Source: Planctomycetota bacterium
Lineage (GTDB): Bacteria > Planctomycetota > Phycisphaerae > UBA1845
Length of the DNA: 64,000 nucleotides
Reading direction: 5' to 3'
Assembly: GCA_030616775.1 (NCBI GenBank)
Contig: JAUWWQ010000002.1
Location: 62,001 to 126,000 of the forward strand
Part shown: positions 1 to 64,000 of the stretch, in pieces
Layout: every line of letters begins with the position of its first letter
Position numbering within the stretch: position 1 is the first letter of the stretch
Notes under the pieces: model-generated
What the model was told of the DNA's origin: nothing
The model's database searches: none
The model's input: the letters and a program-made list of their open reading frames with translations, nothing else
Made by a program: the position numbers and the translations under genes

Positions 1-1
1 C

Positions 2-493
2 GTTGTCCTGGACCCACCCGACTCGTGGGAGGTCTCACCTCGCTATTTCAGCTTCAGTCTAATGCCCCAACGTGTTGGCAGCCATGCAGTGGAAGTGCGT
101 TACCCCCACAACGAGCCTGTCGGCGAGAAGGTGATCGTGGCCAAGGTGACCCTGTCAGATGGGCCGTATTACCTCCAAATTCCCATGCCTGTCAAGATCG
201 GTGTAACGGATTTGGAGGTCTGGGGGCAGGCGGTGGTGGCCGGGAATAAACTCGTACTTCGTGAAGTCGTTACCAATCGCTCCTCCGAAGTGCTGAGCTT
301 TCGGGGATCAGCCAGTGTCCCGGGCCGCGAGCGCCAATACCGCCCGATCTCCAACCTCCGACCCGGCGACACCCAAGCCGTCGAATACCGCTTCAGTGAT
401 GGGGACGCTCTGATTGGGCGGAACGCCCGCCTCGTGTTGCGGGAAGTCGACGACGGCCCGCGCACTCACAACCTGGAACTGAGGATTCCCTGA
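2..493 (+). CDS. C-terminal part of an unrecognised protein (truncated by window edge)
   Basis: The reading frame is open from base 2 to the stop at 491-493, so this is the last 163 residues of a gene that starts upstream of the window. An ATG at 62 exists, but the in-frame sequence before it (DPPDSWEVSPRYFSFSL) reads like ordinary protein, so 62 is probably not the start. The residues alternate hydrophobic and polar as in beta-sandwich domains, with no cysteines and no membrane segment. I do not recognise the family. A DUF1573 protein follows 167 bases downstream on the same strand, so both may belong to a secreted or periplasmic protein cluster; this is inference from position only. Confidence 0.6.
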   Translation, partial: VVLDPPDSWEVSPRYFSFSLMPQRVGSHAVEVRYPHNEPVGEKVIVAKVTLSDGPYYLQIPMPVKIGVTDLEVWGQAVVAGNKLVLREVVTNRSSEVLSFRGSASVPGRERQYRPISNLRPGDTQAVEYRFSDGDALIGRNARLVLREVDDGPRTHNLELRIP

Positions 494-660
494 GCGCTCC
501 TGCGGCACGACCCTTTGTAGTCTGCAGCGGCGCCGGGATCGCTTGCCGACCGGACGCTTCCCAGGCAACGTTTGCGTCGATACAATTTGTCGCGTGAGGG
601 GGCGGCCACAGGGTTTGCTGCCGCTATGGGGACGCGTAGGCGGCACTCGGAGATTGCCAA

Positions 661-2031
661 GTGGTTAAGCGGTTTACTTGCATTGTTTTATTGCAGTATG
701 CCATACCTATGGCGGCTGGGCAGTTGCCGCCCATTCCCGACAGGACCGATACCGATGCCAAGGCCGGACCATCGTTGTTTGTGGCCCAGCGGGTGCAAAA
801 CATCGGCACCGTGCTTGAAGGCGACAAGCCGATAGTGCAGTGGCGGCTGGAAAACCGCGGTAAGGCCGATCTGATCATCGAACAGACTCGTTCGAGTTGC
901 GGATGCGCCGTGGTCAAGCTGACCGACAAGGAGAAGACCATCCCTCCAGGCAGGCCGCTCGATCTGAAGGTTGAGTTCAACAGCCAGGGTCGGCGCGGTA
1001 TTCAATCCAACTCGGTTACCATCTTCAGCAACGACCCCGTTGAGCCCAATCTGAAACTGGAATTCAAGGCAAATGTGCAGTTTCTTTACGAGATGAAGCC
1101 GTCCGGTCTGGTGAACCTTCGTGCAGTTCAACGCGGCAAGGTGGCGGAGAGGGCCATCGAGATCTACCCCGGCCCGAATCGCAAGGTCGTCAAGATCCTC
1201 GATCTGCAGGTGCCCGACGATTCCCCGTTGAGCTTTCACCATGAACCGTTCGTTGCCGGCAGCGGCACCGGTCAACGGATTCGCATGACCGCAAGAGAAC
1301 ACGTCTCATTAGGCACACTCACCGCCCAAGCGAACATGAAACTGAGCATCGACGGCATCGAGCGACAGCGGACCGTCTCGATCCGCGGCGAGGTGGTCGG
1401 TGACTTGACCTGGCACCCCAAGACGGTCAACGCCACACGTCAGGTTTCGCAACCGGGAAAGCGTTTTGCCCCGATTACGATTCGTTCGATGGACAAAATG
1501 CGTTTTGACATTCTGGAGGCAGAAGCCGGATCGCTCTTCGATGTCACCTTCGAGCCCTCTAAGAACGGGCCGAAGGGCATTCAATACTCGGTGTTTCTCA
1601 CCTTACGCGACGACGCCCCGCCCGGCCCCTTTGGCACGCTGCTGGAAGTGCGGACCAGTTCATTGGATCAACCGCTGGTGCGTGTGCCGGTTTTTGGCGT
1701 CGTCGCCAAGCCGATCGAGGCGGAACCACCGATGATCCTTCTGCGTCAAGACGGCACGCCGGTTGGAACTCACCGGCGGGTCAGGCTCCGGGTTCTGCCG
1801 CAACTAAAGTTGGAGGTCTCCGACATAATCTGTAGCAACGATGCGGTCGTTGCCACGCTCGACCGGGAAGCGAGTTCTCGCTACCAGCATCTGCGTTACC
1901 TGGACGTGAAGCTGAAGGACCGGCTTCCGATCGGCACGCACCAGGCGGTGTTGGCCATGACCACCAACATCGAAGGAGTTCAGCGGTTGGAGATCCCCGT
2001 AACCATTGAGGTGCCCGCCGGCCCTGAATGA
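661..2031 (+). CDS. DUF1573 domain-containing secreted protein
   Basis: A 456-residue protein starting at GTG 661, with GGAG about nine bases upstream. The first ~20 residues (MVKRFTCIVLLQYAIPMAAG) look like a signal peptide, so it is probably exported. Residues ~45-140 carry the DUF1573 signature: an N-terminal 'NIGTV' strand, 'LENRGKADLIIEQTRSSCGCAV' and 'PPGRPLDLKVEFNSQGRRG', including the typical SCGC cysteine pair. The rest is beta-rich and may contain further immunoglobulin-like repeats. Members are abundant in planctomycetes and Bacteroidetes, and their biochemical role is unknown. The stop overlaps the next start (ATGA at 2028-2031), so the two genes are probably translationally coupled. 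Confidence 0.85.
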   Translation: MVKRFTCIVLLQYAIPMAAGQLPPIPDRTDTDAKAGPSLFVAQRVQNIGTVLEGDKPIVQWRLENRGKADLIIEQTRSSCGCAVVKLTDKEKTIPPGRPLDLKVEFNSQGRRGIQSNSVTIFSNDPVEPNLKLEFKANVQFLYEMKPSGLVNLRAVQRGKVAERAIEIYPGPNRKVVKILDLQVPDDSPLSFHHEPFVAGSGTGQRIRMTAREHVSLGTLTAQANMKLSIDGIERQRTVSIRGEVVGDLTWHPKTVNATRQVSQPGKRFAPITIRSMDKMRFDILEAEAGSLFDVTFEPSKNGPKGIQYSVFLTLRDDAPPGPFGTLLEVRTSSLDQPLVRVPVFGVVAKPIEAEPPMILLRQDGTPVGTHRRVRLRVLPQLKLEVSDIICSNDAVVATLDREASSRYQHLRYLDVKLKDRLPIGTHQAVLAMTTNIEGVQRLEIPVTIEVPAGPE

Positions 2032-2294
2032 CGCCTCCGAGGCCGGCGATGGAATGGACTATCGTGAAAGAGCAGCAGCACGGCAGCGATGCGAGTAACG
2101 CCAAGACGTCCGAGACGACCTACCCTGACGAGCAAAGAAAGCCGCGCATTGATTGGGAAGACCCCAACGTCCCGGTCGGCAACGCACCCCCGCTGCCGCG
2201 ATGGCCCTTGGCCGTCATGGGACTGGTGTGGCTGGTGTGGGTTGCGTTTCTGTTGGCCATGACGCTATCAGTCATTCAGGCCTCGGCGGTTTGA
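2028..2294 (+). CDS. small single-pass membrane protein
   Basis: An 88-residue frame whose ATG overlaps the stop of the DUF1573 gene by four bases; a second ATG at 2049 would give 81 residues. The N-terminal two thirds are hydrophilic and proline/charge-rich, followed by one strong hydrophobic segment (residues ~60-82, WPLAVMGLVWLVWVAFLLAM) close to the C terminus. This suggests a tail-anchored or C-terminal single-pass membrane protein with a cytoplasmic N-terminal arm. No family is recognised. The coupling suggests it is made together with the DUF1573 protein. Confidence 0.6.
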   Translation: MTPPRPAMEWTIVKEQQHGSDASNAKTSETTYPDEQRKPRIDWEDPNVPVGNAPPLPRWPLAVMGLVWLVWVAFLLAMTLSVIQASAV

Positions 2295-2364
2295 TCGGCC
2301 GTCGCCCGAACACGCGTTCTTGCAGATACCACGGGCTATGTGGGACACACCGGAAGGAGGACGT

Positions 2365-4209
2365 TTGGCGCTCCCGCTCACTGAGCGTTATCACCGCAAC
2401 CAAGCCGCGCTCCGCGCGTTTCAGCCTTCTGTCGCCGCTGCCCTCGACGAAGTACTTATCCCCGAAGAGGTAAAACCGGCCACCGGTCGCGACGGCAGTG
2501 ACACATTCCTTATCCCGGATGAGACCGGCCGTCCTGTATGGTTTGGGGGATCATCCATGCCGGGTATAAGTGCCTCGGAGATCTTCGCGGGTTTTCGCGG
2601 GGATGGAAGCAACGTGTCGCTGCCCGGCGTGCTCACGGGTGTAGAGCCGCTCGTTGTAGCTAGCAAGATGGCTACCCACACCGCCCTGTTTGTGGTGGAG
2701 CAGGATCCCCTCCAGCTCAAGCTCGCCATGCACTTACGCGACTACAGTGATCTGTTTGCCGGGGGTCGTCTGGTGTTCGTGTTCGGCAAAGACGAGGATT
2801 TAGCCAGGAATCTGTGTACATTCTTTGAAAGTCACCCGGGCTATGAATTGCCGACCCGCCTGCTGACTGTTCCCCAGCGATCCGCCGCCGAAATCGCGGA
2901 CCTCCAGCGTGATTTGGAAGCGGCGGGTAAGGCGGCGGCAGCCGTATACGCCCGCCTTGTGGAGTCGCATGTACAGGCGCTTGGCAGTCGCGAGCGCGGG
3001 CCGCTACCACCCGCACCGCGCGTGACCGCTTTGAGCATCGATCCACGGCCCGGCTCGTTGGAGCAGGCCAGGCGAATCGGACGCGCGTTGACCAAGCTAC
3101 AGTGGTCGCATCAGCTCTGCATTCCCGATGCTCCCGACAAGTGTCACATCACGGCACGACTGCGGGCGGTCAACGAGGTAGCTGCGGACCTTGTGCTTTT
3201 TGTCAACAGTATGGCCGGACCAATGCGGCCGCTGCTTCCCGACAATCTGCCCGTTGCATCGTGGTTCTTGCCGGAAGCGGTCGCCCAACCGTTTGTGGCC
3301 GAAGAGCCGCGCGGAGGGGATGTGATCTTTGCTTCATCGCGGACATTACATGACCGGCTTACGGCTGCCGGTGTGCCCGCCGGGGTTATCGAGCGAAGTG
3401 AAGTCGCCGCTGACGATACGGTATATCGGCCGGTTATCCTCTCCGCGAGCGGGGATCGAGCGATGCACGTGGATGTGGCAATATTGATGGACTTGCCTGA
3501 CGATCGCCCCGAAGCGTGCGACATCACCCTGGCAAGCCATCTGGCCCTGTGGCGAGCCCTGCAAGCAACGGTAGAACAAAACGCCGACCGCTACCGGGAT
3601 GACATCGCCGAAGAGCTCCTCGATATGGCCCAGCGCGACAGCGGGACGCGTCTGCAAGACCCGAAAGTCCGCCGGCACTTCGTGAGCCTTATACAAGCGC
3701 GAATTGCACCAGCTATGATCGCACGCGCTGCTGCGAAGAGACTTATCAGTGCTGACTACCGGGTGGGGCTTTGGGGCTGCAACTGGCCACAGCTTATGGA
3801 GGCTCAGGAGATCCGTCGCGGCCCGATTCCGACCGGTGAGGCCCTGAATGAGGTCTTCAACGCCGCAAGGATCGTAATTCTCCCGGATTCATCAGCGCAG
3901 GCCGTTCAGACCATGCTTGACGCTTTTGCAACCGGTACGCCGGTCATCTGCCGCCAACCGGACCAACCTTTTGAGCAGGAATACCCTACCCTGATCGACC
4001 TGGTGCCGCACCTGCACTTTTACCGGAGTTCCCGCGAGCTGTTGGATTCGGTGCACGATTTGACCGGGGGAGATAAGGGTGCATCGGAACGGGCCCGGGC
4101 CGTCCGGGCAATGGTCTGTAGCAAGCATACGGTGGCGGAACGTTTGACGGCCATTGTCGAAACACTCCGCCGCCGTCAAGCGCTGAACGTGCGATCGTGG
4201 CAGCGATGA
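2365..4209 (+). CDS. large glycosyltransferase-like protein (DUF115/CgeB-like)
   Basis: About 614 residues. The frame is open further upstream (TTG 2320, ATG 2338), but TTG 2365 follows a strong AAGGAGG at 2354-2360 and gives a natural N terminus (MALPLTERYHRNQAALRAF). The first ~210 residues resemble the N-terminal region of DUF115/Maf-like proteins ('VVEQDPLQLKLAMHLRDYSDLFAGGRLVFVFG'). The C-terminal ~150 residues resemble the CgeB-type glycosyltransferase domain ('YRVGLWGCNW', 'NAARIVILPDSSAQAVQTMLDAFATGTPVI'). This architecture suggests glycosylation of surface polymers or protein appendages. The substrate cannot be told from sequence. A second CgeB-like gene lies at 13.7-14.9 kb. Confidence 0.65.
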   Translation: MALPLTERYHRNQAALRAFQPSVAAALDEVLIPEEVKPATGRDGSDTFLIPDETGRPVWFGGSSMPGISASEIFAGFRGDGSNVSLPGVLTGVEPLVVASKMATHTALFVVEQDPLQLKLAMHLRDYSDLFAGGRLVFVFGKDEDLARNLCTFFESHPGYELPTRLLTVPQRSAAEIADLQRDLEAAGKAAAAVYARLVESHVQALGSRERGPLPPAPRVTALSIDPRPGSLEQARRIGRALTKLQWSHQLCIPDAPDKCHITARLRAVNEVAADLVLFVNSMAGPMRPLLPDNLPVASWFLPEAVAQPFVAEEPRGGDVIFASSRTLHDRLTAAGVPAGVIERSEVAADDTVYRPVILSASGDRAMHVDVAILMDLPDDRPEACDITLASHLALWRALQATVEQNADRYRDDIAEELLDMAQRDSGTRLQDPKVRRHFVSLIQARIAPAMIARAAAKRLISADYRVGLWGCNWPQLMEAQEIRRGPIPTGEALNEVFNAARIVILPDSSAQAVQTMLDAFATGTPVICRQPDQPFEQEYPTLIDLVPHLHFYRSSRELLDSVHDLTGGDKGASERARAVRAMVCSKHTVAERLTAIVETLRRRQALNVRSWQR

Positions 4210-4298
4210 CCGCGTAAAGTGGCGGAACTTGACGGTGCCCGCTATGGTTCTCTAACTGCGCCGGGCCGGATGTAACACCTTTGGCCGGAGCGAAGCGT

Positions 4299-5084
4299 AT
4301 GTGGTCAATCCTCAACGGCACAATCGTCAACTCCATTACAGTAGTTATCGGTAGTGCGGCTGGACTGTCGATCGGCGCCAAGCTGCCCGACCGGTACCAG
4401 CGCATTGTGCTTAATGCCCTGGGCCTGGTGACCATCATCCTGGGTGTCGACGCGGGCGTTCTTAAGTTTGCGGACACGGTGAGCAAGTTCGGACCACTGG
4501 TCGAGGATGGGAGGACCTACGGAGCCCGGGTGGCGATGGTGATGATTGCCTGCCTGCTGATCGGGGCGATTATCGGAACGGCCCTTCGACTGCACGAACG
4601 CGTCGAAGGGCTCGGAGAGTGGATCCATCGCCGCTTCTCCGGTCAGGACAGCCATATGTTCGCCGAAGGATTCTTGACGGCGAGCGTTATTTTCTGCGTG
4701 GGCCCCTTGACGCTGGTGGGGTGTCTGGAAAACGGCGCCCACGGGGACCCGAGTTTCCTGTACATCAAGTCGCTGCTGGACGGCTTCTGCTCGCTGGCCC
4801 TGGCCTCTACACTGGGAGTGGGCGTGCTGGCCAGCGTATTAACGGTCCTGGTGTTCCAGGGTGGGCTGGCGTTGCTGGCATATTGGGTGGCCCAGCCGCT
4901 GGACGAGCTGTCGATGTCCCTGATGACTGTCGTCGGCGGGGTAGTTTTGCTGGCCACAGCCCTGATGATCCTGGAGATCAAGAAGATTCCGGTGGCGAAC
5001 CTGCTACCGGGCATTTTTCTGCCTCCCCTGATCGTATGGATCACTGAGTGGTTCGCCCCCGGTCTTTTGTTGCCCCTGGGGTGA
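4299..5084 (+). CDS. DUF554 family integral membrane protein
   Basis: A 261-residue hydrophobic protein. The frame opens at TTG 4281, but ATG 4299 starts exactly at the family's typical N terminus (MWSILNGTIVNSITVVIGSAAGL) with GGAG upstream. About seven membrane segments are visible, interspersed with short loops, and the central 'ASVIFCVGPLTLVG' and 'IKSLLDGFCSLALASTLGVGV' are characteristic of DUF554 (YdfK-like). Length matches the family (~230-260 residues). Function is unknown; a transporter role is often suggested but not shown. It stands in a same-strand run ahead of bpt, 27 bases apart. Confidence 0.85.
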   Translation: MWSILNGTIVNSITVVIGSAAGLSIGAKLPDRYQRIVLNALGLVTIILGVDAGVLKFADTVSKFGPLVEDGRTYGARVAMVMIACLLIGAIIGTALRLHERVEGLGEWIHRRFSGQDSHMFAEGFLTASVIFCVGPLTLVGCLENGAHGDPSFLYIKSLLDGFCSLALASTLGVGVLASVLTVLVFQGGLALLAYWVAQPLDELSMSLMTVVGGVVLLATALMILEIKKIPVANLLPGIFLPPLIVWITEWFAPGLLLPLG

Positions 5085-5111
5085 TCGAGGTCCTAGAATG
5101 AATGGGGCGTT

Positions 5112-5855
5112 ATGAGCGAGGTGTCAGCCGGCGGCGATACGATCCGGTCAGCACAAGCTGACTACGATACGCTGCGTTACGTATCTTCGGAGACTCCGTG
5201 CCCATATCTAGAGGGGCTGCACTCCCGCAGCGAAGCCTATTTCGTCGAGCAACTCGACGGTGGCCTGTACGAGCATCTGCTTGCAAGAGGTTTTCGACGC
5301 AGCGGGCGAGTTGTCTATCGTCCGCGGTGTCGTGCTTGCCGAGAGTGTCGCCCCATTCGAATCCCCGTCGATCAATTCTCCCCGTCGCACTCCCTGCGGC
5401 GCGTGTCGCGGCGAAACGTCGACGTCCGGGTCGAGGTTGGTGAGCCCGCTGCAACGGACGAGAAGTTCGAGCTTTTCTGTCGCTATCTCGATGCCCAGCA
5501 TGACGACACAATGACACGAAGCTACGAGGCGTTTCAAGACTTCTTGTATGACTCGCCGATGGAGACACGCGAATTCCGCTACAGACTCGGCAAGCGATTG
5601 ATCGGCGTCGCCCTGGCGGATTGCTGGTCCGGCGGGCTGAGCAGTGTCTATATGTATTTCGCTCCGGAGTGTTCGGAGCGGAGTCTGGGCACCTTCTCAG
5701 TACTCTGGGAGGTCGAGTATTGTCGGCGGGAACGCCTCCCTTATTACTACCTCGGGTACTACGTTGCCAACAGTCAGAAGATGGCCTACAAATCGCGGTT
5801 TCGCCCCAACGAGGTTCTGGTGGCTGATGATCGTTGGATGGTGTTTCGAGAGTAG
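5112..5855 (+). CDS. bpt: aspartate/glutamate leucyltransferase (Bpt, Ate1-like)
   Basis: 247 residues, the usual length for bacterial Bpt. It transfers leucine from Leu-tRNA to N-terminal Asp or Glu residues, making substrates for ClpS/ClpAP (N-degron pathway). Visible family landmarks are the N-terminal 'CPYLEGLHSR', the cysteine cluster 'YRPRCRACRECRPIRIPV' (residues ~73-90), and the C-terminal 'YYYLGYYVANSQKMAYKSRFRPNEVL'. The gene starts with ATG 5112 and is followed only nine bases later by the heptosyltransferase gene, so the two are likely co-transcribed although functionally unrelated. Confidence 0.93.
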   Translation: MSEVSAGGDTIRSAQADYDTLRYVSSETPCPYLEGLHSRSEAYFVEQLDGGLYEHLLARGFRRSGRVVYRPRCRACRECRPIRIPVDQFSPSHSLRRVSRRNVDVRVEVGEPAATDEKFELFCRYLDAQHDDTMTRSYEAFQDFLYDSPMETREFRYRLGKRLIGVALADCWSGGLSSVYMYFAPECSERSLGTFSVLWEVEYCRRERLPYYYLGYYVANSQKMAYKSRFRPNEVLVADDRWMVFRE

Positions 5856-5864
5856 GACCGCAAC

Positions 5865-6974
5865 GTGGCCTGTGTTTCCCACTCTGTTTCCGATCTGGCA
5901 AACCGAGCGTATAGGCGAATCCTTCTGGTCAAGCCTAGTTCGCTCGGTGATATAGTGCATGCCCTGCCGGTGCTGCACGGCCTGCGCACACGTTTCCCGG
6001 AGGCCAAGATAGACTGGTTTATTTCATCCTCGTTCGCACCTCTGCTGACGGGGCATCATGAACTGGACGAGCTGATCCTCTTTGACCGCAGGCGTTATGG
6101 GCGGATGGGTCGTGATCCGCGGACCGCCACGGAGTTTGCCGGATTCGTTCGGAACTTGCGCAGGCGGAGGTACGACCTGGCCATCGACTTACAGGGATTG
6201 TTTCGGACCGGCTTCATCACATGGGCAAGCGGTGCGCCAGTGCGGATTGGCTTTCGCAGCGCCCGTGAGGGCGCTTGGATGTTCTACACGCACCGCATGG
6301 CCGTCGACCATCCGGACATGCACGCCGTCGATCGGTACTATCGCATTGCTAAGGTGCTCGGTTTTGATGATGTTCCGGTCAAGTTCAACCTCAGTCTGAC
6401 CGAGCCGGTCCGCACCGAGGCGTGGGATCTGCTTCAGGCAAACGGGATCACCGAAGCGCAACGCTTGGTAGCCGTGGTTCCCGGCGCTCGCTGGGAGACG
6501 AAGGTCTGGCTGCCAGATCGGTTCGCGACAACCATCGACGAGCTTCACAGCCGAAACGGTAGCCTGCGCTGTATCCTACTGGGTAGCCATGGCGAAGCGG
6601 CACTGTGCCAACAGGTTGCCGATGCCTGCCGATCGAAGCCGGTCAATCTGGCGGGACGAACGAGCCTGCCTCAGCTTGGCGCCGTGCTTGCCCTGGCTGA
6701 CGTGGTACTTTGCCACGATTCTGCGGCCATGCACTTGGCGGTTGCCCTTGAGCGGCCCCTGGTGTGCCTGGTCGGGCCGACAAATCCACTCCGGACAGGT
6801 CCCTACCGCCGGAGTGACGACGTGTTGCGATCGAGGCTCGATTGCGCGCCATGCTACTTGCGGCGGCTGTCGCAGTGCCGGTATGATCATTGCTGCATGA
6901 GGGAGCTGACCGTGGCTACCGTTGTCGCCGCGGTTGAGCGTGGACTCGCCCCGGTGGCAACCCCGGTCACATGA
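5865..6974 (+). CDS. GT9 family glycosyltransferase (ADP-heptose:LPS heptosyltransferase-like)
   Basis: 369 residues from GTG 5865. The N-terminal 'RRILLVKPSSLGDIVHALPVLHGLR' is the hallmark of heptosyltransferases (WaaC/WaaF, family GT9). The C-terminal half has the expected second Rossmann domain with 'VAVVPGARWETKVWLPDRF', 'LAGRTSLPQLGAVLALADVVLCHDSAAMHLAVAL' and 'LVGPTNP', which bind the sugar nucleotide. The C-terminal 'CAPCYLRRLSQCRYDHCCM' is a cysteine-rich tail common to this family. It probably adds a heptose-like sugar to lipid A-core on the cytoplasmic face. It fits with the LptF/G permeases and the HldE-like fusion 1-4 kb downstream. Confidence 0.88.
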   Translation: MACVSHSVSDLANRAYRRILLVKPSSLGDIVHALPVLHGLRTRFPEAKIDWFISSSFAPLLTGHHELDELILFDRRRYGRMGRDPRTATEFAGFVRNLRRRRYDLAIDLQGLFRTGFITWASGAPVRIGFRSAREGAWMFYTHRMAVDHPDMHAVDRYYRIAKVLGFDDVPVKFNLSLTEPVRTEAWDLLQANGITEAQRLVAVVPGARWETKVWLPDRFATTIDELHSRNGSLRCILLGSHGEAALCQQVADACRSKPVNLAGRTSLPQLGAVLALADVVLCHDSAAMHLAVALERPLVCLVGPTNPLRTGPYRRSDDVLRSRLDCAPCYLRRLSQCRYDHCCMRELTVATVVAAVERGLAPVATPVT

Positions 6975-7141
6975 ATCGCGGCCTCAGGTTCGGATAGACC
7001 CAACCGGGTTGTCGATACAGTAGTACGGAGCTAGTATGCTTATGCGAGCTCAAAGGGCGGCGGTATCCAGCGCGATCTGCCGAGCCCTGCTCACCTGCAC
7101 GGGCGGGGCCGGATAAGGCCTGAACAATAGAGTCTTGACTG

Positions 7142-7711
7142 GTGTCCAAGTTCTGGTCCAAAACACGTAGGTTCTTGATCCTGAAGGTGTTACATACCGA
7201 CGATACGCCGCACGCTATCGCCCTCGGGGCGGCCATCGCGATGCTTGTGGCTTTCACGCCTCTGGTCGGGCTGCAAACGGTCATTGCAATTGGCTTGGCG
7301 GCGCTTTTCCGAGCCAACAAGGCCATCTGCGTCCCAACCCTCTGGATCACAAATCCCTTCACCATCGTTCCGATTTACGGTGCGTGTCTGGGGCTGGGGC
7401 GAATCGTTACAGGCTCACCGATCGTGGGTGAAGGGGCGGGTTTCCACTTTGAACTGGAACACCAGCAGGCGCTTGCCTTCTATGAGCTTGAATTCTGGAA
7501 ACGCTCGCTGTCCCAGCTTGCCGGGCTGGGGGCAGAGCTGTGGATCGGTTGTGTTCTGATCGGCACCGTGGCCGGCGTCGTTACTTACTTCGCAGCGAGG
7601 TGGGGTGTTACCAGCTACCGTGAACGGCGCCGTGGGCGGATTCTTCGACGGGAACTTGTGCGCTCAACGCTCCACCAGGGCACAGTCAAGCGCCGTACGG
7701 AGCCCGTGTAA
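7142..7711 (+). CDS. DUF2062 domain-containing membrane protein
   Basis: 189 residues from GTG 7142. Residues ~18-85 carry the DUF2062 pattern: 'DTPHAIALGAAIAMLVAFTPLVGLQT' followed by 'ALFRANKAICVPTLWITNPFTIVPIY'. Three hydrophobic segments are visible (about 25-50, 58-85 and 130-155), with a basic C-terminal tail rich in arginine. In other bacteria DUF2062 proteins occur alone or fused to glycosyltransferases; the molecular role is unknown. The preceding gene is the heptosyltransferase, 167 bases upstream, which suggests a shared envelope role by position only. Confidence 0.85.
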   Translation: MSKFWSKTRRFLILKVLHTDDTPHAIALGAAIAMLVAFTPLVGLQTVIAIGLAALFRANKAICVPTLWITNPFTIVPIYGACLGLGRIVTGSPIVGEGAGFHFELEHQQALAFYELEFWKRSLSQLAGLGAELWIGCVLIGTVAGVVTYFAARWGVTSYRERRRGRILRRELVRSTLHQGTVKRRTEPV

Positions 7712-7813
7712 CGGTGTTCGTTCGCCCTTCAAGCGAATCCTACAGCCTGTCGGGGTGCCCGTGTGATCTTGTAGACTCACGTTTGCGGCTTGCTGCCAGT
7801 AATCGTACGGGTA

Positions 7814-8920
7814 CTACGTTCGAATACGGTCGATGAGGACTACAGCCAGGGTGCCGAATACGAAAATGGGGATCCAGGCGGGCAGGGCGGAGGCAGATTC
7901 CGGCCGAATGCTCTGGGCAATGAACGTAACCACATAGCAGAGCCCGCAGGCGATCATACATTTCCCGGCGTCATTCAAGATGCTGCCCGGCGAGCGGTCC
8001 AGGAAAAACGGCAGGCCAAGCAGCAGGAGCACCAGACTGACAATCGGCGCGGTCCTGCGGGCGTGCATCGTCTGAATGACGGCCGCGAGGTTGGGTCCTC
8101 CACGCTCTTTCAGTCTGCCCAGTTCCTTGAGGCTCAAGAATCGTATCCATCCCTCACTCTGGCGGAGTTGAATGGCCTCCGGACTCAGATCGCTCTTATA
8201 ATAGGCCGGATAGCTAATTAGCTTGTTCTCACGTGGCCCGAGGCCGGCTCCGTCACTGCGTACACGCGAGGTCAAGCGCCCGCGCTCCAGCCGCCACCTG
8301 CCTTCCGGGCGAAGGGCGTTGGGTGGTTCCCAGACCGCCCGGTCGGCTTCAAGAGTCTCAACGACGGCGCCGTTTTCGTCCCGGGTGAGCACCAGAAGGC
8401 GTTGCAGATCCCGACGTGTTGGATGGAACTGGCCGGCTGACAGCAGGGCCCCGCCGCGGTCGCGCAGGAACAACACCTCGTACGCTCGCTTGCCGTCGGC
8501 GTCGTCGTGGTCACGAGCGAGCTTATGGGCGATTCCAGGGATCAGCCACTCCGTGTCCGCGATCAGAAGCACGGTGGTAACTACGCCGAAAACCAGCATC
8601 GGGCGGGCGATACGAAACAAGCTCACACCGGAAGCCAGCACCGCCGTCATCTCATTGAGCTTTCGCATCCGGGCGATCGCGGCCATACAGGCAAACAGAG
8701 TGATCACACCGGAGAGTTCCGCAAAATAAAGGAACAGGTTGGGCCAGTAATAACTGATGATATTGCCGACAACGGTGGTCACCGGGTAGCCCTGCTCGGT
8801 GAACTCGTCCATGTTCACGAACATGTCCAGCACCACGTAGAGGCTGAGCATGGCGCCCAACGCAACAAGGTAGTTGAACAGCAGGGAGCGAAGAATGTAC
8901 CGATCAATCACACTCAGCAT
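7814..8920 (-). CDS. LptF/LptG family permease (second of a tandem pair)
   Basis: About 368 residues, ATG at 8920 (a TTG at 8926 is also possible). The N terminus 'VIDRYILRSLLFNYLVALGAMLSLYVVLDMF' is the YjgP/YjgQ signature; three further N-terminal membrane segments, a ~150-residue hydrophilic periplasmic beta domain, and C-terminal segments ('APIVSLVLLLLGLPFFL', 'MIACGLCYVVTFIAQSI', 'AWIPIFVFGTLAVVLIDRI') complete the fold. With LptB these permeases form the ABC transporter that extracts LPS from the inner membrane. It follows the other permease by 16 bases in the order lptF-lptG seen elsewhere, so this copy may be LptG; I cannot separate the two by sequence. Confidence 0.87.
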   Translation of the reverse strand: MLSVIDRYILRSLLFNYLVALGAMLSLYVVLDMFVNMDEFTEQGYPVTTVVGNIISYYWPNLFLYFAELSGVITLFACMAAIARMRKLNEMTAVLASGVSLFRIARPMLVFGVVTTVLLIADTEWLIPGIAHKLARDHDDADGKRAYEVLFLRDRGGALLSAGQFHPTRRDLQRLLVLTRDENGAVVETLEADRAVWEPPNALRPEGRWRLERGRLTSRVRSDGAGLGPRENKLISYPAYYKSDLSPEAIQLRQSEGWIRFLSLKELGRLKERGGPNLAAVIQTMHARRTAPIVSLVLLLLGLPFFLDRSPGSILNDAGKCMIACGLCYVVTFIAQSIRPESASALPAWIPIFVFGTLAVVLIDRIRT

Positions 8921-8936
8921 CGACAAGGGTCCGGTT

Positions 8937-10529
8937 TCAGCGCCGCAACACCCGCGTTAACGTCCAGACATCGAGCCCGGCCACTACGAGTATGCCGCTC
9001 CACATCAGCAACAGACCCGATCCATAGGTGGCGGCGTTGTGTGCCATCTGCTTGCCCATGACAATCATGATGATGACAAACAGTAACGGAACGAAGCTGA
9101 TACCGAATGCCGCCATCACATGCGAACCGCGGAAGATGATCCCCAACGCCGCCCCGAGAATCACCAACACGAACACGCTGACACTAAAAGCCAGGCGCTC
9201 ATTGATGGCTCCGACGATCCGCCGGACGGTCTCACCCTGCGCCTCTATGGCCCTTTCACGCCATTCAGCCAAGGGGTCGCCGGGCGGTGCGGCAACCGGG
9301 TGAAGTAGCTCTTGTTCGGTAAGGCCCTCTATGCGGGTGATCAGTTCGGGGGCGATCGCCACCGGGCCTAGAACCTCTTTGTTTCGCTCGATCACAACGG
9401 CACCATCGCTGAGGCGGGCGTTGCGCAGCTCGATTCGGATCCCACTCTCCGCGATGGTGTCGCCGCGCGTAACCTCGATAGTCGCCCGCTGAGCGGTTAT
9501 TGAACGCCGCCGTCCGGACTTGGTTTCTTCGATAGTGACATCGGTCAGCTCTATTCCACCTTCGCGCGGGAGTCGGCCGCCGTCTTCGGAACGGATGTGG
9601 TACTGCTTGCGTTGGTCGGAAAGCGTCAACCGCCTCTCGGGAAGCCATTGCCCCCACAGCGTGTCATATATCATCCAACGACCGACCCCTTTCCGCAGTT
9701 TCTCAATCTCCTCGCGAACCTCGCACCACTCCGCCGGCTCCGACAGATAGCCCAGCAGTTCGTTTAAGTTCAGGAACTTGATTTTCTGCGTGACTGGAGA
9801 CTCGAACTCGTTGGTCGGGATGGTTTGACTTCTCTCCTCGACGAACTGTCCTTGCTTTCGATCGTAGTAGCTCAGGTCGGTCATCCAACCGGCCACGCGG
9901 ATGCGCCTCTCGCGGCGATCAAAATCGAGGTGGAGTTCGCGGGCCGTGCCGAAGCGCACCCATTCATCACCGTCGACTTCCACAAACGCGATATGCTTGA
10001 GGCTGATACGATTGGGATTGGCGGGGTCGACCAGACTCTGGTCGGCAGTGATACGGTAGCTCTGGCCCAGGGCCATTCCACGAGCCCGGGCCAGACGCTG
10101 CTGAGCTATTGCACCGATGTCAGCCTTAATGAGCTCTTCGAGATTGCCTACCATTCCGGGAATGACATAGTTTGTCAGTCCGAAGCTGATACCGGCCGAC
10201 AGCAGGCTCAGCACGATCGTCGGCAGGAAGAGAACATGCAGGTTGATCCCGCTGCTGCGGCAAGCGACGAACTCATTGTCGGCGCTGAGACGCCCGTAGG
10301 TGGCCGCTGCGCTGAACAGGGCTGCGATCGGGAGAGTCAGGGCCGCTGCCAGCGGCAGGAGCAGGGCCATCAGACGGGCAAGCTGAAGTGGTGTGGCCTC
10401 GCCCAGCTTGATCATGTTCAACACCCCGCCACCAAGCCCGAGCACGGCCGTCAAGGCAACGGCGGCCAGCAGAAAGGTCTTGCCCATCTCGCGGAAGATA
10501 TAGCGCTGGAGTGTCCACGGAAACGGCAT
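8937..10529 (-). CDS. LptF/LptG family permease (first of a tandem pair)
   Basis: 530 residues, ATG at 10529. N-terminal 'TLQRYIFREMGKTFLLAAVALTAVLGLGGGV' and 'LPIAALFSAAATYGRLSADNEFVACRSSGI' are typical of LptF/LptG. A long extramembrane region follows (residues ~140-420), clearly longer than in E. coli LptF (366 residues in total), and then C-terminal membrane segments ('VFVLVILGAALGIIF', 'MAAFGISFVPLLFVIIMIVMGKQMAHNAATYG'). The insert is the odd feature and may be an enlarged periplasmic jellyroll. It is the upstream gene of the pair and is probably LptF by gene order. Confidence 0.87.
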   Translation of the reverse strand: MPFPWTLQRYIFREMGKTFLLAAVALTAVLGLGGGVLNMIKLGEATPLQLARLMALLLPLAAALTLPIAALFSAAATYGRLSADNEFVACRSSGINLHVLFLPTIVLSLLSAGISFGLTNYVIPGMVGNLEELIKADIGAIAQQRLARARGMALGQSYRITADQSLVDPANPNRISLKHIAFVEVDGDEWVRFGTARELHLDFDRRERRIRVAGWMTDLSYYDRKQGQFVEERSQTIPTNEFESPVTQKIKFLNLNELLGYLSEPAEWCEVREEIEKLRKGVGRWMIYDTLWGQWLPERRLTLSDQRKQYHIRSEDGGRLPREGGIELTDVTIEETKSGRRRSITAQRATIEVTRGDTIAESGIRIELRNARLSDGAVVIERNKEVLGPVAIAPELITRIEGLTEQELLHPVAAPPGDPLAEWRERAIEAQGETVRRIVGAINERLAFSVSVFVLVILGAALGIIFRGSHVMAAFGISFVPLLFVIIMIVMGKQMAHNAATYGSGLLLMWSGILVVAGLDVWTLTRVLRR

Positions 10530-10797
10530 GGCTCTACCGGTCTAACAGGTAAGGTTATATCCGGCGCAGGCGCTGCTCGTGGCCGCACCTCGATCTGAAA
10601 AAGACCGCTTTCTCCACAATGAGCCGGCTGGCACCAACGACTAAATGACATGGTATGGAGTGTTCGGCAGTTTGCAACGGCCTGACGGTGTCCGAGCAAG
10701 CCGGAGGAAAAGCGTGGGACGACCGGAGCCGAACTGCCGATATATCAAAGTGTATGCGCCCGTGGCGCGGCCTCCCTTGGAAGGTCCCCAGAAGACC

Positions 10798-12399
10798 ATG
10801 ATATCGTCAAGGTTACAACGAAAGATCGTCGAGCTGGATGAGCTTGTCTCGGCCGTCCAAGCGGCCCGGGCGGCCGGCAAGACGATCGTGCAATGCCACG
10901 GCTGCTTCGACATCGTTCATCCGGGGCACATTCGCTACCTGGAGTTCGCCCGGCAGCAGGGTGACGTGTTGGTCGTCTCGTTGACCGGCGACTCGGATAT
11001 CTCCAAGGACGACCACAGGCCGTACATCCCACAAGAACTGCGAGCAGAGAACCTGGCTGCCCTGATGTTCGTTGACTACGTGTACATTGATCCCAATCCG
11101 ACCGCCGAAGACGTCCTCGCCCGGCTCAAGCCCGACGTCTATGTAAAAGGCCGCGAGTACGAGCGCTCGACCGATCCGGACTTTCTGGCGGAAAAGAGCG
11201 TAGTAGAGGAGTATGGTGGTCGGATCATTTTCTCCAGCGGTGAGATCGTCTTCAGCTCCACGGAGCTGATCGAACGGATACCGCAAGGCGATCGGACCCA
11301 ATCGCATCGTTTGATGCTCCTTACCCAGCGGTACGACATTACCGCACGCTCCATCGCGGAGACGCTGGATCAGTTTCGCGATATGCATGTGCTTGTCGTC
11401 GGGGATATAGTCTTTGATCGGTACGTCTTCTGCGATGCGCTTGGGGTGGCGAGCGAATCGCCCATGCTCAGCCTTGTGCAACGAGATGAACGTGCCTACG
11501 TCGGGGGCGGAGCCATCGTGGCACGTCACGCCGCTGCGCTCGGGGCCCATGCGTTCCTGCTCAGTGCCGGCGGTAGCGATGAGCGGTCCAGGATGGTCCG
11601 CGACCTGCTCGCCGGCGAAGGAGTAGAATCGCATCTGATTGAGTCGCGGCCGACCATCGTCGAGAAGACCCGGTTTCTCGCTGAGGACAGCAAGCTGTTC
11701 AAGGTGGACTGTGGGCAGCGTTTGCCGCTGGATTCGGTGGCCGAGCGACAGGCGGCGCTTATGCTGGAACGGCGGTCCAAGATCGCCGACGCGGTCATTT
11801 TCTGCGATTTCGGCTACGGGATGATCACGGGGAGTCTGCTGAGCAGAGTGTTGCCCACCTTGCGGCACAACGTTCGCACATTGACTGCCGATGTCAGCGG
11901 CGGACGCGCCAACATGCTCAACTTCCACCATGTCGACCTGCTCTGCCCGACCGAGCGCGAGCTGAGAACCATGCTCAACGATTTCAGCTCGGGACTGTCA
12001 ACGGTAGCGTGGCAGATTCTGGATCGCACACAGGCCAGGCACCTGTTTGTCACTCTGGAAAAGCGCGGCATGGTGGTGTTTGAGCGGCGCAGCCAGGATC
12101 GCAGATCACCCCAATGGTCCGGTAGGCTTAAAAGCGAGCATCTTCCATCGCTCGCCGGTCACGCCGCTGACCGTCTTGGCTGTGGTGACGCGCTTCTGGC
12201 AGGGGCTACGCTCTCACTTGCCGCGGGCGGAAGTCTGATGCAGTCCGCCTATATCGGCAACTGCGCCGCCGCCATCGAGCTCTCCATGTTGGGCAACCAT
12301 CCGGTCAGGGCCGATCGGTTGCGCGACTGGACGCGCGCCCGCCGCGAGCTGGCTTCACCGGCACCGCCCGAGCAACAACCAACCCTTGTGCCCGCATAG
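10798..12399 (+). CDS. HldE-like fusion: N-terminal nucleotidyltransferase + C-terminal PfkB sugar kinase
   Basis: 533 residues from ATG 10798, which has GGAAGG about 12 bases upstream (the frame is open to 10645, but similarity begins here). Residues ~30-165 are a cytidylyltransferase-like domain with 'GCFDIVHPGHIRYLEFARQQ' (HxGH motif) and 'LKPDVYVKGREYE', as in the ADP-transfer domain of HldE. Residues ~200-520 are a PfkB kinase with 'VVGDIVFDRYVF', 'GGGAIVARHAAALGA' and the catalytic 'DRLGCGDALLAGA'. The order is the reverse of E. coli HldE (kinase first). Likely role: phosphorylation and nucleotide activation of heptose for LPS. The exact sugar is not shown by the sequence. Confidence 0.85.
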   Translation: MISSRLQRKIVELDELVSAVQAARAAGKTIVQCHGCFDIVHPGHIRYLEFARQQGDVLVVSLTGDSDISKDDHRPYIPQELRAENLAALMFVDYVYIDPNPTAEDVLARLKPDVYVKGREYERSTDPDFLAEKSVVEEYGGRIIFSSGEIVFSSTELIERIPQGDRTQSHRLMLLTQRYDITARSIAETLDQFRDMHVLVVGDIVFDRYVFCDALGVASESPMLSLVQRDERAYVGGGAIVARHAAALGAHAFLLSAGGSDERSRMVRDLLAGEGVESHLIESRPTIVEKTRFLAEDSKLFKVDCGQRLPLDSVAERQAALMLERRSKIADAVIFCDFGYGMITGSLLSRVLPTLRHNVRTLTADVSGGRANMLNFHHVDLLCPTERELRTMLNDFSSGLSTVAWQILDRTQARHLFVTLEKRGMVVFERRSQDRRSPQWSGRLKSEHLPSLAGHAADRLGCGDALLAGATLSLAAGGSLMQSAYIGNCAAAIELSMLGNHPVRADRLRDWTRARRELASPAPPEQQPTLVPA

Positions 12400-12470
12400 G
12401 TCAGCTCGCAACTAATCACCTGGTGACCGAAAGTCACGGAGCAGGCGGTCGCTGGACCGAGAATCCCTTC

Positions 12471-12549
12471 ATCGCTGGACCGAGAATCCCTTCTCGGTCC
12501 ACTTGGTAATGGACCGTATGGTACGAGAAAAGATTCTCGCACCAGCGAT
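12471..12549. repeat. left copy (A) of an inverted repeat pair
   Basis: This stretch recurs in inverted orientation at 13414-13536: over the first 59 positions I count only four differences. It contains an internal palindrome (ACCGAGAA TCCC TTCTCGGT) and ends in a CTCGCACCAGCGA block. A partial extra copy (GCTGGACCGAGAATCCCTTC) lies immediately upstream at 12451-12470. The pair flanks the 166-residue gene at 12622-13122. Confidence 0.8.
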
Positions 12550-12621
12550 CAAGAAGTATGTCTAGCTCATGGCGGCGCTGCGCTTGCCCATGCCACCCAC
12601 CGTTTCACGTGTGTCGGAGTA

Positions 12622-13122
12622 CTAGCCAACCGCGGCATGCATTACCAGCAAGACCAGGCTAGCCGCGGCACTTCCCATGGCGCAGCCGATCAGAAACCCG
12701 CCAATGGTGAACCTCTCTCTCCTTCGCCTAAACTCTTCGGGCAGCTTGAGGATGGGGCTGGCACCCGGCCTGGCCCTACGTGGGAAACGGATCACCATGT
12801 CATCCGCAGGCTCGGCCTTGGGCCGCGGTACCGTCCTTGCGGTGTCGGCGGGCAGGTCGCCCCTCCCGGCCTTCTTGGCCGTCGTGAGCGCCAGTTCGAG
12901 TTGGGTTTCGCGGGTCCTGCCGGTGGTAACGCCTGTTCCCCCGATGGAAGGCAGGAATTCGTTGCGGCCGCGGATCGGGACGTATCGGTGACGACCGGCC
13001 CCGACCGTATCGGGTTCGAGATACTCGTGGATTAATTGCCGCTGATAGAGCCGGGCCGCACGATTGCGACAGCGAATCTGCCGGGCCTTGCCGGACAATC
13101 CTCCGTGCTTGACGGCTTGCAT
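12622..13122 (-). CDS. small protein with basic/proline-rich body and C-terminal membrane anchor
   Basis: 166 residues. ATG 13122 is chosen because it follows GGGAGGT about six bases upstream; the frame is open to 13164. Residues 1-50 are basic (Arg/Gln/Lys-rich), the middle is hydrophilic with 'IRFPRRARPGASPILKLPEEFRRRRERF', and the last ~25 residues form one membrane segment (IGGFLIGCAMGSAAASLVLLVMHAAVG), so it looks tail-anchored with a cytoplasmic positively charged domain. No family is recognised. It lies between the two inverted repeat copies, which may mean the gene moved or expanded with them, or simply that both flanks are repeat-rich. Confidence 0.55.
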   Translation of the reverse strand: MQAVKHGGLSGKARQIRCRNRAARLYQRQLIHEYLEPDTVGAGRHRYVPIRGRNEFLPSIGGTGVTTGRTRETQLELALTTAKKAGRGDLPADTARTVPRPKAEPADDMVIRFPRRARPGASPILKLPEEFRRRRERFTIGGFLIGCAMGSAAASLVLLVMHAAVG

Positions 13123-13338
13123 GACTCGACCTCCCTGCCGCTGATTGGCTTGACCCCCACACACGGCGCAGTGAGGGCTTCATGGTCCCCGGTGACCATT
13201 ATCGTCCCGGCTCGACCCAATCGGCAAGCCAAAAAAACTGGCGGTGGGAGACCCGCCTCAACCGGCCATATCAGCACTGAGAGGCGTGAAAACCCCGTGC
13301 ATCGACCATGCTTGTTGATTGGCTGCCTAGTGCTCCGT

Positions 13339-13410
13339 TTTCGCGTAGCGGTCGCCTCCGCTACGCCAGGGTTGCTCGGGGCTGACAGACTACGGCCGGC
13401 ACGGGGACCG
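13339..13410. repeat. dispersed GC-rich repeat, copy 1
   Basis: The segment containing CGTAGCGGTCGCCTCCGCTA and ACTACGGCCGGCACGGGGAC is matched imperfectly at 34181-34258, where CGTAGCGG, GCTACGGTCGGCACAGGGGC and GGCCGCTAC occur in the same order. Both copies are intergenic. It borders repeat copy B (13414-13536), so this intergenic region is a compound of at least two repeat types. Confidence 0.5.
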
Positions 13411-13413
13411 ACT

Positions 13414-13536
13414 GTCGCTGGTGCGAGAATTCGCTGGTGCAAGAATTCGCTGGTGCGAGTCCCGATGTACATCGGGATTCTCGCACCATACCGTCCATTG
13501 TCAAGTGGACCGAGAAGGGATTCTCGGTCCAGCGAT
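13414..13536. repeat. right copy (B) of the inverted repeat pair, with extra tandem units
   Basis: Reverse-complement match of copy A at 12471-12549. It also carries a second hairpin (GAGTCCCGATGTACATCGGGATTC at 13457-13480, flanked by complementary TGGTGC / GCACCA) and two or three tandem units of GCTGGTGCGAGAATT at its outer end. The length, the palindromes and the non-coding position suggest a MITE- or REP-like element rather than an IS, since no transposase is present between the copies. Confidence 0.8.
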
Positions 13537-13684
13537 GACGGACAACCGATGCTGGAGGGAGCGGTTGATATCCAGGCTGGGCAGTTCGGGCAACGAGAAC
13601 GGCTCGATACCCGCCTGGCGGACGGACCGTTCGAGCTGCTGGGTCGTTGCAATCCTGATAGGGCGCCGGCTCATCGGTGTCTCC

Positions 13685-14932
13685 TCATGTTCCGACGTAC
13701 GCGGCACGGTCGACAGGCAGCACTTTCGGCTCTGCAAGCTGTAAGAGGCGTTGTAGGCGATGACAGTAGAGATGTTGTGACAGGGTCCGCTTCTGGCCGG
13801 CCAGCGCGATGGCTGCTCGTTCCTCGGGATGACTGAGGTAGTACTGAATCTTCTCGAGCAGGTCAACCTCGCTGTCAAACTCGACGCACTCCTTACCGAT
13901 CTCGAAGTGCTCCTTCAGCTCCGGCTGGCGATAACACAGCATGAATCCGCCCGCAGCCGTAATCTCGAAGTGCCGCATGTTCAACCCGGTCTCCGCATTG
14001 CCATTGACCAGGTTCAAATTGATCGCCGCTTCGCGGAAGTGATTCAGATATTCATCGGCGGTCGCAAGCCGCGGGGACGTTCTGAGCCCATAGGCCGTAT
14101 CCCAACCCCGGCCTACCAGATGAAAAGTGTCACCAAGCATACGCTTGAGGAAGATTGCGAAACGATCGCGGTTGTGAATGCACAGGCTGGCGTTGTAGAA
14201 CAGCTTGGCGTTGAAATAGGCGAGGGTCTTGTTGATCTTGGTCTCCACCAAGTCGCCCGGGTCGACCGGCTCGCCCAGCCCGTAAACGTCGTGATAGATG
14301 TCATAGAAGTTCATGTCGGGCAGGTCGGTGCGAATTGCCTGGGCCAGGATTCCGGCAAGCAGCCTATTCGCCGGTACAGTGACATTCTGAGCGAAGTAAC
14401 TGGTGTTGTGACCGCCGACGAAGGACACGATCGGCATGCACTTGGACGGGTCGAGCGGCCGGGTGTCGTACGAACGGTCCTGGGCGGCCATTGGCAGGTG
14501 GATGACTTCGGGCACCCCGAACCGCTGCAGCTCTACAACCTGGGCGCGATCCCAGATCGCCTTCACCCAACTTTGACTCTGCAGACACTGCCATACCGCC
14601 GGCCAGGGCAGACTCTGTAGAGCCGTCACCAGCGGATCGATGAAGTGCGACAATAGCGGCCTGCCAGCCTCTTCGTGGGCCAGCTTCAGATTATCAGTCC
14701 CCTCCTCCGCACGCACGAACCCTAGCCCGGTTCCCCCGTTATCCAGGAGCAGATCGATGTCTCGATCGGCCAGGGCGACCGCAGTCTTAGCTCCATTGGC
14801 AATGCGTGCGTTGAGGTCGGCCGCGTAGGCGTTGCCGCTGGGGTGTTCGGCTACAGGTAGGTCAATCACATCATGCGAGAGGATTTCGCACGCTTTCTTC
14901 CACCAGCCGTGACTGAAAACGCCGATTCTCAT
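13685..14932 (-). CDS. CgeB-like glycosyltransferase
   Basis: 415 residues from ATG 14932 (GAAGG upstream; the frame runs on to 15142, but MRIGVFSHGWW is the natural start). The N-terminal domain has alternating Rossmann-like strands ('DIDLLLDNGGTGLGFV', 'PLLSHFIDPLV'). The C-terminal domain shows the CgeB/Glyco_trans_1_2 pattern: 'FHLVGRGWDTAYGLR', 'YLNHFREAAINLNLVNGNAETGLNMRHFEITAAGGFMLCYRQPELKEHF' and a final helix. Such enzymes glycosylate surface polymers, spore coat or flagellin-like targets. It is presumably cytoplasmic, and donor and acceptor are unknown. Together with the gene at 2.4-4.2 kb it gives two such enzymes in 12 kb. Confidence 0.78.
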   Translation of the reverse strand: MRIGVFSHGWWKKACEILSHDVIDLPVAEHPSGNAYAADLNARIANGAKTAVALADRDIDLLLDNGGTGLGFVRAEEGTDNLKLAHEEAGRPLLSHFIDPLVTALQSLPWPAVWQCLQSQSWVKAIWDRAQVVELQRFGVPEVIHLPMAAQDRSYDTRPLDPSKCMPIVSFVGGHNTSYFAQNVTVPANRLLAGILAQAIRTDLPDMNFYDIYHDVYGLGEPVDPGDLVETKINKTLAYFNAKLFYNASLCIHNRDRFAIFLKRMLGDTFHLVGRGWDTAYGLRTSPRLATADEYLNHFREAAINLNLVNGNAETGLNMRHFEITAAGGFMLCYRQPELKEHFEIGKECVEFDSEVDLLEKIQYYLSHPEERAAIALAGQKRTLSQHLYCHRLQRLLQLAEPKVLPVDRAAYVGT

Positions 14933-15433
14933 TGTCTGCTCACGCCTTCGAAGGGAGCAGCCTCGCTCGGGATGACCGCGGCTTGCGATTGTCCAGCCAA
15001 TCCGGCCAGCCCATATAAGGTTATCGGTCAATGACAGGCAATGATTGAAGATCAACCCTTCCCACCTTGTCAGCACTGCTATAAGCGGTAAGGGGTCGGC
15101 ACAGTGAGTCTCGGTCAACTTGCAGAAATGCCTGTGGTACATACTCGCGTAGCCACATCTTGGCAGACGCGCCTTTCACGGCGCGCCGGTCCACAACTCG
15201 CATCCCCGTTAGAACGCTGCGGCAGTCACTTGCGACCTTGCGATGATCTCCAGTCGAGACAACCGCGCTGAACCGGGGGAGCCGTCGACCGCCGTTGAAT
15301 AACCCGATCGTCCCTGGAGACGAGTCTATGAATTTGAAGCTCCTCAAGCGGACTTGGACCGACTGCGCACTGAACTGGAGCCTGAGTATCACATGTTGGA
15401 AACGCTCATCCACCCAACAGCGCACACAGGCTG
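14933..15433. other. intergenic region without a convincing gene
   Basis: 501 bases between two leftward genes. One leftward frame (15021-15425) is open, but it has no family resemblance and an atypical mix of Arg/Cys/Ser and is probably spurious. No clear hairpin terminator or promoter was seen. Confidence 0.5.
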
Positions 15434-16957
15434 CTATGAGTCCGAATTCGATGTCTCGGAACTTGGAGGTGACTCCGCATCACCTTCAGATGGCGTTTGC
15501 GGCGGCGATGTCCCCGGCGACTCGCTTTCCGTACTCGACGGAGGTGTGGGGGCTGCGCCGGGCTGCCCCTCATCCGCAGCCGGCGGGGCGACCTCTTCAG
15601 GTTTCGCAGGCGCCGCCTCGGACGGTGCAGCCTGCGACGGGGCGGGACCACCGGGCAGTATTTCTTCCTCTTCCTCCTCGATGTGAACGTCGTCAAGATC
15701 CGTCCCATCCACGTCGCGGCGCAGCAAACAGTAGATCACCGTGCTACCCGAGAAGTAGAACGAGGCCAGAAACGACCACATCAAACCGATGACGACTAGA
15801 ACATAGAAGCCGATCAAGACGGCTGAAAAATACTCATACCACTCCAGACTTCCCCAGTCGGGCGGCTGATATAGCGTGTTTGGTCCGCCCAGCGGCCAGA
15901 GAAGCTCGAGCTTGCTGATCACCTCACCCTCACCTCCACGGTTCCACCAGCCGAACGGTGACGTTCCGAAGCCGACGATGGCCCGTGTGATCGTCAACAT
16001 GAAAAAGGTGAACAGGTTCACGAACACCCAGCAGATGCTTACGTAAATAAGGGTGATGATCGCATACAAGACTGTCTTCCACGGTTTGGAGAGGGGATAC
16101 GACATCCCGCGCGAGAAGGCATCAAACGCGTCGGAGCCTTCCACGGCGACTGCAGGCCAAAACAGGCTGCCGCCAACGAAAAGACCCAGCAGCAACACCG
16201 AGATGACCAGCCCACCGAAAATCGCCAGGCCGAACGCAAGCCCGCCGACCAGGTCCCCCAACACCGGAATTCGCAGAACCATCCCCCCGATCGTAAGCAT
16301 TATCACGGCGATGAAGATGAAAGCCAGCGGGATACAGGGCGCAAGAAAGAACCCGCCAAACAGCTTTCGCCAGCCGTAGCCCAGCCCCTGTTTCATGGTG
16401 AGCTTCTCGTCGCGCGCGAACTGGACGCCGGCAATCCGGCAGATCGCCCCTCCCGCGCACGACCAGATCAGCAGTGCACCTATCGCAAACAAAATGAAGT
16501 AAAGAGTGTGATATCTCGATAACCACCACACGCCATAGACCATTTGGGCGAAGTTTCGAAGCGGTTGGGCGTCCGAGTGGGTCGCGACATACCTTCCTAT
16601 CGGCGTACCCGCGGCGACCGACGCTCCCGGAACCGACGAACCCAACAAGCCCAGGACGCAACGCCGCTCATGCTCGCGCCAGACCTCGAAGATACCGTGA
16701 TCCCCACCCTGTTCTACGTAGAGCTGGTCCAGCTCCCGGGCCTGAATGAACTCGGCAATGGCTGTCGCCTCGACCCCACTGCGCAGCATCCATACCCAGT
16801 CTAGCAGCCCCCCCAACGCGAACGTCAGGAGAATCGCTATCAGACCGATTCCCAGCTTGGCAGGATGAACCGCCAACCCGAGCGTTCGAAGAATGTGAAG
16901 CAGTCCACTCGCCTCAACCCACCCGAGGTCCTTTGAGGTCTGCGAATCTCGTGCCAT
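15434..16957 (-). CDS. polytopic membrane protein with long acidic/proline-rich C-terminal tail
   Basis: 507 residues from ATG 16957. About seven hydrophobic segments are visible (near residues 32-55, 150-175, 200-225, 228-270, 300-330 and 385-420), separated by one ~95-residue hydrophilic loop after the first. The C-terminal ~80 residues are low-complexity: a run of glutamates ('HIEEEEEEILPGG') then Pro/Ala/Ser/Glu-rich sequence ending 'SSETSNSDS', likely disordered and cytoplasmic. The layout resembles conserved hypothetical membrane proteins annotated in planctomycetes, but I do not recognise a named family. Confidence 0.75.
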   Translation of the reverse strand: MARDSQTSKDLGWVEASGLLHILRTLGLAVHPAKLGIGLIAILLTFALGGLLDWVWMLRSGVEATAIAEFIQARELDQLYVEQGGDHGIFEVWREHERRCVLGLLGSSVPGASVAAGTPIGRYVATHSDAQPLRNFAQMVYGVWWLSRYHTLYFILFAIGALLIWSCAGGAICRIAGVQFARDEKLTMKQGLGYGWRKLFGGFFLAPCIPLAFIFIAVIMLTIGGMVLRIPVLGDLVGGLAFGLAIFGGLVISVLLLGLFVGGSLFWPAVAVEGSDAFDAFSRGMSYPLSKPWKTVLYAIITLIYVSICWVFVNLFTFFMLTITRAIVGFGTSPFGWWNRGGEGEVISKLELLWPLGGPNTLYQPPDWGSLEWYEYFSAVLIGFYVLVVIGLMWSFLASFYFSGSTVIYCLLRRDVDGTDLDDVHIEEEEEEILPGGPAPSQAAPSEAAPAKPEEVAPPAADEGQPGAAPTPPSSTESESPGTSPPQTPSEGDAESPPSSETSNSDS

Positions 16958-17567
16958 GACGTGCTCCTTGCGACCCGTGGCTATCGCCCGAGCCGATCGG
17001 TGTTCGATCTATTCCTTCATCTACAACGCCCGCAAGAACATACGCTGAGAAGACCAGACGCAGAGACGCTGGAGCCCGCGCACCCCAGCCGCCCGCGGAT
17101 GGCGAGCGTCATTATAATACCCCACTCATCCAGGGCAACGTTTACCGAACTTGTACCATCATCCGGATGGCAATGCCGTCAATCAGACCAGACGCAAAGC
17201 CCAAGATCGCGTTTATGTGAGCGGTGGTGCTGTGCTTGTCCTGGCAATCCGCCTGCTAAGCTAGACTCCACGAGGAAAGGGGGCAGGTGGTTCCGGGCTG
17301 GCCCGCTATTCGGCTGACGCTGCCAGCCAGGCGATAGACAACGCGGTAGCCGCCGGCGGTTGCACGATGACAAAGTCCGAGAATGGAACAGCAGACTCGG
17401 GTACACTTTCTTCTGGTGCATCCGGCTGCCCTAACGACACGGCCAGCACCGGCGCATCCGCTCCGGCAAATATAAAGTAGGACAACAGAGCGCCCGTTTC
17501 TGCGACGGCAGCATAGCTTCCATAACGTTAAGGTTCGCCTTAGGTTACCGCGGATTCACAGAAAGGA
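16958..17567. other. intergenic region, no convincing gene
   Basis: About 610 bases between the membrane protein (-) and the RNA elements. A leftward frame of roughly 75 codons (about 17302-17526, ending SIAWLAASAE) has protein-like composition but no start with a ribosome site and no recognised family; it could be a remnant. Nothing else was identified. Confidence 0.4.
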
Positions 17568-17694
17568 TGCCGCCCTTTGTCTGATGTACGGGTAGCCCGG
17601 CAATCTTAAGATAGCGGTGATACGCTCCCGTCTTTCGCTCTAAGTCGGGGTGGCCAGCTAAGGGAACGTCAAACTGGAGCGAAAAAGGGCGGCA
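17568..17694. repeat. 127-bp unit bounded by an 11-bp perfect inverted repeat
   Basis: TGCCGCCCTTT (17568-17578) and its exact complement AAAGGGCGGCA (17684-17694) close the unit. Inside, TTTCGCTC (17633-17640) pairs with GAGCGAAA (17677-17684), which touches the right-hand repeat. The unit could be a small structured RNA or a MITE-like remnant; no coding frame explains it. It ends about 50 bases before the promoter of the non-coding RNA gene. Confidence 0.5.
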
Positions 17695-17742
17695 ACTACT
17701 GGTCAACACGGCGAGGTCTGGCTTCCTTGTCTGGAGGCCCGG

Positions 17743-17751
17743 TGGTATAAT
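17743..17751 (+). promoter_or_regulatory. extended -10 promoter of the non-coding RNA
   Basis: TGGTATAAT (17743-17751) is a perfect -10 hexamer preceded by the TGn extension. No good -35 is seen at the normal distance, which is consistent with extended -10 promoters. Predicted start of transcription is near 17758. Confidence 0.6.
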
Positions 17752-17757
17752 ACATGT

Positions 17758-18007
17758 TGTCTGGTCGGTGCGGCTTCCATGCTCGACAGGGAGCTTTCAA
17801 TGGCTGAACCGGTAAAAGAACCCTGAGGAGGCTTCGCGTAAGGCGCCAAACGACGTACCGGCCCCTTTGAGGTCGGCGGTCCGGGCTCCGGGGAGCCACC
17901 CACTTTGAGCCAAGGGTTCTGTCCATTAGCTCCTACCGGCATTGTGGCGGTCGCGCCTGTCGGACGTTGCACGAGGGCTTGCGGTAATCTGCGCAGGCCC
18001 TTTTTTT
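17758..18007 (+). ncRNA. structured non-coding RNA, possibly 6S-like
   Basis: A ~250-nt unit bounded by the extended -10 promoter and a strong intrinsic terminator, with no convincing ORF. Nested long-range pairings form a rod: TCG(G)TGC with GCACGA (17765-17771/17969-17974), CGACAGG with CCTGTCG (17784-17790/17956-17962), then an 18/16-nt open bubble, CCGGTA with TACCGG (17809-17814/17934-17939), and AGAACCCT with AGGGTTCT (17817-17824/17913-17920). A closing stem, large central bubble and terminal stem are the layout of 6S RNA, and the segment GAGCCAAGGGTTC recalls a conserved stretch in enterobacterial 6S. Assignment to 6S is inference; tmRNA, RNase P RNA and SRP RNA signatures are absent. 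Confidence 0.6.
17975..18007 (+). terminator. intrinsic terminator of the non-coding RNA
   Basis: GGGCTTGCG (17975-17983) pairs with CGCAGGCCC (17992-18000) as a 9-bp stem with one G-U pair and an 8-nt loop, followed directly by seven T (18001-18007). Confidence 0.85.
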
Positions 18008-18102
18008 GTGCGCGTGCTCCCGGCGTCCCGCCACCGGCACAGTCCGGCCGATCGTAACTCTGCGGACGTGCAATCCGCAGTTCCCCAGGTATACTGCTGG
18101 CC

Positions 18103-19335
18103 ATGAAGAGATCGCTTGTACTGTTCGAGGACGAAGGGTTTGCTGATCTGCTTCCGCTGGTGTTTTGGCGATCGGTCTTCGAGCTGCAGGTCAGCCGGAA
18201 GATCCTGCTGGATCGAACCGCCCAACGAATCGGCTTGGCGGTCGCGGGTGTGTGGACGCGCGACTGGATGGCACGCGTGGCGGGACAGCGCTGCGGCGCA
18301 CCGGCGAACTACCCTGCCACCGCGACAACGGTTCTGGTCAACGGCCGATGGATATTTGACGACCCGGTAGAGTTCCCCAAAGCACCGTGCGTCGGGGTCG
18401 TGGATTCCGACGTGGCCTACATCGTCTGCGACAAGCAGCTCGCCTCCCGCCTTACGCCGCGTGATCTGCTGGATGCGACTCGCCGCGAGGTGGCGCTGGA
18501 AGGTATTCCCCGAGAGTCTGCAGGTGGACGACTCATCCGCCATCCCTGGGAGGCAATCAGCGATCTTCCCACGCTGCTGGAAAGCGATTGGCGCGCGCCC
18601 GATGCGTGCATCGAATCGGAACTTGATCGAGGACTCAAGCTGGAGAACCCCGACCGGATTCACATCGGGGAGCGCACGCGCATCCACCCGACGGCGGTGA
18701 TCAACGCCTCCGAGGGCTCCATCTACATCAGTCACGACGTTCAGATCGGAGCCTACAGCGTCATCGATGGACCCGCCTACATCGGACCGGGGACGCGCGT
18801 CCTTCCTCACGCCTGGTTGCACGGTGGTAATGCCATCGGCCCCGTTTGCAGGATCGGCGGTGAGATCCACGGCTGCGTGATGCACAGCTACGCGAACAAG
18901 CAGCACGCGGGATATTTGGGACATGCTTATGTCGGCAGTTGGGTCAACATCGGAGCGGGGGCTACGAACTCTGACCTGAAGAACACCTACGGAGCGGTTC
19001 GGGTGCCGATCAACGGTGTGAATGTTGACACTAAGCTTACATTCTTTGGGGCGATCATCGGGGATCATGCCAAGATATGCATTAACGCAACCATTCCAAC
19101 CGGCGCGGTGATCGGCCTGGCGGCCAGTGTCGCATCGACCCGGCTGCTGCCAAAGTACCTGCCCTCTTTCAGTTGGGTGACCGAGGACGGGCCTCGCGCC
19201 GGCGATCCGCTGCGCATGCTTGATGCTGCCAGCGCGGCAATGGCCCGCCGCGATGTCGATATGACCGATGATGAGGTTGAGCTGTTCTTGGATCTCGGGA
19301 AGCGCGTCAAGTCCTTTGAAGCCAACTTACGGTAG
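18103..19335 (+). CDS. alternative GlmU-like protein (putative sugar nucleotidyltransferase with left-handed beta-helix)
   Basis: 410 residues from ATG 18103. It resembles the alt_bact_glmU group: a short, atypical N-terminal domain starting 'SLVLFEDEGFADLLPLVFWRSVFEL' and, from residue ~190, hexapeptide repeats of an acyltransferase beta-helix ('IHIGERTRIHPTAVINASEGSIYISHDVQIGAYSVIDGPAYIGPGTRVLPHAWLHGGNAIGPVCRIGGEI'), then 'NIGAGATNSDLKNTYG', typical of GlmU. In this group the pair of activities (GlcN-1-P acetylation and UDP-GlcNAc formation) is proposed by family annotation. It would supply UDP-GlcNAc for LPS and any peptidoglycan. The N-terminal pyrophosphorylase motif is not canonical. 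Confidence 0.8.
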   Translation: MKRSLVLFEDEGFADLLPLVFWRSVFELQVSRKILLDRTAQRIGLAVAGVWTRDWMARVAGQRCGAPANYPATATTVLVNGRWIFDDPVEFPKAPCVGVVDSDVAYIVCDKQLASRLTPRDLLDATRREVALEGIPRESAGGRLIRHPWEAISDLPTLLESDWRAPDACIESELDRGLKLENPDRIHIGERTRIHPTAVINASEGSIYISHDVQIGAYSVIDGPAYIGPGTRVLPHAWLHGGNAIGPVCRIGGEIHGCVMHSYANKQHAGYLGHAYVGSWVNIGAGATNSDLKNTYGAVRVPINGVNVDTKLTFFGAIIGDHAKICINATIPTGAVIGLAASVASTRLLPKYLPSFSWVTEDGPRAGDPLRMLDAASAAMARRDVDMTDDEVELFLDLGKRVKSFEANLR

Positions 19336-19387
19336 GGTCTCCACAGAGCAGTGAGCTGTGTTGGTGACACGTTATGTCACTAACCCA

Positions 19388-20779
19388 TCACGGTCTCATG
19401 GAAGGGATGTTGTTGTGGTGCAGTCCGGGGGTGCCCACCATGGGCGGGTGGTGGTTTTGCGGACGGTAGGTCTGGTTGACGATAGGCTCATATCGCTTCC
19501 GGAACTGGTGGGGCGTTGTCTTGGCTTGAGCCGCCAGCGCCGCCAGCATGGTCGGCGATTCGAAATCCGCCTTCTCGAGTCGAATCATGTACGCACGGGC
19601 CACGCTGTACGTATAGCTGTCCAGGTCAACCTGCCGGATGCGCGTACGATTCGTCTGGGGATTGATCATGTCCTCGAAGGGAACCGGTACGAGATTACCC
19701 GCCTGCAGGGTCACCATAACGCCGGCAGGCAGATCCCGTGTCGAGTCGAGCAGCAGCCGGACACCACCGTGCCCAAGGTCCCGCGTGTATCCCATGTCAA
19801 AGGTCGTGGGGCGCGCGCAGCGCAGCTCGTACCCCAGTGTGTGGCTCACGATCGTCACCTTGTCGCCGCGCGACGCGAACCGCTTCCGTAACTCATCTTG
19901 GAGAAGCCGGGCCAGCGGCACCTCCGAGAGTCGTGGATGACCGGCTGCATCGACGGGGATATCCCGGCCAAGCAAGCCCGAGAGCTCCTCGCAATCCCCC
20001 AGCTTGTACGCCAACCCCTCCGCAAGAACAGCGACCCCGTCAAACCGCCCCATGGTCCGGCGCTTCAGCATTGCGCCCTCGATGATGTCGGCGATCTGAG
20101 CCACCGTGGTGGATTCCGGGAACTCCTCGGGAATGAGTGTCAGCGTCGCGCCAGCCGACTTGCCTATTCCTAGTGCCAGGAACCCGGCATTTCGGCCCAT
20201 GGTTACGACTATGTACCACCGCGCCGTCGTTCTCGAATCCTCCATCAAGTTGGCAACGATCTTAGAGCCGATGTGTCTGGCCGTCATGAAACCAAAGGTC
20301 GGTACGTCCCCAGGCAACGGAAGGTCGTTGTCGATTGTCTTGGGAACATGGACGACACGAATCTGACCGCCTGACTCCTCAGCCACGAAGCGGGAACTCA
20401 ACGCCGTGTCGTCGCCGCCAATGGTCAGCAGATGCGTAACGCCCAGCGAGCGCAATCGCTCGCACACGCGGGAGGTCCTGGCCCGATCAGGCTGAACAAC
20501 CATGGAGATCTCGAGCTTCTCCTGATCGAGCAGATTCGTCCGTGCGGTTCGTAAGACAGACCCGCCATCGAAGTGAATCCGGCTCATCTCCTTAATCAGC
20601 AGCTCCGCCGTATGCTCGGCAGGATCGAAGTGCTCCCCCGCCAGATGGGTGAATCCGTCATAGAATCCCAGAACCGCAAACCCGTTGTTGATCGCTTCGA
20701 TTGCCGCCGCCCCGATGACCCCGTTGATTCCAGGGGCAGGACCACCACCGACAACGATGCCCATTTTCACCTGGGTCAT
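19388..20779 (-). CDS. pfp: 6-phosphofructokinase, probably PPi-dependent
   Basis: 463 residues from ATG 20779, with GAGGA eight bases upstream. Phosphofructokinase motifs are clear: 'GIVVGGGPAPGINGVIGAA' (residues 7-25), 'TIGGDDTALSS' (119-129), 'PKTIDNDLPLPG' (146-157), and 'MGRNAGFLALGIGKSAGATLTLIPEE'. The second Asp of GGDD and the Lys of PKTIDND replace the two glycines of ATP-dependent enzymes (GGDGS, PGTIDND); in characterised enzymes these two residues mark pyrophosphate use. The reaction is fructose-6-P + PPi to fructose-1,6-bisphosphate + Pi, reversible, cytoplasmic. At 463 residues it is longer than E. coli PfkA (320), as many PPi enzymes are. Confidence 0.88.
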   Translation of the reverse strand: MTQVKMGIVVGGGPAPGINGVIGAAAIEAINNGFAVLGFYDGFTHLAGEHFDPAEHTAELLIKEMSRIHFDGGSVLRTARTNLLDQEKLEISMVVQPDRARTSRVCERLRSLGVTHLLTIGGDDTALSSRFVAEESGGQIRVVHVPKTIDNDLPLPGDVPTFGFMTARHIGSKIVANLMEDSRTTARWYIVVTMGRNAGFLALGIGKSAGATLTLIPEEFPESTTVAQIADIIEGAMLKRRTMGRFDGVAVLAEGLAYKLGDCEELSGLLGRDIPVDAAGHPRLSEVPLARLLQDELRKRFASRGDKVTIVSHTLGYELRCARPTTFDMGYTRDLGHGGVRLLLDSTRDLPAGVMVTLQAGNLVPVPFEDMINPQTNRTRIRQVDLDSYTYSVARAYMIRLEKADFESPTMLAALAAQAKTTPHQFRKRYEPIVNQTYRPQNHHPPMVGTPGLHHNNIPSMRP

Positions 20780-21104
20780 AACCGCAGTCCTCGCGTACCT
20801 TTGTGAAGCACCGTCCAATTATCGGCATGGACTCTGCGGAAGGTCAACCGGCGGCCGTAGTGTGCCCTTGGCCATCCTCATTGGGAGCCGTCTGATCTCT
20901 GCTCTTGGGTGCACTTACGTGCGACCACGCCCCAAACCGGTCTGGGCACGTCGGCTCCCGAGACAGCGACCGAGTCTGATCCCAACCAGAATGGATAGAT
21001 GGGCTGTACGCCCACGGATGAGATCGACGTGACCAGCCTTCTACGTATCGCTGAGCAAGCCGCCCGATAACCTTGGGACTGTTTTCAAGCCCGTACTAAT
21101 CTCG

Positions 21105-21119
21105 TGAGAATGATTATCC
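21105..21119. promoter_or_regulatory. candidate Fur box
   Basis: TGAGAAT-G-ATTATCC fits the 7-1-7 Fur consensus TGATAAT-N-ATTATCA with one mismatch per half. It lies in the 422-base gap between the PPi-PFK gene (-) and the MarR gene (+), about 85 bases before the MarR start. A TTGACC at 21141-21146 and TACAAT at 21161-21166 stand just downstream, but with only 14 bases between them, so the promoter itself is uncertain. Confidence 0.45.
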
Positions 21120-21201
21120 GCAATTTGAAATAGCCACTGGTTGACCTGTCGTGCAGGCGTTACAATGTGCGACGCAGGACCGCCAATTGGAGACATGATC
21201 A

Positions 21202-21663
21202 TTGCCACATACACCTGACTCAAAGGAAGCCCTTGACAAGATGGCGCAGGAGATATTTGAACTCTACCTGCTCGTCGCCATCGCCCGCTCGCGCCGCCCA
21301 ACCGGGCCGGACGACCTGTCCGAAACCGAGTTTCTCACGCTGGACATACTCTCAAAGGAGCAGCCACTGACCATCGGAGAGGTCCAAAAACGAATCGGCG
21401 TGCTTCCCGCTCAAATGTCGCGGATTGTCAGGGCCCTGGAGGAGCAGAGTGGGCGTGGTTACGTGGAATGCAAGATTAACCCGGAAGACCGCCGACGGAT
21501 CGACATCTCACTGACTACCGCTGGGCGCGAGGTCCACGGTAAATACCGGACAGCGCGCCTCAGATCGATGTATGAGGCCATTTCTGTCCTCGGCCCCGAT
21601 GACCGCCAACACTTTATGCGGACGCTGCGTCAAATCCGCCTGGCATTTGCCAAGGGCATTTGA
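21202..21663 (+). CDS. MarR family transcriptional regulator
   Basis: 153 residues from TTG 21202 (GGAGA about eight bases upstream); ATG 21241 is an alternative that would remove 13 residues. The winged helix is clear: 'SETEFLTLDILSKEQPLTIGEVQKRIGVLPAQMSRIVRALEE' (helix-turn-helix), then the wing 'GRGYVECKINPEDRRRIDISLTTAGREVHGKY', with the DxRRxxxxLT core common to MarR proteins. It acts as a homodimer on operator DNA, usually ligand-responsive. Target genes are unknown; the next gene on the strand is a secreted protein. A Fur-box-like site precedes it. Confidence 0.88.
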   Translation: MPHTPDSKEALDKMAQEIFELYLLVAIARSRRPTGPDDLSETEFLTLDILSKEQPLTIGEVQKRIGVLPAQMSRIVRALEEQSGRGYVECKINPEDRRRIDISLTTAGREVHGKYRTARLRSMYEAISVLGPDDRQHFMRTLRQIRLAFAKGI

Positions 21664-21819
21664 GCTGCACGTTGTAAAGTGCAAATACAACCAAGAAGAA
21701 AATATTTCTACCTGCTAACTATCCCGCTTAGTATACTGTCCAATGAGCTGGGAGTCGTGCTTGCCGGAAACGCGGGAACTGGGATTGGCAAGGTGGTGCG
21801 TGAGTTAGGAGGCAAAGTG

Positions 21820-22398
21820 ATGTCGACTTTGAGCAAGTCTGGGATGGGCATAAGAGCGATGATTGCAGCGGCCGTGGTCGGAGTGGGGACGGCGGATGCA
21901 AGAGCAGACCACTGTGTGGCCACACGCGAAACACGGTCCTTTTGTCGGAGCAATGTTCCTAGCTATTATTATGGATCTGCCGGAAGCGTCACGCACGTAA
22001 TACCACCGACGTACTCGAGCTACGAGTATCTACCGTCACCGACATATGCAGTCTATGACCATCGGCTGCCGCGGGCTTATAGGGGATACATGCCCACATA
22101 CCCCGACCCGGTCTATACCACCACCCGTCTTGCCTATGAAGCCCCTGCCGTTCATTACGTGTCACCGGTCCGCTACCGTCGGGCCGTGTACCATCGGCGG
22201 CCGTACCGACCGCGCCACCGCTACGTCAGCTTTAACGATTACCGGCCCCTTCGCCACCACCGGGTGCATCGTTACTTCCAGCCGTATCTGCGCAGCCATC
22301 GCCATCGGGGCCACGGCATCGCGGTTAGCTTCGGCAGGCCGAGGCATCACCGGCATCAACGCCATCACGGCGGCTTCTCGGTTCGGTTCAGCCGGTGA
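21820..22398 (+). CDS. secreted Tyr/His/Arg-rich protein
   Basis: 192 residues from ATG 21820, which follows a good AGGAGG; the open frame extends to 21679, but those residues are probably untranslated leader. Residues 1-30 are a signal peptide (MSTLSKSGMGIRAMIAAAVVGVGTADARA). The mature part is first Tyr/Pro/Ser-rich ('YYYGSAGSVTHVIPPTYSSYEYLPSPTYAVYDH'), then strongly basic with many His-His and Arg-His pairs ('RRPYRPRHRYVSF', 'HRHRGHGIAVSFGRPRHHRHQRHHGG'). No enzymatic domain is visible. The histidines suggest metal or polyanion binding. It sits between a MarR regulator and a NikR-like regulator. Confidence 0.65.
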   Translation: MSTLSKSGMGIRAMIAAAVVGVGTADARADHCVATRETRSFCRSNVPSYYYGSAGSVTHVIPPTYSSYEYLPSPTYAVYDHRLPRAYRGYMPTYPDPVYTTTRLAYEAPAVHYVSPVRYRRAVYHRRPYRPRHRYVSFNDYRPLRHHRVHRYFQPYLRSHRHRGHGIAVSFGRPRHHRHQRHHGGFSVRFSR

Positions 22399-22550
22399 TC
22401 GGGCAGCTCGGCGCTCTGACCCACAGCGCGGTAGGTCACGCCTCCGTGTTTCCGGCATGGTGTGAAGCCCCTCGAGCGGGTAACCTGCAGTTAGACCGCT
22501 CGCGCGGCAACCTGCCATAGCTTTGAAACGGTTGGTCTGGAGACCCGCCC

Positions 22551-22961
22551 ATGGCCCAAGTCGATCGCTTCAGTGTCTCGCTCGACACTGAGCTGCTCGC
22601 TGCATTCGACCGACACATTGTCGATCGCGGATACCAGAATCGATCCGAGGCCATCCGGGATCTGATTCGTGATCTGCTGGTGGTGAGCCGTTTGGAGCAC
22701 AGCGACGAACCGGTGGCGGCAGTCTTGACCGTAGTATGCGATCACCGCGAGGGCGAGGCGCCCAAACGCCTGCGAGCATGCCTTACCGCCAACAGCGATC
22801 TGGTGGCCGGGTCGCTCAGTATTCCCATTGATCAGCACCGCGACAGCCTGGCGATTGGTCTGAAGGGACCGGCTGACCGTGTCCAAGCATTGGCAAATAG
22901 TATCCAGGCAATGCGCGGGATAACTCATGGTCAGCTCTTAGCCGTTCCGGTCAGCGAGTAG
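22551..22961 (+). CDS. NikR-like ribbon-helix-helix regulator lacking the nickel ligands
   Basis: 136 residues, ATG 22551. The N-terminal ribbon-helix-helix is clear ('RFSVSLDTELLAAFDRHIVDRGYQNRSEAIRDLIRDLL'), followed by the ACT-like C-terminal domain ('AAVLTVVCDHREG', 'LAIGLKGPADRVQALANSIQAMRGITHGQL'), so overall length and fold match NikR (133 residues in E. coli). Aligned to E. coli NikR, the four nickel ligands His76, His87, His89 and Cys95 fall on Thr, Ser, Pro and Ser. It probably binds DNA as a tetramer but should not sense nickel by the known site. Ligand and targets are unknown. Confidence 0.82.
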   Translation: MAQVDRFSVSLDTELLAAFDRHIVDRGYQNRSEAIRDLIRDLLVVSRLEHSDEPVAAVLTVVCDHREGEAPKRLRACLTANSDLVAGSLSIPIDQHRDSLAIGLKGPADRVQALANSIQAMRGITHGQLLAVPVSE

Positions 22962-23284
22962 GGCCCGCTACGACACGCGAACACAAGACGGGCGCATTCC
23001 AATTCGGGTAGCACCCGCCGGATCACGTCCCTCTGACTTCCCGCATGGTGATGAACGTAGCCCTGTACGACCCGCCACCGAAACGACGAAAGGGCCAGCG
23101 AGGCGCACCTCGGAAAAAGGGGAAGCGACTCCCCTCGCCTGTGGAGCTCGCCAATTCCAAGCAGGTTCGATGGACCAAGACCAAGGTCACTCCCTATGGC
23201 CGGCGAATGCGCGTGTGATACAAGAGCTGCACTGCCTTGTGGTACAACTCGGCAGGGACACGACCGTTGCGGATCGTGGTGGTG
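22962..23284. other. intergenic region, nothing recognised
   Basis: About 320 bases between the NikR-like gene and the transposase remnant. Open frames exist on both strands, but none has a ribosome site or family resemblance. It may be decayed sequence belonging to the accessory island to the right. Confidence 0.4.
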
Positions 23285-23371
23285 CGTGATCCGGCAGGTG
23301 GCGCTGATTGAGTTGCCCTCGACGAGAGCTGCTACGACGGCTTTACGCTTAGTTGTGCTCAACCTGTTCAT
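23285..23371 (-). pseudogene. 5' remnant of an IS1-like transposase gene
   Basis: From ATG 23371 the first ~29 codons (with 'VVAALVEGNSISATCR') match the helix-turn-helix start typical of IS1-family transposases (the usual form is M-x-x-L-S-x-x-x-R then ALVEGNSI-AT-R). After 'ATCRIT' the expected continuation (a G-V-A/S-x-x-T-V-x-x-L-L segment and the D-E catalytic part) is absent in all frames. Only the N-terminal end is present; it is either a deletion remnant or the recombined edge of an insertion. A perfect promoter stands immediately upstream. Confidence 0.55.
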
Positions 23372-23380
23372 TCTACATAT

Positions 23381-23409
23381 ATTATACTTGACCGCTCAAG
23401 CATTGTCAA
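23381..23409 (-). promoter_or_regulatory. perfect sigma-70 consensus promoter, minus strand
   Basis: On the minus strand, TTGACA (23404-23409) and TATAAT (23381-23386) are separated by exactly 17 bases. Only nine bases separate TATAAT from the ATG at 23371, so a transcript would begin at or almost at the start codon (leaderless). The upstream edge is just behind the terminator of the protease cassette. Confidence 0.75.
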
Positions 23410-23410
23410 G

Positions 23411-23438
23411 AAAAAAACCGCGAGAATGCCCGCGGTTT
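23411..23438 (-). terminator. intrinsic terminator at end of the protease cassette
   Basis: On the minus strand, AAACCGCG (complement of 23431-23438) and CGCGGTTT form an 8-bp stem with an 8-nt loop followed by a run of seven T (23411-23417 as A on the plus strand). It lies 15 bases after the stop of the 71-residue gene. Confidence 0.85.
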
Positions 23439-23452
23439 CTCTGTCTAACAGA

Positions 23453-23668
23453 TTATCGTGTATAGCTGATGGTACGGGGCTTCTGGCCGATCAAGTCTGC
23501 CTCCGACACAGAAGACTCGCGAGGCGAAAACGGTCGTGCAAGATTGTATTGGGCGTCTACGAATCCTTGTGCTCGCAGAGCCTTCAAGGCTCTTTCTGCG
23601 TTTTTCACTAGGTTGAGGTCCACGTTTGGATTGGTTTTGGCGATCGCCTCAAGATCGATGGTCATCAT
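23453..23668 (-). CDS. small protein downstream of the Clp-fold protease
   Basis: 71 residues; two adjacent ATG codons (23668, 23665) follow GGGGAG. It starts 17 bases after the protease stop and is followed by an intrinsic terminator, so it is the last gene of a three-gene unit. The first half is helical and charged ('IDLEAIAKTNPNVDLNLVKNAERALKALRAQG'); the second half is polar with 'PRESSVSEADLIGQKPR'. No transmembrane segment or cysteines. No family is recognised. It could be an accessory factor or antidote to the protease, which is inference from the gene order. Confidence 0.6.
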   Translation of the reverse strand: MMTIDLEAIAKTNPNVDLNLVKNAERALKALRAQGFVDAQYNLARPFSPRESSVSEADLIGQKPRTISYTR

Positions 23669-23685
23669 CTGTCTCCCCTTTTGTT

Positions 23686-24567
23686 CTACGGCACGCGATA
23701 ACGCTCGCGCGTATGAATTATACCGCGTTGCCCGAGACGCATCATGTAATCCTTGAGTAACTTGTAATACTCTCTAATGCTAGTGTTCAATTTCGGGTCG
23801 TTCCCGTAGTCCTCAATCTGAATGCCAACATCCTTGCGCAGGACCTCCATCGATATTCCGCGACCGTGCGAGTGCCAACGCTTCGTATCGTTGAGGCACT
23901 TGGCAATATCGGTCGCACGACGAGCCCGCATTAACTTTGTGACCCTTTTCTTCTTGGTCTGCGTACGTTTCCAGTTTTTGAACTTGTATCGTACAAGCCA
24001 ATCCTTCAACAGAGTGATTGATAACGCGCGTTGTTGTTCGTAATCGTACAACTCGCCTGGGTCAAACTTTTGCACTAAAAAAGTTAGCTCGGCTGTCGTC
24101 AGCTGCTGCTTCTTGGACTTCTTGATCAAGCGGTCGTACTGCTCAAGATAGCCTAATGCAGGCACCATTGAATCAGCCCCTGGCCGACGCACCTGCGGGT
24201 CGATCGGGCCGAGAACGGAATAATAATCCATGTAGATTGTATCGCCTGACATCGCTAGCACCGTGCCGGCAGAAAACGCAAAGTTCGGAATGATGAACGC
24301 AACTTTCCCGTAGTGGTGCCTCAGCGTGTCAACGATGCGCTGTACGACCTCTACATACCCGCCTTGAGTTTCGAGCACGACATAGAGCGTGCTTTTTCTA
24401 TCCTTTAACAACTCCACAGCGTCGCGAATCGCGTCGTCGGCTCCGTAAATCAGGTAATCGACGAACACAAGAACATCACCACCAAGCTCGGCTTCTAGCT
24501 TGGCTAGGCGATCGTCCAGCTTTGTTTCAATGACTCGGTTGGCGGTGTACAGGCCGGGCTCCACCAT
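23686..24567 (-). CDS. SDH-family Clp-fold serine proteinase
   Basis: 293 residues, ATG 24567 with GGAG upstream. It belongs to the crotonase/ClpP-fold 'SDH_sah' group: 'VLVFVDYLIYGADDAIRDAVELL' , 'TLYVVLETQGGYVEVVQRIVDTLRHHYGKVAFIIP', the nucleophile motif 'FSAGT' with Ser99, and 'YYSVLGPIDPQ' (116-125), which is where the family keeps its conserved Asp/Gln. The C-terminal ~140 residues are basic and helical ('KRTQTKKKRVTKLMRARRATDIA'), possibly for nucleic-acid or partner binding. No signal peptide is seen, so it is probably cytoplasmic. The gene is visibly more AT-rich than its neighbours and lies in a compact cassette, suggesting horizontal acquisition. Confidence 0.78.
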   Translation of the reverse strand: MVEPGLYTANRVIETKLDDRLAKLEAELGGDVLVFVDYLIYGADDAIRDAVELLKDRKSTLYVVLETQGGYVEVVQRIVDTLRHHYGKVAFIIPNFAFSAGTVLAMSGDTIYMDYYSVLGPIDPQVRRPGADSMVPALGYLEQYDRLIKKSKKQQLTTAELTFLVQKFDPGELYDYEQQRALSITLLKDWLVRYKFKNWKRTQTKKKRVTKLMRARRATDIAKCLNDTKRWHSHGRGISMEVLRKDVGIQIEDYGNDPKLNTSIREYYKLLKDYMMRLGQRGIIHTRERYRVP

Positions 24568-24592
24568 TTGCCCGCTCCATGTCTAACCCGTG

Positions 24593-24880
24593 TCAACGTT
24601 CCTTCCGGCTCCAACGCGCAATCGCCGCTTTTCTGGCTATCTCGCTGCGCTCCTGTTCGCTCAGCTTTTCGGCCCTCGCCTTCCCTCCCTTGAGGCCCCC
24701 AAGCCGCCCTAATGTTACCGCAGCCGGGTTCTTCCCGCTTGTCTCATTTTTGGACATTTCGGGCTGTTCCTGCTCTGTTGTGGCTTCCACGATCCTGACC
24801 GCTAGCTCATTAACGTCCTCAGCCTGAGCCCGCTTACTCTTCTTCGGCGTCGTTTTCTTCTTGCTTGAACGCTTAGGCAT
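24593..24880 (-). CDS. small basic KGG-motif protein
   Basis: 95 residues from ATG 24880; the frame extends upstream, but the palindrome at 24881-24897 abuts this ATG, making it the natural start. The N terminus is Lys/Ser-rich ('PKRSSKKKTTPKKSKRAQAED'), the middle acidic, and the C terminus has the KGG pattern 'LGRLGGLKGGKARAEKLS' followed by 'IARKAAIARWSRK'. Such motifs occur in small plasmid, phage and stress-related proteins and suggest nucleic-acid binding. First gene of the protease cassette, 25 bases before the protease. It may be the autoregulator of the unit; no direct evidence. Confidence 0.62.
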   Translation of the reverse strand: MPKRSSKKKTTPKKSKRAQAEDVNELAVRIVEATTEQEQPEMSKNETSGKNPAAVTLGRLGGLKGGKARAEKLSEQERSEIARKAAIARWSRKER

Positions 24881-24897
24881 ACCGTATACTATACGGT
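24881..24897. promoter_or_regulatory. perfect 17-bp palindrome (operator candidate) before the KGG gene
   Basis: ACCGTATA-C-TATACGGT, an exact 8-1-8 inverted repeat ending one base before the start codon of the KGG gene. It overlaps the place where a promoter or ribosome site would sit, so a protein bound here would block expression. The KGG gene has no separate ribosome-binding site, which fits a leaderless or operator-controlled start. Confidence 0.6.
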
Positions 24898-25021
24898 AAG
24901 AACGCCTAAAAACACAACAAAAACTATGTAACATGGTGGCCTTCCCTCGATTTTCGCCGTCCGATCTCGGGCGCGTCCTGATAGAGCACGGGGCACTAAC
25001 CCGGGAAAGGAGGTGAGTCCG

Positions 25022-25141
25022 ATGGCGCAACGTGTCAAATGCCGGCCCGGGAGGGTCGGCAAGCGACCTGGGCCTAAGCCCGTGCGGGTGAAATCGCACA
25101 CAAGGCCGAAGCCCAAGCCTATCCGCAAGAAGTGCAGATAG
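25022..25141 (+). CDS. 39-residue highly basic peptide
   Basis: ATG 25022 to TAG 25139-25141, preceded by a near-perfect ribosome site AAGGAGGTGA at 25006-25015. The product has about 15 Arg/Lys, many prolines (a PKPKPIRKK stretch) and two cysteines near its ends (KCRPGR and KKCR). It diverges from the KGG-protease cassette across ~125 bases and reads out toward the universal stress protein gene. No family is recognised. The strong ribosome site is the main evidence that it is translated; nucleic-acid binding is a guess from composition. Confidence 0.5.
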   Translation: MAQRVKCRPGRVGKRPGPKPVRVKSHTRPKPKPIRKKCR

Positions 25142-25308
25142 GCTGCCCTAGCAAGGGGGAAGGCCACCACCTTCATCGACCACCGGGATCATACCCGGCC
25201 AGCAATATCCTGTCAATATTCCAGCCGTGGGGGAAGCCGCTCAGTGACGGTAAACTGACCCACTACCGAAAAATGTGGGTAATAGCAAGGCTTCAAGCCT
25301 GCGGCTCG

Positions 25309-25782
25309 CTAGGGCATGACGAAATCGTGGTCGGGGGCCCGGACGGTCATAACCGCACATGGGGCCTTGCGCACCACCTTTTCCGTAGTGCTGCCGAGAA
25401 GCACATGGGCAAGAGCCCCGCGGCCATGCGTTCCCATAACGATCAGGCAGATCTCATTCTCGCGGGCGTATGCAATGATCTTGGCGAACGGGCGTCCCAT
25501 GGTGACGTGCGTGATCGGCTCTTTCTTCAGGCCCGCCAGGTGCTCGTTACGGAACTGGTCCATGCGGGTACGGGCGAGTTCCAGCAGGTCCTCCGGCGGC
25601 GGGCCGACAGGGATGCTCTCGGGCCCCATCGCACTCCAATACTGGTAGGCATCGTCGACTACGTGGAGACAGTGCAGGTTGGCCTCGAACGCCTCGGTGA
25701 GTTCCCAAGCGTGGCGCAACGCCGCCAGCGACAGCTCAGAGAAATCGGTCGGGAACAGGATCTTCTCGAACTTAATCGACAC
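25309..25782 (-). CDS. universal stress protein (UspA family, ATP-binding type)
   Basis: 157 residues. I prefer GTG 25782, which has GGAGAG about eight bases upstream; TTG 25797 overlaps that site. Usp fold landmarks: 'FEKILFPTDFSELSLAALRHAWELTEAF' and the ATP-binding motif 'GTHGRGALAHVLLGSTTEKVVRKAPCAVMTVR' (G-2X-G-9X-G-S/T), so it is probably the ATP-binding subtype. Typical roles are in stress, dormancy or low-oxygen survival; here no regulator is adjacent. It faces the GC-rich neighbour lipA divergently. An unrelated-looking direct repeat AAGGCTTCAAGCCTGCGGCTCG lies just downstream (~25287-25310). Confidence 0.88.
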   Translation of the reverse strand: MSIKFEKILFPTDFSELSLAALRHAWELTEAFEANLHCLHVVDDAYQYWSAMGPESIPVGPPPEDLLELARTRMDQFRNEHLAGLKKEPITHVTMGRPFAKIIAYARENEICLIVMGTHGRGALAHVLLGSTTEKVVRKAPCAVMTVRAPDHDFVMP

Positions 25783-25962
25783 GATGCGACTCTCCAACGC
25801 TATCCCACCCCTCGATCCGATGTATCGTAGAGTGGCGATATGAGAGCGTCAAACGGTTTCGGTGGTGCCGCTGCGGATGGATTCGTATAGAATCAGCCTG
25901 GATGGCGGGGGGAAGAGGCACGGACGTTTCCCAGCCATTGATTGTCGTCCAAGGAGTGCTTC

Positions 25963-26889
25963 GTGGAGTTGACTGTGCTGACGCCAAGGTCTCAGCGGCC
26001 GCACCGGCGCCTGCCGCCGTGGTTGAAGAGACCGTTGCCCTCCGGGGATTTCACTCATACGACGGCTATCATTGCGGAGAGCGGGATTGCTACGGTATGT
26101 CAGGAAGCCAAGTGCCCGAACCTGTCGGAGTGCTGGTCGAAGCGGCAGGCCACGTTCATGATTCTGGGCGATAAATGTACCCGGCGGTGTCACTTCTGTG
26201 CCGTCCAGACGGCGCGCCCCGACCCACCAGCGGAGGATGAGCCGGATCGGGTGGCGGAGGCCGTTGCCCGGCTCAGTCTTCGCCATGTCGTACTCACGGC
26301 GGTGTCGCGCGACGACCTGAAGGATCAAGGTGCGGATCACTTCGCACGATGTGTAAGGGCGATCCATGGGCGCTGTCCGGGGACGACGGTCGAAGTGCTC
26401 CCGGCTGACTTCCAGGCCCGGCGGGAGTGCATTCAGACTCTGTGCGATGCCCGGCCCGAGCTATACAACCACAATATTGAGATGGTGGAGCACCTGACGC
26501 CGAAGATACGGCCCCAAGCCAAGTATCGGCGCTCGCTCGAGGTTTTGCGCATCGTCAAGGAAATCGTGCCGCCAATGCTCACCAAGTCGGGAATCATGGT
26601 CGGGTTGGGAGAGACAATCGACGAGTTGCACCGCACGTTTGAGGACCTCCGGGCGGTCGACTGCGACGTTTTGACGATCGGCCAGTACCTTCAGCCCACG
26701 CTGGCGGATCACGCCCCGGTCGTGAAATACTATACCCCGGATGAGTTCAGGGAACTGGGTCAGCACGCACGAAGTCTAGGCTTTGTCGGCGTGGCCTCGG
26801 GGCCGTTCGTGCGCTCCAGTTACAACGCTTTGGAGGTCTTTACGGAAAGCCGCCGACGGGCGACTGTGTCTGGAAAGCCAGGCCGATAG
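25963..26889 (+). CDS. lipA: lipoyl synthase
   Basis: About 308 residues. The frame begins earlier (TTG 25942), but GTG 25963 follows AAGGAG at a good distance. It inserts two sulfurs at C6/C8 of octanoyl-protein to make the lipoyl cofactor of pyruvate dehydrogenase, 2-oxoglutarate dehydrogenase and the glycine cleavage system. Two iron-sulfur clusters are visible: auxiliary cluster 'CQEAKCPNLSEC' (CX4CX5C) and the radical-SAM cluster 'CTRRCHFC' (CX3CX2C). Further family motifs are 'LTAVSRDDLKDQGADHF', 'TVEVLPADFQ' and 'KSGIMVGLGET'. The tmk gene follows 24 bases after. Confidence 0.95.
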   Translation: MELTVLTPRSQRPHRRLPPWLKRPLPSGDFTHTTAIIAESGIATVCQEAKCPNLSECWSKRQATFMILGDKCTRRCHFCAVQTARPDPPAEDEPDRVAEAVARLSLRHVVLTAVSRDDLKDQGADHFARCVRAIHGRCPGTTVEVLPADFQARRECIQTLCDARPELYNHNIEMVEHLTPKIRPQAKYRRSLEVLRIVKEIVPPMLTKSGIMVGLGETIDELHRTFEDLRAVDCDVLTIGQYLQPTLADHAPVVKYYTPDEFRELGQHARSLGFVGVASGPFVRSSYNALEVFTESRRRATVSGKPGR

Positions 26890-26913
26890 AGGCCGCATAG
26901 TCCGGGTACCGCA

Positions 26914-27624
26914 GTGAATAATCCCACCGCAACGCTTCCCGAGAAGGTCAAAGGCAAGTTCATCGTCTTCGACGGTCCCGACGGGTCGGGGAAGTCGACG
27001 CAGCGAGCGACCCTTGGTGACACCCTCACAGGTGCCGGTGTCGATGTCGTGTTATGTCGTGATCCGGGCGGCACTGAGATTGGTAATCGCATCCGCTCCG
27101 TGTTGCTCGATTACGATCTAAGTGCGATGGATGTTAACTGTGAAGCCCTCCTGTTCATGGCTTCGCGTGCCCAGCTTCTCTGTGAGGTCATCCGGCCGGC
27201 GCTTAAGGAGGGCAAGACCATTCTGTGCGACCGTTTCGTGACATCCACATGCGCCTATCAGGGGGCGGTCGGATACGATCCCAAGCGCGTCATCGAGTTG
27301 GCACGATTTGCCATTGGCGACTGTTGGCCAGACGTAACCGTGATACTCGACGTGGAGGCCGAAGAGGGCTTTGAACGCATCGGCCGCAAACCACACCATG
27401 CCGGGAAGAACCGTCAGCGGGCGTCCGGTGAGGCGATGCTGATCGAGGGCAGCAGGCCCGATGCAATGGAGGCCCGATCCATAGAGTTTCACCGACGCGT
27501 CCGGCAGATGTTTCTAAGCGTGCACGAGTATTACCCCACGCCGGTCATCACGATCGACGGTCGCGGTGACGTGGATGCCGTACACCGGCGGGTCATTGGA
27601 GGGCTCCTCAATGTCGCTTGGTGA
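26914..27624 (+). CDS. tmk: thymidylate kinase
   Basis: 236 residues from GTG 26914. P-loop 'FDGPDGSGKST' near residue 18, then 'CRDPGGTEIGNRIRSVLLD', 'MASRAQLLCEVIRPALKEGKTILCDRFVTSTCAYQG' and the lid-region 'DVEAEEGFERIGRKPHHAGKNRQRA'. Converts dTMP to dTDP in the cytoplasm. It is followed by the delta' gene, whose start overlaps the tmk stop by 14 bases (27611-27624), a common tmk-holB arrangement that supports both assignments and suggests translational coupling. Confidence 0.93.
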   Translation: MNNPTATLPEKVKGKFIVFDGPDGSGKSTQRATLGDTLTGAGVDVVLCRDPGGTEIGNRIRSVLLDYDLSAMDVNCEALLFMASRAQLLCEVIRPALKEGKTILCDRFVTSTCAYQGAVGYDPKRVIELARFAIGDCWPDVTVILDVEAEEGFERIGRKPHHAGKNRQRASGEAMLIEGSRPDAMEARSIEFHRRVRQMFLSVHEYYPTPVITIDGRGDVDAVHRRVIGGLLNVAW

Positions 27625-28792
27625 CGTGGAACATCAACCTTATGCCCAGCGGCTGATCCAGCGCGCCGTGGCCCGTGATCGGGTGCCTCATGCGTATCTG
27701 TTCCACGGCCCGGACGGAGTCGGCAAAGAGAGACTGGCCGTAGGCTTAGGACAGCTCTTGTTGTGCAGTGCGCCCGTTGAGCAGAAGCTCGAAGGTGAGC
27801 AGGCCGACGAGGCGGGCGTCGAGCGGCTCTTCGCCGGATGCGGTGTTTGCGAGGAGTGCCGCGCGGTAGCACACCGGACGCATCCCGATCTGCACTTGGT
27901 CTACCGCCAGCTCAACCGCGAGCATCCCGACCCGGTGGTGCGAAAGCGCAAGGCGCTTGAAATCGGCGTAGACGTGTTGCGGCATTTCGTCATAGAGAAG
28001 GTCGGACTTACGCCCATCCGTGGCCGGGCGAAGGTGTTTGTCATTCGTGAAGCGGAACGGATGACGGTCCAGGCTCAAAACGCTTTGCTCAAGACGCTGG
28101 AAGAACCGCCCGGCACGACGTTCATCATTCTGCTTGTCGCGGCCTTGGACCGCCTGCTGCCCACGACGCTGTCGCGTTCCCAGGTGGTCAGCTTTGACGG
28201 GCTGCCCACGGAGTTTGTACGGACCAAGCTGGCGGAATTGTCGCCGGACCTGGCTCCCGACGAGGTCACATGGTATGCGCGCTTCAGTGACGGGAGTCTG
28301 GGCCATGCCCTGGAATATATAGATGACGAACTCTACGGGCTGAATCAGCGTCTGCTCGAGGGGCTTATCAGTATGGTCCGCACGGTGGACCCTTCCACTA
28401 CGGCGGGCCGGCGAAATGACGGACTCGTCAAGGAATGGACCGAGGAGTCGAAGTCGCTTGGCGGCCGTTATCGAAAGCGTGATCCGGACATTACAGATAC
28501 GGAAGCCGGCCGCCGCGGTCTGAAGTCCATCTTCCAACTGGCCGCCGCCTGGTACGCGGACAATCTTCGTGTCGCCAGCAGAAATGAATCGGCCATTGTC
28601 AACGCAAATCACCAGACCGAGATTGAGCAGGCGAGCCGGTCAGTAGATGTCCCGCTCGCTATCGAGGCGATCAACCGCATCGCCCGGGCGGAGCGTCAAC
28701 TGGATCTGAACGCTAACACACAACTGTGCGTCGAGACACTGCTCAACGATTTATCGAAGATTGCCCGGCGTGCAACCGCCCCAGCGGCGTAG
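27611..28792 (+). CDS. holB: DNA polymerase III subunit delta'
   Basis: 393 residues from ATG 27611 (GGAGGG upstream; the frame opens earlier at 27566). It starts 'MSLGDVEHQPYAQRLIQRAVARDRVPHAYLFHGPDGVGKERL', the delta' clamp-loader N-terminal AAA+ domain with a degenerate Walker A (GVGKE in place of GxGKT/S). A cysteine zinc cluster spans 'LLLC' and 'CGVCEEC', with a longer insert between the first Cys and CxxC. 'AERMTVQAQNALLKTLEEPP' is the sensor/SRC region. It is part of the clamp loader complex. The C terminus is more divergent. Confidence 0.9.
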   Translation: MSLGDVEHQPYAQRLIQRAVARDRVPHAYLFHGPDGVGKERLAVGLGQLLLCSAPVEQKLEGEQADEAGVERLFAGCGVCEECRAVAHRTHPDLHLVYRQLNREHPDPVVRKRKALEIGVDVLRHFVIEKVGLTPIRGRAKVFVIREAERMTVQAQNALLKTLEEPPGTTFIILLVAALDRLLPTTLSRSQVVSFDGLPTEFVRTKLAELSPDLAPDEVTWYARFSDGSLGHALEYIDDELYGLNQRLLEGLISMVRTVDPSTTAGRRNDGLVKEWTEESKSLGGRYRKRDPDITDTEAGRRGLKSIFQLAAAWYADNLRVASRNESAIVNANHQTEIEQASRSVDVPLAIEAINRIARAERQLDLNANTQLCVETLLNDLSKIARRATAPAA

Positions 28793-28854
28793 CTACGTGG
28801 TCCTCAAGAGCAAGCCCGACGCTCCCATCGCGGTCAGCACAGTGGACCCTACCG

Positions 28855-30150
28855 CTATGGTGCGCTCGGACATTCGGGGAGGTTTCGATTGAGCCACGAA
28901 TCGTATGCACCGGCTCCGTTCAGCAAATCAATGACCCGCAAGATATCCGGCGGTCCGCATACCGCGCTGCGGTCCACATTGCATTGCCAGATCTCGCACA
29001 ACGTGAGGCCGTTGAGACAGTCGATTAGGTACAGAATATCCGTCGGGGCACTCGTACCATCGTTGTTCACATCACCCGGCAGATGGGCAAGGCAAACCTC
29101 CTCCCCGGTAGCCACGTAGATCACACAGATCCAGCCGCCGAGCGGGACGCCCGGGAGCAGGAGCGTAGCCTTGTTGCCGTTGGGGATCACGCGTACCATG
29201 CAAGGCCCGGGGTCGCACCAAGGGAACGCACGAACAGAAAAGTCCTCGCTGCCGAGCTTCGAGGTATCACAGCCGGCGAATGTGATCTCGATGGAATCCC
29301 ATCCGGCCCGATTGGAGCCGTCCGGGTCCGAAGGCTGCCGCGCGTCGATTGCGCAGTTTGATGGATACCAGCCCTGGAGCTCGCAGAATTCGCCGTGACA
29401 TACCACAACTAAGGCCTCCAATTCGAGCGGCAGGATAGGCGATCGGTAAAAGTCATATAGTGACGTATCCTCGGGAACGAACGGTATCGTGAAGGTACCA
29501 GCGGCATCGTTGGACACCGACAGGATCAGCGTCCCACAGTACTTCGGCGGCGGGATGTACGGCCATTCAATAGAGACAGGTTGGTAACCTGCGAACCGAT
29601 AACGGAGGGTGTCAACCATCGAAAAGTGCTGAGCTTCAAAGACATAGTCGGTTCTCGACTCGTCGAGAAATGCGCCTATCTCCGGATTGTGGTCGGGCCC
29701 ATAGCAGCAGCCATCATCGTGGCACTCGTAGCCATCCGGGCAGTGATCGTTGCTTTGACACGGGCAAGGCAGACATGTCTTGTCCAGCCCCAGTGGCAGG
29801 ATGGTACCGGCGCTTCCGCTGTGGAATCCCGCAACGTCGATCGCCGCCAGATAGCTCATCAGCTCTTCGTAACCGTTTGGCGACCAATTTGAGGCATAGA
29901 TTTCGGCCACAATGACGTCACCGGGGTTGGCATTGATCCGGTTCGTCGCTGGTATGACGCCGCTGCAGTCTAGGGAATCGCAGTCTTCGTCTTTCGTGCA
30001 CAGGTCGCCGGCGTTGGTACCGCCCACGCATTCTGGGTTCACGCGAACGGCTTTGAGAGAGAAGGTGGGCATCTGGGCGAGCGCTGTCGTCGCCAAGAGA
30101 CTGGCAACCAGCGCCGTTGACCGGCAACATCGACGGGTCCGTGTCGCCAT
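28855..30150 (-). CDS. secreted protein with C-terminal dockerin-like repeats
   Basis: 431 residues from ATG 30150 (AGGAG upstream). Signal peptide in residues 1-25 ('RSTALVASLLATTALAQ'). The body is cysteine-rich: 'CVGGTNAGDLCTKDEDCDSLDCSG', 'CQSNDHCPDGYECHDDGCCYG' and beta-rich segments. The C terminus holds two calcium-loop-like modules: 'GDVNNDGTSAPTDILYLIDCLNG' and 'CNVDRSAVCGPPDILRVIDLLNGAG', with the D-x-N-x-D-G and D-I-L-x-x-I-D-x-L patterns of type I dockerins. These are common in planctomycetes with no cohesin partner known; role likely extracellular or periplasmic attachment. Confidence 0.78.
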   Translation of the reverse strand: MATRTRRCCRSTALVASLLATTALAQMPTFSLKAVRVNPECVGGTNAGDLCTKDEDCDSLDCSGVIPATNRINANPGDVIVAEIYASNWSPNGYEELMSYLAAIDVAGFHSGSAGTILPLGLDKTCLPCPCQSNDHCPDGYECHDDGCCYGPDHNPEIGAFLDESRTDYVFEAQHFSMVDTLRYRFAGYQPVSIEWPYIPPPKYCGTLILSVSNDAAGTFTIPFVPEDTSLYDFYRSPILPLELEALVVVCHGEFCELQGWYPSNCAIDARQPSDPDGSNRAGWDSIEITFAGCDTSKLGSEDFSVRAFPWCDPGPCMVRVIPNGNKATLLLPGVPLGGWICVIYVATGEEVCLAHLPGDVNNDGTSAPTDILYLIDCLNGLTLCEIWQCNVDRSAVCGPPDILRVIDLLNGAGAYDSWLNRNLPECPSAP

Positions 30151-30285
30151 GACGCATCTCCTATGCTGAGATGTCTTCAATCCTCTGAAGGGTCGCGAGA
30201 ACGCCCGCAGGCGCTTCCCATCCGTAGTCTATACGAAGCCCCGGCGCGGATCAATACTTCACACCGCACCAAACCGGCGTGCGGT

Positions 30286-30441
30286 CCGTGACAGTATCGG
30301 CGGCTTCAGCGCTACACCCTCATGCAGCCTGAAAGGCTGATCGAGAGTAGCCGTGGGCAAGTCCGCCACAGGCGGACACCGCCCACGGTAACCCTTGGGC
30401 AGGCCTTCAGCCTGCGATCCTGCCCGCCGTTTCTGTCACGG
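30286..30441. repeat. hairpin-rich intergenic element, about 155 bp
   Basis: Outer pair CCGTGACAG (30286-30294) and CTGTCACGG (30433-30441); an inner compound hairpin CCGTGGGC (30351-30358) with GCCCACGG (30381-30388) enclosing GTCCGCC-aca-GGCGGAC (30361-30377); and CCTTCAGCC-type arms at 30400-30420. The direct repeat CCGGCGTGCGGT occurs at 30274-30285 and 30447-30458, just outside both ends. No ORF. The element is probably a REP- or MITE-like repeat between the dockerin protein and ilvC. Confidence 0.6.
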
Positions 30442-30532
30442 GCCCGCCGGCGTGCGGTGCGGCCCTGGGGGTCTCGGCGGGCGTGCCGCGCTGCCTTTGC
30501 AGGTGGCCCCCACAGTAGACGCGGCCAAGTGA

Positions 30533-31552
30533 CTACATTTCAGGTGTGTGGCCAGCCGGCCGCTCTTGCAACCAGGGCATAAGGGCGCGGACGTTGCAAC
30601 CGGCACGTTCAAATAGCGTGTCTACGTCGGCGTTGTGGAGCTTCTCGAATCTCCCACCGCCGGTGCGATATTCCAAGATCCACTCCTCGGCGAATGCGCC
30701 ACTGCGGACCTCTTCAAGGATCCGTTTCATCTCCTGCCGAGTAGCCTCAGTGATCACCCTGGGGCCTCTGGTCAGATCGCCGTACTCGGCGGTATTGGAG
30801 ATAGCATCGCGCATCCCGGTCAACCCGCGCTCATACAGCAGATCGACAATCTGCTTGAGTTCGTGGACGCACTCCAGGTAGGCAAACTCCGGTTCATACC
30901 CGGCTTCGACGAGCGTTTCAAATGCGGCCTTGGTCAGCGCCGTCAGCCCGCCGCACAAGATGACCTGCTCGCCGAACAGATCGGTCTCGGTCTCGCAGGC
31001 GAAGGTGGTTTCGACCACGCCGGCCCGCGTTGAACCGATGCCGGATGCCCAGGCGAGTGCGGTCTCCTTCGCCCGGCCGCTTGCGTCCTGATGGATGGCC
31101 AGCAGGGCGGGCAGCCCCTTGCCGTCCACATAGAGCGACCGCAGCAGCGTTCCGGGCCCCTTCGGGGCGATCATGACGACGTCGACATCGGCGGGCGGAC
31201 TGATGAACCCGAAACGGATGTTGAAGCCATGAACGAAGCCGAGCGTCTGGCCTGCCCGAAGAGCTGAGGCAATGTGCTGCTCGTAGATACCCGCTGCGGA
31301 TTCATCGGGTAGAGTCAGGATCAGGAGATCGGCTGCGGCTGCCGCCTCCCCGACGGGTTTGGGGTTGAATCCGTCCTCCTCGGCCCGGTCAGCGCTTTTC
31401 CCAGGTCGCTGCCCTATGATGACGTCGACGCCTGAGTCGTGGAGATTGAGGGCATGGGCTCGACCCTGATTGCCGTAACCGATGACGGCCACCCGGGCGT
31501 CACGGAGTATGCCTGGGTAGGCATCTATTTCTCGGTAGATTGTAAGTGCCAT
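30533..31552 (-). CDS. ilvC: ketol-acid reductoisomerase, class I
   Basis: 339 residues, the standard class I length, ATG 31552. It converts 2-acetolactate to 2,3-dihydroxyisovalerate for valine, leucine and isoleucine (and CoA) synthesis. Landmarks are 'VAVIGYGNQGRAHALNLHDSGVDVIIG' (NADP-binding), 'LLILTLPDESAAGIYEQHIA', 'LGFVHGFNIRFGFI', 'VMIAPKGPGTLLR', and the C-terminal 'DLFGEQVILCGGLTALTKAAFE' and 'ISNTAEYGDLTRGPRVI' with metal-binding Asp/Glu. It is a single gene here, without ilvBN or ilvD beside it. Confidence 0.95.
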   Translation of the reverse strand: MALTIYREIDAYPGILRDARVAVIGYGNQGRAHALNLHDSGVDVIIGQRPGKSADRAEEDGFNPKPVGEAAAAADLLILTLPDESAAGIYEQHIASALRAGQTLGFVHGFNIRFGFISPPADVDVVMIAPKGPGTLLRSLYVDGKGLPALLAIHQDASGRAKETALAWASGIGSTRAGVVETTFACETETDLFGEQVILCGGLTALTKAAFETLVEAGYEPEFAYLECVHELKQIVDLLYERGLTGMRDAISNTAEYGDLTRGPRVITEATRQEMKRILEEVRSGAFAEEWILEYRTGGGRFEKLHNADVDTLFERAGCNVRALMPWLQERPAGHTPEM

Positions 31553-31704
31553 GATGGGTTACTTCCGTTGATCCGTCAGGTGCCTCGCGAGCGCCCGCCC
31601 CGATCCAACTCTGACGTATGATGGTGCCCGCGTTGCGTTTGAATCATCGACGATCATAATACCCCCTCTCTGCGTTGGCCAGTCAGCGGCGATGGGAGCC
31701 TTTG

Positions 31705-33093
31705 ATGAACCCGGAGCAAGACAAGTTCCACAAGCGTGTCGCGGCTATACTGTCGGCTGAGGACGACAGCGCCCTTACCGACACGCTATCCCACGTGCGC
31801 GCCGCCGACATCGCCGAATCGTTCGAGCTGCTCAGCGAGGAAGACCGCTCGCGGGTCCTGTTCGCCCTGCCTCCCCATACGGCTGCCGAGGTGGTGGTCA
31901 TGCTCGGCGAGGCTGTTCGAGGCGATATTGTCGAGGACCTAGATACCGAATCGCTGACCGAAATCGTCTCGGAGCTGCCGCCCGATGACGCGGCCGACAT
32001 GCTCGCGGAGATGTCGGCTGACGAGGTGACGGAGATTCTCGAACACATCGAGGCGGAACTGTCCGACAAGATCGAGGATCTGCTCGAATACGACGAGCAC
32101 ACCGCCGGGGGCATCATGACGCCGGAAGTCGTGGCCGTCCCGGCTTCAAAGACCGTGGCAGATGCGGTGGAATTCATCCGGGAGGCTACGCAGGAGGAGG
32201 ATCTGCACGAGATCTACATCGTCGGTGAGGACCGAAAGCTGGTCGGCACGGTGCCGCTTCGGCGGCTGGTGACCAACCCGTCGTCAGCCAAGCTCGAAGC
32301 CATATGTGACCGTGATCCGGTGATGGTGTATGCCACCGAGGATCAAGAGGCGGTTGTCCAGATCATCCGCAAGTATGACGTGATGGCCGCCGCCGTCGTC
32401 GATGAGAATGATCGGCTGCTTGGGCGCATCACCCACGACGATCTTCTCGATGTAGCGGCGGAGGAAGCTACGGAAGACTTGTACCGCATGGCCGGTACCG
32501 ATCCGGCGGAGTTCGAGACCAGTTCGGTGTTACGGGCCGCGCGGGTCCGGTTGACGTGGCTGCTGCCGTGCATGTTGGGCCTGCTGGTAACCGCGTCGGT
32601 GCTGGGTGTGAGCAAGCTACAATTCGGTGCGGTGTTATTCGGCGCGTTGGCGTTGTTCGTGCCCATGATCGGAGCGATGGGAGGTAACAGCGGGATACAG
32701 ATATCGACAGTGATCGTCCGTGGTTTTGCCACCGGGGAGCTTGGCTCGACCAGATTCCTCCGCGCTTTTCTGCGCGAGGGACGAATAGCTCTGGTCATGG
32801 CCCTGGTATGCGGTTTCTTCGCGTGGTTGCTGGTATCGGTCAGTCTGCCGGTGTTTGAGTCGTTCGGCCCGGGGGTGGGGCCGGTACCTGGTCAGGGGCG
32901 CCTGGCCGTCGCAGTCGGGTTGGCGATGACATCGGCCATTCTTATGGCGGCGATCCTCGGGATCGCCCTGCCGTTTTCGTTTCGGCGGTTAGGGGTCGAC
33001 CCGGCGATCGCATCGGGGCCGCTGGTGACCACAATGAACGACGTCTTATCCATTGCCATCTACATGACACTGGCGATGCTAATTGCTCAGTGA
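31705..33093 (+). CDS. mgtE: magnesium transporter MgtE
   Basis: 462 residues from ATG 31705 (GGGAG upstream; the frame is open from 31675). Residues ~20-130 are the helical MgtE_N domain (typified by 'ELPPDDAADMLAEMSADEVTEIL'), then two CBS domains (~140-265: 'YDEHTAGGIMTPEVVAVPASKTVADAVEFI', 'DRDPVMVYATEDQEAVVQIIRKYDVMAAAVVDEN'), then the MgtE channel with five membrane segments and 'MGGNSGIQISTVIVRG'. The cytosolic domains act as Mg2+ sensors that gate the pore. It diverges from ilvC across ~150 bases. Confidence 0.95.
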   Translation: MNPEQDKFHKRVAAILSAEDDSALTDTLSHVRAADIAESFELLSEEDRSRVLFALPPHTAAEVVVMLGEAVRGDIVEDLDTESLTEIVSELPPDDAADMLAEMSADEVTEILEHIEAELSDKIEDLLEYDEHTAGGIMTPEVVAVPASKTVADAVEFIREATQEEDLHEIYIVGEDRKLVGTVPLRRLVTNPSSAKLEAICDRDPVMVYATEDQEAVVQIIRKYDVMAAAVVDENDRLLGRITHDDLLDVAAEEATEDLYRMAGTDPAEFETSSVLRAARVRLTWLLPCMLGLLVTASVLGVSKLQFGAVLFGALALFVPMIGAMGGNSGIQISTVIVRGFATGELGSTRFLRAFLREGRIALVMALVCGFFAWLLVSVSLPVFESFGPGVGPVPGQGRLAVAVGLAMTSAILMAAILGIALPFSFRRLGVDPAIASGPLVTTMNDVLSIAIYMTLAMLIAQ

Positions 33094-33120
33094 CTTTGCC
33101 GATAAACGTGTTCTCATCCC

Positions 33121-33235
33121 GTGTTTCACATGTCTCGCGACTGTCTGAGCCGCAGGCTTTAGCCTGCGCGGACGTCCGCGCGGGCTAAAGCCCGCGGCTC
33201 GGGGCAGAATCATAGTCGCGCTATTTATGAAACAC
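33121..33235. repeat. 115-bp nested inverted-repeat element after mgtE
   Basis: Three layers of complementary arms nest in order: GTGTTTCA/TGAAACAC (33121-33128/33228-33235), CGCGACT/AGTCGCG (33136-33142/33214-33220) and GAGCCGCAGGCTTTAGCC with GGCTAAAGCCCGCGGCTC (33147-33164/33183-33200, one mismatch), with a self-complementary CGCGGACGTCCGCG centre. A transcript could fold into one long hairpin. It has no ORF and could work as a MITE-like element or a strong attenuator or terminator downstream of mgtE. Confidence 0.7.
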
Positions 33236-33336
33236 TGCCTAGGACCGAATAGAAAGTTGGTTCCACAGGTGGAGCCTCAGGTAGATCGGGCTTTGCCCGA
33301 CGCCGTTGCGGCCTGCCGACCATACCCCGATGTCGC

Positions 33337-33365
33337 CAATCCGCAATCCGCAATCTGCAATTCCC
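33337..33365. repeat. short tandem heptamer array (CAATCCG type)
   Basis: CAATCCGCAATCCGCAATCTG, then CAATTCCC, lies just before the scpB stop. The same unit appears inverted at 34020-34049 and in longer form at 53775-53848. Confidence 0.65.
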
Positions 33366-33374
33366 AAGCACCGA

Positions 33375-33980
33375 TTAGCTTTCTTCGACGACCTTCAACT
33401 CAGGAACGGCGTCCGGGCGATCGGGGTCGAGCTTGGGCAGGTCTTTAAGTGATTGTAGTCCGAACACCCCGAGAAACTTCTTGGTGGTTCCGTACAGCAG
33501 GGGCCGGCCTATCTCCTCAGCACGGCCGACGATCCGGACCAGGTTCATCTCCCGCAGACGAACGAGCATGTCGCCTACCGCCACGCCGCGGATCGCTTCG
33601 ATCTCCGCGCGGAGAACCGGCTGCTTGTAGGCGATGATTGCGAGCGTCTCGAGAGCCGCCGTGGACAGGCGCGACTCCGCCCGTACCTTGTGTAGCCTGC
33701 CAACCCAGGGGTTGTACTCTGGAAGCGTGAGCATCTGGTAGCCTTTGGCGACCGCCTCAACCCTGAAACATGCGGCAGTCTGCTCATAACGCTTGTTAAG
33801 GGTCTCGATATGCCGCTTCACGTCGCCGGCGTCGCCAATGCCGAGAATCTGGACGATCTTGGCAGCCGGCAACGGGTCATCCGTTGAAAACAGCAGGGCT
33901 TCCACGATCGACTCGGTGCTAATCTCGGAGGTCGATTCCTGGGCGGGGGTCTCGGCTGATGCGTCCATCGTTTCGCTCAT
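33375..33980 (-). CDS. scpB: segregation and condensation protein B
   Basis: 201 residues, ATG 33980. Winged-helix core: 'ESIVEALLFSTDDPLPAAKIVQILGI', 'YEQTAACFRVEAVAKGYQMLTLPEYNPWVGRLH', 'STAALETLAIIAYKQPVLRAEIEAIRGVAVGDMLVRLREMNLVRIVGRAEEIGRPLLYGTTKKFLGVFGL', all ScpB landmarks. It binds ScpA and SMC in the condensin-like complex for chromosome compaction and segregation. The N-terminal ~20 residues are an acidic, Ser/Thr-rich tail. No scpA is adjacent. Confidence 0.93.
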   Translation of the reverse strand: MSETMDASAETPAQESTSEISTESIVEALLFSTDDPLPAAKIVQILGIGDAGDVKRHIETLNKRYEQTAACFRVEAVAKGYQMLTLPEYNPWVGRLHKVRAESRLSTAALETLAIIAYKQPVLRAEIEAIRGVAVGDMLVRLREMNLVRIVGRAEEIGRPLLYGTTKKFLGVFGLQSLKDLPKLDPDRPDAVPELKVVEES

Positions 33981-34019
33981 CGGTCCTGATCATAATAGCT
34001 GCCGAGACCTATGGCGAGA

Positions 34020-34049
34020 GCGGATTGCGGATTGGAGATTGCGGATTTT
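34020..34049. repeat. short tandem heptamer array (inverted orientation)
   Basis: GCGGATTGCGGATTGGAGAT followed by TGCGGATTTTGG: the complement of the CAATCCG unit, lying upstream of scpB on the other side of the gene from the first array. Together the two arrays bracket scpB. Confidence 0.6.
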
Positions 34050-34180
34050 GGACGGTTTAGTGTTAGTTATGCCTGGTACTGCAAGCCGATCGCTCATGCC
34101 GGGGACCGACGCCATTGCCTTCGTAACCACATCCGGCTATACACGAATAATAGGCGATCGAAGCGAGGGCGGCCTTCGTG

Positions 34181-34258
34181 TTTGCGTAGCGGTTTCTTCT
34201 GCCGTGGTAGGGCTGATCACGGGCAACAGGCTACGGTCGGCACAGGGGCCGGCCGCTA
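34181..34258. repeat. dispersed GC-rich repeat, copy 2
   Basis: Carries CGTAGCGG, GCTACGGTCGGCACAGGGGC and GGCCGCTAC in the same order as copy 1 at 13339-13410, though diverged. It occupies the gap between scpB and the next gene. Confidence 0.5.
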
Positions 34259-34291
34259 CACAAAAAACGAGAATGCTCTACTAGGTTAAGC

Positions 34292-36451
34292 ATGAAGGTC
34301 AACGTCAACAGGATCCGTAACGCTGATTTCTCCCAGGGTAAGCCCGAGCCGCGTTGTTGGGTCTGGTCGGCGACGGTCAAGGGAGCCCGGTGGAGTCGCA
34401 ACGTTCGGGGCCGGGCGGCGGGCACCGACGGCATCAGGATCGTCAGTAAGCGGCTCAAGGGAGCCGCCTTCTGGTCGCAGACGGTGGCATGCAAGCCGGG
34501 ACAGTTCTACCGGGTCGAGGCCAACGTAACGTGCAATCTGACCGTGCCCGATGAGAGGACGGCCCCTGACGCAGCCGGGTTCGTGCTTGTGGTTGAGCCG
34601 ATGGCCGGTAAGCGTCCGGTGGGTGAAAGGCGGGTTACGCCTGGTCTGCACCGCGTGTCTGAGCCCGTTGCGGTCCGCACCTACTACAAGGCGCCCAACG
34701 ACAGCCGGCGACTGAAGCTGTCCGTCGGTGTAGTCGATGCGCGTGGAACGGCGCGCATCCACCATGTTCGTCTCATAGAAATCCTCGAACCTGAGGAAGA
34801 GTCGCACGTCCTGGCGCTCCCCGCTCCATCACATGCGATACCAGCACCACACCCGGCACAGCGCGTTTGTATATGTTCCACAAGAGCCGCCGAGAGACCA
34901 ATTGCTCGCCTGTTGGCCGGTTATTTCGGTGAATCGAACGTATGCACCGTTGCACCGGAAAAGCTCCAGACTCTCAAGCGAAAAGTCGATGCACTGCTCT
35001 TACCCGACCTAACAGCTCCGTCGTCGATCCGCTCCCTGGCCGGCCTGACCGAGCTGGCCGCGGACCGGATCGTGGTTATTTCACTGCCGGCGTTTGCTCA
35101 GGTCGCAAAGGGCGGGCTCAGCGTCCGTCGCGTCGAGCAAGAGGATGACCCGATCCACGCGAAGGTAAGCTTTGCGAACTCCGCCACGCGGGGTTTCGCG
35201 CTGCAGGACGTGTTTCCCTACTCGTGGTGCGGCGGCACGCAGAACAGCTTTGTCCAAAACCACTTTCGCAAGACGGGGGGGTTGAAGGCATTCTGCGAGA
35301 AACACAAATTTGTGACGCTGCTGGTATCCATGTGCGACCAGGATGTCACCTCGGACCGACCGACCTGCCTGCATAAGGAAACGCCCGGCGGCGGGCTGTT
35401 CGTGCTGGATATCGAACCGGTCGAGGCGGAGGCGTCGACATTTAGCGAACCGGCGCTGCCGATGCATCTGCTGCTGTCGGTTCTTGGCCAGACGCAAAAC
35501 AGCCTGGGGCAGTACGTGGTACCGGTCCAGACAGAGACGGAGTTCCGCGAGGCGATCCGGGATATGGCCGATCGTTTCGACCCCTTCGTGGTACATGATG
35601 CGGATTTGCCGATCGAGGAGGTGACTGAGCAACTAGTAACCATCGGGCGGGAGGATCAATCATACGGTCGGCCGATTAAGCCCAAACCGGTGATCCTGGT
35701 ACGCACCGGCTTGACCTCCGGCGACGTGGAGAGCGTTTACGGCACGTTCGTATGGCTCAAGCAGTTTGTCCGGGTGCAGCCGTACCACTGTCCCTATGCT
35801 CAGCAACTGGCCGGCCAGTTTCGATTGGCCTGGGTCCCCTTAGTTGCCCCATGGGAGGCTCACGGCGGATGGCGACGAAGCTCGCGCCCACCACTTGATA
35901 AGACGGGCATCACGGCGGACTGTGGATATATAGCCGCGCTCATTGATGTCGCATCGTGTCCGGGCAACGAAGTCGGTGTAGTGCTCCCAAGCCACGAGGG
36001 GGTCTATCAACGATACGCAGAGTGGCTTCCGCGGATGGCTGCGGCGTTCGCACCTGGAGGATGCTTCCTGCCGATTGTCGATGATCGTGAGACGTTCTGC
36101 GACCGCGATCGCTTCGCGTGGCGGCATCTGCGGCATGATCTGCAGGTCATCGTTGATCCTGAGGCATTCCAAACCGAGGTACATCGCGGCGTGATGGCCG
36201 CCGGTGGCCAAGTCGTTCGCATCGAGATACCCGGACATGACGCCGATTCCCCCGCTCAATCGATCCAGTGCACGGATCTGGCGGCCACGCTCCTGGAACA
36301 TGTCATCGGGCTGCAATACGGCCTGATCGCCGTTAATCGCCAACTGGCGACCGTGCATTTTGACAGGTTCCCTCCCGTGGGACCCGGCGAGACTCTGATC
36401 ATCGACCGCCGCGATCCGATGCTGCGGGCGGACGCGTCACAGGCAGGGTGA
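34292..36451 (+). CDS. large hypothetical protein with N-terminal carbohydrate-binding-like domain
   Basis: 719 residues, ATG 34292. No signal peptide is seen. The first ~165 residues look like a carbohydrate-binding domain of CBM type ('KVNVNRIRNADFSQGKPEPRCWVWSA', 'AFWSQTVACKPGQFYRVEANVTC', 'SVGVVDARGTARIHHVRLIEI'), the usual 'N-x-x-F' opening and 'A-x-H-V' close. The middle is alpha/beta with 'DALLLPDLT', 'ELAADRIVVISLPAFAQVAKG' and 'GGGLFVLDIEPVEAE'. No catalytic motif is clear. It faces the TIM-barrel-like gene downstream in convergent orientation. Function is unknown; sugar-related by inference. Confidence 0.65.
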   Translation: MKVNVNRIRNADFSQGKPEPRCWVWSATVKGARWSRNVRGRAAGTDGIRIVSKRLKGAAFWSQTVACKPGQFYRVEANVTCNLTVPDERTAPDAAGFVLVVEPMAGKRPVGERRVTPGLHRVSEPVAVRTYYKAPNDSRRLKLSVGVVDARGTARIHHVRLIEILEPEEESHVLALPAPSHAIPAPHPAQRVCICSTRAAERPIARLLAGYFGESNVCTVAPEKLQTLKRKVDALLLPDLTAPSSIRSLAGLTELAADRIVVISLPAFAQVAKGGLSVRRVEQEDDPIHAKVSFANSATRGFALQDVFPYSWCGGTQNSFVQNHFRKTGGLKAFCEKHKFVTLLVSMCDQDVTSDRPTCLHKETPGGGLFVLDIEPVEAEASTFSEPALPMHLLLSVLGQTQNSLGQYVVPVQTETEFREAIRDMADRFDPFVVHDADLPIEEVTEQLVTIGREDQSYGRPIKPKPVILVRTGLTSGDVESVYGTFVWLKQFVRVQPYHCPYAQQLAGQFRLAWVPLVAPWEAHGGWRRSSRPPLDKTGITADCGYIAALIDVASCPGNEVGVVLPSHEGVYQRYAEWLPRMAAAFAPGGCFLPIVDDRETFCDRDRFAWRHLRHDLQVIVDPEAFQTEVHRGVMAAGGQVVRIEIPGHDADSPAQSIQCTDLAATLLEHVIGLQYGLIAVNRQLATVHFDRFPPVGPGETLIIDRRDPMLRADASQAG

Positions 36452-36526
36452 AGTGAGCTTTCAGCGTCGGCTATCAGCGAATCGACAATCCACAATGCCC
36501 AATTGCCATCCGCAACCTCCGACCCG

Positions 36527-37672
36527 TTATTCGCTCGTTGTTCGTCTGGCGAAGCGGATTGCTTGCTTGATGGGTGTCAGGGCAGCGTCGGGTAGCAGAC
36601 CGTAGTTGTCAATCTCCACGCTGGTAACGCCGAGTTCCACAGCCCTCGACAATGCGCCGACCAGCTCGGGTCCGTGGGCAGCGATTGCAAGGCTTTCAGG
36701 CAGACGGAGCTCGTTGCGGCGGGCGGCTGATGAGAGAGCCGAGCCCAACCTGTCGGGATGATCAAGTCGCGTAATGACAGCCGCAGGCAGACTGAGGTCC
36801 GGATCGGTGTGTTGCCGATCTGCCTCTGCGAAGGGTCGATCCAGCAAAAGCTCGCACTTACACGAATTCACAAGGCGCCTCAGAAGCGAAGACAACTCCT
36901 CGGTGCGCCAATGGTAGTACTCAGCCAGCGGTGCATCGTCAGAGAGAACAGCATCGAGCGTCCAGTCGGTCGCCAACCCGGCGTCCAGGATTTTCTGGAG
37001 AATAACTTGCACTGAGCGTTGTGCCATGCCAACGTCAACTCCGGCGGCGGTGGCATGCTGATGACACGACTCGCAGAAACAGGTGGCAAACAGCGACCTC
37101 TCCGTAAGTCCCAGCGGCTTGGCGCCCCACAGATCATCCTGGAACGCTTCCGGCCAGGCGATCTCGAAATCCGCCAGCGTGACGCCGGCGATGTTCTCAC
37201 GTCCGGACAGATCGGACACCAGGCCGCTTAGATACGCCTGGACATCCGGATTCGCAAGACACACTCCGGCGTGCGACTCAATCCCGAACACGTTCTTGGA
37301 GGCCATTTCGGGGTACCGCTGTGCGAGGCGTCCGGTGATCGCGGCAGACACGATCACGCGAAGCTCCATCGCACGCTCGGCGCAAGCCTCGGCTATGTGC
37401 TTGAGTGGCTGTCGCCCCCTGATCCATGTCGATACGACGGGCTTGCACCGGCTGCCTGTGTAATGCTGTTCATCCGGGTGAAAGAAGACGCCCCCGCGCG
37501 TTCGATAGACGCGCGGCCGCACCTCACGGACACGCAATTGCACAATTGGCGGCACCCCGATCCATACCGACAGGCCGGTAACGCCGATCTCCCCGTGCAA
37601 CCGATCCAGGACCGCTGCGACACCTTCGTCGATCAGGTCCCAAGGGTAAGCAGTCAGAAATGCACGAAGCAT
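36527..37672 (-). CDS. TIM-barrel-like hypothetical protein with CFCxxC motif
   Basis: 381 residues from ATG 37672, which lies five bases after the stop of the upstream 88-residue gene, so the two are coupled. The frame is open further up. Repeating beta-alpha patterns suggest a TIM barrel: 'VTGLSVWIGVPP', 'ELRVIVSAAI', 'NIAGVTLADFEIAWPEAFQDD', 'LGVTSVEIDNYGLLPD'. The cluster 'ATCFCESCHQHATAAGVDV' (CxCxxC) recalls metal or structural cysteines in uncharacterised planctomycete sugar-active barrels. It may be a glycoside-hydrolase relative, but no catalytic Glu/Asp pair is certain. Confidence 0.65.
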   Translation of the reverse strand: MLRAFLTAYPWDLIDEGVAAVLDRLHGEIGVTGLSVWIGVPPIVQLRVREVRPRVYRTRGGVFFHPDEQHYTGSRCKPVVSTWIRGRQPLKHIAEACAERAMELRVIVSAAITGRLAQRYPEMASKNVFGIESHAGVCLANPDVQAYLSGLVSDLSGRENIAGVTLADFEIAWPEAFQDDLWGAKPLGLTERSLFATCFCESCHQHATAAGVDVGMAQRSVQVILQKILDAGLATDWTLDAVLSDDAPLAEYYHWRTEELSSLLRRLVNSCKCELLLDRPFAEADRQHTDPDLSLPAAVITRLDHPDRLGSALSSAARRNELRLPESLAIAAHGPELVGALSRAVELGVTSVEIDNYGLLPDAALTPIKQAIRFARRTTSE

Positions 37673-37677
37673 CGGTA

Positions 37678-37944
37678 TCAGGTTCCCTCCGACGCCGGCA
37701 TCACCTTGTCGTAGGTGCTTTCGAGTACGTCCACCATCCGCCGACAAGCCTGCTCGGCCGTGACACCATAGAACTTCGGCGCAACAGGCTCCCTGTCGGC
37801 TACCTCGTTCCCGTCCCGGTCGACGGTCATACACGTCGAAACCCAGTGGTCCTCCTCATATTCCACATGGATTCCGAGCCACTGTGGCCCTTCCCCTTCA
37901 TTACATACTCTGTAGAGGTGAAACGGCATTCTCCTCAACCTCAT
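37678..37944 (-). CDS. small acidic protein, operon leader of the TIM-barrel-like gene
   Basis: 88 residues from ATG 37944 (a second ATG at 37929 is also possible). Contains 'YRVCNEGEGPQWLGIHVEYEEDHWVST' and 'GVTAEQACRRMVDVLESTYDKV', a short alpha/beta protein with an acidic strand region. No family is recognised. It is the first gene of a two-gene leftward unit, with a 16-bp palindrome immediately upstream. Confidence 0.6.
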   Translation of the reverse strand: MRLRRMPFHLYRVCNEGEGPQWLGIHVEYEEDHWVSTCMTVDRDGNEVADREPVAPKFYGVTAEQACRRMVDVLESTYDKVMPASEGT

Positions 37945-37945
37945 C

Positions 37946-37961
37946 GTTGGACATGTCCAAC
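37946..37961. promoter_or_regulatory. perfect 16-bp palindrome before the two-gene unit
   Basis: GTTGGACATGTCCAAC, an exact inverted repeat one base upstream of the start codon of the 88-residue gene. A weak -10 (TAGAAT on the minus strand, about 37968-37973) stands behind it, placing the palindrome at or after the transcription start, where a repressor would block the unit. Confidence 0.55.
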
Positions 37962-38098
37962 CTGGTGTATTCTAGCGGCGCGGCGAAACGAGGCCAAGAG
38001 GTCGCGAACAGAGTATTTCGGCCAGGTAAAAGCTGTGATTTGTGGGGTCCGTCTGCATATCAATAATTCAGTGCGGCATCAGCCTTTGCCGCTGCGCT

Positions 38099-39394
38099 CT
38101 ACCTCCCGTACCCAAAACGCACCACCAAGAACAGAACCGAAAAACAGGTCAAAAAGATCAAACCGGCCCAACTGAGGACGGACAGCCACTTCGGGGGAGC
38201 CGCCTCCTTGGGCAGCTTGCCAACCGCAATTGCTCGACAATTAAGGTAAGCGAACAGTGGTGCTGAGAGAAATGCGAGCGTCGTGGCGAAGTCCACCAAG
38301 GTCAACATACGGCTGGTTAGATAGCGGTAGATCAGCAAGGCTCCGACCATCATAACGATCATAAATGCCCAGTAGGGCGCCTTGCCAAGCTTTTGCGCGC
38401 CGGGCCAAGCCACTCGGCACCCGGCGGTCAACACCCTGGGGTATCCGTCAAGCACCGTCAGCGTGGTGCTCAGCATCGTAGTGAAGGCGGCTGCGATGAC
38501 AACAGGCCGGCTCCACTCGCCTAGAGCGCTGGTATACATGCCGACAAACCGGGCGGCAAAATCAGCAGCCCCTTGGGGGAATGTCTCCCCAGTACCGAAC
38601 ATGACCAATGCACCGAGGCTCAGAAACATCAGCGCGGTGATCAGCGAGCTCACGTAACCAAGATTGAAGTCGAACAGCGCCTCACCCAGGGTGGGCTGAT
38701 GCCCGGTCTGCTTGATGCGCTCCTGCATCCACAGGGAAGGCCAAGCGGAAGCATCCACTGGTGTAGGCATCCAACCCATCAGCATCACCAGAAACGCGAT
38801 GCCCGCCACATCCCAAACTCTCGGGGCCGCAAACCCCGGTGCCGCAAACCCCGGTGCCGTGACGCGACCGTAACCCGCGGCTGCCACCACCGCCACCACG
38901 GTGCAAACAGCCAGGAACGCCATCAGCACTTTCATCAGCTTGTCTAGCAGGGGATACCCACCGGAGGCGAGCACGAGGACGCAGCATGCCAGCAGGATCA
39001 CGCCCCACGTCATCGGCGTGAGGCTTACCGCGACCGTCTGCGATGCCATACCGGCTGTCACAATCGTCAAAACGGCGGCGGTCGGTATGCTCAAGCCCAG
39101 CGCAATGATCAGATAGCTGATCAGCGCCCAGCGGCCGACGCGCCGGTAGCCGACCAGCAAACTCTCGCCGGTGGCGGCCGTATAACGGTGACCAAACTCA
39201 AAGAACGGATATTTGAACAGGTGAACAACAATGACCGCCCAGATGAGGGTAAACCCGTAGTTGGCTCCGGCACGCGTGGATTGCACCAGGTGAGAGACAC
39301 CGATTGCGGCCCCGGCGTACATGATCCCCGGCCCTACGGTCTGCACTAGACCCGACCACCGCTGTGTCCGCCTTGCCGCCACGCTGCCTCTCAT
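38099..39394 (-). CDS. Nramp-family-like membrane transporter without the canonical DPGN motif
   Basis: 431 residues, ATG 39394, about 11 membrane segments, the length and layout of Nramp proteins. TM1 reads 'GPGIMYAGAAIGVSHLVQSTRAGANYGF', where canonical Nramp has 'DPGN'; the TM6 region reads 'GWMPTPVDASAW' in place of the A-x-M-P-H motif. Both metal-coordinating motifs of MntH are missing, so the metal (or even the substrate) cannot be assumed. A short direct repeat 'GFAAPGFAAP' occurs near residue 185. No regulator is next to it. Confidence 0.7.
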   Translation of the reverse strand: MRGSVAARRTQRWSGLVQTVGPGIMYAGAAIGVSHLVQSTRAGANYGFTLIWAVIVVHLFKYPFFEFGHRYTAATGESLLVGYRRVGRWALISYLIIALGLSIPTAAVLTIVTAGMASQTVAVSLTPMTWGVILLACCVLVLASGGYPLLDKLMKVLMAFLAVCTVVAVVAAAGYGRVTAPGFAAPGFAAPRVWDVAGIAFLVMLMGWMPTPVDASAWPSLWMQERIKQTGHQPTLGEALFDFNLGYVSSLITALMFLSLGALVMFGTGETFPQGAADFAARFVGMYTSALGEWSRPVVIAAAFTTMLSTTLTVLDGYPRVLTAGCRVAWPGAQKLGKAPYWAFMIVMMVGALLIYRYLTSRMLTLVDFATTLAFLSAPLFAYLNCRAIAVGKLPKEAAPPKWLSVLSWAGLIFLTCFSVLFLVVRFGYGR

Positions 39395-39577
39395 CGAATA
39401 CTATCCGGTGTCTGAGACTACAAATGACCCAAGCACCCGGCAAGCTGTGAATGTACTCCGCCGTAGGCGCTCGACGAAAGACAGGTTGACTGCAGGGCGG
39501 CCGGCAGAGGCGGGCTACTTCCTAACCTGGCGGGTGTACGTTCGGAGTACAACAGGATGTCGTTCGACCAACTCGCT

Positions 39578-42500
39578 CTACGACCCAGTAAACGCCGTCT
39601 GGAACTCGGCGAAATCGACCAGGTTAACGTCGCCGTTGTCGTCGAAGTCAAAGCACCGGCACTCGGCCCCGATTCCGCCGCCGGGACCCAAAAGGCACGC
39701 TTTCAAGTCAGCGTAGTCGTCCAAGGCCGCGTCGCCGTCGAGATTGCAGTCACCGGGAACCACCCCCACCATATCGAGCGTCACGTCGGTTGTGGTGTAG
39801 ACCACCTCCATGTTCAGGTACGGCGAGAGGTTAGTGGCGCTGACGGTATCGAACTCGCCGCCGACGCTACCCGCGGTAAGGATCTGGAAGCTGTCCCCTG
39901 GTGCGGGTGTGAAACCGTTGGTCGAGATGATGACCTCCAGATTCCCGGCGAGGGTCGCAACGCCCGAGACGGTGAGCAGATCGTACTCACTGGCCTGGGT
40001 CAGGCCGGCGATCTCGATCTCCAGCGTGCCGCCCGTCGCCTGGGTGTAATCGCCGTCGATGTCGAGGATACCCACCGAAAGTCCGGGCGCGGTCGTTCCA
40101 CCGGCATTGGCAACGTCGCCGGTGATCGTGCCCTCGCCAGTCAGCAGGCCGCCCTGCATGTCGAAGGGCTCCCCATAATTCGTGAAGGCGAGATCGCCGC
40201 CGTTGAGCACGGTCTGCCCAGCGGTCTGAACGTAGTAGTCGCCGTAACGCGTGTGGAGGCGGAGCACCCCGGCCTGGACTTCGACCGTACCCGTGTTGCT
40301 CGTGGCCGCTCTGACCTCGCTCGTGCCGGTCCCCGCGGATTTAACCATCGTACCGGCGTTGTTGAGGGATCCGTCGATTAACTCGCCGTCGACCTGGATG
40401 TCCATCACACCGCTGGGCAGGTTGTTGAACGCTGCGGAGGCGTCCAGCCTCAACCTACTCAGGAACGTCGCGGTGCCGGCATTGTTCAGGATACGGTTGC
40501 TGAGGCGCTTCAGTCCGTTCCCGGCCCCGATTGTCATGTCGCCGTTGACGTTGAGCACGCCCGGCCCGGAGAAGCTGGCCGTTCCATAGCTGCCCCCCCA
40601 TGTCAGGAGCGTGCTGACGGTTACGGTGCTCGGCCCCTGGATCGCACCCACAGCGAAGATGAGGTTCGTGACCTGAACCGGATCGCCGCTGTTGAAGTTC
40701 GCGGTTCCGCGTACGCTGAGGGTATCGAAGTGGATCGTCCGGCCGACGATCGCGTCAAAGTTCACGGTGCCATGGGCGTAGAAGGAAGAGCCATAGCTGA
40801 TGATGTTTGCCTCGCTGGTGAAGGTCAGCGGGTCGTAGGTTGTGTGCGTCGTTGCCGTCGTTACGTCGTAGGTTCCGCGGATCAAAGTGTCCCTGGTGAA
40901 CATCACGTTGTCGGCGACGATGCTCGAGCTTGGGAAGAATTCGCGCACGCCGCTGCGGAAATCGAGCGTAGTTCCCGGGTCGCCGAGGAAGTCCCCGGTG
41001 CTGCTGCAGGGACGGTCCAGCACAAGGGTGCCGTCCTGGACGTGGATCATCCCGGAGTTGTCGATGGGGAACGAGAGCACGCTCTCTCCGGGATCCACCG
41101 ACTTGATCAGCGTGCCGTCGTTGTCGAACATGTCGCCGGTAAAGCCGCTGAGAATATGGCCGCTTCCCTGGTGCTCGTAGGTCGAACCCGGGCGAATCTC
41201 AAATACGGAGGAATTCCCAATGGAATATAGTTCTCCGGTGGTGATCGACGTGCTGCCGCCGTCGAGAACCAGATGCCCCCTCAGGCGTACGATGTCGACG
41301 ATCTGCACCCCGCCGTTAGCATACGTCACGCCGGGGCCTTCCAGCGTGGCACTGTTGGCGTGGGTACCACTGCCGATCCAGTTGAACATTCCTTCAATGT
41401 CGAGGCGATCGCTGACCTCCAACAAGCCGTGGTCGCCACTGAGCCCCAGGTCGCCGTCGATCCACGAGGCTCCGTTGAGCGTCAGCTCGGCCCAGGGGTA
41501 CGAGTCGCCGACGATGTTCAGGCTTTCGCTGCACGCGAGGGTCCCGATCTGCAACGAGTCGGTCGAGTAGGTGACCGTCGGGCTGTCTGGCACATCGATG
41601 CAGACTTCGGAGTCGGCGGTTGGCACCGCCCCGTCGAGCCAATTGCCCGGGGAGTGCCACGAGCCGCTGGTGCCGTCCCAATGGAACATGTTCTCGCACT
41701 CGTCGGGGATGGCGTTGCGGTTACAGTCTTCACTGAACCCGCCGGCCAGATCACACTCGTCGGGCACGTAGTTGCCGTTGCAGTCCTCGCTGGTTTCACA
41801 GCCTCCCGACAGGCAGGGGCCGTAGGTGGCCGTACAGTAGTCGGGACCGGCGGTGCAAGCCTGGTCGCAGCAGCGAATGTCGCACAGGTCCACGTACCCG
41901 CTGCCGTTGCAGTCGACCACTTCGAACGGCCCGAAGGTCCTGGTCGGGCCCCAATTGCCCGGGCTGCCGTTTTCGTCCGGGCAGTCCTGAGCCTTGATGC
42001 TGAACCACCACTGGCCGAGATCCCTGTAGCTGCGGCCTTGCAGGTAACACCCGTTTGTGGTGACGAAGTCAGGGTCATCATCCGGCTCAACCGTGGTCGG
42101 GGCCGCATCGTAGCTGTAGAAACACGCACCCCGGTCGTCGTCCACGGGCAGCCACTGGAAGATAATGCACGGCAGCGCGCCGCCGGTAAGCAGCGGATGC
42201 GATGGTGAGGACACGTACGCCACCGCGCCGGGCGGCCCGGTGTCCGGCGGAAAACTCGAAACGTACTCCGGGGCCACGTTGTACGCCGTCGGCCAGAGGT
42301 CATCCGCGTCTTCGGGGTATTCGGCTCGAAAGGCGTTGATGAAGTCAGTGACGGTGATGGGATCGTACACGGCCTGGATGTTGAGCATGGGGCCCGGTCC
42401 TTGGCAGAGCGAGTCCATGATCCCGTCGGCGTCACGGTCGTCGTTGAGGCTGTTGCCGTCGAGATCGACGCCGTCCTCGATATCACGCAATAGGGCGCCA

Positions 42501-43891
42501 ACGAATCCCTCGGTCTCAAAGGGGTTCTCAAACGTGTCTGAGTCCTCGCACCGCTCCCGCGTCTCGAGGTCTCGCGTAAAGAGGGGCTCATAGGGCGTGC
42601 CGTCGTCGAACTGGTAGTCCCACGATAACGAGCGGGTGACCGCGTCGGCCAGCCAGTCGGGCCAGCCTTCGTTCCAGGCGTCGTGATCAGTCTCCTTGCA
42701 CCACAGGCAATGCCCGCAATCCTCCTCCGCCGGGTCCGGATCACACGAGGGGTCCCAGCAGTAATCCGGGTCGGGAGGATCGAAGGAGTACATGTGCATG
42801 AAATGGTGGCCGTACTCGTGGCTATGCGTGTCCTCCATCCACTGGCGCTCAGTGCTGAGGTGGATCTCCGCCATGTCGCTGTAGTACTCGTACCAGGCTC
42901 CCCCGTCGCTGCTATTGTCCGGCCATTCCACCTGGACCTTTGCCGGCTGGTAGGGGCTCCACGTGGTGATGAAGCGGCGGGTGCGGACGATGCTGTTGAA
43001 AATGTGCAGCGCCGGCATTTCCGCGGAGGGCACGGTGATCCATCCGAAGTCGTAGTAGCTTCCGGAGAAGTTCTCCACCTCCGGCGTCTGCCACCAATAG
43101 GTCCACTCCTCCCAACTGTTGTCCGTGACGTCAACGACGTTGGCGGTTTCGGTCTCGAAGTAGACGATCAGGTCCGGGCCGTCCGGGTCGTCCTCCGGCG
43201 TGACCACCCCGGTGTCGAAGTACCCGTTCGAATCGGTGTGACCTTCCCAGATAACGTCGTGGCCGAAGTCGTCATTGTCCCAGACGCGCACGTCGATGTG
43301 GTCGGCGCCAACCGGTACCATATCGGAGCGGTAATACATGATGCGCCCCTCCACCCGCAACGTCGAACGACCGCCCGACGTCTGCCCGGACGAGATAGCG
43401 CTTTGGTCCTCGGGCTCGCTCGCCGGTTCGCCGTCGGGCGGTACCTCTGCGCCGGAGCCCTCGACGCGGATGGCCAGACGGGGCTGGTCCGCCCGCGCGA
43501 AGTGCGCCGGTCCAACCGCAGCCGATTTGGCAACCCTCCGTCCGTTGTAGGTCAGACTCAGTCCGATCGGCCCGTCAGCGTCCGTAGGAACGGCGCGGAA
43601 TGGTATCCGCACCACGCCCGGCCGGACCGACATCGGATCCCCGGGTGTTTCGAGCGACAGCAGTCTCCAGCCGTCACCGAGCAGCTTGAAATCCGCAAGC
43701 GTGCCCGCCTTATGCACGTGAACTTCAAACACCCCCGCATATTCCTCGCCGGAGACGGCCTGACGCATTTCGTCGAGGGACATGCGGATTTCGACCGGCG
43801 GGCCCACGTCCGCCCGTGCTGAGGTGACGGCGACAAGCAGCACCGCCCCAAGTGGCAGACTACTCGCTCCGTTTTGTCTGTTAAGTTTCAT
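39578..43891 (-). CDS. very large secreted protein with HEYGH motif and C-terminal dockerin
   Basis: 1437 residues from ATG 43891. Signal peptide about 1-27. Residues ~28-300 are beta-rich; the motif 'DTHSHEYGHHFMHM' (HExxH at residues ~358-362, 42808-42822) is that of a zinc metalloprotease, with acidic and Cys-rich segments after it ('DPSCDPDPAEEDCGHCLWC'). From about residue 650 it contains 'DCNGNYVPDECD' and 'DCNRNAIPDECE' repeats, then roughly 600 residues of beta-strand repeats resembling autotransporter-associated strands. The end holds a dockerin-like module ('GDCNLDGDAALDDYADLKACLLG ... CFDFDDNGDVNLVDFAEFQTAF'). Its protease activity is inferred from one motif. Confidence 0.75.
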   Translation of the reverse strand: MKLNRQNGASSLPLGAVLLVAVTSARADVGPPVEIRMSLDEMRQAVSGEEYAGVFEVHVHKAGTLADFKLLGDGWRLLSLETPGDPMSVRPGVVRIPFRAVPTDADGPIGLSLTYNGRRVAKSAAVGPAHFARADQPRLAIRVEGSGAEVPPDGEPASEPEDQSAISSGQTSGGRSTLRVEGRIMYYRSDMVPVGADHIDVRVWDNDDFGHDVIWEGHTDSNGYFDTGVVTPEDDPDGPDLIVYFETETANVVDVTDNSWEEWTYWWQTPEVENFSGSYYDFGWITVPSAEMPALHIFNSIVRTRRFITTWSPYQPAKVQVEWPDNSSDGGAWYEYYSDMAEIHLSTERQWMEDTHSHEYGHHFMHMYSFDPPDPDYCWDPSCDPDPAEEDCGHCLWCKETDHDAWNEGWPDWLADAVTRSLSWDYQFDDGTPYEPLFTRDLETRERCEDSDTFENPFETEGFVGALLRDIEDGVDLDGNSLNDDRDADGIMDSLCQGPGPMLNIQAVYDPITVTDFINAFRAEYPEDADDLWPTAYNVAPEYVSSFPPDTGPPGAVAYVSSPSHPLLTGGALPCIIFQWLPVDDDRGACFYSYDAAPTTVEPDDDPDFVTTNGCYLQGRSYRDLGQWWFSIKAQDCPDENGSPGNWGPTRTFGPFEVVDCNGSGYVDLCDIRCCDQACTAGPDYCTATYGPCLSGGCETSEDCNGNYVPDECDLAGGFSEDCNRNAIPDECENMFHWDGTSGSWHSPGNWLDGAVPTADSEVCIDVPDSPTVTYSTDSLQIGTLACSESLNIVGDSYPWAELTLNGASWIDGDLGLSGDHGLLEVSDRLDIEGMFNWIGSGTHANSATLEGPGVTYANGGVQIVDIVRLRGHLVLDGGSTSITTGELYSIGNSSVFEIRPGSTYEHQGSGHILSGFTGDMFDNDGTLIKSVDPGESVLSFPIDNSGMIHVQDGTLVLDRPCSSTGDFLGDPGTTLDFRSGVREFFPSSSIVADNVMFTRDTLIRGTYDVTTATTHTTYDPLTFTSEANIISYGSSFYAHGTVNFDAIVGRTIHFDTLSVRGTANFNSGDPVQVTNLIFAVGAIQGPSTVTVSTLLTWGGSYGTASFSGPGVLNVNGDMTIGAGNGLKRLSNRILNNAGTATFLSRLRLDASAAFNNLPSGVMDIQVDGELIDGSLNNAGTMVKSAGTGTSEVRAATSNTGTVEVQAGVLRLHTRYGDYYVQTAGQTVLNGGDLAFTNYGEPFDMQGGLLTGEGTITGDVANAGGTTAPGLSVGILDIDGDYTQATGGTLEIEIAGLTQASEYDLLTVSGVATLAGNLEVIISTNGFTPAPGDSFQILTAGSVGGEFDTVSATNLSPYLNMEVVYTTTDVTLDMVGVVPGDCNLDGDAALDDYADLKACLLGPGGGIGAECRCFDFDDNGDVNLVDFAEFQTAFTGS

Positions 43892-44520
43892 GTGGACCTC
43901 GCTTCACCGAACCTCCGATAATGCCTCTTTCCCGTTTGGAGGGCGCCCGCCGCCACCACGCGAGCCGAGGAGGAACCTTGATGCGGTTGAGAATGCCGTG
44001 GCATCCCTGCCATGTCCCCCTCAGTGAGATGCAGCGGTCTCCCACCTCTCATTGACGCCCAAACGGCGTGCGGTGCCACGCTCACGTCGTAGCCACCGCG
44101 TTCGCCGAGAGAAGCCCTGTCAGTGTACCCTCCGCATTCTACCACATCACCCTCCCAAAACAAACAGTGGTTGAAGCGGCTTTTCACTGGGGCGGCACCC
44201 ATCGGCTGGCGGCTGGGGCGGCAGCGGCTCGAGGTTCCTGTCGAGGGGGAATGGTTTACGCCGCGAACTGAGCCCGTGGGTACCCCGCGACGCCGGCAGA
44301 ACTTTGCTTGGCTCAGCCCACTCTTTTACCACGCAGCCACCAGCCGCTGCCAATACCTCGCTCGATCTGACATATTGCACCTCCGGTGTTATCATCCCAC
44401 GCCGCAGGTGTCGGCTTCAAGATGTGCTTCGTTGAGCGCTCACCCTCTGCCTGCGTTGCGCGAGGTACAATGGTCATCATTCAGCGGGGTCACCGCGCCG
44501 GAAACGTCGGAGGCCACGAG
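43892..44520. other. intergenic region, no convincing gene
   Basis: About 630 bases between the secreted protein (-) and the radical SAM gene (+). A rightward frame (44123-44563) carries a protein-like stretch (WLKRLFTGAAPIGWRLG) but no ribosome site or family match, so it is left out. No repeat was recognised. Confidence 0.4.
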
Positions 44521-45618
44521 ATGGGCGAATGCGCAATCTGTCATGCGCGATCAGATCAGATAACCGACGCTCTGAGCTTATGCGCGGCCTGCATCCTGGC
44601 TGACACGCCCCGGGCTCGCGCCCAAGCAGCGGGTGCCCACGCCCGTGCTCGGGGGCGATTCCAACTGCCGATGCGCCCGCCGCGGGCCCGGCAGGGTGTC
44701 CGCTGTCAACGGTGCATTAACGTTTGCAGCATCGAAGCTAGGCAGGTGGGTTACTGCGGCGTCCGGCGCAACGATGATGACCGGATCACCGGCGGCGATG
44801 CTCAATCCGCCGCTGTTCAGTGGTACCACGATCCCCTACCGACAAACTGTGTGGCCGATTGGGTCTGCCCCGCATCCGGCCCAGCCGGGTATCCAGATTT
44901 CACCGACACAGCGGGTCCTGAGCATGGATACTCGAACCTGGCTGTGTTCTATGAAGCCTGCTCGTTCGATTGCCTGTTCTGTCAAAACTGGCAGTTCAAG
45001 GAGCACAGCATCGACGGACCTCGGCATAGTGCCATGAAGTTGTCTGCGGAGGTCACGCCCACGACACGGTGCATTTGCTTTTTTGGCGGCGATCCCTCAT
45101 GCCAAATTGAGCACGCCCTAAGCGCGGCGAGACTGGCACGGCGTGAACGCAAGGGCCGCCTTCTCCGAATCTGCTGGGAGACTAACGGCTCAGTCTCACG
45201 CTCCGCATTGAAAGAAATGGTCGAGCTGTCCGTGGAAAGTGGTGGCTGCATAAAATTCGACCTCAAAGCCTGGGACAGCTCCCTTCATCACGCCTTGTGT
45301 GGCGTTACGAACCGGCGGACTGTGCGCAACTTTGCCTATCTCAGCCGGTGGATCAGCCGCCGCCCGGATCCGCCGCTCCTGATAGCCTCCACGTTGTTGG
45401 TGCCCGGATATGTCGAGGCGGAGCAGGTGAGCCAAATCGCAGCATTCATCGCTCAGCTTAATCCTGATATTCCCTACGCGTTGCTTGCATTTCATCCCGC
45501 GTTCGAGATGAGTGATTTGCCTACCACCTCGCACCGCCAAGCGACGGACTGCCTGGCTGCAGCCAAGAGCGCCGGCTTGACCCGCGTCAGACTCGGGAAC
45601 GTGCATTTGCTAACCTGA
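44521..45618 (+). CDS. amrS: AmmeMemoRadiSam-type radical SAM enzyme
   Basis: 365 residues from ATG 44521 (GGAGG upstream). The radical-SAM cysteine motif is 'CSFDCLFCQNW' (CX3CX2C), the PflA-like form with the QNW tail typical of the AMMECR1/MEMO-associated enzymes. The N-terminal ~110 residues are cysteine-rich ('CAICHARSDQI', 'CINVCSIEARQVGYCGVR', 'CPASGPAGYPDF'), consistent with additional metal sites. The C-terminal TIM half has 'GGCIKFDLKAWDSSLHHALCGVTN' and 'PYALLAFHPAFEMSD'. In this system radical SAM, AMMECR1 and MEMO occur together, but only the first is in this window. Confidence 0.75.
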   Translation: MGECAICHARSDQITDALSLCAACILADTPRARAQAAGAHARARGRFQLPMRPPRARQGVRCQRCINVCSIEARQVGYCGVRRNDDDRITGGDAQSAAVQWYHDPLPTNCVADWVCPASGPAGYPDFTDTAGPEHGYSNLAVFYEACSFDCLFCQNWQFKEHSIDGPRHSAMKLSAEVTPTTRCICFFGGDPSCQIEHALSAARLARRERKGRLLRICWETNGSVSRSALKEMVELSVESGGCIKFDLKAWDSSLHHALCGVTNRRTVRNFAYLSRWISRRPDPPLLIASTLLVPGYVEAEQVSQIAAFIAQLNPDIPYALLAFHPAFEMSDLPTTSHRQATDCLAAAKSAGLTRVRLGNVHLLT

Positions 45619-45845
45619 GCGTTACAAGCACGGCAGGGCCATAGCCCCACCGTTTCCGAATGGGGCGTCGCGGCCTATACTTTCCTTACGGTTCTTGTCG
45701 TCGAGCTGCGGCCCTCCGATGGGTGCATTATGCGGGTGACAAGCAAGGACCACTTGCGGACAAGGCCGCCACTGCATTGGCGATCCCGGCAAGGGGAAGG
45801 GTAGTACCCAGCTCAATCACGGAGGGCGGAGACTCAAGTGCGATA

Positions 45846-46226
45846 TCACCCGCGGGGATTGGCACCCGCTGAGGAACGTTGGGGAGCCAGGTGTGCCGAG
45901 GATTCGACGGCCAGGCCGGTCGCCTCGTCGATGGCCGCCGGCGCTTCGTCCATGCGTATCTGCATGACCCGGCCGACTCTAAACTTCACAGTACGTTTCG
46001 AGGGGACTTCAACTCTGTCCATGGTTTTAGGGTTCTGGGCTTGACGTGGAGCCCGACTCTTGCTCTCAAAAACGCCAAAGTCTCGGAACTCAAGCCTGTT
46101 GCCGTTGCTGAGCTCTTTCACAATCACGTCCAAAAAGGCCTGGATCACTCGCTTGACCATGACCCGTTTGTAGCCTTGTTCATCCGCGATCCGGTCTATG
46201 AGTTCCTTTTTTGTTATCGTGGCCAT
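45846..46226 (-). CDS. HU/IHF-family DNA-binding protein with C-terminal extension
   Basis: 126 residues from ATG 46226. HU fold: 'TITKKELIDRIADEQGYKRVMVKRVIQAFLDVIVKELSNGNRLEFRDFGVFESKSRAPRQAQNPKTMDRVEVPSKRTVKFRVG'. 'GxFxxxxRxxRxxxNP' is the beta-arm DNA-binding signature. Residues after ~95 form an Ala/Ser-rich tail of about 30 residues that ordinary HU (90) lacks. It binds and bends DNA in the nucleoid. No neighbouring gene explains its position. Confidence 0.88.
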   Translation of the reverse strand: MATITKKELIDRIADEQGYKRVMVKRVIQAFLDVIVKELSNGNRLEFRDFGVFESKSRAPRQAQNPKTMDRVEVPSKRTVKFRVGRVMQIRMDEAPAAIDEATGLAVESSAHLAPQRSSAGANPRG

Positions 46227-46495
46227 TCCGAGACCCTGCCGCGCTGAAAACCTTATGAATGAGTATGACGCATAGGTAAGGGACTGGCGACCCGTGGGAC
46301 CTGGCGGTCTTTCTAAGACGGGTCGCTACGGACTCATGCGCCGGCCGTCGCCGCCGGTTGAGCACCCGTGCGGTTTCCCAAACGAGCGTAAGTCATGGTA
46401 CAGCAAGTGGTTCCGACAATCAAGCTTCGTTGCCGGACCCTTCGATTTGGCTGCGTGGGAGGGGATGGCAGCGATGTCAATCGTGTCAGGCATGG

Positions 46496-46807
46496 TCACC
46501 GGCGAGCCCGACCGGTACGAACCGATGCAAAGCGGCGATAATAGGTCTGGTCGAGATTGCCTCCGAACCTGCCCTGCCAGTCGAGGATCGTCTCTTTGTA
46601 GTCGATCTCTTCCCCAACGTGCGAGAAGGCGACGGTTGAAGGCCAATCTGTTCGGGCAAAGCCGAGGGAAGGGATTCCTGTCCATTCTGGGTTAAATATT
46701 ACGTGTTGCACTGACACACGGCTCGATGGTGCAGAGGTCGCAGGCGCTGAACACCCGACCAGCGTTACCATCACGAGCGGCGTTAGCAGTCCGAGTGTTC
46801 GTTTCAT
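46496..46807 (-). CDS. small lipoprotein
   Basis: 103 residues from ATG 46807, with GAGAGGAG a few bases upstream. Signal with lipobox 'LLTPLVMVTLVGCSAP' (Cys near residue 15), so it is probably lipidated and anchored to a membrane. The mature part contains 'IFNPEWTGIPSLGFARTDWPSTVAFSHVGEEIDYKETILDWQGRFG' and a basic C terminus. No family is recognised. It stands alone, with rmuC on the opposite strand. Confidence 0.6.
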   Translation of the reverse strand: MKRTLGLLTPLVMVTLVGCSAPATSAPSSRVSVQHVIFNPEWTGIPSLGFARTDWPSTVAFSHVGEEIDYKETILDWQGRFGGNLDQTYYRRFASVRTGRARR

Positions 46808-47209
46808 GGGCTCCTCTCCGTTCCGGCACGCACGCATCCGCCCCGTACCGAGTGGACCCCATTAGGCGTGCCAGTCCGTGGACGCAACGAGCAGGTCCCA
46901 TATAAAGGGTCCAGATTGCAACGGTGGGCCGGAATGGGTTCCGACTCTGCCGCCCAAGCGGGACCGACTGAATGTAACGCCTGTGACGGCGAGACACGTG
47001 AGAGTCTGACGCCCCGCCGGTCCTTGCTGTCGAACCTTGACTTCGCGGGCATGTTGCAGGCTGTTTGCGACAGAGCAGGTCCGTCAATACCATGGCTCCG
47101 CGGGCGACTGGCCCGTGCGGTAACCGGTACGGCGTTGCCCGCACACAGCAAAGTGGTTCGGTCTCCAGGTGCCGGTGGACTACCCTGAATACCTGCGAAA
47201 AGACATGCA
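46808..47209. other. intergenic region before rmuC
   Basis: About 400 bases between divergent genes. Several open frames overlap here, but none has a ribosome site or recognisable family. No clear promoter or repeat identified. Confidence 0.4.
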
Positions 47210-48430
47210 GTGAATGAAGCACTTCTCATTTTGATGGGGATCGTCGCTGGGGCGGCACTTGTCCTAGTTGTGATAGCGTTGCGCCGCGGCCATGAAGCCA
47301 CACTAGCCCGGCGGCTCATTGACCAGACGGAGAAGGAAAAGACCGAGGAACTCACCGCAACCATCGAGCAGCTCAAGACCGCATTTGCGGCTCTCTCACG
47401 CGATGCGCTGGCAAGCAATACCGATGATTTCCTCAAGCTGGCCAAGACCAAGCTCGAGCAGCAAACCACTGACGGGGAGAGGTCACTCGAGACAAAAAAG
47501 AAGCTGATCGACGCCCGCCTGGAGGAGATGAACGCCAAACTAGGCACACTGAACACTGTTATCCAGACTATCGAGCAGCAACGAGCCGAGGCCCACGGCG
47601 TGCTAAAAGGCCAACTTGAGCGGGCAACACAGGTGACCAACCGCCTCCACGAAACCACCGCTCAACTCCGCGAAGCGCTGGCCAACCCTCAGCGGCGCGG
47701 GCAGTGGGGGGAGCGGATGGCGGAGGACGTGCTGCGGCTGGCCGGCTTCGTCGAGGGAATCAACTATGTCAGGCAACAGCAGGTGACGGAGGGCACCAGA
47801 CCGGATTTCACGTTTCTCCTTCCCGACAACCGGCGGGTCCACATGGACGTGAAGTTTCCGCTGTCCAATTACCTTAAGGTCCTTGATGCCCCGGATGATT
47901 CCTCCCGGGCGGCTAGTACCAAACAGTTTCTCAAAGATGTTCGGTCACGGATTAAAGAGGTAACGACTCGCGCTTACATCGACCCGGCCGACGGCACCGT
48001 TGATTACGTGCTGGTGTTCATCCCCAATGAGCAGATTTATGCCTTCATTCACGAGCGGGATAGCACCCTGCTGGACGACGCTATGCGCAGCAAGGTCGTG
48101 CTGTCTTCACCGATGACGCTTTACGCGATTCTGGCTGTCATCCGTCAATCGGTTGACAACTTCCGCCTCGAACAAGGTTCCAAGCAGGTTCTCGAGTTAC
48201 TGGCCCATTTCAAGAAGCAGTGGGGGAAGTACGTCGAGGGAATGGACAAGATGGGCAAACGGCTCGAGGCCGCACTTGAAGAGTATCAGCAGCTCACCAG
48301 CGTGCGGGTCCGGCAGCTCGATCGCCAGCTCGATAAGATCGAAGACCTCCGCACGGCCCGAGAAGGACAAACCGGCGCCGACCTCACCACGACTCAGCAA
48401 CCTCTACAGGGCCAGGGCGATGCGGTGTGA
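47210..48430 (+). CDS. rmuC: DNA recombination protein RmuC
   Basis: 406 residues from GTG 47210. N-terminal membrane segment ('LLILMGIVAGAALVLVVIALRR'), a ~150-residue coiled coil (residues ~30-160), then the RmuC nuclease-like domain: 'ANPQRRGQWGERMAEDVLRLAGFVEGINYVRQQQV', 'RPDFTFLLPDNRRVHMDVKFPLSNY', 'VDYVLVFIPNEQIYAFIHERD' and 'PMTLYAILAVIRQSVDNFRLEQ'. It is thought to limit inverted-repeat recombination and may act on DNA near the membrane; the D and K of 'DVKFPL' are likely catalytic. Nothing in the context explains it. Confidence 0.93.
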   Translation: MNEALLILMGIVAGAALVLVVIALRRGHEATLARRLIDQTEKEKTEELTATIEQLKTAFAALSRDALASNTDDFLKLAKTKLEQQTTDGERSLETKKKLIDARLEEMNAKLGTLNTVIQTIEQQRAEAHGVLKGQLERATQVTNRLHETTAQLREALANPQRRGQWGERMAEDVLRLAGFVEGINYVRQQQVTEGTRPDFTFLLPDNRRVHMDVKFPLSNYLKVLDAPDDSSRAASTKQFLKDVRSRIKEVTTRAYIDPADGTVDYVLVFIPNEQIYAFIHERDSTLLDDAMRSKVVLSSPMTLYAILAVIRQSVDNFRLEQGSKQVLELLAHFKKQWGKYVEGMDKMGKRLEAALEEYQQLTSVRVRQLDRQLDKIEDLRTAREGQTGADLTTTQQPLQGQGDAV

Positions 48431-48784
48431 TCGACGCAGCCCCATCGGCGGGGCGGGTCTCTCTGGGTCGGTGGTCCCGGCCGGTTTGGGCACCGCTTGG
48501 AGCGGCGGACCGCTTCGGGGCGGCATCGGTCCTGCTTCGGGCTGTTGTCCGCTGCTGCCCGAGCGTTGCCTGAATCTGCCGTAGAGTGCAGGCCGCACGG
48601 GGGACGGGCCGGGTGTGCTGCCAGTTGACTGGCTGAAGAGGCTCTGCTATCCTCTAGCCAACCGATCGGAATCGTGCTGGCTTGCCTTGGCTCTGAGACT
48701 TTCCATCGGCGGTTGTCAGATGTAGCACGTTAGGTGCTGACCGTGAGGGCGCATCGTTAAGCGCGAATATGTCAGGAGCAAGAG
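48431..48784. other. intergenic region before the RRM gene
   Basis: About 350 bases with no supported gene. GAGGCTCTGCTATCCTCTA near 48640 was considered as a promoter, but the match is poor. Confidence 0.35.
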
Positions 48785-49102
48785 TTGAAGAAGATCTATG
48801 TTGGCAATCTGTCTTACCGGACGACGGAGGAAAACCTCGAAACGGCTTTCACTCCGTTTGGGGCGATCCGCAGTGTGACGATCGTCCGGGACCGCCAAAC
48901 GGGTGAGTCGCGGGGCTTTGGCTTCGTCGAAATGGACGTCGATGACGAAGCATCCGCAGCCATTGCAGGCCTCAACCAAACCGAGCTGGACGGACGGACG
49001 CTGACGGTCAACGAAGCCCGTCCGCGCGCTGCCGGAGATGCCGGAGGTGGCGGTCGATCTCGAGGCCGGGGCGATTTTCGCGGGCGCGGCCAGCGTTGGT
49101 AA
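48785..49102 (+). CDS. RRM-domain RNA-binding protein
   Basis: 105 residues from TTG 48785, preceded by AGGAG. One RNA recognition motif fills residues 1-80: RNP2 'KIYVGNL' and RNP1 'RGFGFVEM', with 'DRQTGESRGFGFVEMD' typical of bacterial cold- or stress-induced RRM proteins. The C-terminal ~25 residues are a Gly/Arg-rich RGG-like tail ('GGGGRSRGRGDFRGRG'), which usually enhances RNA binding. It probably acts as an RNA chaperone or post-transcriptional regulator, cytoplasmic. Confidence 0.9.
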   Translation: MKKIYVGNLSYRTTEENLETAFTPFGAIRSVTIVRDRQTGESRGFGFVEMDVDDEASAAIAGLNQTELDGRTLTVNEARPRAAGDAGGGGRSRGRGDFRGRGQRW

Positions 49103-49338
49103 AACGTGACCTGACCTGACTACCCATCGCTTCGCTGGCGGCATATGAAGGATACCCCCGAGGGGCAAAGTGCGCTCATGCTGAACGTGTAGCGTGCTGA
49201 GAGCGGTCTATTTGTGCACCCGGGCTGATTTCCAGGTAACGGTGGTCCGCCAATGGCCGGTATACGGTGGACTACGCTTGGCATGCCCGCCATGGCATTG
49301 CCCATGTGTGGAAGTACGCTTCGGACCCGATCTCATGG

Positions 49339-50898
49339 TTAAATGGCTCTGATCTCTACCCGGCTTCCGCCGGCTCGCTTCGCACGGTACATGAGTTTGT
49401 CGGCGGTGTTCAGCACAGCATCGAACTCTTGCTGTCGATTCGACGGATGGACGTACAGCAAGCCCGCACTCAGAGGTACCCGGGCTGATTGGCCTTCCTT
49501 TTGGACGGTCTTCGCTGCAGCATTAGAAATGATGCGTTCGACGATGTGGGCTGCATCCTTTTCGGTGCAGTCGTTGAGCAGAACGACGAACTCGTCTCCA
49601 CCCATGCGTGCGATCAAACCGTGTTCGGGCACCGCTTCGGTAATTCCGGAGGCAACGGTCGTCAGGACGAGATCACCGAACTCGTGGCCCTGCTTGTCGT
49701 TAACCGCCTTGAATCTGTCGATGTCCAGGTACGCTACGGCGAAACCGATTCCGTAGCGAGCGGCCTTTGCCAGGAGTTCCTTCGCGTCAATCGTGAAGCT
49801 TTCGCGGTTCAACACGCCAGTCAACGGGTCGCGGGTGGTTTTGTCTTGGAGCTGGGCTTGTTGCCTGACAAGATCATTCATCTCCATACCCATGTTGGCG
49901 GCCTGTTGCACGAGTTCGTTGACCGTGCCTACGAGTTGCGTTGTGTTATCCGCTGCCTCACGGGTGGCCTGCTCCAGCAGTTCGGTTAGTTGAGTGTTAG
50001 GAGCCCCGCCCTCGTGGAAGAAACTGTAGACCTGATCGAACTCTCGCTGGACCTCCGTCAGATACGCCTTTGGGTCAGTGGAAGGGGCATGTTCCTGCAA
50101 GAACGCCCGTAGCGCGTTGGCATCGTCACGGTGCCATGCGTTCAGCATATGTGGGAAGAGAGACGCAACATAGGTCGCATCCGCGATGGCCCCTTGCTCG
50201 ACAAATTCGCTGAGCTTCTGGTGGTTGTGGTGAAATGCTATTGCGTCAATAAACAGATCCGGAAGTTCCAGTTTCTGCGCCAACATGCGGCCGACCTCGG
50301 CATGATCTATACGGAACAACCCACGTTCCTTGCGCAACTGCATCTGAATACCGGCATCGGGATCCCGTAGTATCCGCAGCAACACTTCCTGCGCGGTGGA
50401 ATACATAACAGTGATCGCGAAATCCTGAAAGAGCCCGGCGACAAAGGCTTCGTCGGAGACCTTCGCATCAAACAGGCTTGCGTACTTCTTGCTCGCCACC
50501 GCCTTGCATAGGGACGATTCCCAAAACATGCGCGACTCCTCGGCGGAAAGCCGCAGCTCGTTGTGTAGACCCGTCATGCAGTAGCTTATTGCCAGGGTTC
50601 GGACGGTCCCGAGCCCTAATAGGTTCACCGCAGTCCTCACGTTTGTCACTTTGTTTCGAACCCCGGCCCAGGAAGAGTTGGCCAGAGCGAGTATCTTGCT
50701 GCTGAGTGAGCTGTCGGCACTGATAATCTTGGCATAATCGGACGGATCAGCATCGGGGTTTTTTCCCAATTCGACGAATTTCATTGCGACGGCTGCTGTG
50801 GTGGGCAGGTACGATAGGGAATCGATCCGAGCTCGGATCTCCTGCTCCAGAGCGCCCGCCGAACTCACCATCTCGGTCTCGGCAGCAATCTGATTCAT
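49339..50898 (-). CDS. HDOD-GGDEF signalling protein (diguanylate cyclase)
   Basis: 519 residues from ATG 50898. An HDOD domain (residues ~20-230: 'ISADSSLSSKILALANSSWAGVRNKVTNVRTAVNLLGLGTVRTLAIS', 'AFVAGLFQDFAITVMYS') and a helical linker lead to a GGDEF domain (~355-519: 'DPLTGVLNRESFTIDAKELLAKAARYGIGFAVAYLDIDRFKAVNDKQGHEFGDLVL', 'IARMGGDEFVVLL'). The active-site GGDEF is intact, but no RxxD inhibitory site precedes it, so product feedback by that site is unlikely. It makes c-di-GMP. An HD-GYP protein, the opposite activity, is transcribed divergently. Confidence 0.92.
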   Translation of the reverse strand: MNQIAAETEMVSSAGALEQEIRARIDSLSYLPTTAAVAMKFVELGKNPDADPSDYAKIISADSSLSSKILALANSSWAGVRNKVTNVRTAVNLLGLGTVRTLAISYCMTGLHNELRLSAEESRMFWESSLCKAVASKKYASLFDAKVSDEAFVAGLFQDFAITVMYSTAQEVLLRILRDPDAGIQMQLRKERGLFRIDHAEVGRMLAQKLELPDLFIDAIAFHHNHQKLSEFVEQGAIADATYVASLFPHMLNAWHRDDANALRAFLQEHAPSTDPKAYLTEVQREFDQVYSFFHEGGAPNTQLTELLEQATREAADNTTQLVGTVNELVQQAANMGMEMNDLVRQQAQLQDKTTRDPLTGVLNRESFTIDAKELLAKAARYGIGFAVAYLDIDRFKAVNDKQGHEFGDLVLTTVASGITEAVPEHGLIARMGGDEFVVLLNDCTEKDAAHIVERIISNAAAKTVQKEGQSARVPLSAGLLYVHPSNRQQEFDAVLNTADKLMYRAKRAGGSRVEIRAI

Positions 50899-51201
50899 TA
50901 CGAATGCCCTTTCTATGCGCGGGATTGGACAGGCAGCACGAGTCTGATCGTGCGCCGACGACACTCCATATTGAGGTCCGCCGGGGGCATAACCCCGATG
51001 CCGGCGTGAGCCTAGACTGTCAGCAGGTTATCGGAATAGCGGGCTCCCTGCGGCTTGATCTTCTATCGTCTTTGCACCCAGGCAATTTGAAGAGTCTCTG
51101 CCGGGCAGTTTGATTAAAGGAGCGCTTGTTGTAGCAAAGGTGCCCGGCAGTCGCGACGATATTATCTTGTTGGTCCGATCCCCTTAGGTGGAGAGTGCCA
51201 C
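50899..51201. other. shared control region of the GGDEF and HD-GYP genes
   Basis: 303 bases between divergent genes with opposite c-di-GMP activities. No strong promoter hexamers or palindromes stand out. The HD-GYP gene has GGTGGAG just before its start. Confidence 0.4.
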
Positions 51202-52236
51202 ATGGGTCCTCCAGCTCCGACTTCAAGATGTATCCTTCTAGTCGGCCCCGCCGAGGCGGCGCCGAGGCTGGATACGATTCTAAGCGCCGATTCGTGGCGA
51301 TGCACGTGTTCCGAGACACCTTCGGGGGTGCTGCGCCGGCTTCGCTTTGAACAGGGAATCGACTTGGTGGTCCTGACGCCTGACGGGTCATTTGATTCCT
51401 ACACGGAACTATGCAGAGAGATCAAGTTTGACGCTCGGACGGCCTTCGTATCCGTAATATTTGTGCTGCCGTCTGACAATGCCCAGCGCCGGGCCGAAGT
51501 ATACGGAGCGGGGGCAGACGATTGCATCCAGCTTCCGGCTTCACCCGAGGAGATTCTGCTGCGCTTGTCGAATGCTCTCCGTGCCAAGCGGGCCACCGAC
51601 TCGCTGGAGGATTCCACGGCGGTCATCACGTCCCTGGCCACCGCTATCGAAGGGAGAGACGCTTACACACATGGGCACGTCGAACGCGTGTCCATGTATT
51701 CCGTCGAGATCGGTAAGCACATCGGCGTGGATAACGCGGGCCTGGCGGCGCTAAAGATCGGCGGGATCGTCCATGACATCGGCAAGGTCTCCGTTCCCGA
51801 CTCCATTCTGAACAAGCCGGGAAAACTCAGCGAGGTCGAGATGGAACTGGTAAAGCGCCATCCCATCATCGGGTACCACATCCTCCAACCTTTGCGTGCG
51901 TTTCGCGACGCTCTATCGATTGTCCGCTGGCACCACGAACGGCCCAACGGCAAGGGTTATCCCGACGGGCTTGAGGGTGACCGGTTGCCGTTGCTCCCCC
52001 GTATCGTGGCCGTAGCCGATTGCCTCGATGCCCTCAGTACACCGCGGCCCTACCGGCCAGCCGTTTCCCCTTCAGAGTGCGGAGAGATTCTCTCCGCGGC
52101 AGCCGACAAAGAAGACCTCGATCCATCGCTGGTAGCAGCGCTCTTTGACGTACTGGGTAAGCGCGCCCCCACACTTGTCGGCATGTCTACAGAGTGCACG
52201 GTCGATCGCTGGAACGATCAGGGTTCGTCTGATTGA
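51202..52236 (+). CDS. HD-GYP phosphodiesterase with degenerate receiver domain
   Basis: 344 residues, ATG 51202. The N-terminal ~120 residues align to a response-regulator receiver, but the phosphoacceptor position is Thr59 ('DLVVLTPDGSF', where an Asp is expected) and the conserved Lys is missing ('DDCIQLPASPEEI'). Residues ~140-320 are an HD-GYP domain: 'RVSMYSVEIGKHIG', 'IVHDIGKVSVPDSIL', 'KRHPIIGYHIL' and 'WHHERPNGKGYPDGL'. It probably degrades c-di-GMP; the receiver cannot be controlled by ordinary phosphorylation. Confidence 0.9.
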   Translation: MGPPAPTSRCILLVGPAEAAPRLDTILSADSWRCTCSETPSGVLRRLRFEQGIDLVVLTPDGSFDSYTELCREIKFDARTAFVSVIFVLPSDNAQRRAEVYGAGADDCIQLPASPEEILLRLSNALRAKRATDSLEDSTAVITSLATAIEGRDAYTHGHVERVSMYSVEIGKHIGVDNAGLAALKIGGIVHDIGKVSVPDSILNKPGKLSEVEMELVKRHPIIGYHILQPLRAFRDALSIVRWHHERPNGKGYPDGLEGDRLPLLPRIVAVADCLDALSTPRPYRPAVSPSECGEILSAAADKEDLDPSLVAALFDVLGKRAPTLVGMSTECTVDRWNDQGSSD

Positions 52237-52388
52237 CCTTGGTGGTTCAGCCCTATTGTGGCCCGTTGGCGGTAATGCTGTTCTTGTTGGCCATCCCGCT
52301 TATGGGCACTGGATCTCGAATGTCCCGGCATTGAAAACGTTGCGCGCGTACATACACACAAGGACTTCTCTGGTGCTTTGCGAGTGGC

Positions 52389-53639
52389 TTACGCACTGCC
52401 CAGCGTGACCGTAACCATTCCGGCGTCGTGGATGATCAGGCCACGCTTATGGAAGCCGGTGACGACGGTAATCAACCAGTCAAGGGCCGGTTGGACTTCG
52501 GGAAAGACTTTGATACCCGTTCCGTCCAAATCGGAGCCGGTCAAGTGTGGTGATACTAACGCTACGTGAACGCCACGATACCGCGGGTCCATCAGGTGTC
52601 GCAGTTTGACGGCCTTGTGGTCGCCGAGTTGATAACCTTCCTCTGCCACGATTCTTAGTGCCGAGCTGTAGTCACCAGCTCGGCGGAGCAGATTCAAGAA
52701 GGCATCCGGTCCAATGCCTTCGGAGCAGTTAGCCTCGAGGATGATCCCCCCGCCGTCGCGGACGGCCGGGTGATTGTTCTTCAGGCCCTTGTCAGCCTGA
52801 TATAGATTGCGGCCTAGAGGCAGCGGCACGCGTAGCCGCAGGATGTCAACCGGATTGGGAACAGGACGCACGTAGATCTGCCGAACCATTGGCAACAGGG
52901 CGTCGATCACCTCAATCGGATCGCCGGCTGCGGCAGCAAGCAAAGCGTCGCCGCAAACCACCTCGCCGAGGGCACAGATGGTCTTGCCGGTTGATTCCAG
53001 GCGGCGAAGGATCCGGACGGCACCGTCGAAGACCGGATTGCCTTGCAGGCGGAGAATGTCCGACGATGGGCTCAAGGCTCCTTCGTGGTTGCGTTCGATG
53101 TCTTCGGCTGACAGGCAGCCGATGGTGACCGTCTTGTGGGGCCCGGTCAGGCCCGCGAAGTAGTGCGGCTCGAGGCTGCCGATTGGAAGCAGGAACCGGC
53201 TCTCAGCAACCCAGCGGTGCATCCGGACGCCGCCGACCAGAGCAAGTGACCCCGCATCCGTGGCGTCGTGCCAGGCGATTTCATCAACGCTCAATCCGCA
53301 TCCGGCGAAGGTGGCTTCCTCGAACTCGCGACGCTCCCGAGCCAAGAAGCGATGAGCGCCCGTTGCCACGATGGCGCGAAATCGTGGGACTCGCGCCAGC
53401 GCGTTGGTCCACACAGCGGACTCTGCGATAAGCCGTGCCAGAGCAACTAAAGCCGGTCGGGTCTGCGTAGCGCGATGCGGATCGTTGACCAGCAATAAGA
53501 TGCGTTCGTCCGCTTGTGCAGCCGATTGCAGGAAATCCTCGAGCTTGCCGCTCGCCGACAAGGCCTCTTTCAGAACGTCCCCGGCCGCTCCAAGTTGCGG
53601 TGGTAACGCAGGTGATACGGTTTCCCAAGTAATGTTCAC
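52389..53639 (-). CDS. LarA-like protein (nickel-pincer lactate racemase family)
   Basis: 416 residues from GTG 53639. Family landmarks: 'NDPHRATQTRPAL' (the DRTRATP position), 'IVATGAHRFL' (GTHR position), 'IGSLEPHYFAGLTGPHKTVTIGCLSAEDIERNHEGAL', and 'DKGLKNNHPAVRDGGGIILEANCSEGIGPDAF'. LarA enzymes use a nickel-pincer nucleotide to racemise or epimerise 2-hydroxy acids. No larB, larC or larE is nearby, and the sequence is diverged, so the substrate is unknown. Cytoplasmic; no signal peptide. Confidence 0.75.
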   Translation of the reverse strand: MNITWETVSPALPPQLGAAGDVLKEALSASGKLEDFLQSAAQADERILLLVNDPHRATQTRPALVALARLIAESAVWTNALARVPRFRAIVATGAHRFLARERREFEEATFAGCGLSVDEIAWHDATDAGSLALVGGVRMHRWVAESRFLLPIGSLEPHYFAGLTGPHKTVTIGCLSAEDIERNHEGALSPSSDILRLQGNPVFDGAVRILRRLESTGKTICALGEVVCGDALLAAAAGDPIEVIDALLPMVRQIYVRPVPNPVDILRLRVPLPLGRNLYQADKGLKNNHPAVRDGGGIILEANCSEGIGPDAFLNLLRRAGDYSSALRIVAEEGYQLGDHKAVKLRHLMDPRYRGVHVALVSPHLTGSDLDGTGIKVFPEVQPALDWLITVVTGFHKRGLIIHDAGMVTVTLGSA

Positions 53640-53774
53640 GGGCTTGTTCGCCTGCGGGTCGAGGTTCGGAACGTTGGGCGCATCGATACACAGGCCGCGG
53701 CGCCCACCCGTTGCTGACCGTTATATCTGGAAAGTATCGACTTGGGTTCCACGCTTCAATAGCGACGACCTTCG

Positions 53775-53848
53775 AATCAATCCACCCAATCCCCAATCGA
53801 CAATCCCCAATCCCTAATCCCCAATCGACAATCCGCAATCCCCAATCG
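53775..53848. repeat. tandem heptamer array (CAATCCC type), about 74 bp
   Basis: Roughly ten units of the form CAATCCC or CAATCGA follow each other, e.g. CCCAATCCCCAATCGACAAT. The array lies in the ~220-base gap between the LarA-like and MocA-like genes. It matches the units at 33337-33365 and 34020-34049. Confidence 0.7.
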
Positions 53849-53859
53849 AAACGGTGTCT

Positions 53860-54528
53860 TCACAACTGCTCGTAATCTTCGAGCGTATCAACATCTTGCG
53901 TCACGCCCGGCTCATCTGTCTCAACCAGGTGTATACGGTCCGGGTGGGTCCGGGCGAGCTGTCGGAGGCCATGTGTGAGGCTGTAGATGGTCGGCCGCAA
54001 GCTAAGAGGAAAGATGATCGGATGGCCACGCTTGCCCTCGTATGTTGCGATCACAATGCGTCGCGGATCGGTCCTGAAGGCAGCGATACACTTCCGACAC
54101 GCATCCGCGGTAATCGTCGGCATGTCCGCGGGCACCACGAGCACGCCGTCGGTGGGAGATGGCGAATCGCCAACAGCCGACAGCGAATGTGCCTCGGCAA
54201 GTCCGGCCAGTGCGATACGGATCGAGTCGATCATTTCGCTGTCAGCGTCGTCGTTGATTGCTGTTCCCACGCGTTCGTCGTCAGGCAGGTCCAGTCTCTT
54301 GACAAGGTCGTTGCGGGTGACAACCACGACGCCGGTGACACCGGCATCGAGAATCGTACGGGCGACGGTGCCCACGATCGTGGAGTTGCCATAAGGCAAT
54401 GCCTGCTTGGGGCGGCCTACGCGCCGGCCCATCCCGGCGGCCGGGATGATGCCCCAGATCCCCACCGGCCGGTCTCGCGATGTGTTGATTTCCTTCATGA
54501 TCGGGCCGAGAACATCTACCACCTGCAT
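53860..54528 (-). CDS. MobA/MocA-like nucleotidyltransferase
   Basis: 222 residues from ATG 54528 (GTG 54531 and ATG 54498 are alternatives, and none has a good ribosome site). Features of the MobA-like NTP-transferase family: 'GIIPAAGMGRRVGRPKQALPYGNSTIVGTVARTIL' (GxGxRxG-PK) near residue 25, 'DADSEMIDSIRIAL', 'GVLVVPADMPTITADACR' and 'GKRGHPIIFP'. Members attach GMP or CMP to the molybdopterin cofactor or activate sugars. The cofactor or sugar cannot be deduced here, since no molybdoenzyme is in the window. Diverges from the THEP1 gene. Confidence 0.82.
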   Translation of the reverse strand: MQVVDVLGPIMKEINTSRDRPVGIWGIIPAAGMGRRVGRPKQALPYGNSTIVGTVARTILDAGVTGVVVVTRNDLVKRLDLPDDERVGTAINDDADSEMIDSIRIALAGLAEAHSLSAVGDSPSPTDGVLVVPADMPTITADACRKCIAAFRTDPRRIVIATYEGKRGHPIIFPLSLRPTIYSLTHGLRQLARTHPDRIHLVETDEPGVTQDVDTLEDYEQL

Positions 54529-54625
54529 CACAAATTAGCAAGCTGTCGTGCTGCTGCAGGTGCGCGTCTTGGGCCGGCTTTGTGTAGTATGCGGGTGCGA
54601 GCGGGCCGAAAACGGAGCGTGGGCG

Positions 54626-55174
54626 ATGAGTGACTGCGGGACGGAATTCAAAGGCAATATACTGCTGACCGGCGCGCCGGGTATCGGCAAAACGACGGTC
54701 ATGGTCCGACTGGCTGAGCTCTTGGCGGACCGGGCAATGGCCGGGTTCTACACCGAGGAGATTCGCAAGTCCGGGCAGCGGCAGGGGTTTCGGGCGGTCA
54801 CGTTTTCCGGGCAGATTGGGGTGCTCGCCCACATCGGGTTCAAAAGCAAGTCACGCGTTGGCCGATATGGGGTCGATGTCGCCGCCTTCGAGCAACTGGT
54901 GATGCCGGAACTGTCGCACCGGGCGGACCTGATCCTGATCGACGAGATCGGGAAGATGGAATGCTATTCATCAGCCTTCGTGACGACGGTGCGGGACTTG
55001 CTTAACGCCTCCACACGCGTCGTTGCAACGGTAGCAGTCTCCGGCGGCGGCTTCATCGCCGAGGTCAAGGCCAGGCCGGACGTCCAAATCTGGAAGGTCG
55101 GGCACGACAACCGCGACCGGTTGCCCCGCCAACTGGCCGACCTCTTGTCGCTCACCAAAGATCGCCACAACTGA
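54626..55174 (+). CDS. nucleoside-triphosphatase, THEP1 type
   Basis: 182 residues from ATG 54626 (GGAG upstream); the frame opens earlier. Walker A 'LLTGAPGIGKTTVMVRLAELL' and Walker B 'LILIDEIGKMECYSSAF' are typical of THEP1/NTPase_1, as are 'GFYTEEIRKSGQRQGFRAV' and the conserved 'STRVVATVAVSGGGFIAEVKARPDV'. Members hydrolyse NTPs and have no settled pathway. The gene is transcribed away from the MocA-like gene. Confidence 0.88.
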   Translation: MSDCGTEFKGNILLTGAPGIGKTTVMVRLAELLADRAMAGFYTEEIRKSGQRQGFRAVTFSGQIGVLAHIGFKSKSRVGRYGVDVAAFEQLVMPELSHRADLILIDEIGKMECYSSAFVTTVRDLLNASTRVVATVAVSGGGFIAEVKARPDVQIWKVGHDNRDRLPRQLADLLSLTKDRHN

Positions 55175-55238
55175 GCCATTCACCGTTCGGCACGTGGGGC
55201 GGCTGGCACAAACAGCTCCCTGATCCGCCGGTCGCGGG

Positions 55239-57599
55239 CTAGGGCATCGGCGGGAACTCTGGAAACTCGAAGTCGGGGAATGAGAACAGGCTTCGGGTGA
55301 TGCCCGCCGAGCCGATCACTTGTACGATGCCGTTTCCACCAACCCGATTCAACGGGACCATTACCTCGGTATCACGAGTCCGGGAAACAGTCAGAATTGT
55401 GATTTCGCCTTCATCTAACAGCCGGGCGGTCGCTTCCGCCGAAACCGTTCCCGATCCGCTGTCGGCGAACGGGCACTGAATGATCACGTTTGTAGACGTT
55501 ACGGTAAACGTGCCGTCGGGATTCTGCACCTGGCTACTGTTAATGGTCGAGAGCGAGATCTTCACCAAGTCGGCCGGATCACCCGGGACCCAGCTTACTG
55601 TTAGCGGCGAACCGGCACCTATCGATAGCTCAGGGTCGGTCAGATCGGGCGATGTGATCACAAGCTCATCGGGGACCTCGGCGGAGGCGGTAAAGGCCCC
55701 GATGTCCGCTCCACCCGGGAACTCAAACGTGATCGTTTGTCCGGCGTCGAATCCCAAGGCCAGGAGTTCCTCTCCAGACAACTCCGGACTATACAAGCCC
55801 GCCATAAATGGCAGCGGCGGATCGAACATTGCAGGATCCCCGGGTAGCATCTCCACGCTGATCCCGTTATTACGGGCCTGGCCGGGGGAACCCGGATCCA
55901 ACGCCCCGATGCCGGTGAGGAAGCCGTCCCCGAAATCGAAGTCCTCTGACATCGTGAACGTAGACACCATGGTGGTAACGATGCACCCGGCAACTTCGTC
56001 TATTTCAGTGGTCACGCCGCCGAACGAAAACTCATCACCAGCCTCGGGATTGGCGATGAAGAAACTGCCGGCCAGCGTGAAACCGGACGACTCGAACGAT
56101 CCGAACCCCGGGATGGCGTTTATAGTCACGTGCTTGCCGGCCTGGAGACTGCCAACGGTGTCACCGTCCTCCGGTAGTGTCAGGCTAAGGTTTGCAGAGG
56201 CGCAGGCCCCTTCACCGCAGGTACTCGCGGCAAACGTCGTCACTTGGATGGAAGGGCGGTTTTCGGCGAAGACGAATACGTCGCTTGATGACGGCGCTCT
56301 GGCACAAAAAGACCCGTCCGCCCCGGTCTGCACAGCCTCGCCGGGAACGACATAGACGGTGACGCCGGCCTGTCCGTTGCCGTCTTCGTCCAGCACGCGG
56401 CCCATTATGCAGGCATCGAGCGCCACGGATATGTCTCCAATGTTCAGACAGCCACCGGTCTGGCAGCTTGCCGAAACGTCAGGGACCGTCACCTCGCGGG
56501 TGGCGATCGCCGTGGCCGAACCGTTGAGGCGGACCTCGATCTGAACAAGGGACCCGCGCTTGACGTCCACGCAGAAGGTACCGTCGCTGCTGGTATGGGC
56601 GGTGCTGGTTCCGTTGTAGTCAACACCGACCGCGGTGATCAACGCACCCGTCACCGGGCTGCCGTTTGAGACGACGCGCCCGGTAATGCAGTGTTTCTGG
56701 TCCACTGGTACATCGCAGTTCCAGGCGCTGAAATGGTCCACCTCGGCGAACCAGGCCAACCGCCCGGAGCCGTCCGATGCTTCCCGAACTTCGCCCTCGC
56801 CGGCCTCCGTCCAGGTGGCAGTAGCCTCATCGAACTCCCACAGTGGGATCGTATCGCCCACGGCGAAGTCATCCTGGGCGTTGTCCGGCAGGACATACTC
56901 GATGACCGCGGTTGCCCCCGGGGCCAGATTCACGGGCTCGCCGTCTTGGGTCGCCTCATAGATGGCAAAGCCGAAGGATTCCAACGTGACCGGGCTACCG
57001 TCCGTCCCTTGGGCGGACTCGAAACCGCCCGGGAAAGCCATGACACCGTCGCCGCTGGAGTCGAAGAACGTTGCAGCCAGCTCGACCTCGCCCGATACCG
57101 GGTTTCCTTCGGCATCGACCAAGGTACCGCCTTCGATGGTCACAGCCGAGTCGCCGCTCCGCTGCGTGGAGGTGGCGTCTGCATCGAACAAGACCGCCGG
57201 GGCGGCCTCGGCCATGATGACACAGCCGACCGTGACGTCACTGCTCAATTGCACGGTAAAGGCCTTGGCGGTCGTTGCGAATCCCTCCTTGCGGAAGGTG
57301 GCGACTACGGTGTCGCCCGGAGTCAGCGCCGTGAAGGAATAAAACCCGTGGTCGTCGGTTGTGGCGGAGAGCCCTGTGCTCAGGCTGACAGCCACCCCGG
57401 CGATCGGTTTGCCGTCGAGAGAAGACACTTGCCCGGCGAGTACGCCGCCGGCTCCATCACCATTCGTGCCGTTGCCATCGGTGGTACCGTCTGGACCGCT
57501 GCCGTCTCCGACTGGGGCGCAACTTAACCCGACTGCCGATAGCCCAATGGCGAATAGACCTACCGCCAACGAGTAGCTCGTCTGCTGAGAGGTCACCAC
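55239..57599 (-). CDS. large lipoprotein with carboxypeptidase-regulatory-like repeats
   Basis: 786 residues from GTG 57599, with AAGGAG just upstream; the frame runs on to 57782, but that part is an atypical Arg/Pro-rich stretch. Signal and lipobox 'SLAVGLFAIGLSAVGLSC' give a lipidated N terminus. The mature part begins with a Gly/Asp/Thr-rich spacer, then beta-sandwich units of the carboxypeptidase-regulatory type ('LAGQVSSLDGKPIAGVAVSLSTG', 'ITGRVVSNGSPVTGALITAVGVDYNG', 'IMGRVLDEDGNGQAGVTVYVV'). The C-terminal ~300 residues are acidic with several 'EDFDFGDG'-like loops. Surface-attached; role unknown. The C-terminal 'FDFEFPEFPPMP' tail has no family match. Confidence 0.72.
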   Translation of the reverse strand: MVTSQQTSYSLAVGLFAIGLSAVGLSCAPVGDGSGPDGTTDGNGTNGDGAGGVLAGQVSSLDGKPIAGVAVSLSTGLSATTDDHGFYSFTALTPGDTVVATFRKEGFATTAKAFTVQLSSDVTVGCVIMAEAAPAVLFDADATSTQRSGDSAVTIEGGTLVDAEGNPVSGEVELAATFFDSSGDGVMAFPGGFESAQGTDGSPVTLESFGFAIYEATQDGEPVNLAPGATAVIEYVLPDNAQDDFAVGDTIPLWEFDEATATWTEAGEGEVREASDGSGRLAWFAEVDHFSAWNCDVPVDQKHCITGRVVSNGSPVTGALITAVGVDYNGTSTAHTSSDGTFCVDVKRGSLVQIEVRLNGSATAIATREVTVPDVSASCQTGGCLNIGDISVALDACIMGRVLDEDGNGQAGVTVYVVPGEAVQTGADGSFCARAPSSSDVFVFAENRPSIQVTTFAASTCGEGACASANLSLTLPEDGDTVGSLQAGKHVTINAIPGFGSFESSGFTLAGSFFIANPEAGDEFSFGGVTTEIDEVAGCIVTTMVSTFTMSEDFDFGDGFLTGIGALDPGSPGQARNNGISVEMLPGDPAMFDPPLPFMAGLYSPELSGEELLALGFDAGQTITFEFPGGADIGAFTASAEVPDELVITSPDLTDPELSIGAGSPLTVSWVPGDPADLVKISLSTINSSQVQNPDGTFTVTSTNVIIQCPFADSGSGTVSAEATARLLDEGEITILTVSRTRDTEVMVPLNRVGGNGIVQVIGSAGITRSLFSFPDFEFPEFPPMP

Positions 57600-58253
57600 G
57601 TGCTCCTTTTTCGTACCTGTTAAGCCGGCCCTGCCGGGACGGACCGCGCGTCCCGGAGTGTTGCCCGACGTTGACTGCCGGGCGCATGCTATGGCAGGGG
57701 CGTCTGCCGTCAATGCAGAGGCTTTCGGAGCCATCGCGGGACGTCGCCGAGGGCCATACCCGATGTCCGGCGATGATCTCACGGGTTACGCCTAGATGGT
57801 TGGAACGCCGGCGTCCGGGCCGCTTGTGTGGGCCGAAACCGCCCCACCTCTGGGATATGCCAGCCTTTGCGTGCTCCGCAGCGGTCCACACCAGGTGCAT
57901 TCCGAATAAGGTGGCAGACTCCACATGGTGTGGCATCGCCCAGTGGGGCCGTGGCTTGGCGTCTCCACGGCCTGTCCCGCCTGCGGCGGGTCAGACGGTG
58001 CCACCCCCTCTGGGATGCACCCCCGTCGCCCCGGGAGATTCGACGGCGACGCGTTTTGCTGGTATAAAGATGAGTTCGGTGGCCGCTGGCGCGGTCTATG
58101 GCACGTTACGGCGTGCTTGGTCCCCGATCGCTCTGCGACCCTTCCCACTCTGTGGACGACTGGTCCGGGTCGGTCGGCGGGAGGTGAGGTACTTCGTGCC
58201 CGGGTCCGACAGACGAAGATCCCGGGTATGGCGCGGTTACGGAGTATTCAGCC
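57600..58253. other. intergenic region before speD, with a small palindrome
   Basis: About 650 bases with no supported gene. CCCGC-CTGCG-GCGGG at 57976-57990 belongs to the same palindrome style as those at 30361-30377 and 62361-62376. A rightward frame (57671-58294) is open but Cys/Pro/Arg-rich and probably spurious. TGGTATAAAG near 58060 could be a -10 for speD, but the -35 is poor. Confidence 0.4.
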
Positions 58254-58643
58254 TTGGACACAGTCGGAATTCACTACATGGCCGAGTTGTATGATTGTCC
58301 CCGCGATCTGCTCGACGATGAGACTTTTGTTATAGATACCTTGCGTCAGGCGGTCGACCGGGGGATGGCGACGCTACTCCACGAAGTGTCACATCATTTT
58401 CACCCGCAAGGTGTAACAGCGCTGGGTCTGATTGCGGAGTCGCACGTCGCCATCCACACTTGGCCTGAACATGGCTACGCGGCCGTTGACGTCTTTACTT
58501 GCGGCGATCGGGCCGATGCTGAGAAGGCCTGTCTGTACCTGGTGGGGGCTCTGCAGGCCGGCAGGCACACGATCCGCAAGCTGACCCGCGGGACACAGGT
58601 CGGTAGCCGGGTCGCCCAGGAACGGCCGGCGTCGGTAGGCTGA
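58254..58643 (+). CDS. speD: S-adenosylmethionine decarboxylase proenzyme
   Basis: 129 residues from TTG 58254 (GGAG about ten bases upstream). The autocleavage site is 'LIAESHVAIHTW': Glu62-Ser63, where Ser63 becomes the pyruvoyl cofactor. The catalytic partners His68 and Cys83 ('FTCG') fall at the same positions as in the Thermotoga enzyme (Ser63, His68, Cys83). This is the short prokaryotic class (SpeH type), about 120-130 residues. The product, decarboxylated AdoMet, is the aminopropyl donor for spermidine synthesis. The aminopropyltransferase gene follows 37 bases later. Confidence 0.93.
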   Translation: MDTVGIHYMAELYDCPRDLLDDETFVIDTLRQAVDRGMATLLHEVSHHFHPQGVTALGLIAESHVAIHTWPEHGYAAVDVFTCGDRADAEKACLYLVGALQAGRHTIRKLTRGTQVGSRVAQERPASVG

Positions 58644-58680
58644 TCCGATCATCGGCTGGGAGCTCGAAGGAGGCTGTGCC

Positions 58681-59634
58681 ATGCCCGGCAGCGAGGTGGG
58701 CACCGAATTCTGGATCTACGAGCATATCACTCCCTGGGACTTCTACGCTCACGGCGTCACCAGGGTGCTCGCATATCGAAGGACGCGGTTCCAGGAGATG
58801 TACATCGTGGAGACCGGCGTTTACGGCAAGGCGCTGGTTCTCGACGGCAAGTGGCAATCCTGTACCGGCGACGAGTTCCTCTATCACGAGCCGCTGGTTC
58901 ATCCGGCCATGCTTCTTCACGGCTCGCCGCGCAGCGTGCTCATCCTAGGTGGGGGTGAAGGTGCGACCGCGCGTGAGGTACTGCGATGGAAGACGGTAGA
59001 GCGGGCGGCAATGGTCGACATCGACGAGGAGGTGGTCGAGGCCTGCAGGGAGCACCTCGTCGAGATGCACCAGAAAGTCTTCGACGACCCGCGCCTGGAG
59101 GTCGTCATCGACGACGCCTTGAACGTTCTGGACACCACCAAGCAGACGTGGGACGTAATCATTTCCGATCTTTCGGATCCTATCGAGCATGGGCCTTCGT
59201 TCAAGCTTTTTACGAAGGAGTATTTTGAAAAGGCCAAAGGCGTGCTCGCGCCGGACGGCGTTTTCGTCATGCAGGCGGGGCCTGTGTCACCGGCCGAGTT
59301 GACCATGCACGCCCGATTGGTTCGGACAATGAAGACCGTGTTCGACCACGTTCAATCTTATTGCACCTACGTCCCTACCTACGCAGCACCATGGGGCTTC
59401 GCCTTGGGCACCGCCCGGCCGATCGATACCCGACCCGATCCCGGTCAAATCGATCGCCACCTGCAAGAGAAAACAACCGGCGGACTGCGAATGCTCGACG
59501 GTACTACCCTGCTGGGGATGCTCCAACTGCCCGTCCATATTCGGCGGGCAATAGCCGACGAAACGCGCATCTACACGCTGGAAGACCCGCCGAAGTTCTT
59601 CGGCAAGGGCACAGCCCCAGAGCAATCCGCCTGA
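58681..59634 (+). CDS. speE: polyamine aminopropyltransferase (spermidine synthase)
   Basis: 317 residues, ATG 58681. It transfers an aminopropyl group from decarboxylated AdoMet to putrescine or a related polyamine. Rossmann motif 'VLILGGGEGATAREVLRWKTVERAAMVDIDEEVVEACREH', the catalytic-loop region 'DVIISDLSDPIEHGPSFKLFTKEYFEKAKGVLAPDGVFVMQAG', and 'PTYAAPWGFALG' near the C terminus. It forms an operon with speD. Substrate (putrescine, agmatine or spermidine) is not fixed by the sequence. Confidence 0.93.
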   Translation: MPGSEVGTEFWIYEHITPWDFYAHGVTRVLAYRRTRFQEMYIVETGVYGKALVLDGKWQSCTGDEFLYHEPLVHPAMLLHGSPRSVLILGGGEGATAREVLRWKTVERAAMVDIDEEVVEACREHLVEMHQKVFDDPRLEVVIDDALNVLDTTKQTWDVIISDLSDPIEHGPSFKLFTKEYFEKAKGVLAPDGVFVMQAGPVSPAELTMHARLVRTMKTVFDHVQSYCTYVPTYAAPWGFALGTARPIDTRPDPGQIDRHLQEKTTGGLRMLDGTTLLGMLQLPVHIRRAIADETRIYTLEDPPKFFGKGTAPEQSA

Positions 59635-60302
59635 CCAATGCTTCTGACTGCAATCACGCCCACGCGGTCGAATCCCAGGGCGCCCCCACAGGCAACGCCA
59701 TGGGTCGTCCCGCCAGCAGCACAACCCACGCTAAAGACAGCCCGTTTACCAGGTTGGCGCGTGGGAAGTTAGGACAAATAGACAATAAAGGGGTATTGGG
59801 CAGTCTCGACACTCGGTACGCCAGGCGCCGTGGCAAACTAGACAAAGAGAACTGGCCATCGCGTGGCATCCGATGCTGTCTGGATGCTGATCGTTTCGTC
59901 AACACGAACACCTAGTGCGCAGGGAACTCCCACTGATGTTTTTCACATGATTTATCGCTTGACACATCCGAGATTTTTCAGGTAACATAATGCCCACACG
60001 TGGGCGGCGCGAAGTGTGACCGCATGTCATTCGGTGTTTCTCGCATCGCTGCCTGGAGGTGTATGAAGAATGCGCGGATGCTTTGGCACTCAAGCGTTCG
60101 AGCGAAACCCGCACGTCGCAGGCATCTTCTATCCGTATCCGGAGCGGGGAGGAATAGACACGTGTTCCCCTCCGAGCAGGTCAACAACGCTGTACGACGC
60201 GAGCGCAAGAAGAACGAGCCACCGGAAAACAAGGTATCCGGTGCTCTCACAGTTTTCGAGTTGTCACCGTTTTCCCTTTTCACCCTTGCAGGAGGCAGAA
60301 AA
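59635..60302. other. long leader region of the IPTL-CTERM gene
   Basis: About 670 bases. A promoter candidate lies at 59959-59988. The frame of the next gene is open from 60000 without a stop, but the only ATG with a good ribosome site is 60303. Short frames on the opposite strand (e.g. 59654-59911) are low-complexity and are left out. Confidence 0.45.
59959..59988 (+). promoter_or_regulatory. candidate sigma-70 promoter
   Basis: TTGACA (59959-59964) and TAACAT (59983-59988) are 18 bases apart; CATAAT at 59986-59991 is an alternative -10 at 21. It faces the IPTL-CTERM gene, 310 bases downstream. Confidence 0.4.
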
Positions 60303-62228
60303 ATGAACGCAAGGCTAGCTCAAATGGCTTGTTACATCGCTTACGTATTGCTCGCCGTCCCGCAGGCGCAAGCTCAGAATTGCTGTCAATGATGGAACGA
60401 CCCGTCTCCGGTCGGAGACACTGCGTGTGACGATGGCACTGTTGACCAGTACACCTGCGAGGTAACCTACGCGCCCCTCTGGGACCACTGCGAGTTTCAT
60501 GCGAATGCGTACTGCGATGGACAGGACAAATGTGTTCCCTACGCAGTTATCTACGTCGATGACGACGCACCGCTCGGTGGTGACGGGACAAGCTGGGCGA
60601 CGGGGTTCGAGTACCTTCAAGACGCCCTGGCTGTGGCAACCAGCGGTGATCAGATCCACGTAGCCGGTGGCACCTACAAACCCGACCAGGACGAAGCCGG
60701 GAATGTCACGCTGGGCGACCGCGCCGCTACATTTCACCTCATCAGTGGCGTATCGCTCTACGGCGGCTACGTGGGGCTGGCGGACCCCGGCAATCCAGAT
60801 GAACGTGACATCATTTCCTACGAGACGATCCTCACTGGCGACCTCAACAGTGATGACGATTCAGATCCAGGTAGTAGCTGCTGCGCCGCTAATGGGGCAC
60901 CGGGCTGCGATGACCCACTCTGCCAAGCAGCAGTGTGCGCGGAAGAGCCGAGCTGCTGCGACACCGAGTGGAGTAGAGTCTGCGCTCTGCTAGCATTGCT
61001 TCGGTGTTGCGATTCCTGCCGAAATACGTGCGAGAACAGCTACCACGTCGTCACAGGCAGCGGCACCGACCAGACAGCGGTCCTCGACGGGTTCACCATC
61101 ACTGCCGGCTATGCAAACGGCGTTGCCCCCCCGCAGGACGGCTGGGGCGGTGGGATGTACAACTATATGGGTAGCCCGACGGTGGCGAACTGCACGTTCC
61201 GCAACAACTCGGCTAATGCTGGTGGCGGGATGAACAACGACGTCAACAGCAACCCAAGGATAACCAATTGCACCTTCCTCGATAATATGGCCGAGTGCGC
61301 TGGTGCGCTGGAGATCTACCAAAGCAGCCCGACGGTGACCGACTGCACGTTTACCGGAAACTCTGCCCAGTATGGCGGTGGAGTTGAGAACTACGACCAA
61401 GGCCACCCGACGCTGACCAACTGCACTTTCACCGGCAACTTCGCCTCCCGTAATGGCGGTGGGATGGAGAACTATTTCAACAGCAGCCCAACGCTCATCA
61501 ACTGCACGTTCCAAGAAAACGTGGTCTATGGGGTGGGGCCTTATGTGGATTTCGGGGGGGCAGGGATAGACAACGGCAACAACAGCAGCCCAACGCTGAC
61601 TAACTGCACTTTCACCAGCAACTTGGCGTATGACTACGGCGGGGGGGTGTATAATCGCGATACGAGTAGCCCGACATTGACCGGATGCGTTTTGACCGGC
61701 AATTCAGCCAATGAAGATGGCGGTGGGATCTACGCCTCCAACTTGGACATCGAACTCATTAATTGTACCATCAGTGGAAATAGGGCAGGCAACCACGGTG
61801 GTGGCATCTTTGGAGGTTGCGTAGCCAAGAACACCATCGTTTGGGGCAACTGCGCGGATACCGCAGAGGGCGACGAATGGTACGGGGACGGAAGCTGCAG
61901 CTTAGTTGCATGTTGTAACGACCTGGGACCCGGTGTCGATGGTTTTGGCACGTGCGTTATTGACTGTGCCCTGGGACCTAATATCGAAGCGAACCCGGTT
62001 TTCTGCAAGCCGGAGCCCTGCGGGAACGCACCAACCGCCGAAGGTAAGTACTATCTTTGTCCGGGCTCCCCCTGCGCCGAGAACGATCCGTGTGGGAGAA
62101 TCGGAGCCCTCGGCCTCAAGAGCGTAATCCCTGCTGTCTCCGAGTGGGGGCTGATCCTGCTGACGCTCCTGCTGCTCACGGCGGGGAAGATTATCCTTCG
62201 TCGGCGCGGTAGGGCCGGGGCGGCATGA
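60303..62228 (+). CDS. IPTL-CTERM beta-helix surface protein interrupted by one in-frame UGA
   Basis: From ATG 60303 (AGGAGG seven bases upstream), residues 1-29 are a signal peptide ('YVLLAVPQAQAQNCCQ'). A TGA at 60390-60392 then interrupts a frame that is otherwise continuous for 642 codons. If it were read as Trp the joint would be CCQWWNDPSPVG, with Cys- and Asp-rich sequence after it. The body has about eight right-handed beta-helix-like repeats of ~30-40 residues ('SSPTLTNCTFTSNLAY...GGG', as in polymorphic/Pmp-like proteins). The C terminus 'IPAVSEWGLILLTLLLLTAGKIILRRR' is an IPTL-CTERM sorting signal. The gene is a recent nonsense mutant, a readthrough gene, or a sequencing error. Confidence 0.7.
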
Positions 62229-62350
62229 GCAGCCGATGACAAGGATGAGGGATGAAGGATGAACGCTACTCTGTAGCACGAGCACAAGCGGAGGCGAATG
62301 GCCGGCTTCCGACGGGCGCGGCTCTGCTTTGGTCGCGATACGGAGTATGA

Positions 62351-62427
62351 CCGCTTCCTGATCCGCCTGAGGCGGACGGTTCGGTTGTGGAGCAGTGCCG
62401 CTTCCTGATCCGCCTGAGGCGGACGGT
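62351..62427. repeat. two direct copies of a 30-bp unit with an internal palindrome
   Basis: CCGCTTCCTGATCCGCCTGA and GGCGGACGGT (30 bp) occur at 62351-62380 and 62398-62427. Each copy contains the palindrome TCCGCC-TGA-GGCGGA. The second lies just beyond the stop of the next (leftward) gene and could act as a bidirectional hairpin between the convergent genes. Confidence 0.65.
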
Positions 62428-62432
62428 ACGGC

Positions 62433-64000
62433 TCAATCGGTTGTGGTCGGCGGGGGTTCGGCTGGTTCCAGGGGTTCCCAGAAGCCGAAGTTGTCCTCGT
62501 CCACGTTGCAGTATCCAGTGGCCTTGTACTTGGCGAAGGAGTTATAGCTCCAACCGACGCACTCGGAATCACCGCCGCCCTGGGTGGTGATCAGGAAGCG
62601 ATTGCTCAGCTCGCCGAAGCCTCTGCCCTGGTCGGCCGGCGACTTGGCGTCGCCGCGGTTGGCATCCACCGGTACCCAGCCGTAATTGGGCAGATAAATC
62701 TGGGCCCAGCGGTGGAAGGCTTTGTCGATACTGGCGTCGTCGCCGCGGACGACGATGCTGCCCTGATAGCGTGCGGGCAAACCGGCCGCCCGGCAAAGGG
62801 CCACATACGAATAGGTATACTCCGAACACGAGCCGCTGCCCCGCTTCAAGACGACCTCGGGTATATCCCACCCACCGACCATCTCATACTCCAACGAATC
62901 GATGATAAAGTCGTAGATCTTCCGGCCAATCCAGTAGGGATTCTTCTCGTCGCCGACGATCTTCTTGACCGTCTTTTGAATGTAGGGGCTGTTGATGCGG
63001 TAGCGCGAGCTGTCGGCCGTGTACTTCTCGCGAATCCCGGCGGGGATGTCCTCCAAGGTGCCCGTGTTTTCGGGGATGATCAAGTAGCGGATGGCTGAGA
63101 CTTCAGCTTCGACCGAGTATGTCAACGTGGCCTTTGTTCCCGATGGCACACTGCCGAGGTTGAGCACGGCGCAGGCCTGGTCCCACCGGTCATGGGCCAC
63201 TTTGGACGGCAGAGTCGAAAAGGCCGGGTCGGTAAGCAGCTTCTGGTTGGGAAGCTCCATCGGAAGGGCTATGTTGAGTGTCAAATCCGTGACCTGCCCG
63301 GGCCCGTAGTTGTTCAGGGCCCAAAGGTATTCGACCCTGGCCCGCCTGGTGTCCGACAGGCTGTACATCTGCTCATCCTTGATGACGAGCTGGTAAACCT
63401 TGCGGGTTTGGAAATCGACGTTCCACAGGTGGTCGTCGAGCCAGGTGATCCCGGCGGGGTATGGGCCCGGAGCCTTGAGAATGGCCAGGACCTTCCCATC
63501 CTCCGGATCCACCATGTACAGCTCGTCCTTGATCCGATCGCTGACCCACAGGTACTTGCCGTCGTGGGCCAGGCAGCGGCACGACCGGTTGGGTACGTCG
63601 AAGTAGCCCAGGATCGTTCCGTCGTCCGGGAAGACCTTATATATTTTGCCCCTGGCCAGGATGAACAGCTTGCCGTCGGCAAAGGCCAGCCCGGTTGCGC
63701 TGGAGGCCGGTGCCCGAAAGGTGTTCTCCACAACGCCGGTGTCGAGGTTCAGGGCATAAACACCGCCGGTATGGTCATCGGAGATGTACAGCTTGCCCTG
63801 GGCATAGGTCAGGCCGTGAGGCTTCAGCGTGGGCGCATCCCAGGTGCGGGTGACGTTCCCGTCCGCGCGGCTGATCTCGAAGATCTTAGCCTCTCGCCAA
63901 TCAGCCACGAACAGATGTTTTCCGTCCGATGCCAGCCCCGAGGGGTACTTGCAGGGCCCCTCAAACGAGGCTTTCAAGTCCCCCGGTGCAGCCCAAACCG
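62433..64000 (-). CDS. beta-propeller (NHL-like) and transglutaminase-like protein, partial
   Basis: The frame is open to the right edge of the window; TTG 63977 is an internal start only, since 'APGD' precedes it in frame, so the N terminus (probably with a signal peptide) lies outside. The visible 522 residues contain an N-terminal six-bladed-propeller-like part with repeats 'YPSGLASDGKHLFVADW', 'KPHGLTYAQGKLYISDD', 'ATGLAFADGKLFILA' and 'CRCLAHDGKYLWVSD'. A C-terminal transglutaminase-like fold follows: 'GSGSCSEYTYSYVALCRAAGLPARYQGS' (catalytic Cys), 'FHRWAQIYLPNYGWVPVDANRGD' (His and Asp). Cys-His-Asp are all present, so an active protease or transglutaminase is possible. Convergent with the IPTL-CTERM gene. 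Confidence 0.78.
   Translation of the reverse strand, partial: VWAAPGDLKASFEGPCKYPSGLASDGKHLFVADWREAKIFEISRADGNVTRTWDAPTLKPHGLTYAQGKLYISDDHTGGVYALNLDTGVVENTFRAPASSATGLAFADGKLFILARGKIYKVFPDDGTILGYFDVPNRSCRCLAHDGKYLWVSDRIKDELYMVDPEDGKVLAILKAPGPYPAGITWLDDHLWNVDFQTRKVYQLVIKDEQMYSLSDTRRARVEYLWALNNYGPGQVTDLTLNIALPMELPNQKLLTDPAFSTLPSKVAHDRWDQACAVLNLGSVPSGTKATLTYSVEAEVSAIRYLIIPENTGTLEDIPAGIREKYTADSSRYRINSPYIQKTVKKIVGDEKNPYWIGRKIYDFIIDSLEYEMVGGWDIPEVVLKRGSGSCSEYTYSYVALCRAAGLPARYQGSIVVRGDDASIDKAFHRWAQIYLPNYGWVPVDANRGDAKSPADQGRGFGELSNRFLITTQGGGDSECVGWSYNSFAKYKATGYCNVDEDNFGFWEPLEPAEPPPTTTD

Follow-up and report, generated by a model that had tools for sequence, protein, structure and literature searches.

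Members of the 6S RNA family are about 200 nt long, and in the 6S RNA of E. coli the synthesis of pRNA starts at U44 (PMC8876501). Once this synthesis opens helix P2, the P2 3' strand of the E. coli RNA finds its new partner in the 3' side of the central bubble, whereas in B. subtilis and Aquifex this partner is the distal part of the 5' bubble, in what has been called the 'central bubble collapse helix' (PMC8876501). Among the planctomycetes, no 6S RNA was found in the genome paper of Thermogutta terrifontis (PMC5673643), and Pirellula and Rhodopirellula also lack it according to a screen, as far as that screen is cited in the same paper (PMC5673643). In the literature covered by our search, outside of which most subscription papers fall, we found no description of a 6S RNA in Phycisphaerae.

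Here we describe a locus within a window of 64 kb (the whole stretch of DNA analysed) from a Phycisphaerae (Planctomycetota) genome, in which a promoter, a 208-nt rod-shaped RNA and an intrinsic terminator make up one independent gene. From the comparisons presented below we assign positions 17758-17965 to the single 6S RNA gene (ssrS) of this genome, which has an extended -10 promoter and a terminator of its own, at a probability of roughly 0.96. The elements of the gene are the following:

17743..17751, + strand: extended -10 promoter TGGTATAAT, recognized in the sequence and by a conserved -10 in the homologues
17758..17965, + strand: 6S RNA body, 208 nt, from the match to the Rfam family RF00013, covariation and the match to our own covariance model R1 (see below)
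17973..18007, + strand: intrinsic terminator, with an 11-pair stem (17973-18002) and seven T (18001-18007), recognized in the sequence

The start of the body was set from the -10 box and its 3' end from the closing stem. A -10 hexamer is present at the matching place in all 20 sequences compared (the window plus 19 homologues), as TATAAT in 18 and TATACT in two, lying 100-125 nt 5' of the apical anchor, and the body measures 200-210 nt across the same set. A matching terminator hairpin and T run are also found in the homologues. Both signals had been proposed in an initial annotation made from the letters of this DNA, and both could be located, the promoter TGGTATAAT at 17743-17751 with its -10 conserved in 19/19 homologues, and the terminator as the stem at 17973-18002 followed by seven T at 18001-18007. 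That annotation had also held a length of ~250 nt, above 180-200 nt, against a 6S RNA, an objection that falls because the terminator hairpin had been included in the count; the structured RNA itself is 208 nt, which agrees with the usual 6S length of about 200 nt. Its remark that the region holds no convincing ORF is upheld, as no frame is open throughout the homologues and the antisense ORFs carry no Pfam domain; on these grounds the two antisense ORFs at 17703-18104 and 17696-17926 were rejected as genes.

At the gathering thresholds, Rfam returned no match in the whole 64-kb window. With the threshold lifted, model positions 1-187 of RF00013 aligned end to end at 17768-17954 with 25.9 bits (E 0.0031, counted against all 4227 Rfam families), this being the best family in 17500-18200; the genome contains no other match to 6S RNA. 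The covariance check that had been suggested for this region came out in two parts, a full-length match to RF00013 on the one hand and a score under the gathering cut-off on the other (25.9 vs 46.4 bits), this cut-off being a curator's reporting threshold and not a biological trait. Weak Rfam matches to groES, sR51, sR44, suhB and Histone3, each below its own cut-off, were taken as chance.

With blastn, homologues with an identity of about 70-90% were found in more than 20 genomes belonging to the same GTDB family. Some of the loci linked in this way, which come from sister genera and families, are also above the RF00013 cut-off (G029, 48.3 bits; G009, 54.8; G055, 53.9; G045, 58.5). Among 60 relatives, RF00013 exceeds its cut-off in 18. 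For the search in the opposite direction, the covariance model R1 was built only from 20 close homologues (the window plus 19). It scores 206 bits on the RNA body of the window, by construction. When applied to 2 kb around ssrS of E. coli K-12 it recovers the annotated gene with 41.4 bits (E 9e-10), and nothing else in these 2 kb exceeds 5 bits. R1 has a match in 54/60 relatives, at the places marked by RF00013 and in a single copy per genome, except for one partial second match in G058; a minus-strand match in L016 only mirrors the true one and was excluded from the permutation counts. The remaining 6/60 relatives gave no R1 match, and in some of them 6S RNA is possibly absent or divergent. 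Homology to 6S RNA is thus found in both directions, since RF00013 finds the relatives and R1 finds the E. coli ssrS. We take the low score of the window copy to reflect the reach of the Rfam model, and the gene is an ordinary 6S RNA gene that is divergent from that standard model. The initial annotation's guess of a 6S RNA is supported by the full-length RF00013 match, the homologues over the cut-off, the covariation (see below) and the reciprocal recovery of E. coli ssrS.

Another reading of the same data would be a polymerase-binding RNA of related shape that is not 6S proper, for instance one of the Ms1 kind, with the sigma-free core polymerase as its target. Ms1 has the same rod-and-bubble shape (PMC9130861) and the window copy is divergent from the Rfam 6S model; however, the homologues above the RF00013 cut-off, the recovery of ssrS by the reciprocal model and the alignment of the pRNA start region with its E. 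coli counterpart make this reading extremely unlikely. The Rfam scan at lifted threshold listed no Ms1. The structure is divided as follows:

17759..17795, + strand: closing (terminal) stem, 5' strand, from consensus helices 1-3
17802..17810, + strand: helix P2 (downstream duplex), 5' strand GGCUGAACC, with its partner at 17915-17924, from consensus helix 4
17811..17826, + strand: central bubble, 5' strand, an unpaired part of the consensus that separates P2 from the apical stem
17827..17899, + strand: apical (internal) stem-loop arm, from consensus helices 5-8
17900..17914, + strand: central bubble, 3' strand, likewise an unpaired part of the consensus, on the opposite side
17926..17965, + strand: closing stem, 3' strand, from consensus helices 1-3

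The alignment of the window with 19 blastn homologues (20 sequences) gave a consensus structure of 62 pairs, in which 90.4% of the cells form standard pairs and 32/62 pairs are altered on both sides. In the closing stem (helices 1-3) such both-sided changes affect 15/28 pairs, and in helix 4 (P2) 97.8% of the cells are paired. The central bubble of this consensus measures about 16/14 nt, near the 18/16 nt originally noted, and the long-range stems that had been described around it are present in the predicted fold. Conserved copies with compensatory changes had been named beforehand as a check, and the alignment contains 99 compensated cells, compared to 36.8 +/- 5.1 in shuffled controls and 23-39 with the partner strand slid. 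When 49 aligned matches are considered there are 492 compensated cells vs 139 shuffled, in an alignment that is fitted to the structure. Overall, the 6S-type rod is confirmed, with a closing stem, a large central bubble and an apical arm, and with covariation in both the closing and the apical arms.

Folding energy by itself is weak evidence (z = -2.4 when the terminator is included and z = -1.3 when the 208-nt body is folded alone) and the body alone is not unusual; it is conservation and covariation, not folding energy, that raise the RNA above chance. Inverted repeats that happen to be stacked in a G+C-rich intergenic region would be in keeping with a body whose energy lies only 1.3 sd below shuffles, but such a chance origin is refuted by the strong covariation, in an RNA conserved in more than 50 genomes, and its probability is practically nil. 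An inverted repeat, TGCCGCCCTTTGTC / GAAAAAGGGCGGCA, with arms 99 nt apart, is found at 17568-17694, just 5' of the 6S promoter.

The gene located 3' of the RNA is the following:

18103..19335, + strand: alternative GlmU gene (TIGR03991, 300 bits vs a cut-off of 225), a conserved neighbour outside the RNA

With a terminator directly 3' of a structured RNA, and with this gene as the same-strand neighbour 3' of the RNA in 17/20 sequences (and, among more distant loci, in 12), the RNA could be proposed to regulate the alternative glmU in cis, as a leader or attenuator whose two folds would control read-through of the terminator. However, a TATACT-type box stands 10-16 nt 5' of the glmU start codon in the window and in 13/16 syntenic close homologues, so that glmU is probably transcribed separately and leaderless, and this -10 box of its own so close to the start codon argues against a cis-regulatory role of the RNA. 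Some homologues have no glmU neighbour, and the structure is of the 6S type, the model built from it finding E. coli ssrS, which adjoins other genes. We regard a leader as very unlikely and retain the independent 6S RNA gene. In the window, the TATACT lies at about 18089 (within 18084-18105), 5' of the alternative glmU. Further along, on the minus strand, 19388-20818 encodes a phosphofructokinase similar to the diphosphate-dependent type, which scores 524.7 bits with NF041103, slightly below the cut-off of 550. On the other side, also on the minus strand, 15434-16957 encodes a 507-aa protein that has no Pfam or NCBIfam match; in many of the homologous loci its gene lies next to the 6S gene in divergent orientation.

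Two further features concern the way in which the RNA would interact with RNA polymerase:

17789..17813, + strand: predicted pRNA template, with the start opposite U17813 and the product 5'-ACCGGUUCAGCCAUUGAAAGCUCCC, from the alignment with E. coli U44
17817..17824, + strand: AGAACCCU, which with AGGGUUCU at 17913-17920 would form a candidate central bubble collapse helix, from complementarity in the homologues

By alignment only, U17813, located beside P2 in the 5' bubble, corresponds to E. coli U44. The pRNA is predicted to begin ACCGGUUCAGCC here and AUCGGCUCAGGG in E. coli under the same reading, and its predicted 5' end is ACCGGUUCAG here and AUCGGUUCAG in the relatives. The segment GAGCCAAGGGTTC, already singled out in the initial annotation as reminiscent of 6S RNA, corresponds to the 3' bubble plus the P2 3' strand and aligns with GAACCAAGGGTTC of E. 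coli 6S.

By extension from the known family, the RNA would imitate an open promoter and place its central bubble in the active site of the primary-sigma RNA polymerase, which would thereby be held during nutrient shortage. Once nucleotides are available again, the polymerase would copy the RNA from U17813 toward its 5' end into a short pRNA, and this synthesis would unwind helix P2; the freed P2 3' strand AGGGUUCU could then pair with AGAACCCU in the 5' bubble, so that the bubble would collapse and the polymerase would be released. Of these steps, the release through an alternative helix is the most speculative, in spite of the conservation of this helix and the covariation between its two strands.

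The 5' bubble contains a conserved AGAACCC able to pair with the P2 3' strand, and this potential helix reaches at least 6 bp in 45/47 planctomycete homologues. Its mean length over the 47 sequences is 7.49 bp, compared to 4.6 bp with shuffled 5' bubbles and 6.49 +/- 0.14 bp when the partners are swapped among sequences. None of 5000 such permutations was as high as 7.49, in a control that ignores relatedness, and the advantage of a sequence's own partner over permuted ones indicates that the two sides co-vary. The E. coli-type hairpin of the 3' bubble with the P2 3' strand has a mean of 4.4 bp in the planctomycete sequences vs 4.5 bp when shuffled, and the same test on E. coli itself gives 7 bp. 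With the 5'-bubble helix conserved and the 3' hairpin at the shuffled level, release in the B. subtilis way, not in the E. coli way, is the better prediction. The conserved helix offers a testable prediction on how a planctomycete 6S RNA would leave the polymerase.

At the tip of the apical arm there is a further conserved element:

17847..17884, + strand: near-invariant apical module CAAACGACGUACCGGCCCCUUUGAGGUCGGCGGUCCG, 38 nt, recognized by pairwise identity

Its mean pairwise identity is 0.83, vs 0.49-0.60 for the surrounding stems and bubble strands, the only comparable values being 0.83 in the pRNA template and 0.76 in its partner. No other exact copy of the motif exists in the genome. 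In sister lineages its place is taken by different hairpins, of the GGACAUGCCCGC type; the module is private to a sub-clade of the family. Tentatively, and with more doubt than confidence, it could be a lineage-specific contact, a second binding site of this 6S RNA for the polymerase or for another protein, and if this were true the module would be a binding site added to an otherwise ordinary 6S RNA.

With the lineage model, most of the members sampled from a Phycisphaerae order prove to have a 6S RNA (54/60), whereas the standard cut-off catches it in 18/60. Among 392 genomes sampled across the phylum, RF00013 at E <= 0.01 is matched in at least 172, at least 101 of them over the cut-off, and R1 in at least 25, both sets of counts being lower bounds obtained with strict filters and with a ceiling on the candidates considered in each genome. 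The difference between the Rfam cut-off and the lineage model within the order implies that some of the 6S absences reported for planctomycetes may be limits of the standard model.

Compared to the known systems, the RNA described here is like the actinobacterial Ms1 in being rod-shaped with a bubble and, if it acts as a 6S RNA, in binding RNA polymerase as Ms1 does (PMC9130861), but Ms1 binds the core polymerase and the window RNA is homologous to 6S by the two-way search. With E. coli 6S (SsrS, RF00013) it shares the closing stem, the length of ~200 nt and a pRNA start, U44, aligned with U17813, as well as a P2 duplex with CUGAGCC/CUGAACC and GGGUUC and a 3' side of the bubble with CACC...CCAAGGG. 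The neighbours differ, zapA and fau lying beside E. coli ssrS and the alternative glmU here, and the release hairpin within the 3' bubble belongs to E. coli, whereas the planctomycetes have the helix between the 5' bubble and P2. It is in this candidate collapse helix that the planctomycete RNA resembles B. subtilis 6S-1 and the Aquifex aeolicus 6S RNA, as these are described in PMC8876501.

Follow-up and report, generated by a model that had tools for sequence, protein, structure and literature searches.

We propose that the UGA at position 60390 of the window (the whole 64,000-nucleotide stretch of planctomycete DNA analyzed here) is a selenocysteine (Sec) codon and that the gene containing it encodes an exported, surface-sorted beta-helix selenoprotein, a reading to which we attach a probability of about 0.89. 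Decoding as Sec is the simplest account of this UGA because homologs of the domain in which it lies have a Cys at this position, because the genome carries genes of the Sec machinery, and because the hairpin that follows shares its geometry with those found after further in-frame UGAs in this genus.

An interrupted surface-protein gene with Cys-containing homologs

The frame at 60303-62228 on the forward strand comprises 642 codons and ends with its own stop; its sole internal stop is the TGA at 60390-60392 (codon 30), beyond which 611 codons are open. Translation thus confirmed the single in-frame TGA that a sequence-only reading had pointed out, as well as its placement of a signal peptide (MNARLAQMACYIAYVLLAVPQAQA, judged by eye) before the UGA and of a Cys-rich part directly after. 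The residues around the UGA, C27-C28-Q29-U30-W31, form a CxxU motif. The layout of the gene is as follows.

60290..60302, forward strand: Shine-Dalgarno-like AGGAGG (60290-60295) and spacer ahead of ATG 60303 (sequence)
60303..60374, forward strand: signal peptide, residues 1-24, cleavage AQA/QNCCQU (translation; cleavage placed by eye)
60378..60539, forward strand: Cys-rich domain, residues 26-79, with 7 Cys and the UGA residue, homologous to the G021 and G017 domain that has Cys at the UGA (domain search, alignment)
60390..60392, forward strand: in-frame UGA, codon 30, putative Sec codon in CxxU (translation, homolog comparison)
60404..60419, forward strand: putative SECIS upper stem-loop, GUCUCC 60404-60409, loop GGUC 60410-60413, GGAGAC 60414-60419, UGA-loop distance 17 nt (folding, pattern count)
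60540..62100, forward strand: parallel beta-helix/POMP-type repeats, limits approximate (domain searches; paralogous places in the genome)
62127..62207, forward strand: IPTL-CTERM sorting motif, residues 609-635 (TIGR04174, PF18203)
62226..62228, forward strand: TGA ending the gene (translation)

The C-terminal IPTL-CTERM motif scored 22.6 bits with TIGR04174, above the cut-off of 20.5, and 20.3 bits with Pfam PF18203, slightly under the cut-off of 20.8. With its repeats and a sorting motif above NCBIfam cut-offs, the product resembles other beta-helix/POMP-repeat IPTL-CTERM proteins, and the beginning of its beta-helix is related to 14 other places in the same genome (4,449,241 bases in 108 contigs, completeness estimate 97.8%). 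Unlike the usual proteins of this kind, however, it adds an N-terminal Cys-rich domain containing the UGA. This domain gave no match in Pfam or NCBIfam, which sets the putative Sec apart from that of known bacterial selenoproteins, and domain searches found no protease domain in the protein. Because a single-sequence AlphaFold2 prediction reached a mean pLDDT of only 45.8, with values of about 31-38 across the Cys-rich domain, we make no structural claim for the protein. Upstream of the gene, at 58254-59634 of the window, lie adjacent genes for S-adenosylmethionine decarboxylase and spermidine synthase.

The genetic code itself appears standard in this region. Eight window ORFs were checked, of which six end with TGA, one with TAG and one with TAA; since TGA is thus a normal stop elsewhere in the window, a general reassignment of UGA was rejected, in agreement with the earlier view that a code change is unlikely. 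A restart of translation 3' of the UGA was also considered and judged less likely, the next listed start in the same frame being GTG 60633, which would drop both the signal peptide and the Cys domain.

A search of 51 family genomes with the N-terminal 89 residues returned the gene itself and three other loci, namely, two true homologs (in genomes G021 and G017) and one chance match. Both homologs share 44 to 50% identity with the window domain, keep all seven of its Cys, and carry TGC (Cys) where the window gene has its UGA, giving eight Cys/Sec positions when the UGA residue is counted. Compared with them, the window domain has a two-residue insertion near the hairpin. The TGC codons also lend no support to Trp (UGG) at the UGA position, the replacement that the sequence-only reading had put forward. 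In its own genome, the domain search found the Cys-rich domain in the window gene only. No UGA was seen in this domain in the relatives read: a profile built from the window domain and its two homologs and run over 397 genomes of the class gave the window gene, the two Cys homologs and a weak match in G197 (E 0.004). Further weak domain matches in seven genomes (G018, G028, G043, G048, G053, G064, and G080) were judged to be chance after nine loci had been read.

Selenocysteine machinery

Sec machinery and putative selenoproteins have been reported in planctomycetes, according to the part of PMC4807772 consulted here. In the genome of the window, SelA (581 bits) and SelB (360 bits) are encoded next to each other on contig C45, where rpoA, L17, and chorismate synthase are found as well; both score above cut-offs. 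Two SelDs scored above the cut-off, one of them with an in-frame TGA in SCAG*AGK, the usual Sec site of SelD; a SelD match with one TGA was found in 45 of the 51 family genomes, the site having been read in 22. The second SelD of the genome lacks a UGA and lies in a 741-codon frame (G000:C69:10000-10929, L075) whose upstream part is, as judged by eye, cysteine desulfurase-like; SelDs in comparably long frames occur in G001, G002, G019, G020, and G030.

With respect to tRNA-Sec, nothing in the genome exceeded the RF01852 cut-off among the 150 of 725 candidates scored (best 45.4 versus 47), the eight highest-scoring loci being tRNAs of other kinds. A tRNA-Sec pattern search gave 21 matches in three genomes. 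The match in the same-genus genome G001 was called tRNA-SeC by ARAGORN, and full-length matches to this tRNA occur in 40 of the 51 family genomes, G001 itself included; a match on contig C6 of the window's genome was rejected, being located inside a tRNA-Leu. In that assembly, only the last 38 nt (3' end) of the G001 tRNA-Sec were matched, on C24 (L131 2192-2229), and no complete tRNA-Sec gene was found. Partial 3' copies of tRNA-Sec are present on G000:C24 and in G001 (L133 4522-4593), G017, G020, G031, G039, G041, G042, and G049, and may be attachment-site remnants of elements integrating into tRNA-Sec.

Hairpin geometry after in-frame UGAs of the genus

Starting 11 nt after the UGA, the sequence GUCUCC[GGUC]GGAGAC (60404-60419, loop in brackets) can form six Watson-Crick pairs, with the loop 17 nt after the UGA and an energy of -9.8 kcal/mol as an 18-mer. 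It satisfies the bacterial SECIS (bSECIS) model as given in the consulted part of PMC13188914 (stem of 4 to 16 bp, loop of 3 to 9 nt, G in the first two loop positions, spacing of 16 to 37, MFE of -7.5 or lower). In its loose form this model is unselective: a stem of at least 4 bp with a G in the first two loop positions occurs at 2,693 of 4,043 TGAs here, about two thirds, and a stricter yardstick was therefore needed. The hairpins at the SelD sites in the family are mostly of the form gcgca[GGU..]ugcgc with a spacing of 32, and at least five Watson-Crick pairs, a loop beginning with GGU and a spacing of 16 to 37 were found in 17 of the 22 SelD sites read (25 SelD loci with a TGA were opened; L156, L161, and L164 were missed by the motif and are outside the 22).

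The same GGU test was applied to DNA of the window's genome in stretches selected around beta-helix genes, hence not a random sample, and was passed by 59 of 14,231 TGAs, including the window, SelD, and C48 (see below) sites. Eight of the 59 lie in frames open for at least 20 codons before and at least 60 codons after the TGA, these three sites among them; in the sister genome G001, eight GGU-hairpin TGAs lie in such frames, four of which are subtilases. When the signature was narrowed to at least five Watson-Crick pairs, a GGUC loop, and a distance of exactly 17 nt, a single one of the 14,231 TGAs was retained, the window UGA. In the G001 stretches, likewise chosen around beta-helix genes, the same strict signature was found at 4 of 11,367 TGAs, every one of them a subtilase UGA (four of its five), and in G002 at none of 3,714, the subtilase site of that genome having a G-U pair.

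Longer folds were no more stable than those of shuffled sequences (z of 0.51 for 61 nt, -0.37 for 38 nt, -0.36 for 41 nt, and -1.12 for 30 nt), and the minimum-energy fold of the 61 nt does not contain the hairpin. The encoded peptide itself favors the window hairpin: when the peptide was kept and codons were drawn by usage, the strict hairpin arose in 604 of 20,000 sequences and a looser one in 1,829 of 20,000. An Rfam scan of the locus gave one sub-threshold match, judged to be chance.

To look for other interrupted genes, stops with an open frame both before and after them were listed in 156,210 bases of the window's genome. Sixteen of the contexts were read by eye and none was taken for an internally interrupted gene, so that the known cases in this DNA were the window gene, a C48 surface gene, and the SelD of Sec type. 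In 483,331 bases, a larger sample, one more broken gene came up, again as judged by eye, the C3 subtilase/beta-helix gene. A codon-usage score for interrupted genes was weak, missing the window, C48, and SelD sites and listing the C3 subtilase (16 of 24 entries read). The in-frame UGAs concerned are the following.

L175 10160 (G000:C3:10160), L187 8001, L191 8510, L196 7925, L200 11047 and 5977, L207 (G002:C144): in-frame UGAs of secreted subtilase/beta-helix proteins in three same-genus genomes
G000:C48:10832 (L165 10832), minus strand: in-frame TGA of a C48 metalloprotease/beta-helix-like gene, hairpin cgtatc[GGTCG]gatacg, spacing 26

In the DNA fetched from three genomes of the genus, 11 subtilase stretches span the position of the C3 UGA, and seven of them have TGA there (one in the window's genome, five in G001, and one in G002), the other four having V, R, R, and R. 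Six of the seven UGAs are followed by a GGUC loop at 17 nt; the stem has at least five pairs in five of these (one including a G-U pair) and four in the sixth, L200 5977 of G001. The C3 subtilase UGA of the window's genome is followed by no GGU loop and has a hairpin ccatc[CGTGC]gatgg with a spacing of 21. Taken together, these genes appear to form a novel family of subtilases that contain Sec. In three alignments to solved structures, the residue at the UGA position is Thr (deseasin MCP-01), Leu (4tr2), or Ser (subtilisin 8397), and thus the subtilase UGA does not replace a Cys. The C48 gene, read through its TGA, has 1,376 codons and encodes an M12-type metalloprotease by Pfam, with beta-helix-like repeats seen by eye; its UGA falls in a beta-helix loop, and no Cys was seen at this position in relatives.

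When the window hairpin and the five subtilase hairpins were taken together, 88.9% of the cells pair and four of the six pairs change on both sides, a signal that is lost on sliding the partner; among the five subtilase hairpins alone, one A-U pair is replaced by C-G in one gene and by G-U in a different gene. This gives slight covariation support. As the window hairpin, which is not homologous to the others, supplies most of the changes, the main argument is instead the loop and distance common to stems that differ in sequence.

Alternatives, proposed mechanism, and significance

Readthrough, a fresh nonsense mutation, and a base error had been left side by side by the sequence-only reading. 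Our results favor programmed decoding among the three, and its kind, Sec insertion, had not been named there. Each of the remaining explanations implies that the genus-specific hairpin is a coincidence or serves another end. The best of them, although improbable, is a nonsense mutation from a Cys codon (TGC/TGT to TGA) that would make the gene a strain pseudogene followed by a chance hairpin. A single base change would suffice, no relative has a UGA in the Cys-rich domain, the other in-frame UGAs of the genome (C48, C3) are not at Cys positions, and the peptide favors the hairpin, as the synonymous draws demonstrated. Against such a mutation, the loop and exact spacing match those of conserved UGAs in other genes of the genus, SelA, SelB, and SelD are all encoded in the genome, and the frame stays open over its whole length beyond the UGA. 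A base-calling or assembly error hiding a sense codon is conceivable in a genome made of 108 contigs, but it is very improbable, since it would have to hit exactly where the genus-specific hairpin geometry follows. We give least credit to programmed readthrough by a near-cognate tRNA with no selenium involved: the V, R, R, and R of the subtilase stretches without a UGA are in its favor, Cys/Sec exchange failing to explain that family, but the Sec machinery is present, the hairpins are similar to the SECIS elements of SelD in this lineage, and the homologs of the window domain do have Cys.

We therefore retain Sec as the preferred reading of UGA 60390. From the frame, the machinery genes, the Sec/Cys pair, and the hairpin geometry with its match to other UGAs of the genus, all of which are observed, we infer Sec insertion, SelB binding, bridges, and function in the following model. 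Translation would start at ATG 60303, and the hairpin at 60404-60419 would serve as the bacterial SECIS for UGA 60390. SelB carrying Sec-tRNA would bind this hairpin, probably via the GGUC loop, and Sec would be placed as residue 30 instead of termination. Once the signal peptide is removed, the mature chain would begin with Q-N-C-C-Q-U-W. The seven Cys and one Sec of the N-terminal domain (eight Cys in the homologs) may form four bridges, one of them Se-S; the Sec would serve in this bridge or in a CxxU redox site, through which the exported domain could be redox-active. The beta-helix would be displayed, with the IPTL-CTERM tail sorting the protein. On a wider scale, we consider it fairly probable that the genus runs an exported cell-surface selenoproteome, with Sec in the window beta-helix protein, in the subtilases, and perhaps in the C48 metalloprotease/beta-helix protein, inserted via a GGUC-loop SECIS at 17 nt.

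The window gene shares with bacterial selenoproteins such as SelD and FdhA, as presented in the consulted part of PMC13188914, an in-frame UGA, a hairpin fitting the bSECIS model, Cys homologs, SelA/SelB/SelD, and a CxxU motif. In contrast, no beta-helix, IPTL-CTERM, or subtilase entry was seen in Table 1 of that source (119 families/subfamilies), as far as consulted, and no paper on a subtilase or IPTL-CTERM selenoprotein was found in open-access full text. A close parallel comes from the GOS metagenome, for which the portion of PMC2398784 consulted describes predicted Sec in a trypsin-like serine protease (at a Cys position) and in MucD (CxxU), both likewise proteins of secreted type. Unlike these proteases, the window protein has no protease domain, and its relatives in the genus are S8 subtilases whose UGA, in the sequences read, is not at a Cys position. 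Many selenoproteins are homologs of thiol oxidoreductases or carry redox motifs, and most of the uncharacterized ones are likely redox proteins, according to the 2026 review PMC13188914 (same part). The window UGA lies in a protein predicted to be exported and displayed, and the subtilase UGA of the genus lies at a non-Cys position.

Ordinary annotation would stop the gene at the UGA and thereby lose the protein. If the Sec reading is true, the gene would define a novel exported family among selenium-containing proteins. The constant loop and spacing supply an easy criterion by which further genes of this kind can be sought and the recognition specificity of the SelB of this lineage can be probed. 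If the surface selenoproteome is also true, Sec would have a role at the cell surface of these bacteria beyond the simple replacement of a catalytic Cys.
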